A stretch of 64,000 nt of DNA from Pagrus major (Eukaryota > Chordata > Actinopteri > Spariformes > Sparidae). Numbering within the stretch: the stretch's first letter is position 1; each line of letters opens with the position of its first letter. The stretch covers positions 20,856,660-20,920,659 of the forward strand of contig NC_133235.1 in assembly GCF_040436345.1 (NCBI RefSeq). The letters are read 5' to 3'. Below, in pieces: positions 1 to 64,000 of this stretch. The position numbers and the translations under genes were made by a program. The notes under the pieces are model-generated. The model saw only the letters and a list, made by a program, of their open reading frames with translations, ran no database searches and was not told the DNA's origin.

Positions 1-756
1 ATTACAGACCCCCCTCCTCCTCCTCCAAACACTGGAGAAGTGTTGTGTTCCAACATTTATGTGAAGTAATTAAAAACATCCACCAGTAATTTAATAGTTC
101 TCACCAAGTAGAGACATGAAGTCTACACAGTTTTTTCACTCTGTATAAATAACCTGGAATGCAGTGAGTACACAGACACACGATTTGGTCTCTTTTTTTT
201 CTTCTTCCTGCCTTTTGCAACATTTTGTAAGAAGCCCTGTTCTGTGTCACTTTGACCCGATGTGAGGTTGCGCAGTTACAAGCGACACGCTGACTTTCTC
301 AAATTCATGTTCAAGATAGCGTGATCCATATATCATACGCTGACAGCACATTCAAATCAAAGCCGCCCAATAACTTGAGACTGTCATATTCTCAGAGCCT
401 TATAGTCTAACGTCAGTGAGCATAAAAATGACCCCGAGCTGCAGCGGCGTATCCGAATGCGGATGGCTCTGTGAAGTGCATGTCAATAGCCCAGAGAGCC
501 GGCGCTGCAGCAGACATGTGTTTCCAATCGGTCTCTTTTCTCACAGCGAGAGACAAGGCCATTCATTTATCTCACTGTAAATACAGCACTTAAACACTCA
601 GCAGACACACTTTTTTCCAGAAAAATTGTTCATGTAGGGAATTAACTTAAGCTTACAGTGTCATTGTTACTTTTTTTTAAATAATACATTCTCTGCACAC
701 ATTTTGAGCTGCTGAAAGTTATATATATGCAATACGTGGTTCGAAATCTAAGCTAG
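1..756. other. Gene-free sequence at left edge
   Basis: I see no exon with splice signals and no recognisable protein here. The sequence is mostly unique-looking and AT-rich, with a GC-richer patch around 430-520. It lies downstream of the ube2v2 3' end, where the next gene to the left is outside the window. Confidence 0.5.
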
Positions 757-1418
757 TTAAAGGGTTAGTTCACCAAAAAAAAAAGAAAGAAAAGAAAAGA
801 AAATTCAGTCATTATCTACTCACTCCTAAACATTTCTGGAGCTTCACAGCAAAACAGTGTTCTCCTAAACAACATAAGAATATGGGGACTCGTGAATGTA
901 AAAAAAAAAAAAAACTAAAAAAACATAAAATAGCTCCATACAGCTCATCCGGAAGCTCAGACATCCCAAATTGATTTGAAAAGACATTATTTTCACCATG
1001 TTTTAAGCAGAAATTCTTGCTGTAGCTGCTAAGCTAAAAGTGTTGCAATTTTATGTTGTTTTTGTTTTGTTTTATTACATTTTAAAATAAGTCCCCACCT
1101 ACTTCAGTTGTTTCGGAGCTAACACTTTTAGCTTAGAGGCTACAGTCAGGATCTTGCCTTTAAAAAAGGTCTCAATGACGTCTTTTCGAGTCAACTTGGG
1201 ATCTTGGTGCTTCCATTTTTGTGGATTATGTTGGACAAGCTGTATGGAGCCATTTTACCGTATGTTACTACTACTTCAGTTGTTTTTGACAATGCTGAAA
1301 TGCTGTTTTGCTGTGAAGCACCAGAAATGTTTTGTGGACTACAAAACTTTACCCGACTCCATCGTTGGTGAGTCGATAAAGACTGAATTTTAAATTTTCA
1401 GGTGAACCGCTCCTTTAA
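757..1418. mobile_element. Foldback MITE with TTAA ends
   Basis: Both ends carry an inverted repeat: TTAAAGG followed by GTTCACC on the left, and its reverse complement on the right ending in CCTTTAA. The similarity continues inward: a GAAAATTCAGTC segment on the left faces GACTGAATTTT on the right, and AGCTAAAAGTGTT near 1032 faces AACACTTTTAGCT near 1122. The whole unit can therefore fold into one long hairpin. The TTAA boundaries suggest a piggyBac-type target, but no transposase is present. An ORF at 1154-1393 is only repeat sequence. Confidence 0.75.
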
Positions 1419-2910
1419 GTTCTAGTGAAGATGTTAACATAACGGACTCCACTGCACATTACATTACACCTCCAATGTTAAATTACCGTGTTATTGGTTG
1501 CACATCCATTATCTAACACATGCACCTGTCACTTTGGCATATGTCATCTACCTGGATATGATATTGTACATTAGATTGCACCTCCACTTTTGTTCCCATT
1601 TAATTATTGGTTGCACATCTCACTTCTTTCTGCATTGCACTGCATTAAAACTTCAATATCCCATTTCAAAATTGTCACAATTGTCTGTAAGGCACTTACA
1701 CTTTCTTTGTATACCTGCATACTCTGCTAATACAACACGTTCTGATGGCACCAGTGCTGTTATACATGGTCAGATCTGTTTATATCAAATCCTCCATTAG
1801 TTTATTTTGGATGCATGTTTGACACTAATAGGGTAAGAAGTGAGCATGGCTGTAAAGACCCTGGAGAAGCTGAACAACTAATCTAATTTATTGAAAGTTT
1901 AAGCCTGCCACCCAATTTTCCTGTTTCAAGTTGCTTTGATGACTCAACTTGTTCACGGTTTGAAGGTCAGGGAAAAACACTTAAAGCTGCACTGAGCAAC
2001 ATCTTTTTATTACTTTATTATATTAACATTTGATCAAAGAACAACATGTAATGTGCATGAGGTCACCCACTGTGATGAAGCCACAGAAAAAGTAGGTCAC
2101 AGTAGAAAAAGCTTTAATAAACCCACATAGCGATGGTGAACATAACCAGAGATGTTATGAGAGAGGTCACACACCACTTAAAGCATTTTGATTATGAAGG
2201 TCGGAACGCGTGAGATGGTGTGACACATGTCCCGCCCCTTCGCCCTGAAAGCCAATTGTCTGCTTTATCACAGCCGAACCTGGAAACATATTAACCGACT
2301 GTGTTGTTGCGCGGTTGAGATGCACAACAGTTTCAACTAAGGAAGATGAGGTCATTCAAACATTAGACATTTAACCTTTGCTTTCATTGATGTGTTCTGG
2401 TGGGATGAGCTGACGGTGTCTTTGGGAGTTGTATGACATGACGGGAAAAAAGCATCTTAAAACTGATTTTGGAACAAAGTCACCACTTTTTAAGGGTTTT
2501 TTTTTTTTTAATCAGATTTGACCAATGCTTATGCATTTTTTATGTCCCAAGTGAAGTTATGGCTCTCTCCCCATTCATTTAGATAGGGGCCTGGTCTTGT
2601 TAGCCTGAAATATCTGGCCATGGGCATTGCCAAGATGGCTTCCAAGTGGTAAGACTTGCCTAAACGGACTTTGACATAACAGAACATTTACTGTAGTAGC
2701 TAAAGACTCCCGCACATGCTGGCAAACTGCAATACCAACAGCACAGTTGGCTTCGATTGAAGGACAGAGCTGTAGAATTACAACTAAGTGCAATACATAA
2801 TATTTATAAACAGAGCCAGTGAGTGTCTCAGGACCAAGTTTTTTTGTAAGGTTGAGGAAACTCATTCCCAGACTCAAGCGCTAGCATTACAGATATGTGC
2901 TAGCGTGGGT
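1419..2910. other. Gene-free sequence, unassigned
   Basis: No exon, RNA gene or clear repeat boundary could be supported. ORFs of up to 100 codons occur on both strands but resemble no protein I know and lack splice context. Confidence 0.4.
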
Positions 2911-3223
2911 TTAAATGTGCAATATGTAAGAAATTTAGTTTTAAAACATTAAAAAGTAACTCAAATTATTAACACTCCTTAACAAGACGTGTATGTATTG
3001 TCTTGCAGTGATATCCTCTGAAGTTAGCATGCTTATCAGCTAGCCCCAGCCTATCCCTTTTCATAATACCACTCCTCCCAGTCCAGACCACTAGCTGTGT
3101 GGCTAATTGAGCTAACTAGCTGACAGCATCTCCAGTTAGCAGTAGTTAGCGGTTTCTCAGATGATATGCTGCACCCTATTTGCATGAATTTGAGAGGCCA
3201 ATTCTTACATATTGCACCTTTAA
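2911..3223. mobile_element. MITE, family A (TTAA, GCAATATGTAAGAA ends)
   Basis: The left end TTAAATGTGCAATATGTAAG and the right end CTTACATATTGCACCTTTAA are near-perfect inverted repeats. The interior holds many GCTAAC/AGTTAGC words. A related copy lies at 39119-39436, and rearranged pieces lie at about 41575 and 54115. It is non-coding. Confidence 0.75.
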
Positions 3224-3394
3224 TACTAATATGGGCACCTGTTCCTTTAGGATCTGTGGTTACCTTTGCATATCAATAAAATTATAAAACCTCCAGAATT
3301 TTAAAAATAATTTTAAACTCTGGTTTATAGAAAACTTTGATGTGTAAATTATCATCCAAGTTATAGTTTTTTATGTACATTTTTATCATTTATT

Positions 3395-3582
3395 TTGGGA
3401 TGTTTGTAGGTTATGAGGTTATGTTTTTGGCGGTGTCCGTTTGTTTGTTGGTTTGTCAGCATGATTACACAAAAACAATTGAACCGATTTCCAGGAAACT
3501 TGGCTGGAGGATGGGTCTCAGCCCAGAATTAGCTTTTGGTGCAGATCCAGATAAAGGGGCAGATCCAGGAATTTTTCTTTGA
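3395..3582 (+). repeat. Interspersed repeat fragment
   Basis: The segment starting with a TTTGTTTGTTGGTTTGTCAGC-like tract, then an ACACAAAAAC block and a GATTTCCAGGAAACTTGG block, resembles a dispersed repeat common in fish genomes. It was recognised from memory of its consensus only. The short plus-strand ORF across it is repeat-derived. Confidence 0.45.
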
Positions 3583-6500
3583 TTTGCGTATTTTTCCTCA
3601 TTTTCATTACCATTCTAGTTAGACAATAATGTACTTGTAGGTGTGGTGTGTTGGTAAGATATCACCTTGTCACTCCAACTCTTTCATCAAGTACCACAAT
3701 GGAAAGTCTTGAAATGTATTGTCATCCTCTACATTTTTGTAAACTGAACTTTTTCTATTTTTTTTTTTAAATCTGAAGCTTCAGATTATACGAGCTCCTT
3801 TCTCTGTCAAACTCCAAGTGTGAGTTATGGCGAAGATGTAAAGAATGGTAACAAATGGAGTTTCTCAGGAAGACAGACACATTCTCCCTTCAGTGGCCGT
3901 AAAGAAGACAAAGCCTTTTACAGTATCAACAGACGCAAGACGTGACCTTTTGGCCCCTCAGGGCAAAAGGTGAGAGCTCTGGGAGCAGAGGCCTGGTTCC
4001 AGCAGTCTGCCGGCAGACGAGACATATGTCCTCCTCACCACATTCCTTCCCATCTTAGATCACTGAGCAGCTCTCCCTCGGCTTTCTGCCTTCAGTCCCT
4101 TCCAGCCCAAAGCAATATAACTCTTTATTTTAGCCCGGATGGCACCTTATAAAGAAACCAAAATAAACTGGGAGGTACAAGTGCAATAAGCTCTGTGAAC
4201 TTCCAGTGCGGCCTCAGCTGGTGCTTTAGTGCAGGTGCTTGAGTTTGAAATTCAGATTAGTCTGATGGGGCTGGAGGTTAAATAGGTAAGGATTTCATTC
4301 AAAAAGAGATTCTCCAAAGAAGTGTGGTTCAGAGAAGTCTACTCTGGAAATACATGTGGTGAATAAAGGAATAAGCCAATGTAACCCGGGGCTATGTCTT
4401 TTATATCTGGGGATGACTGTGCTGCTGAGTGAACTGGCTGCAACACAAGCCGCTTCTTATTTCATATTCATGACTTCCGAGAGGAGTGGAGGGAAAAATA
4501 CACAAAACAACAAGCGAGGAGAGTATAGATGATGGAAGCTAGGCCCATATACTAACTGTCACATCCAGAAAGTCAAATCTCATCTTTCTCAGACTGAGGA
4601 AGAGCGAGGTCATCCTCCGCAGCAGGCACTGACTCATCTCACACCCACACGTACACTCACACAAATTGAAATAAGAAATCTCGCTCGCGTTCAGAGATCT
4701 AATGGCTTCATAGTACAAACCTTAGTTATCTATCAATGTGCACAACCTCAATAGCCCCATGACAACACAAAGGGACACCGGCAGAAAGCCTTTGTGACAG
4801 TAGCCTACAAACAAGGCGGGTTGTACTTCCCTGCAGCAAAACTGCAAAACACGTCACTTTTCTAAAGAATAATGACAGCATGCACAAATGGAGCCTGGAA
4901 GCATCACAGTGGCGCTTGCCTTTTCAGACAAGTCATGTCCTCTAAACAGAAGCCCCTTCACACAGCCCTGTCAAGGACATACATGAGTGCAGAGCGCCCT
5001 CTAGGGGACAGAGCTCCGAGTTGATTGGACGTGAAAAGCGATTAAAGTGCAACACATCAAAGCTCACCCTATGCAAATGCAGCATTGAAAATAGAAATAG
5101 TTAGAACAAATGTGACTTTTGATATGTAAATGAGGTGCAAAGTGTTGATTTATTCCAACTATTCACAATCCAAGTGTTTTCTTCCTGTGTTTATATGTTG
5201 CTTTATCATTTGTGCGCATGCAAATGTCTCATTTATATTCATGTAAAGTAAAACATACTGACACAAGATGCCTTTGTGGTTCTTTTTATCTTAATGCAAG
5301 TCAGCTGTCTTGGGATTACACACAGATACAGTATGTGACCTCAGTAAAATCATGTTTTTCTATGGGAATATTTTTTGAATCATCACCAACCCAGATCTCT
5401 CGACAGTGTTAATGTGGTTTAACGTGGCCAACAGACGTGTGTTCATCCACAGACCCAGAGAGAAGCTGCCGGGAGTCAGGCTCTGCTGCGGCTGGAGGGA
5501 GATATATGGCCAGGAGGTCACTCGGGTCGGATGTGGAAGCCACCACAGTTCATCATTTTTAGATGTCACACGCAGACGCACTGTCTTGAAAGCCTTGGAT
5601 GCTTTTGAGGACACAGATTTATCAAGGAGTTGTAAATGCTTACAAAGAGGAGCCTGCAGCTTTCAAAATTAAACATCCATCATTATGGTGTTCATAACAT
5701 TGGGTCAATGTCACAAGAGGAAAAAAAAATGATTGGAAAATTGAATGATTTGACTGTCAAATACGAATCCTTCCAAAAAGAGTCTGGTGCCAGTGGATAA
5801 TGGGAATGTAAATTGCCAGAAATCTCCCCAAAAAATGCACTATTAACCCTGCCTCACAGGCCAGGCCATCACTGCAGAAGAATGTTGTGGAGCTCAATTT
5901 TTCCTGGTAAATAGTGTTTAAAAATAGATGCTTCAACTCAATGTTTAGCAATGAACAATTATTTTAAAACCGGGTGCTCTAACGGTAAAAGATTACGCCA
6001 TCTGCAGTGATTCCCCTTTAAAATGCCCATTTGGTTAATTAAACTTTATGAATAATCAAACAGCTGAAAAGCAACAAAAGGTCACACTCTCAGAGGGAAC
6101 AGTAGCCCTGCTTCTCACTGCCACACTGGATATCTGCTGACAAATACTGTGCAGTGTTCACAGGCTAAAACAAGACAACATAACAAGGTTTGGAGGGACT
6201 GTCAATTAAGAAACAGCCTTGTTCATCTAATTAACAAGCCACTAAATGAGAACTGCAGTGTATAATAAATGGCATTTTGATTATATCATTCTAATGAGCA
6301 CGAGCCGCATATCAAGTATCTGCACTAGTGTGGTGTCACCCAGCAGTTTCATTAACCTGGTTTCCATTACACTGGCCCGAGAGGGACAGCGAGAGCTTAC
6401 TCACAACATAATGCATGACTAGCGCTCGCAGTTGCCAACAGGAGTCAACTTGTCAGCTAAGGCCCCCTTGTGGGAGAAGTGGCAACAGTACGTGCAGCTG

Positions 6501-7020
6501 GAGAGTCAAATAAACTTGAACCGTGGGATGTGTTGGGGGTTTTTTTTCGCAGACAGTGATTTTAATTTCAGAAAATCACAAGTTCATACACCTGCCATTT
6601 TCACTAGAAGTTAAATGCAAGGGTTTCAGAACAGAACAGGCTTCAACGTCTGTTACATGTCAAAGAGCTGCAGAACAGAAACATATTGGTATCGTGTCAA
6701 ATACATATATATATATATTTATAAAAAAAAAAATCTTTCTTACCTTGTGACACTACTTTTAGACTACAGCCACAGTTTAATATTCAGCAATCTGCATGAT
6801 ATTTCAATGAAACCTGCTAAATTTGACTAACAACTCAAAAATGTGGCTTCTCCTCGACTAGGTATTAGTTACAGAACATGCCTTCATACACACATCTTGC
6901 TGTTTTACTTCAGTGATCAGTCATTTGAACAAAAAAACTATTGGGACTCTGGTACAGCCTCTGCGTGGCGTCATGCTTCCCTCTTCAAGCCCACTCAAGC
7001 TGGAACACGTCGAACATAAA
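3583..7020. other. Gene-free sequence downstream of ube2v2
   Basis: About 3.4 kb without a supported exon. ORFs such as 5406-5672 resemble no family I recognise and lack splice context. The stretch holds one CTCF-like motif at 4994-5007 and a short TA/A-rich tract near 6700-6733. Segments near 3800-4150 and 5400-5640 look unique rather than repetitive and could be regulatory. Confidence 0.45.
4994..5007 (-). promoter_or_regulatory. CTCF-like motif
   Basis: GCGCCCTCTAGGGG on the plus strand reads as CCCCTAGAGGGCGC on the minus strand. This matches the CTCF core CCASYAGRKGGCRS at 13 of 14 positions (CCC in place of CCA). It lies about 2 kb beyond the ube2v2 3' end. Prediction from the motif alone. 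Confidence 0.4.
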
Positions 7021-7038
7021 AGTCATTGTCAAAGTAAC

Positions 7039-7044
7039 TTTATT
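7039..7044 (-). terminator. ube2v2: Poly(A) signal of ube2v2
   Basis: TTTATT on the plus strand is AATAAA on the minus strand. It lies 218 bases past the ube2v2 stop codon, so the predicted 3' UTR is about 240 bases. Confidence 0.6.
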
Positions 7045-7261
7045 AAAAGGCGGATAACTGTGGTCTTGTAGTCTTAACTATCTATTTCAGTGCTTAACTG
7101 CAGGGACATTTTCTTTTTTCGAATGAGCTATGTAATAAGAAAGTCCAATCTTGCTCTTGCAGACGATATTGTTGATGTGCGAAGTGAGCCTCTTGATGAT
7201 TTTACACAATATTTCTAAGAGAGTAAGGTTTAAGACAGAGGGTCGAAACAATCCATTACGA

Positions 7262-7408
7262 TTAAGTGCTGAAGGTCTGTCCTTCTGGTGGTTGTGGAAG
7301 CTTCATATTTTCTTTGGCCATCATTAGACGCCTTAACTCTTGAAGAACAATTTTAATGCTATAAGAATTCTGCCATTTTGATAATATTGGTATGCTACGT
7401 GAATCCAC
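7262..7408 (-). CDS. ube2v2: ube2v2 exon 4 with stop
   Basis: 147 bases after TCTCACAG, encoding [19 protein letters not shown] to PPEGQTFST and a TAA stop at 7264-7262. Ser (VDSRS) replaces the Ala found in the human sequence. Confidence 0.95.
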
Positions 7409-10400
7409 CTGTGAGACAAAAAGAAAAAAGAAAGAAACAACCAATCAGTCATTGTGACAGGAGCGCTGACAGTGAGTTATTGCAACCATCACATCTAAGC
7501 GTCATGAAACTGCAGCGCAGAACAATTTCCAAGTTCAAACAATACGATACGACGCAGAGCAACACTCATATATAACCGTGTCAGATTTGTGATGACACTC
7601 ACCGTCCCGTTGGAATTATTTATCCCATTCATGTTAATTTTTGTTACAAATCTAACAGTCGGGGCTGCCTCTGGGTATCTGGATCCACATTCCACTTTCA
7701 GACTGTATATCCTGTTCTCATAATTGGTCTGAAAAACAACACAGAGAAACAGAAACAAACATTAACATCAGATGTTCAGTCTGTGTTGGAAAATGAAAAT
7801 CCACATGCCGCGTTTGCTCTGCTCACTCTTGCTGGTCCGATGATCATGCCTGTCCACCGTGTGAGAGTCATGTCTTCGTCATCCTCGAGGCCCCAGCTGA
7901 CTGTGCCGTCGCCTTCGCCTTTCTGCCCCTCTTCAAGCTCCTCCAACAAACGAAAATTGCGTGGGACTTTAACTCCTAAGACAACAAAAACAGAATTTAC
8001 AGGTATTTAAATGATACTTCTGATATTCTTTATTGATTTTTACTGTTTAAAAATTCCAGTAAAAGAACAACACTGTTTCCGTACGCCTCCATTGCTGCCC
8101 GTAAACTACAAAAACCCCACATCAATCAGCCACGTGGTTGCACTGTGTGACATGTTCCTTCATTATGATGTTCATGAGCATTGTAATTTATTTTGAGTCA
8201 ATCCCCCTGCGCACCGTCCATGCTGTGCTGCTGTAAATAGTCACACAAGAGGACCGAATGTGTATAATCCGCAGCTGAAAAGCAAAGCTCTCAGCAAATG
8301 CACCATTTCCTCCTCTTTGAATAACTTTTGCTAAAAATCTACAGCTCCCGGCTGTTTCATGAAAGCAACGAGACGCTTAAAAAAAGATAAAGTATATATT
8401 TGTAAACCGTTTTTTAAAGATTTACATCTTCAGTAGGAAATCAATAAACTTGAGGCTGAGAGCCAGCCAGGGTTGAGAAGTCAGAAAGTACTGTAAGATG
8501 AATGAACACATTATTGGTTTTGGTCTTTTCATGGGATTTGGGGCAAATAAAAAAGTAATATCTACATAAAGAGAATTTCATAATCAACACATTTAAAGCC
8601 AACTGGTCTGGATTAAATTCAAATGTGAGGATTTGATGCTTTATCTTGTCGTACACTGTAGCAAACTGAATATCTTCGGGTTTTGGACAAAACAAGCAAT
8701 TTGAAAATTCACTTAAGAAAACTGATGGGGAGTTATCGCTATTTTCTGATGTTTTACAGACCCAAAGGTTTATTGATTTATCAACAAAACAACTGGCAGA
8801 TGAATCAATATAGCAAATGGGCTGAAACCATTAGTTGACCATCAGATTATCAACCAGAGAAGGATATTTCTGAAGGAAGTGCGCTGTGAGTGGTTGATGT
8901 TGAAAAGATGACACTAGACTGCAGCGCTGGCTTTGTCTGATTCAATTAAGAAGTAATAATAACAAATATTCTCTGGTTCCTGATTCTGAGACGTGAGGAT
9001 TTTCTGTTTTTGCCAGTGGATCGAATGAAAATTTGTTGCCAACTATTTTAGTAATAGATAAATCGTTTCAGTCATTTTTCAAGCAAAAATGTCAGCAGCG
9101 TGTTCCAGCTTCTTAAATTTGTTCACTGACGTGTTAAACCTTTAATGCTTAATCAATAAATAGAAAAAACAGCCATAACGGTAAATAACTTTTACCCTTT
9201 TACGGTTTTCCTCTAAAAAAGAACTATGACATCATTATCAAAGTGTTTTGTCACTGTTGCTGCTCCATCTGTAGACACACGCTCATCTTTCTAATCATAG
9301 AAACATAATGCATGCAAATGAGTTACTGTTAAATTAGTGCTAGACGTGACTCATTGAGACGAGAAATTTCTCAAACGATCGACGGGTACATGCACATGGC
9401 AAAGCACAGTCTGATGTACCTTCTGCACATCTAATGTGATGCCTTGTTCACATTTGACATTCATTTGTGAAGACATTCGAGAAGCTCGATATAAACTGCA
9501 CTCTTGACAATCATTTGGAAACAGTCATGAGATTTGGAGCACATGGGCCTATACTGCTGACTGTTAACAAATGATTAACAGGGCAACATCCACTCATCTT
9601 ATGACTGGTGTTGTAACAGCTGACTTGATATCATTCAGAACTCGTCAATCAAAGTATTCAGCTACTGGGAAAATGTTCTCAGTTCGGAGGTTGGCATTAC
9701 ACGCAGCCTGACAGGCTCTTACAGAGGTGTAAATGATGAACCACTTACAGCTCATGACTGGAGGAGTGGTGGAGGTTGAGGGGACAGCACTTAAGTAAAA
9801 CTACTGCTATTCATAATTATGATCCTGAAGACAGATTCACAGAAAGGGAAGTAAAAAGAGCATTTAAAAAAGGCTGGGTGACTGAGACAAGAGACACGGA
9901 GAAAAACATTCAAATGGTCCCCTGTCAATGGGTCGTTCATTTCAGCCCCTCCGATCTCAAACAACATTCATCACAGTCAGTCTTCACAGATCACTTTTTA
10001 AAATCAATATTTCACATCTGGTGCGCCGTCGCTGCGATGAAGGATCGACTCTTAAGTGTCTCCTCCATTTTCTCAAAAGGCATTTGCTCACAAGACGTTC
10101 AGTCCTTTATCAACATACAAACACTTGTAAGGAATGCTACTGGCTAATTTTAGCTCACCACAGTGTTACTGGTATCCACACATATGTTAGCTGCTACGTA
10201 ATGAGAAACTGCAGCACAAAAATATTTAAGATACTCATAATTAGTTAGGGATATTAGGATATGGGTGCATGTATATGCAATAAAAGTCAAATGAAATGTG
10301 TTGCATAACAAAACACAAAATAAAAATTCAGATGTCACAGAATAAACGATCAAGTAAAACACTAAAATATCCCTTATTAATTTTGTTTAGTATAAGATGA

Positions 10401-12308
10401 TAGGGCTGCAACTAAGTTACCAACATTATCAATTTATATTCAGATTAGTTTCTCATTTAATCAACTGATCAAGCGGCCTATAAAAAGGTCAAAATAACAT
10501 CATCAACTACCTTTCTCCAGGAAGTTACATTTTGCTTTGGAGAATCCTCATGAAAAGTGTTTAAAAGCAAATTCTGGCCCATATTTTATGTTCTTACCAG
10601 AGTTTTTTTAAACCTTAAAAGAAGAGTACAGTGTAAGTGTAAGCCAAGTAGCTGCACATTTCAAGGAAATGAATACCTCACAGAGACAAACTGCTGATCT
10701 GGTCTTAACGTTGGTGCGAACATGCTTAGTAGAGTACGACTACGATCCCGCATGATGACAGACACAATAACTCAGTGTGTTCAGGATCAGTCACAGTTTG
10801 AGCCACTCATGTACATCCATTACTGCATAGTTTCATTTTTATTTCCCTCTATTGTCTGTGGTTGTCGAAGGCTCCTCTGTTCTCATTGGGTCCTCCATAT
10901 TGTTACTGATAAGATAAGATCCTATGAGAATTTGAAACATGTGTAAAATGAAGCTCATGAGGAAACAAAGTATTATCTTACAATCAACTGCAATGATAAT
11001 CTGAACCAAAGTGATCCTCAGTGATTCACTTTACTCTTAAATCTAAACACTTCACTACATTTGAATGGGTCAGAGTGTTTTTATGGCCTCTGGGGCTCGT
11101 CCTTTACGACTCATGCCATCTATGGCACTAACTAGTAATCTAATCCTGGCTAGGTTGAAATGAATCAGCAGGTCGCGGCAACTTGCTCCTATGATAGTTT
11201 CGATTATGAAGTTACTTCCCTGTTTCTCCGCTTTGCAATAACGTGTGCTATATGTGTGCTATAAAAACTGACGACGAACAAAATAACTTAAACCTCCCGA
11301 GACTTGTTATCTTGCCAATATTGTTCTGTTTTTCAATAATTCAGAATTTATTTGGCAAGTTTGAAAACCCACGCTTCCTGCTGAGCGCTAACGACAGCCA
11401 CGGGCTCCGGCTATTTGCTGAAACAAAGCGTGCCCGCTACGGTATAACGTTAACGTTTGGTCGATCTGGTGCCTTTCTGCACTCCCCACACCCTGCAGTG
11501 GCCAAACATGTGCCACACGTGAAGACTGTGAATTATTTTCCTGCACCTATTTTTAGATTTACGGGTAGAGATCCTGTTAAAATTTGACAATAACGTTAGC
11601 AAGAGGCGAGGCTAACGGGACGGCAACACATTAAGCATCACCGTTACCTTTGTGCGGCGTTTCAGAGGCACAATCTAAAAACCCACATTATGTTCTCCAC
11701 CTTTAAATTGTTAAAGCTTCGTGGATATTAAGGAATATGAAAGAATTATACCAGGGTAGTTCATACAATTAGAGTATGTTTGTGGCTAGCTAGCAGGACA
11801 TAACGGGAACGACACTTGCAACCGCGCGGTGTTAGAATATTCTAGTGCCCGAGTTAGCTCAGCTAGCTAGTTCACTGTAGTGCCGTCTGCGGTTGTTTAC
11901 AATCCTCATTTAAACGGCAACTCACACACCTCATTAAACTTTCACATTATCTCATTAAAGCTATACGCCTTTCTTTGTGGCACAAAGTCGTTGCTAGCGA
12001 TACTGACGCTTATTTCAGACACCTTGTGCTATTTCAGCTAACTCACGGGGCAAGGCTATTCGCCCGCTTAAGCTAGGTTAGCCAACCCCTTCGCTCCATG
12101 AGATAGATGGCCCCCGCTGAAGACCATTGCCAACACCGAGAGGAGATATTAACGGGCAAATTACAATTTGGAGCAATTTCGTAACAATTTCAAGAGAGCA
12201 TTTGGCCACGTTGTCTGGCTAAGTGGGCAACGCGACGCCGCCTTCGCCTCCAGTCTGCGTTGCTGTAAATGTTAGTTTGAAGGCACACGAACCTGAGGAG
12301 GCCGCCAT
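7262..12308 (-). CDS. ube2v2: Ubiquitin-conjugating enzyme E2 variant 2 (Mms2)
   Basis: Four minus-strand exons (12308-12293, 7975-7827, 7728-7603, 7408-7262) join in frame to 145 aa, the length of human UBE2V2. The fold resembles an E2, but the variant lacks the active-site cysteine. As known for the family, it pairs with UBC13 (UBE2N) to place ubiquitin for K63-linked chains in post-replication repair and signalling. Visible landmarks: [16 protein letters not shown] at about residue 10, [10 protein letters not shown] at about 46-55, [15 protein letters not shown] at 56-70, and [18 protein letters not shown] near the C terminus. The start ATG sits in a CpG-rich segment and encodes MAASSG. 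Intron 1 is 4.3 kb; the others are 98 and 194 bp. The paralog UBE2V1 is nearly identical in the core, but the mcm4 neighbour and the short N terminus favour UBE2V2. Confidence 0.95.
7603..7728 (-). CDS. ube2v2: ube2v2 exon 3
   Basis: 126 bases (42 codons, phase 0 at both ends) between TTTCAG and GTGAGT. It encodes residues 56-97, [20 protein letters not shown] to [12 protein letters not shown], the segment where a true E2 approaches its catalytic cysteine. Confidence 0.95.
7827..7975 (-). CDS. ube2v2: ube2v2 exon 2
   Basis: 149 bases between acceptor TTAG and donor GTGAGC. It encodes residues 7-55 ([16 protein letters not shown] to IIGPAR), including an acidic loop around [12 protein letters not shown]. 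Confidence 0.95.
8570..9140. repeat. Decayed CAACTAA-type MITE remnants
   Basis: Pieces such as TGAAACCATTAGTTGACC, GTTTATTGATTTATCAAC, and TCAGTCATTTTTCAAGCAAA followed by a TTCCAGCTTCTTAAAT block resemble the better-kept copies at 18990-19560 and 57911-58235. Boundaries are approximate and more than one copy may be nested. Confidence 0.4.
10405..10690. repeat. GGGCTGCAACTAA MITE remnant
   Basis: The left edge GGGCTGCAACTAAG matches the terminal word of the family seen at 57911-58235 (there as TTAGTTGCAGCCC). The right end is unclear. Confidence 0.4.
12293..12308 (-). CDS. ube2v2: ube2v2 exon 1 (coding part)
   Basis: Sixteen coding bases, ATG to a G before the donor GTTCGT, encode MAASS plus the first base of Gly6. 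The donor is not an ideal GTRAGT but keeps the frame with exon 2. Confidence 0.85.
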
Positions 12309-12480
12309 CTTCTTCAGCCGAGTCCAGAAGCACACAGAGCTGTGACATCACAGCGGGTGAGACCGACAGCAACACCACACCGGCGGGTCAGCGCACTGCA
12401 AGCTGCCCCCTCTCCACATCCAGCAGCGCAGTTTGCTGTCAGCAGAGTCTCAGAGACAGCAATTACACCCCTGGTATCTT
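12309..12480 (-). promoter_or_regulatory. ube2v2: ube2v2 5' UTR and promoter, CpG-rich
   Basis: The stretch around and upstream of the ATG is GC- and CpG-rich compared with the AT-rich surroundings (for example the CGCGACGCCGCC segment at about 12230). This fits a housekeeping CpG-island promoter. No TATA box is visible and the start site is not resolved. Confidence 0.45.
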
Positions 12481-12599
12481 AAACCCTGATGTTTTCCACT
12501 TCTGCAGCTTCACAGTCGGCAATTTAAGTTGTATTTTTAGTGCTAATCCAATTCACCATCTTCTTTTTACATCAAAAGTGCACACAACTCTTCTGTCTT

Positions 12600-13345
12600 T
12601 GCCCTCTGTGTAGAGGGAGGCTCTTCTTCAAGGCAAGTGTTATTTGTACACAACACAATTCAGACACAAGGCAGCTCCAAGTGCTTTACATGGGGCATGC
12701 AATTACATTAAATGACTGTAAAAATTGCATTTAAAATAACAAGTAGGAAGACACCAAGAAGCAAAACATTAACATGAGTTCAGGAATAGGAAAATGAGCT
12801 AAAATAGAAAAGGTTTAAAATAATAAAAGTCACAGTGAAGTTCAAAGCCTTGAAATTGCTTCAATGAAAGGCTGTGGCAAACAGAAAGGTCTTCAGCCTT
12901 GATTTAAAAGAGGTGAGAGTTAATATATCTATATTTATAATATCTGAATGCTGCTTCTCCATGTTTAGTTCTGACTCTGGGGACTGAAATCAGACCTGTA
13001 CCTGACGACCTCAGAGGTCTGGGTGGTTCATAACGTAGCAGCAGATCAGAAATGTGTTTTGGCCCTAAACCATTCAGTGCCTTACAAAAACAACAGCAGG
13101 ATTTTGAAATCTATTCTCTGACTGACAGGAAGCCAGTGTCAAGATTTTAACAATTGGAGTGATGTGATCTACTTTTTCTGGTTCTTGTTGGGACTCGAGC
13201 AGCAGCGTTGTGAGTCAGCTGCAGCTGTCTGATGGATTTTTGTACAGAGTCCTGTAAAGACACCAAAGATAAATGCACGGACAAGTTTTTCCAAATCCAG
13301 CCGAGACATAAGTCCTTTTATCCTGGAAATATTCTCAAGGGTCTT
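12600..13345 (+). repeat. Teleost interspersed repeat, about 0.75 kb
   Basis: The stretch beginning AAGGCAAGTGTTATTTGTAC and AAGTGCTTTACATGG, continuing through CTCAGAGGTCTGGGTGGTTC, GGAAGCCAGTGTCAAG and AGTTTTTCCAAATCCAG, matches my memory of a repeat very common in fish genomes and transcripts. It has no intact ORF. I cannot assign the class. Confidence 0.6.
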
Positions 13346-13510
13346 CACTCAGTTGCACAACTATATAGTGGACACAGTAAATGCTGAAGACAGGAGTTAC
13401 TGACTGTAAATTCAATGAAAGTGATTTTTGCAGAAAAAGATATCGTAAAAAATAGAAGACCAACGGTGTTGTGAAAATGAATAAGCAGCAAAAAATCTAC
13501 ATATGCAAAC

Positions 13511-13796
13511 TTAAAGGGGCACTAAGGATTTTAATATTCGTAGATTTTAATGGGTAATAATACAAACTCAGAAATATTTAAGTAAGATGTTCTCAGAGGA
13601 AAATAGGGTCCCCTGAAAACTGAAAGGTGGCAGGGTCCACCAAATATAAACAAAGTAACACAGTATGAAATTGTGTTTGTCCTTCAGTTTGTTTTTTATT
13701 CAGTTTTTTCAGTCACAGAAAAAGAAGAGTTTGTTTATCTAGTTTGTGACAGGCATATACAATGTTCGTCTTGTTAACTACAGAGTGCACCTTAAA
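13511..13796. mobile_element. MITE, family B copy 1
   Basis: The ends CTTAAAGGGGCAC and GTGCACCTTAAAA are imperfect inverted repeats. The interior contains GTTCTCAGAGG, GGTGGCAGGGTCC and ATATAAACAAAGTAA. The same block recurs at 27725-27885 and 63180-63330. Confidence 0.65.
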
Positions 13797-13972
13797 AGTT
13801 ATTGCTCACAATATGCAGCGTAGCTGTCAAACACATTGCATAACAGGAAGAAATGCTTCACTTGTGGCCAACAAGCTGAAACGTTTTGGACAAGCCCAAA
13901 TATGCTGGTCTGACAATGAAGTTATTCATGTGTGATATGTGTTGCTGCAACAGCAGGCAGTTATACTGTGTG

Positions 13973-14356
<384 letters not shown>

Positions 14357-14926
14357 AACACTGCCCAAGAGCACAGATTCACTTGATTTCAACTAGGGGC
14401 TGCACAAATAATCCATATAGCAGTATGGCCAAGGCAAATCTAAATCTAAAGACGCTGCCTTTTCTGATGCATTATGATGAAGTGCTGTGGTGGTGTAGAG
14501 ACGCCCCGCCCTACAAATCTTGTCCTCCAGATGAAGGAAAGCATGTCTGTGTGATACAGACACCAACTACTGTTACGTCATCATGTTTTTTCAGTGAAAG
14601 TAAGAACTGTGATGGAAAAATTATCATTTTAACCAATCGTGAATCATATCACGAAACATGTTTTTTTTTATTCTAACAACTTTTAAAGCACCACAACTTT
14701 CTGAGGAAAGAGTTGATTGTTAAGTCTCATCCACAGGTCACTGAAGCTGCAACAGGTCCGTCGCCAACCCGAAGCGTCACGACCCGGGGATGTGACTCAA
14801 CAATCGAGCATTTCTCTTCAGAAAGTTGCATTTTGTTGCTTTAATGACAAAACTGGAATTCCATTCAACCAAGACACGTAACCACTGGAAAGAAGAAACC
14901 TTCCAAGCATGTTCAGTGAACAACAT
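14357..14926. other. Gap between TA tract and mcm4 3' end
   Basis: No exon or clear repeat. A plus-strand ORF at 14383-14676 has no recognisable similarity. Around 14690-14840 there are AGAAAGTTG/CAACTTTCTG words in opposite orientation, suggesting a decayed foldback element. Confidence 0.4.
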
Positions 14927-14932
14927 TTTATT
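14927..14932 (-). terminator. mcm4: Poly(A) signal of mcm4
   Basis: TTTATT on plus is AATAAA on minus, 411 bases past the mcm4 stop codon, giving a plausible 3' UTR of about 430 bases. Confidence 0.55.
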
Positions 14933-15342
14933 TTCTCCTATTAACAAGCAGTTAATGTTAACTACAAGGACAACTCAACAATAAGTCACTGGCTTGATTA
15001 CAATGTACAAGATGTAAGAAAAGAGCTTTTTACTGTAACATAGAGCACAAAACTGCAAGAGCATTTACTTGAAAACAGGTAAACAAACAATACAAGCACT
15101 TTTAAATATTCGCTCCATTAATTGCCATCATGTTTTGTTTTCTTTTTTTTCTCTTTTTTTTCATGTGGTTTATTCTGACTCAGGTCTCAAAATCTGGAGG
15201 ATATTCAAACATCTAATACACCCAGAAAACACATGGTGGATCAATTATACAAAAATATTTTACAGCATGAAAAAAAAAAAAAAACAGGTCGACACAGGAT
15301 AGGATTTAAAATTAAGGACTGTACATAATTGCAGGGTGTGCC

Positions 15343-22591
<7,249 letters not shown>

Positions 22592-22596
22592 TGTTG

Positions 22597-23902
22597 CTGA
22601 GAAGTCTAAAGAGCAAACAGATTCAAGGGGATTCATTTTTAGCAAAAAGGAAACATGGTGTAGAAGCCAAACCCTACAGAGTACAGCAAAGATTTTAGCT
22701 TTAGCACCCAATTAAATATTCAATTTCTCTTGCCCTTTGCTCCAAGTAATATTTCTCATTTTACAAAATACCTCCGCAATCATCTTCTCCTTTGTTTGGA
22801 CTGATTAGGAGAGGGTGTAAGTGCCTTCATCATACCTGGACCGTCAAGTCAAATTTGGTCCATAGGATTGCGTTAAAACACATTTTAACACCTTAACTTC
22901 TGAGTGAGTTTGGGTTTTGTGCAGCTTCACATTTGAAAAGCCTGATTGTTGCAGGTAAATGTACTGAATTTGTATAAAAGTGTGTTTGGACTTAATGTTG
23001 AGTCTTAAAACTGTTGCCCTGCCCTCCAAGTTTCTTTGTTTGCTGGGTTATTGTTTTGTTTAGATCAGTCTGCTCAGTGTTAGATTAAAAAAACCTATCT
23101 ATATGGATATCGTTTGCCCCAACTAACCTGTCTTTTCTGGCCACAATGCTTTTATCATTCCACGTTTACTTCTTTAGATGAGATCAGATGTATGGTTTAA
23201 TACTTGACTTTAATTCACCTGTCAAGTTTGAAGGCCCAGATATTTAGCTGAAGTGCGTCCTTTAAAGTTTTGTGTTATTTAAATGCAATAAACTGTCAAA
23301 ACAGCTGTTTGTTATCATTTATTTGATGCTATGAATATTTGCATTTTGTCTAGTAGTGTTAACCAACACATTTCAATGGCTCCTAAAGTCACTCTGCGGG
23401 TTAACAGTTTACATGCCAAGCACACAATGAAGTGGAAATGTATTTACAGCTACATTATACACTCCAAAAAGTATTTCTCAGCTTAATCCAACATCACTAA
23501 GCGAGTCATCAGAGTGAATACAGGCCTCCTGGTTCACAGTTCAGACTAAAACATGAAGTTAACTAACATCATTTGAACTTTAACACAATTTACTGCTACT
23601 ACCTTACGTGCAAACGTACTCTTTTATCACATATTCATCGTGTTTTGTTCCGTTTATTGATGACTTTCGGTCAGCTAACAATAACTCCTCCACCATCTGA
23701 CATGTGGCTGCAGAGGAAACAATAAGCCGAAACTTACTGCTGCACTGTCTGACCTGATTTCGCACGTAAAGTGAGCACGTAAATAAAAATAATAACTCGA
23801 TGCACAATCACTCAAACATCTGTAACAACACAAACCTTGATTTAATCAATATAATCAGTGAGATAATAAGAAATAAGTTGAGTAAATCAAGAGTTTTCTC
23901 AC
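22597..23902 (-). other. mcm4: mcm4 intron 1 (inferred)
   Basis: About 1.3 kb between the inferred noncoding exon 1 donor (GTGAGAAAAC, ending the exon at 23903) and the coding exon acceptor. No other gene or repeat boundary is clear in it. Confidence 0.5.
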
Positions 23903-24060
23903 CTGCTCTTGTGTATAAGTCCGAGTGCTGCAGATCTGGCGCGAAACTGCTGGTGACGTGATTTTCGCGGGGAACTTTCGACCAATAGAAAGCCAAGCTC
24001 GTCGATTTCTTTCCGGTAGGTTCTTCCACCGCAGAGGGAGGTTCGTGTGGAGTTTCAGGC
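23903..24060 (-). promoter_or_regulatory. mcm4: mcm4 noncoding exon 1 and promoter
   Basis: On the minus strand a good donor (AAGAGCAG then GTGAGA) follows a short GC-richer segment. This holds an E2F-type site GGCGCGAAA at 23938-23946, a second weaker one (TTTCGCGG, 23963-23970), a CRE-like GTGACGTG at 23953-23960 and a CCAAT box at 23982-23986. E2F plus CCAAT control is established for MCM genes at G1/S. The start site is probably between 23935 and 23975, judged from spacing. Confidence 0.65.
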
Positions 24061-24489
24061 GGTATTACTCAAATTCAACATGATGAAATGTCTAATAAAT
24101 CACATAAAATAGTTCAAAGTGTAACTTACACTACACGTTTTACTTTATATTGTATTTACAATACATGTTGCTTTTCGTGCGCGTGTTTTTTTGTTCATGA
24201 ATACCCTGATCTGATTTGGTTTGGTCCAACAGTAAATTCCTATTTTTTCTGGTTTATCTTTATTGAAACAGCCGAAATATAACAAACATATGAAATAAAA
24301 TGAAATAAAATGAACCGTAGCAAAAAAGAACGGAATAAAATAAGCAAATACAATGGTAGCAGAGACCTTACATACAAATCCATAAGTGAATAAATAAAAA
24401 TATATATATAATATACATAAACTTAAGAATTTTATCGTAGTGCATATAATTTACCAAAATATAAGATTTTTTTAATGCTTTTTTACTGC

Positions 24490-24706
24490 AGTTATGGGAT
24501 GTAACTAAGTACATTAACTCAAGTACTGTACTTAAGTAGAATTTTGATGTACTTGTATTTTACTTGAGTATTTCCATTTTCTGCTACTTTATACTTTGAC
24601 TCCATTAAATCTTGGAGTCAAATATTGTACTTTTTACGCCACTACATTTATTTGATCAATTTAGTTAGGCTTCTAGTTACTTTGAAGACTGCATGCTGTA
24701 TGATAC
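24490..24706. repeat. GTAACTAAGTACATT repeat, copy 1
   Basis: Begins GATGTAACTAAGTACATTAAC and continues with AAGTACTGTACTTAAGTA and TACTTGAGTATTTCCATTTTC. The same block occurs at 27278-27480 and, in altered form, at 26835-27180. Confidence 0.65.
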
Positions 24707-25657
24707 GGAAGCCCTAGAGGGCCATGCATTCATACATTTTATTTCCTCCGTTTTCCCGTGATAACGAGTTAATTTCATTTGTTTTCTCGAGATCTCGAGT
24801 TATTATCTCGAAATAACAACTGCCATTTTCCCAAGATAACGGGATCATTTTCTCAAGATAACGGGATCATTTTCTCAAGATCTCGAGATAACGAAACTTT
24901 GTTTTCCCGAGATAACGACATAATTAATTTGAGATCTATCATATCACAGCCATTATCTCGAGATCTTGAGTTATTATCTCGAAATAACAACTGCCATTTT
25001 CCCGAGATAACGGGATCATTTTCTCAAGATTTCGAGATAACGAAACTTTGTTTTCCCCAGATAACCATATATTAAATTCGAGATCTATCATATCACAGCC
25101 ATTATCTCGAGATCTCGAGTTAATGATCCCGTTATCTCGGGAAAATATAATTAATTCGAGATCTCAAGATAATGGCTGTGATATGATAGGCCTGAGATTA
25201 TGGAGACGCTCACTTAGATTGCGCTGCCGATATAGCTGAAGCCTTGCTAACCGTCTTTTTAGATTACGCACACTAATGTGTATATTATCTGTAATAGCAA
25301 GGCATAATGCTATTTCAGCCTGTGTCAGGCCTTGATTGAAAAGATATGTGATGCGGTGATCGATATGCTCCTGCTCCTCTGACATTGCTACACTGAATAA
25401 TGTTTCCTGCAATGATTTAATATACTACACTGTCGTTTTGTTTTCTCAAGATCTCAAATTAATTATATCGTTATCTCGGGAAAACAAAGTTTAGTTATGT
25501 CGAGATCTCAAGAAAATTATCTCGTTATCTCGGGAAAATGGCAGTTGTTATTTCAAGATAATAACTCGAGATCTCGAGAAAACAAATGAAATTAACTCGT
25601 TATCTCGGGAAAACGGAGGAAATAAAATGTTTGAATGCATGGCCCTTTAGGGCTTCC
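24707..25657. mobile_element. 951-bp inverted-repeat DNA transposon
   Basis: The left end GGAAGCCCTAGAGGGCCATG and the right end (reverse complement GGAAGCCCTAAAGGGCCATG) begin a terminal inverted repeat of about 200 bases, running past CATTTTATTTCCTCCG and CGAGTTAATTTCATTTG. A flanking ATAC at 24703-24706 and 25658-25661 is a possible 4-bp target duplication. The arms are packed with ATCTCGAGAT-type words, including the palindrome CTCGAGATCTCGAG at 24786, 25106 and 25565. A tandem internal duplication lies at about 24800-25120, and an inverted internal copy at about 25120-25190. A remnant ORF sits near the centre-right. The superfamily is not assigned. Confidence 0.85.
25164..25385 (-). CDS. 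Remnant transposase/integrase-like N-terminal domain
   Basis: From ATG at 25385 the ORF reads MSEEQEHIDHRITYLFNQ, GLTQAEIALCLAITDNIHIS, VRNLKRRLARLQLYRQR and then runs into repeat sequence (PIISQPLS, stop at 25164). GLTQAEIALCLA looks like a helix-turn-helix. The whole resembles, from memory, the N terminus of integrase-core (rve) proteins abundant in fish and coral genomes. The catalytic core is absent, so this is a truncated remnant within the inverted-repeat element, not a host gene. It is open over about 74 codons. Confidence 0.6.
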   Translation of the reverse strand: MSEEQEHIDHRITYLFNQGLTQAEIALCLAITDNIHISVRNLKRRLARLQLYRQRNLSERLHNLRPIISQPLS

Positions 25658-25913
25658 ATACTTTAGGGCTTCAGTAGTATGAGATCCAAAGTAGAGTTTT
25701 TAAATTAATTAATTTTATTAGCAAACAGATATGTTTTTTTTTTAAAAAAAAAAAAAAAAAAGAAGAGAGAAAGAGGTGTGAGGAAATGTTGACTTAAATT
25801 TTATTTAGTAACACTCATCTAACCTACTGATGCATTTCATAAAAATTAATGAGGTTATTACAAAGTTTTGTAAAAAAAAAAAATTTACTTTATCCTGCAG
25901 GTGCGTTCATTGG

Positions 25914-25927
25914 CCACCAGGTGGCGC
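25914..25927 (+). promoter_or_regulatory. CTCF consensus-matching motif
   Basis: CCACCAGGTGGCGC fits the CTCF core CCASYAGRKGGCRS at all 14 positions. It lies between mcm4 and cebpd, 257 bases right of the inverted-repeat transposon. Motif evidence only. Confidence 0.55.
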
Positions 25928-26604
25928 AGTCTCCATTTCAAAAGGGGCTTTGGTAGAGGAAAAGTACAGCTGACTTCCTCAGGGGGAAAACACAGGAGCA
26001 TTTCCGAGAAGTGTCAGCACATGTGTCCCTTCAGGGGGGGTTCATTGTATTTTATTATTAAGTGGAATGATGTTAATAACTTTTGATTACAGGGTAAGTA
26101 AACTCAATAGACTACGTTATACAGACTCTTCAATGTCATACATTAATAAACACACTGTTTATACTTTATACTCTCAACATATATCAATAATAAACCACCT
26201 GTTTATAAAGAGTTACTTGTTATCCACACAGTGTTTATTCCTTTGTGTATGTTCAGTACATAGAAACGATTTGACGTGTGTAGATAGATTGTTGTCCAGC
26301 TAAACTGTATGTTTAAGTTTATTTAAGCTTGTAATCTCTGGTTAATTGTGCCTCAAATCAAGAGCTACTAAGCAGATTTGTCAACTTTGCACATGTTAAC
26401 TGGGGTCATAGGTAATGAAATCCCAATATGACAAAGAAAAGCAGTCATTACGCAGACAGGCAGGCGCCAACAAATGTCTGGCAAAAAAAACGGATCGACT
26501 GATTGACTGGTCTATCGAAACAGCCGCCAGACGACAAATTAAATAATTGCTCTACTGTCAAAATACTCACTTATAAAGTTGATTCAGAAGCTGTGTCACA
26601 CATT

Positions 26605-26623
26605 ACACACACACACACACACA
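26605..26623. repeat. (AC)n microsatellite
   Basis: A short run of about nine AC units. Confidence 0.8.
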
Positions 26624-26834
26624 AATCAGTGGCGTCCTCATGCTGCCTGCATTAAGTCATTAAGTACACCAGGTATGATAACACCTGCCAATTTAAGTTA
26701 TAAATGTGGTGAGAGGCCAAAAATACATTTGAATACATGTCTGAAGGAGTGTGTTGCTTTTGTTTGGGTGGTTTTCCATCCACTGCAACATTTTCATCAC
26801 ATATTATTTAAGATATCTGACCACTTTTGAAACC

Positions 26835-27180
26835 AGTGGTGAATAGCACAATAACTCAAGGACTGTACTTAAGTACAACTGTGATAGTTGTACTTGAGTA
26901 TTTCCTTTTCTGCTACTTTATAGAGTACTTATACTTCACTGCGCTTCAGGATTGTTACTCCACTACATTTACTCCACTCTCTTTTCTGATTAAAGACATA
27001 TTAAACAAGAGTATATAAATAATGTCAATGAGCTTCACTATGACCATTGATTTTTACTCAAGTACTGTTCGTATTGGTGACTTTTACTTTTCTCAAAGTA
27101 ATATTTTAACACAATATCTTTACTTTTACTCAAGTATAACTTTTGAGTACTTTTACAACACTGAGTAACTAATGACCCAT
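26835..27180. repeat. AAGTACTT-type repeat, copy 2
   Basis: Carries GGACTGTACTTAAGTAC, TTGTACTTGAGTATTTCC, ACTCCACTACATTTACTCC and TTACTTTTACTCAAGTATAA blocks of the family seen at 24490. It appears to be two pieces. Confidence 0.6.
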
Positions 27181-27277
27181 TAATATTATAATAAGAGGGA
27201 ACATTCATTAACTGTTCATGCTTAAAAACATTCTGTACTTTATGATGATTTCATGTTAATGTGTCAATAACAACAGT

Positions 27278-27480
27278 GATGGAACGTAACTAAGTACATT
27301 TACTTACATACTGTTCTTAAGTAGGCCTACAATTTTGAGGTACTTGTACTTGAGTATTTACATTTTCTGCTACTTTTTACTTCCACCACTCCACATTTTG
27401 GAGTCAAGTATTGCACCCTTTACTCCACTACACTCCACTAAGTTATTTTGCAGATCGCATTCTGCATCAGAGCCAAAGAA
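27278..27480. repeat. AAGTACTT-type repeat, copy 3
   Basis: Starts GATGGAACGTAACTAAGTAC and follows the same order as copy 1 (AAGTAGGCC, TTGTACTTGAGTATTTAC, TTGGAGTCAAGTATTGCA). Confidence 0.65.
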
Positions 27481-27724
27481 GTACATTTTGAAATGTAATT
27501 ATTTTATCTACAATTCAATTTAAAAAACAAAACACGACTGATACCGTGATTCGGAGTCATGCTGAATATGGGATCCTAAATACTCTAGACCCCTAGTAAA
27601 CAGGCTATATGCAAAATATATTTATGATTTACTTTTAGTTATATTTCTGATACTTTGGAGAAGAAATTCAAACTCAGAATTATGATATTTACAACATAAA
27701 TGAGGTAATAATAAATGTGTTTTG

Positions 27725-27885
27725 CAATAACTGAATAAACAAGCTGTTCTCAGAGGGAAATAAGCCCCCCCTGAACACTGTTTGAAGCTAGAAAGGTGGC
27801 AGGGTCCGCCACATATAAACAAAGTAAAACAGTATGAAATAGTGTTGTCCTTTAAGGTCAGTTTGTTTATTCTGTTTGTTTAGGC
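27725..27885. repeat. MITE family B, copy 2 (partial)
   Basis: Shares AAACAAGCTGTTCTCAGAGG, GGTGGCAGGGTCCGCCACAT and GTTGTCCTTTAAGGTCAG with the copy at 63180-63330. Confidence 0.7.
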
Positions 27886-28185
27886 ATCAAGTAAATCAGT
27901 CAATGAAGATCACTCAAGATCACAAGATTACTCAAGTACTTTTAACAAGACCTGTGCTTCCATGCGTATTGGAGTATTTTCACAGGGTAATATTGCTACT
28001 TTTATTCAAGTAAATGATCTCCCAGGACTGTTTGAGGCAGAGATCATAGAGAAAATTAATCCTAATCCAAGACACCCAGCGGCTGCAGTATGTAAACAAC
28101 TGTGAGCCATTCATACAGTCGTAGTAAGAAGTGGGTGTCAGGAGCAGCACGCCCCTCTCTCCTCAAATGGGAAGTTAAGGCACAC

Positions 28186-28242
28186 CACGTGACCTCCGTT
28201 TTGCCTTGACTGGCTCGTGAGAGGGCGGCACGTGTGACGTCA
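28186..28242 (+). promoter_or_regulatory. cebpd: cebpd upstream E-boxes and CRE
   Basis: Two CACGTG E-boxes (28186-28191, 28229-28234) and a full palindromic CRE TGACGTCA (28235-28242) lie 240-296 bases before the ATG. The second E-box abuts the CRE, giving CACGTGTGACGTCA. CREB control of C/EBP-delta genes is established in mammals. Start site and TATA box are not resolved; GATACAAAA at about 28253 is a weak TATA candidate. Confidence 0.6.
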
Positions 28243-28481
28243 GCGGGCAAACGATACAAAACACTCCGCGAAAGTAGAGATGCCTCAGAGAAGTGTGTGA
28301 GTGTTTTCAATGACAGGAGCCTGACAGTCAACACCCAGGGATAAAAAAACAACAAAACAAAACTTTTTTAAAAAGAAAAGGCAGAAAGGCGCGTGCAGAG
28401 AGAGTGAAGTTGTTGTTGTGCTGTCACACTTGTGGGTTCACTTTTTCACACCTTTATTTCCTTCCTTCACCACGTGGATTC

Positions 28482-29366
28482 ATGTGTGACATATACAGCC
28501 TGGACTCTCACTGCGTGTCTCCACGATGCAACATGAGTTGGGCGATGGAGCCTGCTAACTTCTACGAGAGCACCAAGCTGGGTGGCCCGCAGCAGGGGGG
28601 CTGCAAGCCGGGCAGCAGGGGCGACGGCGCGGCCGAGGACGGCACCATGGTGGAGCTGAGCACCGCCCCTGCCATGTACGACGACGAGAGCGCCATCGAC
28701 TTCAGCCAGTACATCGAGTCCATGACAGCCGTGCCGAACCTGGAGCTGTGCAACGACGAGCTCTTCCTCGACCTGTTCAACACTGTGAAGCAGGAGAAGG
28801 TGGATTTCTACACCATGCAGAGCTCCGTGCAGCCCGGCGGCATGCAGCAGCTGTCAGCCGCCTACACAGCAGAGAGGAGAGCGGACGGCATGATGGAGAA
28901 GGGGGCGTTCAACGCGCCCATCAAGCAGGAGTCCGACTGGAGCGACAGCGACATGTCCTCATCTCTGCCCTCACAGATCGAGACCTGCGCCCAGACCTCC
29001 GTCAGCCTCCCCACGGGGCAGCCGACTCCCCCCACCACCCCGGAGCCCGTCTCCTCCAACGTGAGCTCGGCCAAGTCCTCCCCGCGGAAGATGGGGAGGG
29101 AGAAGTCGAAGAAGTCGGTGGACAGGTTCAGCATGGAGTACCGACAGAGGCGAGAGAGGAATAACATTGCAGTGAGGAAAAGCAGGGACAAAGCCAAGAT
29201 GCGCAACTTGGAGATGCAACAGAAGTTGCTTGAACTGAGCTCAGAGAACGACAGGCTTCATAAAACCATCGAGCAGCTAACCAGAGAGCTCACCGGGCTC
29301 AGAGATTTCTTCAAGCAGATGCCCAACTCCTCCTTTGCGGGCTCCTCTAATGCAGAGAGCCGGTGA
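28482..29366 (+). CDS. cebpd: CCAAT/enhancer-binding protein delta
   Basis: Intronless 294-aa bZIP transcription factor acting in inflammation, differentiation and growth arrest. The ATG at 28482 ([14 protein letters not shown]) is the first in-frame ATG; Met18 (MSWAMEP) and Met22 are possible downstream starts. Residues about 66-99 ([16 protein letters not shown], then [16 protein letters not shown]) form the conserved activation segment. Residues 219-242 ([20 protein letters not shown]) are the DNA-contacting basic region, followed by a leucine zipper to about 275 ([33 protein letters not shown]). Two psi-K-x-E sumoylation motifs are visible, VKQE at 102-105 and IKQE at 147-150, and a proline-directed [11 protein letters not shown]. 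Coding GC is much higher than the flanks. Delta rather than alpha/beta is supported by the activation segment and by the mcm4/spidr neighbours. Dimers bind palindromic CCAAT-type sites in the nucleus. Confidence 0.96.
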
Positions 29367-29666
29367 CAGACTCATTAATCCTATGAACTGAGTTTTAGGA
29401 GACATACCTCAACAGACTTCTTGTTTTTACCATCTGTACCAGATGTATTTTAAGCTTACCATAATGGCACTGGAAAATATATGATGTTGCTGCCATATTT
29501 TTGTGGGATTTTTTCTCTCTGTATTAAATTATTTTACCACTGCATTTACATGATGTTATACCTGATATGGTACATGTTTTATAATTCCAAACTTTGTATA
29601 AGAGCCAGAGCATGATCTTTTATATAGTTTGTATGAAACCTTGAAAATATTTGTTATGGAATCTAT

Positions 29667-29672
29667 AATAAA
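29667..29672 (+). terminator. cebpd: Poly(A) signal of cebpd
   Basis: AATAAA 301 bases after the stop codon, giving a short AT-rich 3' UTR of about 320 bases. Confidence 0.75.
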
Positions 29673-29808
29673 AATTGCTGAAAATGTGCAGAAATCGCCC
29701 GGTCTGTGAGTGCTCTTTTGCATAGAGAGGTTAAGTTGTGTCGAGGGGAGTGTGCTCTCACAAGAAGTGCAACAGGAAATAGAAAGTTAAGTCAGCAAAA
29801 ATACAGCT

Positions 29809-29814
29809 TTTATT
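29809..29814 (-). terminator. spidr: Poly(A) signal of spidr
   Basis: TTTATT on plus is AATAAA on minus, 370 bases past the spidr stop. It lies 137 bases from the cebpd signal, so the two transcripts converge tail to tail. Confidence 0.55.
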
Positions 29815-30183
29815 GACACATATTGTCAGTACTCTTAAATACAGAGGGAGATGAGTTGAAAAATAAGTTTCTTTCCGCTTCCAAAATCTGTTTACAGTCA
29901 AAAAGTCACAACCCCATCTGATGAACCACGTGGGCTGCTTTGACACACTGCATGCCACTGGTCTACCCTTGGGCTGTCAACTCCTGGTCCACAGGCTCAC
30001 ATATCATTAACACAAACAAGACCTTGTCTTCTTGCAGCCCAGCACAGCCTGAAGCTGTCAGGGAGGCCTTCAGAGGGGGGGTGGGGGGTGGGGGGCTGAA
30101 CTGGCTCAGACCAACAAGTCCTAGTGTGCAGATCCTTGGAGCCAGCTGAAGCCTGAGGATTGATATCATCGCCCTGACAAGCC

Positions 30184-30303
30184 TCACAGGCTGATCTCTT
30201 CCAGGCCGATCCAGAGGGCAGGTTTCCTGGTGACGACTCTGACGTACACGGCGAGGGGACCTATCTCTTTTCCCAGGACATTCTCCACATCGTAACCTGG
30301 GAA
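30184..30303 (-). CDS. spidr: spidr exon 20 with stop
   Basis: 120 bases, FPGYDVENVLGKEIGPLAVY to WIGLEEISL and TGA at 30186-30184. Matches the human C terminus VLGKEVG and CIGLEEIELL. Confidence 0.94.
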   Translation of the reverse strand, partial: FPGYDVENVLGKEIGPLAVYVRVVTRKPALWIGLEEISL

Positions 30304-33300
30304 CTGAAACATACAAATTTAAAACACACTACTTGTTGAGACTGTTGTAGGTCCCTAAAACCTTCTTCCACTACCTGCACACACGGAAAAAAAAACCACT
30401 TGCAAGATTTTTAATCTGATTACGCTGCAAGATTGTTTGAGTGCACTCAAGGCCCTGACCTTTGCACATTGATCAGCGGTATTTCTTGTTTATTCTGCAC
30501 TCATCAGTTCCCCAGTTAAAGAGCATTAACGCTTGCATAAAGATTTAGAACAACTCCACCATCTTCATGCAAACTTAAAAACATCACTAAATACAGGAGG
30601 TGGCGGAAGATTATGTCATTATTTTGGCAGCAAATTCCTTCAACTGTCAATGAACAGCATGACTCTGGGATTTCTATTGTTCAGCACAGAAAAGGCTGAC
30701 ATGTACAGATGACTGTGCTTTCAGGAACATATTGACGGAAGATCAATGCACCGTGCAGTTCAGCCCCGGCGTTATGTAACCGTTTGTAAAACGCTAACCT
30801 ACCTCAGTGCCCTCCAGTGCTGCAGTGTTCAGGATGGACATGATCGTCTTTTGCTGCAGCTGTCGGAGAGATAAAGAAGGTGGTGGCCCGTTAATGTCCT
30901 TTTAATCATCGTCTTAATATTGTAAATACAAATGCAGTGCTAACATACTGTGCTCGCTGGTGAGTCACAGTCTGATAGAATGGGTTAAATTATAAATCGG
31001 CTGATAAGAAGAACACTGATAGTTTTATCACTTTGGCTCACTTTGTTTTCTGATAAAGTCGAGACAGGTTTTATGTAATAAAAATGGCGTCATGCAGATG
31101 CACATAGAGTGCAGAATTTTACTTCCTGGACCTTTTGATGTGAAAATTAATTTTTTATCGTTATGAGCCTAAGTCTAGACAGAGGTTTGTAGCAGTCCAC
31201 CCACTCTGAAGACAAGCTTCTCTGATCACTGCTTCAACCAGAGCTGAGTGATATGGCCATAAATCTCCATATTTAAAAATCTCCTCAAAAGAACTTTATA
31301 AATGCCCGGACATGCTGACAAAATCAAATATCACTATATTTTTTACTTAATACTTCAATATCAATTTTGTAGGTATGACTATTGGTACTTTCACAAAATG
31401 TGGATATAATGACTAAGTGGGTAAAGGCAAATATGACATCACAATGCTTAGCGGCGGTGCTAAAACAGGGGATAATGACCTGTTGTCTCCCTAGTAAACA
31501 TATCAACCGCACATGTATAAATGCTCACAATGGCATAGGCCACTTGTGTAGGTTATGGCACAGCCTACGTGCAACTATAAATCGGCCTTCAGACGATATA
31601 TAGTCTCATATCATCATAACAATATAATAATCAGTATGTTGACTTGGCCTACACTACAACCATCAGGAGATTAGCTTAGCACGAAGGCTAATAACAGAGG
31701 GAAACAGATAGCCTGGCTCCGTCCAAAGGTAACCAAATCGGACAGTTAACACCCCTAAAGTGTGGGAGAAGTTGCCAGGAAGTCACTGGAGACTCACAGA
31801 AGTTACTGGTCCCAACCAAGAAATAGTCTGACACATAAACCCCGAAAATCGTCACTCTCGTGCTCTGGCTTTTGTACAGATTAAACAAAAGAGATATAAC
31901 ATGTTAACGAGTGGACTTTAAAGGCGCCGTTGTTTTTTTTTCTGGCAGTTTCCCCTCGTTTCCAGTCATTTTGCGAAGCTAAGCTAACTAGCTACTGGTA
32001 ATAGCCTCATATATACTGTCCAGACATGAGATTGGTATCAATCTTCTCATCTAATGCGCAAAGGGCTTTTCTAAAAATGTTGAACTATTCCTTTAAAAAG
32101 ATTCACTTTACACATTGTAAGACAATACAGAAACATTCTGATTCATTAAGCTTGACTCACCACACAGTGGACATCAAAATATTGGAAATGCATGTAAAGA
32201 CTGTTCTCACCTTAACTTTTAAAGTGCAATTAGTTAACGAAGAACTCAGGAACACTTCCAGTTGGATCCTCGTCTTCGGCTCGTCAACCACAGACTTGCA
32301 AGAAACACAGAGAAAGTTTTCACTGTGGAAAGAAAACAAAAAGTAAAGTTATGATTTTCATGAGGTTTCACATTGGGGCCATTTTGATTAAACTTACGCT
32401 CTTTCAGATAACATCTCTAAGTTGTCGCTCCCACAGTGGTTGCAGGCGGGCCAGGAGTAAGCAGTGTTTTCATCCACACCAACTATCGCTCCTGCAGACA
32501 GAAACAAAATTATTTAAAATTATCTCACAAAATCATCTTCGGGAAAAAATCCATGCACATTGTACTTTTCTACATGGTTTACGTTAACTCTTTCGGGACA
32601 AGCTTATTTCTTATTATTCATTTACATTTTTAGATATTTTCGAGAGGATTGACGCCTAACTAGAAGGAACGCTGTCAAATCATCTACGCACAGGATTCAA
32701 AGTGTGTGTACTTTTGTGACAGGGTGTGAGAGATAAACACATCCCTTTTCATTTTTATCTGAGATTGCAGTGATAAATGCAACACAGTACTCCCTGCCTA
32801 AACACCATCTCACTTAACAACGAGAGCTGCCGCCTAACAAACACGAACCTTAAATAAGATACTGAGTTTAACACTGATAAATCGATCTTGTACATTCCGC
32901 TCTGGGCCTTTTTTCCACTGGTAATTTCCAGAAGATAGTATTTGCGCACGAGTGCAAGAGATAATAAGTTTGTTTTATTTTTTCAGCCACCTGACCAAAC
33001 ATGTAAGGCCAGAGGGGCCTGAAACAAGAGGGTTCACAGTGTGATCTTTGCCCTCAACTGTGACACAAAGTCGACAGATGCAGATTATTATCTGATCTAG
33101 GTTGCTCCTTTCTGCACCACGTTTACATAACAGAAAAGGAATCGAAGAAAGCAAAGAAATACAAAACAGATACTTTAAGGAAATGAGGTTGATCAAAAGC
33201 AGCAGCAGTTCTTCTATACTTGCAAAGTTAGGTTATTTTAAATATACACATACCTGTGGCAATAAAGCTTACAAATGCACAGAAGCATGCAATCTGATTG

Positions 33301-36300
33301 CTATGTTACTTTAAACTTCTTTTTACAATGTTACTGCACCCTCATCTGAAATGTAAAGCCGTATGGGGAGCAGGCACATTCATCTCAATTCAAACTGACA
33401 TGGGAATTGACAAAAATCCAACAAATTTTCATGTGTTTGTATTTCATAGTCCCAAACAATGACAGCTGGAATACACTGAATAACAAACAGCAGAAAGTGA
33501 AGCCTTGAAGCCACATCAAGGCCTCTTGCTGAGCTGTAAACTTGTGTATGAAAAAACAAGTGGTTTTCCTCCCCCCTTACAGAACAACACATCGAGCATG
33601 TTCTGCAGGAATCACTTCAGATGAGGCGAGTTACAGGGAAACCGCAGGACTCTGTGAAGGGGGGGGGGGGGGGGGGGGGGACTGACCTGTGAGAGAGCAG
33701 AGGGAGTTGGGTGTTATCTCAGGACTCACAGGATCCAGTCTCACAGGTTGGGGTGGGGTCTTTGCCTCGGGCTCAGATAGTGACTGTGAATGTGAGTTTG
33801 GCATGGCTGAGGAGTTGCCTTCAGGATCCACGGAGCAAACCTCGACAACCGACTGCTCCACACACAGAATGACACCTAGATTTGGACATTTAAAATTGAA
33901 ATGGTATTATAAAGGAAATGTTCATTAAAAATCTGATACTGATTGAGTTTATCTCCAAGCTAGCAGACTAGTTTGGGTGCAGTGGTGGAGGAAGTACTCA
34001 GATCCTTTACTTAAGTAAAAGTACCAGTACAACAATGTAGAAATATTTAATAGCAAGTACAATTTCTTCATTCAAAATCCTCGATTAGTTAGAATAGTTA
34101 TTTATTAGCATTAACCCTGATAGCAAGTCAGGTAAAGCAATATTTTTGTGTTTTGGGGGAATGCACTAGTGCAGCAATGACTCTGGGACAAAATCATTTT
34201 GTAAGCTAAAGCTTCAAACGTCAAACAGCTATCAACAAGTTGTTTAAATGCACTGATGTCTTTGTTGTGTCCATGTTGTTTCCACGTTATGGCTTGAAAG
34301 CTCATGAACACACACAGAAGCAGTTGTGCAGAAACATTTTAGTTCAAGTCCAAAATTCACTCTCTTTTAGCTCGGTTTTTGGTCTCCAGCTCCTGAGGAA
34401 AATATTCAGCTGTTTAGCTACTAAATGCTCCATTCTGTGCACCAGCTAGTCTCTGTGTCTGTCTGCTTTTGGTGCTGAGCAGGTAGTGAATTTATTTTGC
34501 TGACAACAGCTCCTTGCTGCTGCTTCAAACAAGGCTAAGAGAGCGGTGAGAGTGAACCGGAACAAAAAAGTTGTGGGCGAACAGCTAAACAATGAGCTTA
34601 AACTCACCATAAAGCCCCATTCTCTGCATGTTCATCACTACAAGCGACCATTTCACATCGTCATTTTATTGCATTGTTATTATATTGAAAAAAAGCAATT
34701 ATAGCAGCTTAAACAATCTAATAATGTGATGCATAATAATATATCAGACACAGGCCATTTTATGTAGGCGAAAGACCTGAGTACTTTTACCACCACTGCT
34801 AACAACTATAGCTTTCAGATTAATACAGTGGTTTAAAAATTACAATATTTTCCTTTTTAAATGTATTAAAGTAGAAGTACAAAGTAACAAATAATGGGAA
34901 TACTCAAGTAGAGTACAAGTACATCAGACTTGTTCATGAGTAAATGTTCTTATTTACTTTCCTCCCCTGTTAGGATGGCATGTACACACAGTCCTAAAAG
35001 ATTAAAAACCTTAAGAGATAGTGGTTGAATGGCACGTCAGGTCATAGTCGAGCTCTACCATGTTCTTTGATGGCATCTCTGAATAGCATGCGACAAGCGG
35101 CGGGGGATTTTAGTGCTTCGAGGACAGAGGAAGTGAGCACACAGGAAGTGTTCACACACAGGGCCACTGTTCGCCTACAAGGCCTCTCTGGCTGCTCCTC
35201 CTGAAGACTGGGGTCTGTCAGCACCAAGCAAACCTCACCCTGTCCTACATCACTGCTCTGAAATAGCAACGAAGACACAAAGGAAGAGAATTTCTTAGAA
35301 ACATGCAACCAGAGTGGCCTAGAAAGAGGCAACTTAAAGGAAATATTACATAACAAAAGCTTAAAATTAACACAAACTAGACACAAGTCTTCTTTTATGT
35401 TTAAGAATCACCTGCTTTGATGAGATTATTCATTCACAAGTGACACACAATGGTGGTTACTAGTTCAACAGTATAAGCTGCATCTGTGTTTCAGTGGTGT
35501 GAGTGTGTGGCAAAGTCCACCACTTTGTTCTGAGCTGCTATCTCATCTTGGTCAAAGTTTAAAGGTCTCACCAATCAATGGTGAAGAACGCCCGACTGTC
35601 ATACACACAGCGATATGAACGCCGCTCTCTACGTCAGAGCTCAATCTTATCAGTTTGTTGGCTCAAATGATCACAAAAAGACGACTGAGGAGCTCTAAAG
35701 GATGCAATGTTTATTATGTTCTTCTGACTAGAGTCAAATTAAATCAGTTTTATGGGGATGAGTAAAAAAGACAAACTTACCTGCAATATTCTCTTGTATA
35801 TGACAGTGGCAATAAAACTGCAGCGACAGCTTTTAAGCTCACTCTAATAAAAAGGAAAAAAACATGTCTGAGATCGACCTGCTGGAGATAAGATATCCCA
35901 ATCTGCAGATTTCTTTTTGGCATTTTGTGTGTGTGAGAGAAGCCGCTCACCTGCAGTATGTCTCGTAACGTTTGTGTTGTTGGTGGAAGGTAAAGCGGGG
36001 ACACAGTGTGGCCCTCAACGGGTTCAACCGAGTTCTCCTGACCAGACAGAAGGTAGCAGAAACTCGGAGCTGGACCTGCAGATCTACTTTCCTGCAACAC
36101 CAATATATATTGATTACTAAATTTGAATCCAACCCTCTTGTCAAAGAGGGAAAATTGCACAGACTCAGCTATTCTTTCTCCTGAGGTCATAACTGACATA
36201 CTTTTCTACATTGGCCCTTCAGGAAAACACATTTAATGATTTTTTCTGAATTTGCAATTGTTGTCAATTCAGTGAATTTGTCAGTTTGCCCATGTTTTAT

Positions 36301-39300
36301 TTCAATCCAGACTTTTCTTTGTCGAATAAGGCCAAAATGTTTTCTTCATTGTATTGTTTTTTTGTTTATCTGCATGTGTTGTGGAAGTTGCGGTTTATTG
36401 TGCTCTCAGGGCCACCATACTTTCCAACTCTTATATAAATAAATACTTTCTTTCACACTCGGCTCATCCCTGTTATGACTGTAGAAATGGTACACTTTGG
36501 TTTGATTGCAAATAAAAAAACTGAAACTTAAAGGTGCCCTGTGGATTTTTCTTGTAAAAAACAAAACACATTTTGTGCATCCTTAATGTCTAACAAACGT
36601 GTTTCTTTGATGTTTGTTCACTCAACATAAAACATCTGCAAAGCCTGTTTTCCCAAAAAAAAAGTTGAATTCTGCAGATTGTCATGTTTGAAAACACTGG
36701 TGGGACTGTTTATTGCATCAGCCACGTGTGCATGCATATGTTTGAGACAAAATAAATAAATGAAATACAAATCACTCCATAGTGTTGCTAGAGGCCTTTA
36801 AAGCAACCACAGATTGACACAAGGTTAGCCTGTTTTCCAGATTGAATCCCTGCCTATATCTCAGATTTGTTCAGCTATTTATGGAGATGTGGTGGTGAGA
36901 CATCATGGCGACGTCTGTTTTTTTGTTTGTTTTGAGCCAGAAGTGACCATATTTAGACAAAGGGGTCAAGGATATTCTTATTGGATCTCACTGACAACCA
37001 GAGGACAAGCAGTGGTAGCGACGTCCATCACAAGGTCGCCACACCTAAAAGCACATCCAGGTTTTTCGTCTATTTTACACTTAAAATTTACAAAATGAAC
37101 ATTGTGCTGTATTGACGAAGACTTGAAACTAGCGATTGAGACAATAAACACATCAGGAAACGGTTTACTGAGGTAATATATCAAGTGAAAAGTTGGGTCA
37201 TTTTCTCATAAGCTTACATACAATCAGACTCCTGTTTGCAACCAGTCGAGTTGCCCCCCGCTGGCCATTAGAAAGAATGCTTATTTTTAGGCACTTGAGC
37301 TGAAAGGATCGGTCAGTAAGTAGATTGACTTCATCTAGAAAACTAATCAGCATCTCCAATAAGAATTTACAAAAAGTCACTTTTTGTGCAAATGTACCAA
37401 ACATAGTTTCACAAAACATGCTGTTTGATATAATTTCTTCTGGCTTTCAGAACTTGTGACAGGACAATTCTTTTACAATTTCCTGATATTTTAAATGGCA
37501 AATAATCACTCAGGAAAAGAGTTAGCAGATAACTAAATAATGAAAAGAATCATAAGCTGCAGCTTCAGTTCCTTCTGTGAAAATGAGAACACATTCCCAA
37601 AAGATGCAGGATTCCTGCTGTGTCAAAAACTTACACTGGACATACAGGGTGCGTTTCCATGATCTTTAACAGGCATCACTGGGGGCCACAGACTGTCTAT
37701 CAAGCTGAAAAGCCTGGTGCGCCTGAGAGCGAAACAAAAAAAGGGAGAAAAAAACAAGTAAGGAAGGGGGGCACTGAAAAGGGGGGAAAGGAGAAGAAAC
37801 TAGTGAGTAAAAGGACTTGACTGGGAAGATAGAGAGTTTCTACAGCCAGTTTCACTACCAGTGAAATATGAATCTGTTCAGACAGAGCTTGTTTTAACGT
37901 CACCGAACATTACTGTAACAGAGAGCATGCTCGGGCTGGCAGAGCAGACACGCACAAAAAAACAAGCAGGTTTTGAGATACTGAATGGTGGGAAACAGTT
38001 CACACCCTATGTTTAATCACAATATCATTGTAGCGCAAAAAAAACAGGGTTGAGAAATGACTTTAACGGCCACAGTTCTAATGGTACAGTCTCTCACAAA
38101 CGTCTTAATCTCAGTAATGACAGATTGAAATTAGCTCGTACTCTCCGTGCTATTATGGTGATTCATTCTGGTCAAAGAGAGACTGGAAGTATAGATTAAA
38201 TAATTAAATGATTAAGCAGCAACTCCGACAGGACACGTCAATCTCTTGATTCATTGTCTCTCTTCTAAGAAGCGCTTGTTGAGTTCAGAGTGGCTGGTAA
38301 ATGTTACTTATTCATCCATATACGTGCTGTCCTATCAGCCAGTGGTTAACAACCTGTTAGTCAGCCTGTAATCACAGGGTTTCTTTGTGTGGAACCAGTT
38401 CTGCAGCCCAGTCAGGTCCAGTGAGGGCTGCTCACAGATGAGCAACGACAACACTAACAGGATTCATTGAACTCATTGTGACTGTGATACTGAGTTTATA
38501 CACGTGTTGAGCACATGTTAATACAGCTTTTTAGATGCTCTAAGGTGCAGCTGTAGTTTGTAGTCACTGATATTCAGAGCTGAGGTGTTGATAAACAATT
38601 TAAAAACAAGTTTTGATTTTCTCTTTCGTTGGCATACTTCCAAGAGGCAGAAACTTTCCGATGAAACTAGTCCCCTAGCTCCTTTGCAGTCAATACTGAT
38701 AGGACATACTATTCACACAGGTGCCAGGGTGGCTTCTGAGTATTTGTTTAGAAATCCCACACCCCTCAAAGACTGATACTGCTCAAGAAACAGTTGGACT
38801 TCAGGAAATTCAATTATTTGCTTTCACTCTTAGAGAGTGCTGCAGGAATGAGCCCTAGAACCCAGAAATGAGTTAGCATTTTTGTACTTCTGGTTCTCTC
38901 CACTAGAAGTCAAAGGGTTATTTGAATGGGTTTTTGGTTAGATGCCTAAGGTCTGTGGTTAGAAAAAAAAAAAAGCTGAAAGGATTTTCACGTCCCGTCC
39001 TATGACATAGATAGAATACTTCAGTAAATACCTCGCTCGTGAATTTTTAAGCTTTTGGGTGTCTTTAAAAAGGCAGTTGCTAAGTGGCTAAATGAGACTA
39101 CAGAGGCTATCTGGGACATTAAAAGTGGAATATGTAAGAATTTTAGGTGACAACATTCAAAAACTAACTAGAAGAATGTGAAGTAATAACAGTTTTGAGG
39201 TTATGACGTATATTTATTGTGTTGGAGAAATATCTACTGAAGCTAGCATGCTAACCAGCAACCCCTGGTGCTCTGAGCTCTCAGTCTGGACCGATGGCTG

Positions 39301-42300
39301 CACTGCTAACTGAACTAAAAAGCTAACAGCAGCTACAGTTAGCAGCAGTCAGCGTTAACTCCGGTGAAATGCTGCCCCCTATTTGTTTTGAGTATGAATC
39401 AGACAGAAGGCCAATTCTTACATAGTGCACTTGTAAATATCCTTACGTCAAACACAGAAACTACTCATCTTGTCCACTTTGAGGACTTTACTTAAGTCAA
39501 ACTTTTCAACTTGTAGATTTATCTATTTCTAGTGAAATATGTGTAGTATGCATTTAAATAACAAAAATCATAAAAGTGGCTTTTATTAGCAAATATTATC
39601 TCGCTGAACAAAACATGTAAGTATCATAAACTGCAATAAACCCGAAACCCAATTGAAAAATACCATCGGCTTTTTGATGAAATACGTCACCCCCTCTATA
39701 TCTGTCCATTAAATACAGAGCTGCAGTCAGGAGAAAGTTAGCATAGGGGAGGGGGGGTTAATGTCAAACTATTTCTTGGCAGACTCACTTCCTGGAGTTT
39801 TGTCATTACAGTTATGTTAATTAGTGAGCTTTAGAGGAGCTGGATATACATTTATCTAACCTCTGGACAGAGCCAGGCCAGCTGTTGAACTGAGCTAACA
39901 GTCTCCTGGCTGTAGCTTGAGTGTTGTATCAATCTTCTCAGCTAATTCTCAGCAAACACGCAAATAAGCGTATAACTGTCAAACTATTCCTTTGAAATAT
40001 GGATTATTATGACACACTTGGAAGTCCAATATTTACTGGTTAAAAAAAAACTGTGGAAAAAAAATGAATGCCTAATTTATCCCAGCCAGAGCCACGTGTT
40101 TTTCCACTCGAGCTAATAGGATAGCCCATGTGCGAGCACTGAAGATAGGCCATCCATCACAGTGCGACCACAGACAACCTCCAGAGACATTATAGGCTGC
40201 GGTGGCATTGAAAATACCAAAGATGTAAACATACCCCCAGCCAGTCTCTAAATGTTCCCATGTCAGTTCTTCTAACTGCTTCTAATCTGGGATCCTGACT
40301 ATGGAAACTCACAAGGGACACAGAGTGTGCAGCTCGGTATCACTTTACATGTAAACACAGTTTCACTGCTGGCAGCACAGCATAATCAGGTGCATATGAG
40401 CGAAGACTTTAAATTCTTATTGTATTGTTTCTGTGGGTGTCAATGTGTGAAAAGGGCATTCGAAGATAAAATATAAGCTGCATATAAAAATATGATGGAG
40501 ATTCACACTGAAAGCACTTAACGCTGATATGCAAATGTGTTGTGGTTTAGCTTGAGGCTCAGTGCCTTTATAGCACAAGGCCCTAAGGCTTTATTACTAG
40601 CATTTCATATCAGGACACGTCTATCACAGGCATTTACTCAGGGCTGTCGTCCCAGATGGCTAAAGAGTGAGATAAGATAACCTCTCATAGAGCAGAAATC
40701 CATATCACAAATTAGTAATGGTCCCAGGTTGAAGTTTACTCATGGCTGTGATCTGATATTCAGGTACAAAGCTAACCAGACTCGTAGGCATGGGTACATG
40801 CATACAGAAGAGAGTGTGTGGCTCTCACCTCTCTCGAGTGACCCGCTGCACCACTTTAATGTCTCTCAGCACACATGTCCTCCCCTGCCACATGCGGCAA
40901 TACTGGTGGAAGTCGTCCTTGTGGGACAGGAGGTGGAGCTGGACCACGCTGAACATCCCGTAGCTGTCCTGGACAAGCACACAGAGTCTGGGAAAAAAAC
41001 ACAAAAACAGAACATTTCATTTAGGTTAAAGACAGACTGAAACAAAAAACTATTCACTCCTGTTTTGTGAAATAAATAACAAAAAGGGCTCGCATGTCAA
41101 AATCCTTCACTTTTCTCTGAAATGTTTATTTTCAATGACTCATCTTGAACTGGGGGGCAGTTACATAAACTTTTCCAATCAATTGTGATCTGGGGAGACC
41201 ATACTTAATCGTAAACATGTGAGTCATAGCAGCCAGAGTGACATCCACCTCAACCTTCTCCTACTCCTCAACATGGGGTTTAGATTCAAGACTGAAGATG
41301 TTTACTGTCCCTCCAGTTGTAAAAGTACATTTGTATGAAATTCTTTGGCTGTGAGGCTCTACTATAGAACATAGTAAATAAGTATATATAAGTAATAAAG
41401 ATATGAAGAGATTTTAACAGCAGTAAAAGGTCTTAAAGCAATAAAATGTTTGAAGCAATAAAACGTATAAAGGAACAGTAACAGAATGCAAATAGCAATA
41501 AAAGGTATAGCAGGAGTAAGGTGCATAAGGCTCCATGTTATGCTACATTTGCGGAGCAGCAGCTATGTAACAATTCATACTCCCAACGAATAAGCGCAGC
41601 ATATCACCAGAGTAACTGCTAACCATTGCTAACTGTATTGTGTTTATCCATCCATGCCTATAGCAACTGTTAGCTTGTTGTGCTCAGCTAGCCATGCAGC
41701 TAGCCAGACTACCTTGGGATCGTTGGTGTTTACACCACTAGGAGAAAGAAGTTTTCAGGCCCAAGGCTAGCTGACAAGGATGCTAACTCTGCACGCTATA
41801 CATAGACATTGATGGAACATCAGAACTGTTATTTCCTTTTATGTTTTTGAATGTTTTAAATAAAAACCTTTAACAACAACAACAACAACCTCGCCCTTGT
41901 AAAAACATTTCACATAACCGCAGCAAAATGCACTTCAACTTCTTTTTCATTGTGACTTTAAATTTCTATAAGGTACGTCGCCCTTTTTAATGTCTAAGTT
42001 CACTGAGACTGTGTCATTAGAGGAGGTGATTGAGGGAGTGGGTGTATTGTTGACTTTGATGACTGTGTGTAGCTGCTTCGAATTCTTTTCCGCTTGCCTG
42101 TATCTTGCTTTCGACTCTTTTGTGACTTTGCGGATACAACGGTATATGTGTAGTACTGAGATGGACGCAATAAGAGTCATCAATACCGATGAATCCACCG
42201 TCTCCTGTGTGCTCCACCCAAGCACCACCCTTCATCTCAACCAAACAGAATATTTCCAGTGGCTGAAAATGTGTCTGATAAGGATAATCTCTTGTTGTGT

Positions 42301-45300
42301 GCTACATGTGTGAAAGGGGAACTTTGGACAATGTCCCGTGTTCACTTCAGAAAACAGATATGGACAAGAGGTCCTAAAGGTAAATAATGGAAACTTTAAA
42401 CATCTGCAGATTTTTCGCAACTGAGCATTAGACTGTTTTTGTCAGTTACTTCATACATTTTGGGGGGGATTCTTGGTGTGCCAAAACTGATCTCCTTGTC
42501 CTTGTATGCCGCTTTTGTCCTGGCTGTACGTGTAGCCTACTGGGGCTGAATGTGCACAATATACAAATGTCTCTATTTCTAACAGACACCCTCACGAGTA
42601 ACTCTAAATAGATCAGTAAGTAATAAATAAATGGCTGAACTACAAGTATTTTCGTAGAAAGTACGACTGTAATAATCAGATTTTCTTCTCAATCTTTTCT
42701 AATCATATCATTCAATCCTTTTTTTGTTTTGTTTTTTTAGTAAATAACATGTCATTTATACAATTAAGTATTGAAACACCTCTGCTCCCAGTGTGACAAT
42801 AACAATACACAGTTAAGGCTCAGTGCTGACATTTGGAAGTGTTACCGCTGCTGGCTGGTTTGACCGGCTGCTGCTGACAGAAAAGCCCTTTGACCTACAA
42901 AGTTATGAGGCAGTGAACGTCTGTGTATTCCTGCACTCTGCTGCTCCCAGTGAGCAAGAAGCAGGAACTGCTATAGGCTCCAGTATCTGAATAAGTCAAG
43001 CCCAGACACAGCCCCGTACCAGCCCTGAGAGTAAACAGTGGAGTTCATATCCCCTGGTTAGACAAGCAACGGCCAGGGAGGAAGAGAAGGAGGAGGAGGA
43101 GGAGGAGGATGAAAAACAGGGGTGAGGGAGGAGGACTGTCAGCCTGCCCATCATGCATGTGCATGCATGCGCACATCCCAGACATTGGGAAAGTTTGGAG
43201 ACTGTTTTCAACCACCTGACTGGGCCTATAAATGTCCTCTGTTGGTAAACATGGGGTCTGTCTGTGTTTGTTCTCAGAGACCTGGAAATAGATATCTAAA
43301 TAACATTCCTGACATGACTTTTGGTGGTGAAGGCCAACTTTTCAACCAAGATTATTCTCAGTTGTTTGCTTTATTCGCAATCCAAAATCAGACCTAAACT
43401 ACATCTTGTTAAAACAACATGTTGAACATACAGAGGTGAGACAAATGTTTTCTGTGGGCTTTGTGTTTATGGTTATAAACCATGGTTATGAACAGAAAAG
43501 TTGTGTTTATGGATATAAACACAAAGTTCAGACTGCAAAAAGAACAGACCTCAGGACAAAGCTATTTATTGATCAGAGCAAGGTCACATTGAACACTTTG
43601 TCAAGTAAGACAAGAAAATGCCCCTCGGAAAATGTCATTCCTAACTGGCAAACACTTCCATTTCCTTTCCACACACAAATCATAGTAACAGGCTTCTGTC
43701 CTACGATGAACCCTGTTGTAAAAAAAACAACAAAACTTGCAACCAATGGGGCTCAACAGTTATTTTAGATGTATTATTTTAGATGTCTATATAACATCAA
43801 AAAAGGTGGAAAATGTTTATCTACTTTGACCGACAGTCCAAAACCCACAGACATTACATTTAGAGTGATGTTAAACAGAGAAAAGCAGCTAATTTACACA
43901 TTTAAGTACTATAACCATATTGGCATGTTTGTGTTTGATGAATGATTAACAAATAATTGAATGTCAAAATTGTTGGAAACTTCAGATGATTGACTCAACC
44001 AACTTCAACTAATCCTTTCACGCCAACAAGAAGCTATTTACATATAACGTAGTTTTTTAGATACTACAGTTTGTCAAGATTATGATTAACGTAAATGTTC
44101 ACCCTGGGTATAACCAAAGGAAATGGTTAAAGGGTAACTCCAACCATTTTACACATTAAAGTGTGTTTACAAGTCTTGGGGACAACTCCTGCATATTTGA
44201 AACAGTAAAGTAAAACCTTTTGTGGCTCCAGAGGAAGCCACATGTAATCTGATAACCTGCCTCGAGTGATGTCACTCAGTTGCTATGTTGCATTGTGGGT
44301 AATGTAGGCGCCAGGTTTTGAAAAGGAAGAAAAATACGTGGCATAAAAATAATAATTGGATTTTAAATTGACTGTAATGATTCCAACAGTGTTATAGTGC
44401 AATGCTAGGTGTGCTGATTGCTTTTCAAAACATGGCGCCTACATTACCCACAATGGAAGCCACTGAGTGACATCACTGGAGGCGATTTATCAGATAACAT
44501 GTGGCTTCCTCTGGAGCAAACGGGGGAAAATAGATGCAGGTTAATATACATTTGGTGCTCTAGTGAGTATTTACATTATTTTTACATTATTTATTTGTTA
44601 AATACACAAAAAAATAAAGAATAAATTCTGTTACATACTGTAATCTGTAGTTATTCTATATGTTTAAACCAGGAGTTTAAAACAACGACTTTTACGTTTT
44701 ATAAAACTGTACAGGGCTAAAACAATAAATCAATATTTGCCTACAATATACAGCTGCAAGACTCACATCAGGTGGGGATAAATATACACTTAGTGGAGCT
44801 TGTCTGAACTTGATAAAACTGGAGTGAAATGTGATATGCCACTTGACAGACAGAGAAGAAAAGGGTGAAGAGACACTTGGTGGTACCAGCTTGACATAAA
44901 CAACCAGCTCCCCCCGCTTAGTTCCTCTTTTCAGCCGTTCAGAGCCCCACTTCCTCAAACTGCGACCCCTTACTCCCAAAAAAACCCAGCCATTGGCTGC
45001 TTTCAGTCACAGGCCGCTTTCAGGAATTTGTTATTGTGAGCCATCACAAAATTCTCAGCAACTCAGGTTTTCTTCCAGGAACTACGATCCACTGAGCCTG
45101 TGCAAACACACACACAAGCTGCTCCACACACACACTCACAGTCACACTGTGTGCGCATGCTAGCCCACGCACATGCACATTACTTGGCAACACACTAAGT
45201 AAGTGACCCACACATTAAGAATACAGCAGAGAGGCCTCATTGGTGGGGGGCGGACAGGCGGGATTCCTTCCTATGTGTTGTCCACCAATCAGTGCAGGCA

Positions 45301-48300
45301 GAGTGATAAACACGGTTGTAACTGGATCCTCGTAGCACATTGTGTTCCCTCTCCACTGAGGAGAGAAAAAAAAACAACAACTAGCCTCTCCTCACTTCCT
45401 GCAAACAGTTAATCTTCTTGTTTATTCTATTCTGAATTTACGGGAACTTAACATCTTCTTCAGGCGTAAATATCATACTGGCCCTTCTCCCGTGGGTGTG
45501 TGTATGTGTGTGTTAACGCAGAGGCTAAACAACAAAAGGATCAAATAAGCATGCTGACCAGTGGAGTGAGTCATAGAGGCTGGGGACACAACATGAGAGG
45601 TACAAACTGTCCTTGTCTTTATTCAGAATGGGGCCAGTGAGCTGCCAAGTAAACTACCCTCCTCTCCACAGAGCAGGCATGCATCCTGGAAAAGTACTAT
45701 AAGAGACACATGGTGCGATAAGTTGTTATTCCTGTGCAGCAATTCACACCACAACCTATCATAAAAAGGCTGAAAAGTGACAGAAGCGTTGGACACTTTA
45801 GTATCTTATTATATTATAGACAAATAATTCAAATTTAGGATTTAGACTAAAAATAAAACTTTCCAATGTTCAAAGTCTCTCAACAAGCGATCAGGATCAC
45901 CCAGATATTCTGAACTCAAGTCCTCCTGATAACCTCCTAACCTCCACCCCACCTCCATCCTTTCACTACCAGCCCAGCCTGCTGAATCTGGTTGAGTTCT
46001 AGAGAACCGGAGGGAAGGGCAGGAGTGTTTCCGGTCAGAGGGCGGCGTTTGTTTACCAGCCGGAGAGGCAGCATGGCAAGAACAAGTGTCATATTACACT
46101 CGATGCTGCTCGTTTAGTCATTTAGCTTGTCAGCTGACCGGGGCTCTCCTCCCTTTACCACAGAGCGCCCCTCGGACCGCTTCGCTCAGAGAAACCAATA
46201 CATTTCTTTTATTAGTCAGCAAAGCACAAAAACAACGAGCCCTGGGGAGGGCCAGGCAACTAAAGGTCAGGCTTGCTGGATTTGCTTAAAGTAGAACATT
46301 CACTGATTCATTAACTTTCATAAGACCACTCGAGTAAACTTGTGAGACGTTTCAATGACACAGGAAGCTCTGAACAGCTCACACTGCAAGTCTTTTAACA
46401 ACAGTTAACTATTGATATGACTCAGACTAAACGTCGCTGGATCAAAATATGCTCTTGTTTTATCATTATTTTTATCGAAATAAGACTAATGATTGGACAA
46501 TTTAACAGGAGCACCAATCAATATTCTTGTATCAACAATGGGAAAAACAATGACTTGAAATCGATCACTCATAAGCCTCTTTCACACATAGTTGTCGGTA
46601 AATTACTGGGATAATCTTTCTGGCACAGCTAGTGCTTTTCGCTGTTTCACACATGCCACAGCGAAGCCAGAATAAATGGAACAAGGGACAGTCCAACGCG
46701 TGACAGTAATGGGACACTTGTGGATGCCAACCGCCATAAAACTCAACAGAAGAAGAAGACGAGGCAAGGCTAAAAGCTGCTGTAGGTGTTGTCGTCGTTT
46801 CAGCTAACTTCCTGTTTGTTTTGCAGTCAGCAATCCCCTCCCTCCTCTCCACGTCAAAAAGATCATTTACAACAAATAAGCATTGGTTTTACGTGACCAT
46901 GAACAAGTCGCAGACTAAATTACAACATCAGTGTGACAAACCCACAGAGTATTATCACCCAACTATGCAGTTCCCCGTCAGCTCTGTTGCACTTTTTAGT
47001 GTCTTGTAGCTCATTATTTTGGCTTTACAGTCCACAACTTTGGTCATTTTTACCTCAAGAAAATTTTACCTCGTCCCATCCTCCTGTTATGTGATTGGCT
47101 TGTATTGGTTAAGTCTACAGGAGCGTAAAAAGGTCTATTTTAACCCAGAGCTCTGCTTTTACCCTACTAAACTTGTCTCATGTAGCACACCTACTTGCTA
47201 ATATGTGATTCATTTATTTATTTTACATACATACTTGAAACAAAAATAACTGCAGTTCTTTCAATAGCTTCCAGCTACCCAGTGACTCAAATCAATACTG
47301 AATACTGATTGAATGACTACACTGACAAACAGGCCAATACTGTCACCATAACAATTTATAAAGTGAAAAATACCCTAACCCTGCATTTCCCACAGCACAA
47401 GGTGAAATCTTAAAATGTTCTGTTTTGTCGACCAACAGTCAAAAACCAAAACATATTTAGCTTACTATCATGTATGACTAATCGATTACTTACTTCAGCT
47501 CTAATAAATGTTATTCTTTTATAATGAATATTAATACAATGTTTGGGCTTCGCCTTATGATAAAGTAACCAAGCTGCAACAAATCTGACCCCATTCCACA
47601 CAACTGTACAGTTTTGAAATGCTGAGAATGCGACATGATGACATTTTAACACCCACTTAAACAGTGCTGTATATACTTGTGGTTTACTTCTGAGCATTAA
47701 GGTAATAAAAGCTGTTGCAAACCTGTTCCACCCAGTGGTGTACAAGTGGGCATCGATTCAACTCTGGCTTGCTGGTGCACGACATACTGAAAACATCGTG
47801 TTGTCTTCCCTGAGAATTGGCCTGAATCGCTCACTGAGCGGCTGGATTCAATTAGAAATGTTTGTGTCCTTTGTCAAACAATGCCATATGGCTGGAGACA
47901 GCGTGAGCACTTTGTGGGGGCTTGCTGCGCTGTGAACAATAGCTCCACCACTGAGACTCACATTGTGCCACCAAGGAGAAGCATGCAAGGCCTGAGACCG
48001 AGAAGACCAGCATGAATGTTTTTTTTTTTCCCATAAAGAATAATTCATGTTGTGGGAGAGAAACATTCACAGCAGCTCAAATATGATTCATTGTCTTTTG
48101 GCATCAAGTGACAAACCAAATGTCTCACTGGGCTGCTCATTATAAGCTAGTCTAACAGTACCTGGTTTTGCCTTTTTCTGCCGGCGGAGGAGTTGTGGAA
48201 GACCTGGAGGGAACTCTGGGCTTAAGGATGGTCATGGGAGAGCAGTCAGGCACTGGGATGGAGTAAACTCTCTGGACCACCACCTCCACGTCCTGCCCCA

Positions 48301-51300
48301 CAGAGCCAGCCTGGCCCAGCCCCTCGATAGCTTCCAGGAGGGAGAGGCAGTGTCTGGTCAAACCTCCTGAACCTCCGAAACTGCACAGAGCATCGAAGGC
48401 AGCAACCTGAAATGGAAAAAGAGAGGAAAATAAAATTACATAATCTTTTTATAGATAGAATCTTTTGTATTACACATTCAAACATTTAGTCAATTAATCA
48501 ACTAGTTTATCAGCATAAAATTAATTTGCAAATATTTTGATCCCACAGAAAACACTGCTCCTGAAACGCCTTGTCAGTAGTCCCGCCTTTAATTCTGTGA
48601 CTTTGTGACATCACACTACGTCATTATGTCACACATTTGCATAATTTATGCCTAGTGGCTAGTTTGGCATCTAAGAATTGATTTTGCACAGCTGCTCTGT
48701 TGTTGTTACCAGTGCTGGGTCAGGCGTGTGTGAGCTGACCAATCAGAGAATACTGGGTATTTAGAAAGGGGGTTCTTAAAGAGACAGGAGCTAAAACGGA
48801 GCGTTTCAGACAGAGGGTGAATACAGTGCTGCAGCCCTGGACAGTATGAGAAAATGTATGTGTTTTTTTGAGCACTAAAGCACGTAAACCTATTCTAGTA
48901 GTAATCCAAAACAAAATTATGAACCTGAAAATGAGCATAATATGTCTACTTTGAGCAAAAAAATGCTGGCTTCAACCTCTCAAGCATGATTAATTAGTTA
49001 GTTGCAGAGTAAGATAACATGACACAGCTGGTTTTCCTCCTGTCTTCCCATTTTTTTTGAGTCAATAGCCACAATTATGCAACATACAAAACACAGTAGT
49101 TATTTCACTAACTGTTTATGCCATCACACAGTATTTGCTTGTTGTTTGTCAGTACAAATCATGGGTATGAGCAGTCATTCCGATAAGGATCAACTTTTCT
49201 TTACGCCTTGCTCTCCTTTCAAAGGAGGGTGTGTTGTTTCTCAGACATTACCCAGTCTCCAGGTGATTTATTGGTTAAGTTATTAGTATTTGCTCAAAGC
49301 AACTGAGATTCAGAGGAAATCAAACATGCATGTAAGCCAACCCCTCATGGTATTCTCACTGTACAGAGTGAATGCACCTGTGGCTGACTGATGTGGGTTG
49401 AGCGCTCCAACGAGACTATTTATTATTCTTTGTACAAAAAACACTGAGAAGTGAAACTGATGTTTCACACTTGCACCTGTGATTTAATATGAATTCAAAA
49501 GAAAATATATCATGAGGACTAAAGTCATATTAATTTTATGAATACTGACACGAGTCTCCTAATTTGTGATAATGGACTTTTGTTTTATCTTTTGCACATA
49601 AACAACAAAACCTGAGGCGAACAGTGACCTGATGGCTAACACTGTCCTTCACACGAGATATTGTAGCTACCACCACCAGCTGTGTTAATATGCTGATTTA
49701 GTGGACTAATGACATTTTTCAGTAACTGAGCGTGCATGGAAAGTGAACGAGGGTTTAAAAGAAGTTTGTTTAATGCTCTATATGACCTATAATATACAAT
49801 AACAAAAGCATGAAATACAGTACATTTGTAATGCAATTGTTTCTAATGAAATCAAAGCATACACACCTGTTTGGCATCGTTCTCCTCTGTGGTCCTGCAT
49901 ACTTCCTCCAGTCCAAATGTCTGACACAGAGAATACGGACTGCACCTCTCTTCTGAGAACAGGCCTCTGGGAGTGGACATGTTGGCTAGCTTTGAAGCAG
50001 AGTAGACTTTCTGGCTGAAGTGTGTGTTCAGAATAATATCACAGCTGAATCCCTCGATGGAAAGACTTTGCCTGCAAAGAGATAAAGTTAATTTGTTTTA
50101 GATTCAGGGTACAGTTTTGTTTCAGTGCTTTGGTTGCATTCTTTACTTGGATTGTGCAGTCTTTCTAATTGAAAGGCACAAAGAAATGAATTTAGGATCT
50201 GAAATTCAACACACTTTAGGGTGTTGGGCAATGCTTGTGATTGTGTAGATAACAAACGCAAAAAATCTGATTTTACAGCACATTAAATGTTATACATTAT
50301 TGCACAAACGTAGGGGGGCGAGAACTCGAGACTGAATGTCATGTCAGATAAGGTAACAACCACCTCCGCAGGTCTGTTCAGTAGGTAGCACCCACCCTGC
50401 ACAGAGTACAAGTTCAAATAAGTTAAACTCCTGGAAGTATAAATACACACTGGATGCATTTGTCCTCTTTAACTGAGGTAAAAGATGCTTTTTCCATGTA
50501 ATTGAGGTTCTTAAAAGGCTACACCACGCAGCGCTGCACAGTTTCATTAAAACGCTTTCCAAATGTGACATCATCTGTGGAAAAAAGTACTTCATCGCTC
50601 GTCACAATCAAACAGACTGGTGAGAGAGCTCGTTGGTGAGCTACACCAAATCAAATGAAAAGACTGCATATGTGTGACCTGAAGTGCTCCTGTGTTGGAG
50701 TTTAATTTTAAACCGGTTTCAATTTCACCTTCATCAGTGTGTGCCAAGTCAAAGATGCTTCTTCTCTATACAATCTTAAGGAAAGCATTTCAGGTTGTGT
50801 GCTTCGGATCATTTAATGACACACGTACCTGAATGGCACCGAGCCTGTGATGAAAATAAGTTAAATAACAGCCAAATAATTACATGGCATGTTGTTTGTG
50901 TTAAGTTTGAGTTACGACTTAATTCATGTGACACAGATAATAGAGTGGTGATGGCTTATCACTGACTCAGAGCCAAGCGCACTCTGTGACTGGAACTTCA
51001 GTACATGTCACAGCTCGTCTCAGACCTGTGATGAAAGTTGAACCAGAGAAATCAAACACAAAGATAAAGTGGAGGAAACTATTTGTTTAGACATGCAGTG
51101 AAAACAAAAAGGGGAGAGATCAGTATTCAGGGACCAAATTATTATATACACTAAAATGTCAGTTTTAGGTACACCTAAACGCAGCCTAATGTGACCTCTG
51201 TGACGGTTATAAAGTTCAGTTTGGGTTATAAGTGTTTTAGAAAGGTATTTATTCAATAATATGGTCATTTGGAAAGCATTATACTGACTGGTGCTGGAGC

Positions 51301-54300
51301 ATTATTAATAATAATTAGCTATAGACATTATTATATATTTAAAAGACAGATAATAAGTTATTCAAAATTAACAGCAAACAAAGTATAAAGAGGTCCTGAC
51401 ATAATTACACAAACATCTGTACATCTTGATCTGTAACACTAACACAGTAAAGTGAAATCAACACCCGAGGCAATAAATTGAGAATTGTAATCTTTACAGC
51501 GGCAGTTTTTATTGCAAGGTTACTGTCCTCAATTGTATTTTACAGTACATACAGTTCCTGGCACTGTACTGCTTGCCTTATCATGGTGGATCAGACACTT
51601 TGATGATTCATCCTTGAGTCAATCAACTGAATATTAATCCACTTGCACCATGACAGTCATCAATCTCAGTCATTTATCAAGTAGACATGCTCTACATTTG
51701 CTGGTTACACTTTGAAAAGCGCTTAAATGTTCTTGCCGTTTTATAAATTATATTTTAAAATAAATCATCATTTTCAACATTTTAAAAACTACAAAATTGT
51801 TATTTTACAATTGAAACTTTTCTTTGACATTCAGTTGTAAAGTAAATTGTCTTTACATTAAATGGCAACAAACAAGTTTTTTGCATTATCTTACCGTTAT
51901 CAGCATTTTGATTGGTTCCCTATAAACCTCTCTTTCACTATGCTATCTTCTGGGGAAATGACGGCTAACTAGCGATCCGGCACCATTTTTGTCTGATTTT
52001 CACATCTCCATTATAGACTTAACAAGTTAATAAACTCATGTTTTGTCCCATGTTGCTGGTAGAAGAAAACTATGGTGCCACTTAGAAATGCTAGGGCGAA
52101 ATCATGTCAGATATGCATAGTCCTTACAACCAGATATTCTGGAGGTGTTAAATGAATGACCCTGTAATGTTTTCCCTTTATTTCCCCTCTTTTTCCTCTC
52201 AATCTGACAATATAGTTGACAGTGGCAGTATAGCTTTAGTTATTAGTTGCAGATCAATATTCAATTTAAAACACATGATGCTATTATATAAATTAAATTA
52301 CCTTGCAGGATGTAAATCACTGACAATAAGCTACTTTTTAACCAATAGAGTTGCATGTTGATGCATCGATTTGTATGAATAATTTAATATTATTATATTA
52401 TTATTACTATTCAATAATATAGTATTCTCTATTCTTCCACTATCTTATCTTATTTTTCTATTTTTAATTGCAGTCTTGCTTCATTATGCTGTTCTGATTG
52501 AATGCAAGACTTTTACTTGAAGTTTGGTCATATCATAGTGCTTATCATTGCTGCTTATTCATTTAAAACAGTAGTAGTAGTATCTGATGCGAGTACTTCC
52601 TTCACCCTTCTTACTCATAGCATGTGTAATCATGCCAAACATCTGATCAGAGATCAGTAATCAGAGAAAGCATTACTGTTGTTAGTGGAGCAGAACGTTC
52701 TTTTCACAAGAACAGGTACGTGAGCCAAACAGGAAGTGTGGCCCCATTGTGAACAGGTGAGTGGGCAGCTGTCATCATCACACAGGTAGCCAGGTTAAGG
52801 AGTGGCCCCTGCTGCTCGCGTCACAGCTCCTAAGTGAATAATAGCTGCAGGTATTTCCGCTCAGGCGTGGGAGGTGAGGGGAGGGAGGAGCCAACCTACT
52901 CACTGCAGGAATCGCGGGGGAGGCTAACTCCTGGAAGTGTCACACCGGAAACTGTCTGACAAGTGCTCTAAATTCCGGGTTTTTCCACTATGGCCTATCC
53001 TTTGAGCTGTAGAGTTGGCTGAATATGAATATTCCTTGAGAGAATATGAGCTGATGTCATATATATATGAAATCAGCGTTGACCGTTTTAGGGACGTTTT
53101 ATTAAGTTATCATGCTGGTTAAATTAAAATATAGACCAAATGCTGAAGCTACTGAAAGTAATTTACACAAACAAAAGAGGATTTAAGGATAAAAAAAGCA
53201 ATTCTTTGAAAGAGTAAATGGGTGTGTTTGGTGGTGGTGGAGGAGCTCTACTCTATCTTGTGATTTCAGGAATAGAAATCAACAGGGGAAGGAGAGGTGC
53301 TAAAGCCAGAGATACTCTCAAACTGCCATGTGTTTTCAATCTCAGTCCTTTGGCTCCCTCCACTCTCTGCTCCCAAATGCTCCAGAAAATAATCCTACTG
53401 TGTTTTTTCCCCCGGCTTGCTGGAAATGACCTAACCACTGCCAGGAAGAGGAATGTGAAGCATTCCCTGGAGCTGTTCGTGACGTCAGAGCGCTGAGGAG
53501 GCCCCTGCGCTTCCGCCAGCTTGGATATTCCAGAGCACACTCGACCCAAACTCCCAACAGCTGGAGTCAACTGCTGCCTCGCTCCAGCTCCAAAACAATC
53601 CCGAAAAACACACGCCCCCACCTCCTCCTATCCTCTCTGCCCTGCATGAGAGGGACTTTTCCTCACATCTGGGTCTTTGCTGCTTACTATTATGAGCTGA
53701 GAAGAGAACATTTTATACTAAATCCCCAAATAATTGTATTTAATCATGCATATGTTATTAAACTTAATCATTTTATATGTTTAATACTTAAAGTCTTCAC
53801 AAGTAGTATACTGTCTTTCATTATGCCTCCTCAGCATTATTTTGTGAGATCCTGTTACTCTTCTGTTCTGCAGCTACTGAGTCAGTCTTGTACTGTGTAA
53901 CTGCCTGTTAACAGTCCTTTTGATCACCTGCCAGGACACAATTTAGCTATAAATTGCAGGGAAATGCAAGAAAACGTTTCACTGAATAGTACAACATTCA
54001 TCTTTTACAGAAAGGTGCAACTCTACCAACCATCAGTGCTATTAGAGATAGCTGTAGACGTGTTGTAACAAGAAGTGTATTTATGCTTATTACACCTGAA
54101 ACAATTAATTGATTAGTCAGCAGGCAGCATATCACCAGAGTAATCGTTAACGGCTGCTCACTGTAGGTGCCTTTAGCTAGTTAACTCAGTTAGCTAAATT
54201 AGCCGTGCAGCTAGCAGCCCAGACAGGGAGCTCGGTGTGGTATTATAAGACAGGACAGGCAGGGGCTAACTTCAGTGTATATCTCTACAACACAATACCA

Positions 54301-54910
54301 GATGTCTTTGCCATAATGTCAAATCTGTTACATCACTGTATAAAGTCTATTTCGTGTATATGCATTGAAGGTTTCAAGTCTCTACGTCACACCTGTGTAA
54401 GCTGCGTACTGGAGCGGGATTGGCTTCCAAACTAGTTGTGATGTCACAGAATTATGCTCTTGCTCTTATGTTCATGTATTAAACTTCAAGATCTGCACAA
54501 AAAAAAACAACTTTCCTCCTTTAGCAGATTAAAGTGAAACCATTCTTCTAGTGTCAGACTCTGCGCATTCACTCTGCACAGTGGAGGTCAAACGCCATGG
54601 TGAAGTAACAATAATCAGATGGGGACTTTAAAGTGCGTTATGTATTGCATCCTCTCACCATGGTGGGTATATGTGGATGATATCTCTGGGTGCAGGGAGC
54701 AGCTGGGCTGCAGTCTCTCTGTTGAATAACACCAGCATGCGAGCTCTCTCCTCAGAGACAGGGCTCTCGTGGTGGTGACCCTCTCCGGGGGGCTGCTGGT
54801 GCTCGCAGAGCGCCAGTTGCATGCTGCACTCCTCCTGAACCTCCAGCACCTCCAGCACCAGTACGCCAGGCCTGTCCACTGGGGAGCACAGCAACAACAA
54901 CACAGATGTT

Positions 54911-54951
<41 letters not shown>

Positions 54952-57900
54952 TGTGTTTCAGTGTGCGTGCCTCTGTGTCTATGCACACACAGCACACACA
55001 CGCTCTCACGGACTCTCGCTTTCTTTGGGACTCATTATGTGTTACGAGAGTAATTCACTTGTAGCATCAGAACAATTCGCACTGCATAACTGTAAAAGCT
55101 GTTACTGACTCAGGCTGAGTTGGACATGAAACACAGTCAATCCCACTGGGTGAGTGTGCAAATGTTTGGAATTTTACCACAGCACTGACTGTGCTCTTGG
55201 CCTGAACAATAAAGTCAAGAGATGATTATGAAGAGCAAATCAAGACAATACCCCGGAGCTATAAATCACGCTGAGATAAGAGAGCAACTTGGCTGCATGT
55301 GGATTCTGTGTGTAAAGTTGATTGCACTGCATTGTGAAAAATGCAGAATGAGAGCACACAGTCAGTGCAGCTCAGTGTCTGTGTAGTTAACGATGCCTGA
55401 AGGTGGCCAGAGGGAGGATTTTAATACGATAATAGTAAATCATATGAAAGGGATCGCTAGAGAGCTTGCATTTGCACATGCATTTGTCCAAACATGAATG
55501 TTAAGTAGGGATGCAGACTTACTTTTCACACTGGTTGCACTAAGTAATACATTTTTAAATTCGTCACACTATATTTTATTGATGGTAAACAGGAATAAAG
55601 GTGCAGAGAAATGTTTTTGTTCATTTAGATCACAGCGCATGCAACAAGAAATTGCAATAACCTCAATGGTTTAAGAAAATCAAGTTACACAGTGCCGATG
55701 TTTATTATCGGGGCATTATTAAAAAACATCAATTGATATAGAAGTTTAGACTTAATGTTAAAAGTATACACTATAGAAACTGGCTCTAAACTAGGGAGGT
55801 TTTTGGTTAAGTTTATTTTTGGGGATTTTATTGTATTTCTTTGATAGGCCAGCTTGGAGAGTCAGACAGGAAAGAGGGGGAGATATGGGAAGACATGCAG
55901 CAAAGGGCCACAGTTTGGTATCAAGGACTCAGCCGCCGTACATATGGTGCATGCTCAACCAGGTCAGCTATCAGGGAGCCACAGAAAAACTTTCTAAGCC
56001 CAGCCCCTCTCTTCTGACTAAATACCTTTTATAAACTATGGCAATCCAGTTACGGGTTGCCTCTCCCGTCCGTGCACTGGCACCGTCTAACTCCTTCTTC
56101 CTCTCCTCAAACTGCCTCCCATTAGAAAAAACATTAGCAGATAAAAAACTGCGGACAAGGCATCTTATGACCAGGAGACAGGTGGAGCGGTTTCCTCCCC
56201 CGATGATATTGGGCCTGGGCTGGGTCTTTCAGAGCTACAAACAGTCACAGCAGCATCAAAAAAAAAAAAAAAATCAATAGCCAACGGAAAATGAATAGAA
56301 CTGTGTTTTAAGGATGTGCTGTGTCACGACTTCTCTCATTCACGTGCAAGGAATGTGGGAACAGTACAGGGCGCGGCCTCGCAAACGCACACACACACAG
56401 ACATGCATGGCACATGTGCAAAATGCACATAAAACCCTGCTACACGCTGACAACATAATCCATAGAAAACTGTAGACTGTCTACACAGCCAGGTAGTGTT
56501 TGTTCTAAGTGAGAGTTACATTTTTCTGCTAGGTGCATCATGTGTGGATTCACGTCTCAGATTACAAAATCATCAGAATAACCACCGGCAGCAAGCCAAA
56601 ACTCAGATTGTGCTCGATTCTTCCTCCTGACCTAAAACGATCTGATAAGTCATATTATGTCAGGAAACAAGTCACGGTCACATGTGCATGTACGAGCACA
56701 TTTACATAACACACAAAATGACTTCAACAATGATAAACAGTTATCATATAACAGCACGATCTAGTCCGGTAACAGTGTTTTTAATGTTCACAATTTGCCC
56801 GGCAACAAATAACTTCTAATTGGGAAATAATTAAACATGTGTTATTGTTTAAGAAAATCCTGATGAGGACCATCTGATTTCGAATAAACAGAAGCAGGTG
56901 TCTTCAAAAGAGAAACAGCACATATTGATTTGACTTTAAAAATACCAAACCTCCACAATTTAACCCTGAATTTAACCCTTTACACATCACTCTAATCAAA
57001 CCCTTGACTGATCTCAAAGTTGGAATCAGGTGGGTGCTTTCTTTTTCCACAATCAACTGCCACCTTTAAGTCACTGTCCTATTACAAGGAGATACTTAAC
57101 GAGAGAACATAAGTGGTTTGGTACACCACGGAAAGGAAAAAAGACAAGAAAAAAAAAACAAACCTAGGCAAGCAGTTTCCTGTAACCTACATATTGAGTT
57201 CACAGTTCAGAGCCGTGGTGATCAACGTACAGCCGGCGCTTCCTCAGCGTGGCCTCTACGTACAATCACGCCTGCTCACAGACTGACTTCATCCCACTCA
57301 CAAAATCAAAGTACATTGTTTAACGTGATAGATGATTAAGAGTGTGAATGAGAGCAACATCATTAGTATTACTGTGGATAATAGTGTGGGTTTGTGTGGA
57401 TCACCTGTTGCCGTTGAGGCGTCAGAGATGGACTGGTGCCTCCAGAAGCTAACAGCTGACCTCTGTCTGCTCTGGAGTCGATTCAGCCTCTCAGCGAGAC
57501 CTCCGCTGTGCACACACACACACAGATGATAGATGATAAATAGATGATGTTACTTGATAAATTCACAAAGCACACGCACACTTGAACAAAAACACGTGCA
57601 AAAATGTGTATTTCAAAGATTTTCTGATGCAACAAAACAAGCTGTCAAAGACTTCAGATAGCCATCTGTCAGATTTGGTGGGCTTGGAGATGGCGATGAC
57701 ATTTAGCACCCACATCATGACACCAGGTGTCCCTTTCATCATCAGTTCTGCCGTGGAAACATTGCCGCCAAAGTTTGAGTGTCATCTTGCAGCAAGAAAC
57801 ATGCCTTGTTGCTTTGTTTGCTCTCCTTATGAGGCAATAGTTATACCAGATGAGTATTGGGCCAATATTGACCTTATTAAGATCAGTTGTCAGCAACACA

Positions 57901-60900
57901 ATACACACTAAAGCTGCAACAATTAATTGATTTACTGATGAGTCAACTATTTTGATAATCGATTAATCAACTTGAGTAATAAAAAATAGACAAGTCAAAA
58001 TTCTCTGTTTCCAGCTTCATAAATGTGAATATTTCCTGAAATCCTGAATCTATTTGGGTTGTGGATAAAACAAGACATTTGAGGACGTCATCTTCGGCTT
58101 TATGGAAACACTCATCGACAGTTTTCACCATTGTCTAACATTTTATAGACCAAACAACATAACGTTTAATTGAGAAAATAATCAACAGATTAATCGACTA
58201 TTCAACCATGAAAACAATCATTAGTTGCAGCCCTAATAAGTATAGTTTCTTCATTGTAATGATCTGTGTTCAGGCTATGAGAAAAAGCTGAATTGTTGCT
58301 TCCTTAATGTGACTTTTGAACACAAGAACAGCATTTCAAACCTTTGAAATTTCCTTTTCTTTTTGGCAGAGTCTTCAGGGGTCTTGGACTGCCTGGCGAG
58401 CGATTTCTGAGGCGTCTGCAGCATCGCTTGAGCAGATCTGACCCAGTCACTGACTGACCTTTTGCTGCCCTCACCAGTTTGGAGAGGACAGCTCTCTGAG
58501 TCCAGCCTGCTCGACGTCATCGTGTGGCCAATACTCTCGCCGTCAGATGCGTAGCCTGAGATCTCTAGCTCTGTCATCTGTGGATAAAGTGATAATCACT
58601 GATTAATTTTTTTTAAAAAGCGTATACTTTCCCTGATTTTGAAATGTGTCACGTTTGAATGAACTTTAATAAGTGTTACATCACAGATAAAATACCACTT
58701 TATGTCAGGGGGATATTAGATATTTATAAAGGCCTTCATTAAATTAATCACGTGTTATAAAAGATAAATAAAAGAAAATAAAATCAATAAACTCAGTAAT
58801 AAAGTGGGTGGATATGGTACACTGATATACTGTCAGGCTGATTTATTCACGAGATAAGGTAACAAAACAATCTTTTTTGCTGTCTCACCGCTCACTACAC
58901 CTGAGGGAATCAGTTCTCATGGAAAAATCCAGAAGAAACCTGAGTTCCTGTCATGTGCAGACAAGACCAGCATACCAGGCTCTGTCAGCCAACGAGCTCT
59001 CTTATTTGAATCAACTTGACCCTGCTAGGCCGAGTGCCAGCAGACGTCACACTCTAACCAGCTACAGAGAATAAGGAACACTATGTTCCTGGCCCCGGCT
59101 CAAAAATGTTTTCACCCGGCACCGAAAGCATTGTAAGTACACAGCTCTGCGCAGCCTGATTCACTCGCATGTTTTCCTGAACAAACAGTAGTAAAAAAGA
59201 TGTTTATAGTCCTGCTCTGTTGACACAGCCCTGATCTAGCGTAGCCCTGATGCAGTGGAGGTCGTTGACCCCTTCGAGCGAGGGAGCGAACACGCTTCAT
59301 CTGGGAAGTGGCCGTCCTCTTCGGCCTTGGAACGCGGAGTCGACCCTCACAGCTCCGCCTGTCCACTTACAGCGCTAGTACAATAACACAGAAATCTGGC
59401 AGATGTTCTGCAAGTGAGTCAGCCGTACATTTATCTGGAGTAATAAACTTTGACTTGGTCTGGGATCGTCTCCACTGTATCCTGTTAGATCCAGTTTGAT
59501 TTACAATTGGCTGTATGCAAGCATGCTTTCCGGGCAGCACAAAAATTCAGACTAGGTTACATCTTGCTGTTCTAATTAAATCAAAATTGAGTGCATGTTT
59601 ACAGATATATAAAGCAGAACTATTATAATATGTGTTCAATACCAAAATGCTATTACCAATACTGAATATGCATTGAGCGCTGAACAATCAAACTGTGCAT
59701 ACACTTCAGTGCGACCGTATATGAAAACTAGGACCCTTATAGAGCTCTGACCACAAGCCTCCTTTTAGGTGAACTTAAATCTTGTTTGACCCCAGAGAGC
59801 TGATAGCAGCAAATTAAAGTGTGACAAGAGGAAGTAGCTGGGTCTGCGGCAGTGATGTTAATCTGTGTACAGGCTTCCTCTCAGCACACAGCCTGCAAAC
59901 TTGGAGCGTCATCACGACACCCCGGTTGCTTGAATTCACCATGTGTTTTGCAGTATGAATATGTTTAATTAGTGGGCACGGCACTGTACAGTACCGTGCT
60001 GATTCAGTTGATTGCTTGTTCAAGGACATCTTCATAAAACCGCTATCAAGATGACCGCATCGCCTCATAATTTGGACACATCTAGCTGATCAATTGCATG
60101 TTGTAATGTGTTCCGCCATGATTAAACGCCGTGTGTCTGGTCTTGAACCCAAGTGCTCAACCTTTACCACTCCTTATACATTCTCTCTACGCCAGCCCTG
60201 CCTTGGACAAACACTGTGTCTGAATGACTTCAGAGAAGGAACAGTCAATCCAAGTCTCCACGGCATACAGGAGGGCACACAAAAGATTGACTTCAGTGAT
60301 AACACAGATATATATTTGTCATATGAAGTAGCAAGAGAAGTGTGTTCTGTGCATGCAATATATTGCGTCATATTTTAGCGGTTATTTTCATTTTCGATTG
60401 ATCTGCTGATTATTTAATCTAAAATTTCAGAGAACGCTGAAAATACCCACGCAATTACTCATTGACGTTGACATCATCGAATGACTTGCTGTGTCTCGAA
60501 AACATACCAAACTTTGATTTACGGTACTGTTACACAAAAAAACAGTAAATCTCCACATTTAAGAAGCTGGAACCATCAAATATTTAGCATTTTTGATAGA
60601 AAAATGACTCAGTAGTCAATAAAAGCCCAAACATTTTCTGTCAATCGATTCATACACTGCGTTGTAGCTCTACAGTGTTTTGATTTACATAAATAACACT
60701 AATAAAACCCATTTATTTCTTTACATATCAGCATTTCAGAGGGAGCAACTAATGTTTTTCTTAACATGGAAAAGTTCATAGTGTACTACTAACTGTTAAT
60801 ATCAGCTTTGGATCAATGATTATCTGGCAGCTTTCCCTCCACACTCTGTCAGTGTTTTACTGCTACCTCAGCCTGTGAACTTTGACACTTTGGAGCATAA

Positions 60901-63886
60901 CCCTGAATCTAGAAGGTTCATCATGAAATGTTGGTTAAAGCCTGTAAGGCCCTTTCAGGACATGTTGACTGCAATACTCCACCTGCTAGTGTGATAACTA
61001 CAACATACAATCAAAACAAAATAAATCAGCTATAAAACATAAAGACTTAAAATAAAACACCATATCATTAGTGTTATTTTACGTTACACTGTCACATATG
61101 CGTCCATGCCATCAGGTTTTACACACACACAGTGAACAGAAAGACATCTGGAGTCTCTGTACTTTAGGAAAAGTACTGACACTCGTGGTGCTACTTCTAG
61201 GAACACTGCATACACTGGAAGTGAGCTGATACTTTTAAATTAGAAACATACACTGGACTCAAACAGATATATAGAATTTTAGAGGTTGTGTGGCCCCACC
61301 TAGTGTTCATTAAAGCACATAACAACCTTGAGAAAAGAGCAAACCACAGTCCATTAGTGTCGACGTTTACATACACAAAATATTCCAGTTTTTTCCCTAA
61401 TTACAAAAAAGACAATGTTCCTACTAAGCCGTTTACATGGATAATGAAAATTAATATCCCTCTAATAGTCCTGTTACAAGCAGCCATGCATATTACAGTT
61501 AACAAACACAGCCTCTGTCTTTTCATTCCCGCAAACACATTTTAGAAAACGACATTGCAATATCTGTGCATATCCAAAAACCTGTTGATATCAAAGTCTT
61601 TCATAATGTGTAAAAGTAGGTGTGTCCCTCCATTTGATCAGATCTCTATCTGAGCCCTGAAAGCTTTTGACTTGGCAAGCATAGTTGAAACAGGCATGAG
61701 GTTGTGTTTTGCAAGCTACGGTAAATACCCACAAAGGATTGGTCTTAAAACCTGGATAAAATGCTGTTTATATGACCCATATAAAATTCTGATAATTGTC
61801 ATATTTGGAATAATCGTGGATAATCAGTTTGCATGTAAACATAGTTATTGTACCTGTCTAATGCACCTGATTCACGCACTAATGCAGTTCACGAGAAGTA
61901 CATTAATGGTTGTAAGTACTCACATTTGTAGATTTAAGAGGCAAGTCTTCCGGTTTTTCATCAAAGGACTCTGACTCGCAGTCAGAGATTTGTTGCCCAC
62001 TGTCCTTTTCAACATCTTCCTCGGACTCATCCACATCACTGTCTGTGTCAATAACAAGAAGATCATCTAAAAGAAAGAGAGGGGAAAAAACAACACACAT
62101 TTACACACACACATTTTTCACAAAATAATCTAATTCAAGGTCTGTTTACAAGGTTTTTCTGGAGCAGTGACTGGAGGATGCTCAGATCTTATCAAGTGAC
62201 TAAAACCTCTTACCTAGGTCACAGGATGACAACTGAGTCAACGCCATGACAACTGAGAAAACTCTGGAAAAAAACTAGCAAGTGGACCTTGAGTTAAAGG
62301 AAAGGTTTGACATTTTGGAAAATACGCGTATTCACTGTCTTGCCACAGGTCAGATGGCAGCTTAGCTTAGTTTAGCTTCGCACAAAGACTGGAAACAAGG
62401 AAAACAGCAAAGCTGGCTCTGTCCAGTGGTCAAGGAGTTAACCTATTAGCCTACTTAAAACCCCGTAATTAACAAAGGTCAGCTCTTGAAAAGCTGAACT
62501 GTCTATTAAGAGCAATGTCATATTTCCCAGCTCTGACTCAGCGGCTCACAACATTCATTCACCTTTATCAGTTCTGAGCATGCGCAGCGCTCTTGTGTAA
62601 GACTGGATGGGAGCTGTGGGTCTCGACGGTCTCCGAGGACGTTGTTGCTGCTGAACCACACCTCTGGACAGATGTTGCTCCTGGGTCTCGTTATCAGACT
62701 GTTCACTGCCGCTGGAGCTCCACGCAATGTTCACCAAGTCCTCTCTACTGTCTACATTAAGAGAAGAAAATGGCGGTGGGTGTCAAAATGAAGTAAATTT
62801 ATTTTATTAAAATACAACTAAGTTAAAAAAAATACAAAAACACACCACATACAAACAGATATTCTTACATTTAAGCCATTCAGCAGCCTCAACATGGGTT
62901 GAATTTTATCAGGCCAGATGTTAAATAGCGTCAGACAGGAGCTCGCAATTAAAATGAAGTAATTATTTGGTCAATTTACATTTATCATTCAAATAACTTC
63001 GCTATTACTTGATCTGTTCTTTTAACTCCTAGAACATGGATAAAGTCAGTGGTTAAAACAGTTTTCTAGTGGAAGAAACATCCAACATATTTTTTTATAT
63101 TATTAATGGTTAACCAATAATGGACTGTTAAACAGGCACGGTGTGGTTTAAAAATATAGCTCAAAAATATTTATCTCTTCCATAACTGAATAAACAAGCT
63201 GCTCTCAGGGGAAAATAAGGTCCCCAGAACACTGTTTAAAGCTAGTACGGTGGCAGGGTCCGCCACATATAAACAAAGTAAAACAGCATGAAAGTGTGTT
63301 GTCCTTTGAGGTCAGTTTGTTTATTTAGTTAATTAAAAAAAAAAACCATCTGATTGAAGAATAGCAAAACAACTTTACTATTTTGTGATCATCTGTGGGC
63401 CATTTTTATTAAAACAAACATTAGGTTTGATGTAATATAAATAAAAATGTAGATGTAGATCTTAAATGGGGATAGTGAGAAAGTCTACAATATGATTGCA
63501 GCTGTGATAAAACATCAATATATTGCACAGGCACTTAAATTACAAATTACCTAAAGCAGGTGACTGTGCCAACTTCCTGATGGCTGACAGTTTCCTTCCA
63601 GATGACTTCAGGTTCTGCAACAAAAACAACAAAAGCATCAACAATGTTAAAAACAAACAAACAAACATAGAGTTGTGGTTTGGGGTTAAGTTGTGAGTAT
63701 TATATCAATCATGTCTTTATCTACCTTCATCACTGGACTGTCCAGAAAACTGTCCCCACACTTCTTCCAGCTCTTGGCAGAAGACGCAGATGAAAGTGAG
63801 GCTGGCTCTCTGCCCACTTTTTGGACACCATTTTCCACATCATCCGGAAAGAAAACACACTTTATGTCCTTGTAGTGTCTTTTACG
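30184..63886 (-). CDS. spidr: Scaffold protein involved in DNA repair (SPIDR), 5' end missing
   Basis: Nineteen minus-strand exons join in frame to 928 residues; the human protein is 915. SPIDR is a nuclear scaffold in homologous recombination that links BLM helicase and RAD51 and works with FIGNL1. Recognised from human blocks: WSSSGS (exon at 62.7 kb), TPQK/TPED/SAKKKRK (58.4 kb), GGLAERLNRLQSR and FWRHQ (57.4 kb), LEVQEECSMQLALCE (54.8 kb), VVVQRVYSIP (48.3 kb), LVQDSYGMF (40.9 kb), FSLIDSLWPP (37.7 kb) and VLGKEIGP with IGLEEISL at the C terminus. Four cysteines (C818, C821, C838, C841 counted from the first visible residue) suggest a zinc ribbon. The N-terminal third is acidic and low-complexity. 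The first exon (about 10-15 codons by comparison with human) is probably beyond 64000. The gene spans over 33 kb, with introns up to 7.2 kb. Confidence 0.92.
30803..30859 (-). CDS. spidr: spidr exon 19
   Basis: 57 bases, LQQKTIMSILNTAALEGTE, matching human LLQRSISSLLRFAAGEDG. Confidence 0.88.
31640..32096. mobile_element. MITE, family C copy 1
   Basis: Contains AGCCTGGCTCCGTCC, GTTTCCAGTCATTTTGCGAAG, GAGATTGGTATCAATCTTCTC and ends AACTATTCCTTTAAA, a pattern common in teleosts. Other copies lie at 39700-39996 and, reversed, at 62285-62480. In spidr intron 19-18. Confidence 0.65.
32211..32322 (-). CDS. spidr: spidr exon 18 (zinc knuckle 2)
   Basis: 112 bases, ENFLCVSCKSVVDEPKTRIQ to NCTLKVK. 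Holds the second Cys pair (CVSC) and aligns with human RHLQVFLDCRSRPQCRVKVK. Confidence 0.92.
32398..32491 (-). CDS. spidr: spidr exon 17 (zinc knuckle 1)
   Basis: 94 bases, AIVGVDENTAYSWPACNHCG to MLSER. Holds the first Cys pair (CNHC), matching human CDMC. Confidence 0.92.
33659..33680. repeat. G22 homopolymer
   Basis: Twenty-two G in a row on plus (C in the spidr transcript), starting six bases into the intron after exon 16. Confidence 0.9.
33687..33875 (-). CDS. spidr: spidr exon 16
   Basis: 189 bases, VILCVEQSVVEVCSVDPEGN to ITPNSLCSLT. Its donor GTCAGT is followed at once by a run of 22 C in the transcript. Confidence 0.9.
33979..34799. mobile_element. MITE with GCAGTGGTGG ends
   Basis: Starts GCAGTGGTGG and ends CCACCACTGC, with AGTACTCAGATC facing GACCTGAGTACTTTTAC just inside. 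The interior shows no transposase. CAGTGGTGG ends are hAT-like, but no 8-bp target duplication is visible. Confidence 0.65.
34800..34965. repeat. AAGTACTT-type repeat fragment
   Basis: AAAGTAGAAGTACAAAGTA and ACTCAAGTAGAGTACAAGTA resemble the family at 24490 in reverse orientation. Confidence 0.45.
35059..35257 (-). CDS. spidr: spidr exon 15
   Basis: 199 bases, SSDVGQGEVCLVLTDPSLQE to RDAIKEH. CRMLFRDAIKEHG aligns with human HSLFFKDALRDQG. The donor GTAGAG is unusual. Confidence 0.9.
35781..35843 (-). CDS. spidr: spidr exon 14
   Basis: 63 bases (21 codons), SELKSCRCSFIATVIYKRI plus LQ. Acceptor TATTAG; donor GTAAGT. Confidence 0.88.
35951..36091 (-). CDS. spidr: spidr exon 13
   Basis: 141 bases (47 codons), ESRSAGPAPSFCYLLSGQEN to PTTQTLRDILQ, matching human PALCYILTAHPN and TRCLRDILQ. 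Confidence 0.92.
36527..36800. repeat. AAAGGTGCCCTGTGGA repeat
   Basis: Begins CTTAAAGGTGCCCTGTGGAT and TTTTCTTGTAAA and ends near AGAGGCCTTTAAAG, a familiar teleost dispersed repeat with a TTAA-like edge. In spidr intron 12-13. Confidence 0.5.
37635..37722 (-). CDS. spidr: spidr exon 12
   Basis: 88 bases, RTRLFSLIDSLWPPVMPV then KDHGNAPCMSS, between CTCTCAG and GTAAGT. No long ORF covers it; it was found by similarity to human FSLIDTLWPPAIPLK. Confidence 0.9.
39119..39436. mobile_element. MITE, family A copy 2
   Basis: Left edge TTAAAAGTGGAATATGTAAG and right edge CTTACATAGTGCACTTGTAA, with GTTAGCAGCAGTCAGC inside. Same order as 2911-3223. Confidence 0.7.
39700..39996. mobile_element. MITE, family C copy 2
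   Basis: Has GGACAGAGCCAGGCCAGCTG, TGTATCAATCTTCTCAGC, AAATAAGCGTATAACTGTC and ends AACTATTCCTTTGAA. Confidence 0.65.
40829..40987 (-). CDS. spidr: spidr exon 11
   Basis: 159 bases, LCVLVQDSYGMFSVVQLHLL to VVQRVTRE plus two bases. Separated from exon 10 by the largest intron (7.2 kb). Confidence 0.92.
41575..41795. repeat. GCTAAC-rich repeat fragment (family A related)
   Basis: GCAGCATATCACCAGAGTAA, GCTAACTG and CAGCTAGCCATGCAGCTAGC match the piece at 54115-54300 and recall family A interiors in reverse. Confidence 0.5.
41947..42228 (-). pseudogene. Orphan receptor-tail-like exon (uncertain)
   Basis: An open frame without an ATG reads GWSTQETVDSSVLMTLIAS, ISVLHIYRCIRKVTKESKAR and later NTPTPSITSSNDTVSV, KKGDVPYRNLKSQ, stop at 41947. 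It looks like a single membrane-spanning segment followed by a basic stop-transfer (RCIRK) and a tail with an ITIM-like VPYRNL, as in the last exon of an immunoglobulin-family receptor. Upstream in-frame stops and an AG at about 42231 would fit an exon start, but no ectodomain is nearby. I cannot name the family. It could be a relic or chance. Confidence 0.3.
44080..44530. mobile_element. Foldback element with 100-bp arms
   Basis: The arms at about 44222-44327 and 44420-44518 are imperfect inverted repeats: GGCTCCAGAGGAAGCCACAT faces ATGTGGCTTCCTCTGGAGC, and GTGGGTAATGTAGGCGCCA faces GGCGCCTACATTACCCAC. No ORF of its own. Confidence 0.75.
46570..46790. repeat. CTTTCACACAT dispersed repeat
   Basis: AAGCCTCTTTCACACATAG, GCTGTTTCACACATGCC and AAAACTCAACAGAAGAAGAAG recall a common teleost repeat. 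Edges are approximate. Confidence 0.4.
48162..48406 (-). CDS. spidr: spidr exon 10
   Basis: 245 bases, VAAFDALCSFGGSGGLTRHC to PAEKGKT plus two bases of Arg. Contains VEVVVQRVYSIPVPD (human VRVVVQRVYSLPSRD). Confidence 0.93.
48695..48955. repeat. AGACAGGAGCTAAAACGGAG repeat
   Basis: CCAATCAGAGAATACTGGG, AAAACGGAGCGTTTCAGACA, TGAACCTGAAAATGAGCAT and ATAATATGTCTACTTTGAG follow the order of a familiar teleost repeat. In spidr intron 9-10. Confidence 0.55.
49867..50071 (-). CDS. spidr: spidr exon 9
   Basis: 205 bases, QSLSIEGFSCDIILNTHFSQ to RTTEENDAKQ, matching human VILNTYFCEKV. Confidence 0.92.
53450..53487 (+). promoter_or_regulatory. Candidate enhancer core: TEAD palindrome plus CRE
   Basis: GGAATGTGAAGCATTCC (53450-53466) contains two opposed GGAATG TEAD-type half sites, and a full CRE TGACGTCA lies 14 bases further (53480-53487), inside a GC-richer part of a spidr intron. 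Confidence 0.4.
54115..54300. repeat. GCTAAC-rich repeat fragment (family A related)
   Basis: GCAGCATATCACCAGAGTAA is shared exactly with about 41610. Contains AGCCGTGCAGCTAGCAGCCC. Confidence 0.5.
54659..54878 (-). CDS. spidr: spidr exon 8
   Basis: 220 bases, DRPGVLVLEVLEVQEECSMQ to RDIIHIYPPW. It matches human VLTVKILELHEECAMQVAMCE and DTVRIFPPWQ. A long GT tract lies 35 bases upstream of its acceptor. Confidence 0.93.
54913..54956. repeat. (GT)n microsatellite
   Basis: About 22 GT units with one AT break, upstream of the spidr exon 8 acceptor. Confidence 0.9.
57405..57505 (-). CDS. spidr: spidr exon 7
   Basis: 101 bases, GGLAERLNRLQSRQRSAVSF then WRHQSISDASTAT, one of the best conserved blocks. 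The exon before it ends AG, so the split codon is Ser. Confidence 0.93.
57911..58235. mobile_element. CAACTAA-type MITE
   Basis: Starts AAGCTGCAACAATTAATTG and ends ATTAGTTGCAGCCCT, inverted repeats at both ends. The interior has ATCGATTAATCAACTTG facing AGATTAATCGACTATTC, and TTTCCAGCTTCATAAATG. Best-kept copy of this family in the window. Confidence 0.75.
58342..58577 (-). CDS. spidr: spidr exon 6
   Basis: 236 bases, MTELEISGYASDGESIGHTM to SAKKKRKFQ. It carries minimal CDK sites (TPQK, TPED) and a basic KKKRK that could serve as a nuclear signal. The donor is GTTTGA, weaker than the others. Confidence 0.85.
60375..60675. repeat. CAACTAA-type MITE remnant
   Basis: TTTTCATTTTCGATTGATC, TTAAGAAGCTGGAACCATC and GTCAATCGATTCATACAC follow the same order as the copy at 57911-58235; the right end is eroded. 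Confidence 0.55.
61924..62066 (-). CDS. spidr: spidr exon 5 (acidic)
   Basis: 143 bases, DLLVIDTDSDVDESEEDVEK to EDLPLKSTN. The hydrophobic LLVI followed by acidic and serine residues looks like a SUMO-interacting motif. Confidence 0.82.
62285..62480. repeat. MITE family C, copy 3 (reverse)
   Basis: GTTAAAGGAAAGGTTTGACA, TTAGCTTAGTTTAGCTTCGC and AGCTGGCTCTGTCCAGTGG are the reverse of the family C order. Confidence 0.65.
62563..62751 (-). CDS. spidr: spidr exon 4
   Basis: 189 bases, SREDLVNIAWSSSGSEQSDN to ALRMLRTDK. Acceptor AATGTAG at 62752-62753 keeps the frame; the alternative CAG four bases further in does not. It contains a QQQQRPRRPSRP low-complexity segment. Confidence 0.8.
63180..63330. 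repeat. MITE family B, copy 3
   Basis: AAACAAGCTGCTCTCAGGGG, GGTGGCAGGGTCCGCCACAT and GTTGTCCTTTGAGGTCAG. Close to the copy at 27725-27885. Confidence 0.7.
63551..63614 (-). CDS. spidr: spidr exon 3
   Basis: 64 bases, NLKSSGRKLSAIRKLAQSPA plus L, between GTTGCAG and GTAATT. It has no obvious human counterpart, and was chosen because it joins its neighbours in frame. Confidence 0.7.
63725..63886 (-). CDS. spidr: spidr exon 2
   Basis: 162 bases, RKRHYKDIKCVFFPDDVENG to SFLDSPVMK, between GTGCAG and GTAGAT. RKRHY aligns with human KRKRSW. The frame is also open upstream to an ATG at about 63925, but a pyrimidine-rich tract before CAG favours an acceptor. Confidence 0.75.
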
Positions 63887-64000
63887 CTGCACAACATGAA
63901 CAAAGGGACAAACGGTGGGGGCCATGTCAAACACGTTTTACATCACTTAATGAAACAACTGGTTCGACAGCTCATTCAGCCCTGCTTCTCGTTGAGTCTC

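Follow-up and report, generated by a model that had tools for sequence, protein, structure and literature searches.

A probable non-autonomous IS3EU/GingerRoot-type DNA transposon retaining a transposase N terminus in the genome of Pagrus major

Introduction

TA..TA termini are universal among complete IS3EU families, which are usually flanked by 6-bp target-site duplications, and GingerRoot elements likewise show 6-bp duplications and mostly TA..TA termini; IS481EU elements are bounded by TNT..AYA or TGT..ACA, and their target duplications measure about 4, 15 or 25 bp (accessible part of Kojima and Bao, PMC10045372). Internally deleted DNA transposons of the MITE-like kind are non-autonomous, occur in many copies and keep both termini after loss of the core. 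For P elements, the accessible part of PMC7776569 describes truncated transposases that keep the DNA-binding domain and act as repressors, the Drosophila KP protein being the example closest to the reading discussed below.

Here, we describe an element in a 64,000-nucleotide stretch of Pagrus major DNA (hereafter “the window”; C21:20856660-20920659), which was followed through a genome of 786 Mb in 25 contigs. An earlier note, made from the window sequence, had recognized a transposon with inverted repeats and a DNA-binding-like reading frame; its proposals are taken up where the evidence bears on them.

Genomic Neighborhood

The element lies between coding pieces of MCM4 on its left (15346-19121, minus strand; MCM P-loop and MCM4 winged-helix domains) and a bZIP gene on its right (28314-29363, plus strand), which we take to be C/EBP. 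This order presumably recalls the vertebrate MCM4-CEBPD neighborhood. Elsewhere in the window, there are a long TA-type tandem repeat (13974-14324, period 6, 58.5 copies), a minus-strand coding piece matching Pfam DUF4503 (35045-35407, E 1.5e-22), and a 145-bp repeat present twice at 90% (27727-27871 and 63182-63325).

Element Boundaries and Superfamily

The whole element extends over 24704-25676 (973 bp), starts with TAC, ends with GTA, and is flanked by two identical 6-bp copies of GTATGA (24698-24703 and 25677-25682). The earlier note had placed it at 24707-25657 (951 bp); the element is real, but these bounds are off, since the inner right terminus had been taken as the end. The right end in fact consists of two termini in tandem: an inner one, which ends at 25660 as ATA, and an outer one (25661-25676), a tandem repeat of the final bases (TTTAGGGCTTC..) that ends at 25676 as GTA. 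Because it is the outer terminus that puts GTATGA on both flanks, we regard the right end as a tandem doubling and 24704-25676 as the whole element.

The relatives have the same arrangement: in nearly every row, TAC stands to the left and GTA to the right of GGAAGC..GCTTCC, with the six repeated bases outside these. Both ends are present in 33 of the 38 fetched loci, and the 6-bp duplication is exact in 21 of the 33, as scored on the best pair of ends per locus (the pair with the fewest mismatches for the multi-end loci L010, L032 and L036). The other two-ended rows have one mismatch (seven rows), two (two rows) or four (three rows); the last group includes the window place itself twice (L001 and L009), since it was scored on its inner right end. 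L010 likewise has two right ends, and its target duplication matches at the outer one. L014, L024, L010 and L036 each show two to four termini of the same direction in a row, which indicates that the doubling of ends recurs in the family.

The 4-bp duplication ATAC, which the earlier note considered possible, did not hold up. The inner ends in the window are indeed flanked by ATAC, as an element of another superfamily with a 4-bp duplication would require; however, in the relatives TAC and GTA lie inside the element and six duplicated bases follow beyond, and the window agrees with them at its outer right terminus, with TAC as part of the element and GTATGA as the actual duplication outside TAC..GTA. 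Membership in such a superfamily is therefore highly improbable. Even less credible is an inverted repeat that arose by chance or from a satellite: short repeated words are abundant in the element, but its two-ended copies are dispersed over many chromosomes, with matching target duplications and with a transposase relative.

IS3EU/GingerRoot is thus the closest described group. TA..TA termini are found as TAC..GTA at 24704 and 25676 and at related loci, 6-bp target duplications both at the window element and in the two-ended rows, and an integrase-type DDE core in the full-length relative L069 (see below); moreover, the N-terminal part belongs to no recognized zinc-finger family, as in these superfamilies. 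The window copy differs in lacking the core and in its terminal repeats, which are about 200 bp long and crowded with a single word; the assignment is made on the features named above. IS481EU is ruled out by the TAC..GTA termini and the 6-bp duplication, and a Ginger-like 4-bp reading by the duplication length.

Terminal Repeats and Word Array

Much of the internal architecture described in the earlier note was recovered. The terminal inverted repeats, put there at about 200 bp, have an ungapped left arm at 24704-24859 (plus strand, 156 nt) that is 94% complementary to the right arm at the inner terminus (25505-25660, minus strand); in L019, a typical copy of 748 bp, they measure about 212/220 bp at 90%. 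Subterminal repeat DNA is tandemly duplicated at 24846-25122 (copies 24846-24973 and 24995-25122; 128 nt at a spacing of 149, 92%), and within the element 24925-24973 recurs in inverted orientation at 25152-25200 (86%). Palindromes are dense as well: all 13 matches to ATCTCGAGAT in the 64-kb window (at most one mismatch) fall inside the element, compared with a mean of 1.31 and a maximum of 5 in 100 shuffles.

Words resembling TCTCGAGATAACG, in either orientation, form an array at 24754-25615 (element positions 51 to 900, plus 24703). Allowing two mismatches, TCTCGAGATAACG is found at 24 positions in the window element, at 13 in L019 and at 8 in the 5' end (275 bp) of the full-length relative, against shuffle means of 0.03-0.05 (0.05 for the window element); overlapping positions, of which there are several, were counted separately. 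Since the words also occur in L019 and in the full-length relative, they are a feature of the transposon ends and not of the window copy alone. Binding of the domain to the palindromes, proposed in the earlier note, is plausible, and the CTCGAGAT-type and TCTCGAGATAACG words are candidate binding sites for the transposase N terminus.

The Reading Frame and Its Full-Length Relative

The minus-strand reading frame of about 74 codons that had been reported is present at 25164-25385 and encodes 73 amino acids plus stop: a transposase N terminus, predicted as helix-turn-helix by a structure model, and then a tail translated from repeat DNA, with the catalytic core absent. Compared with common copies, a further 16 codons are lost in frame at about 25207/25208. 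Among 122 sampled copies of the reading frame, codons 1-58 are open in 113, the deletion junction belongs to one class in 92, and the frame continues to the MAL ending in the terminal repeat in 24. The 73-residue protein alone gave nothing above threshold in Pfam, where the sole sub-threshold match was Clr5 (E 0.13), and tblastn of plasmids yielded no match. Three cyanobacterial PDB chains of phycobilisome type (phmmer, best E 3.3e-05 over 32 residues) were discounted as short matches without relation to it.

The interpretation of this frame as the N-terminal part of a DDE transposase with an integrase core, its catalytic part lost, is borne out by a near-full-length relative, in which this N terminus is linked to a DDE core. 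A search of the genome with the Pfam profile rva_4 returned 154 integrase-core matches, one of which (C9:689116-689520) adjoins a DNA match of the window element. At this locus, L069, the terminus agrees at 98% over 58 bases and the N terminus at 93% over 59 residues, and window positions 25208-25661 match the 5' end at 95.6% over 454 bp. N terminus and integrase core lie in one open frame, which is then broken by an in-frame stop and a frameshift; the open piece matches rva_4 (PF24764) at 2.2e-20 in Pfam, and its stretches HMDSYDKL, IRSDLGTEN and NQRIE align to full relatives. A second terminal repeat was not found within C9:684000-691000. The best 150 of 991 candidates for the L069 protein comprise the C9 place, 16 places with 40-48% identity throughout the core, and rows that match about residues 1-101 or less, so that one near-identical long copy, a broken one, was seen among these 150. 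The earlier note had named two outcomes that would speak against it, namely termini shared by no other copy and full-length relatives with a different N terminus. Neither occurred, as other copies with these termini exist and the relative has the 5' terminus as well as the N terminus in common with the window copy.

Another family with rva_4 matches is represented by near-identical pieces on many chromosomes (C6:39.6M, C22:4.2M, C23:0.3M and others), often near contig ends, a distribution suggestive of a block that is subtelomeric or was copied segmentally.

Family Size and Age

Other copies sharing the termini, for which the earlier note had proposed to look, are abundant. The terminal 28-mer (at most two mismatches) marks 1,360 termini genome-wide (669 + 691 matches), and its reversed control gave 0 matches in the same search; if most elements have two ends, the family numbers several hundred. 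A DNA search with the element produced 194 matches from the best 40 of 862 candidates, and a search with the protein at least 150 (all of the best 150 of 827 candidates matched). Thirty-two pairs of exact termini, matched by eye among 100 listed termini, give sizes of 518 to 1,899 bp with a median of about 740, which the 973-bp window copy exceeds. In its copy number, its conserved termini and its missing core, the family resembles MITE-like elements; besides the length of the window copy, it differs from them in that part of the transposase N terminus can still be read in most sampled copies.

Judged by a divergence of about 1.9% from consensus in the rows chosen by DNA match, the family is evidently young. 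The accessible part of a fish paper (PMC12763893) contains no description of it, which is not evidence of novelty, Repbase and Dfam being outside the scope of the comparison.

Selection on the Reading Frame and the Repressor Hypothesis

For 58 codons, changes from the majority sequence were set against the numbers expected when base changes and CpG state are kept the same. In the DNA-chosen set (40 rows from 38 loci), dN/dS is 1.04 (bootstrap 0.73-1.49), with 106 nonsynonymous, 28 synonymous and 1 stop change observed and 104.5, 28.6 and 1.9 expected; leaving out CpG sites gives 0.78 (0.45-1.43). The 81 rows chosen by protein match yield 0.57-0.58 (0.45-0.73), or 0.45 (0.29-0.66) without CpG, a choice of rows that itself favors a low value; because these rows were picked by protein score, we do not read their dN/dS as selection. 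Net frameshifts affect 3 of 40 DNA-chosen and 2 of 81 protein-chosen rows, stops 1 and 2, respectively. Ten further elements were selected by exact termini outside the listed matches of the reading frame, a choice that leans to damaged copies, and 101 bp were read at the expected place. Domain DNA is found in seven: in two of these (L155 and L158) the frame is shifted by length changes, and in two others (L160 and L161) unrelated bases come first and the match sets in partway through the domain. Of the remaining three, L159 retains only the downstream part of the domain and L156 shows none of it within the 101 bp read; in L162, which has both exact termini, the domain is deleted from about codon 5. 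Taken at the level of sequence, the reading frame looks like a passenger that is at most weakly constrained.

The earlier note had suggested that the remnant, if expressed, could repress its full-length relatives. Such a fragment would be maintained as a trans-acting repressor, binding the subterminal words without cutting and thereby blocking the full-length transposase in the manner of the P-element KP protein. As with KP, an internally deleted element could encode a truncated transposase with a DNA-binding end, here predicted from the helix-turn-helix model, and one word that this domain might bind recurs many times in the ends. The preponderance of open copies, some of which run on into the terminal repeat, and the low dN/dS of the protein-chosen rows would also fit. 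However, KP has been shown to act, whereas the window element is known from its sequence, and its predicted domain is of the helix-turn-helix and not of the THAP type. The low dN/dS is limited to rows picked by protein score, while that of the DNA-chosen copies is near 1, and the domain is damaged or deleted in some of the exact-terminus elements, even though that sample leans to damaged copies. A retained repressor is thus not supported, and we consider it unlikely. A bolder version, in which hundreds of mini-transposon copies together served as a distributed repressor, so that the full-length element was swamped and silenced and one broken relative was left, is similarly unlikely. If true, the repressor reading would provide a vertebrate parallel to KP with many open copies, which present evidence does not favor. 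Persistence of the reading frame is most likely explained by the youth of the family and by its position next to the 5' end, and not by a need for it.

Origin and Implications

Very probably, the element represents an IS3EU/GingerRoot-type DNA transposon that is non-autonomous through internal deletion and that arose by loss of the core and mobilization in trans. This assignment is based on the TAC..GTA termini, the 6-bp duplication, the arrays of CTCGAGAT words in long inverted repeats, the high copy number, and the reading frame for the N terminus of a DDE transposase, of which this genome also contains a near-full-length relative. A full-length element would have lost its catalytic core, mostly via one founder deletion, and the deleted form might then have been multiplied by the transposase of full-length copies, which presumably gripped the repeated subterminal words with the same N-terminal domain. 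Subsequently, recombination could have expanded or contracted the repeat arrays at the ends, which would account for the internal duplication of the window copy and for its doubled right terminus.

The element is an ordinary disabled transposon of a large family. Boundaries, superfamily and target duplication are now fixed for an abundant repeat family, and the case of the element at 24704-25676 illustrates that the wrong target duplication may be called where a terminus is doubled.
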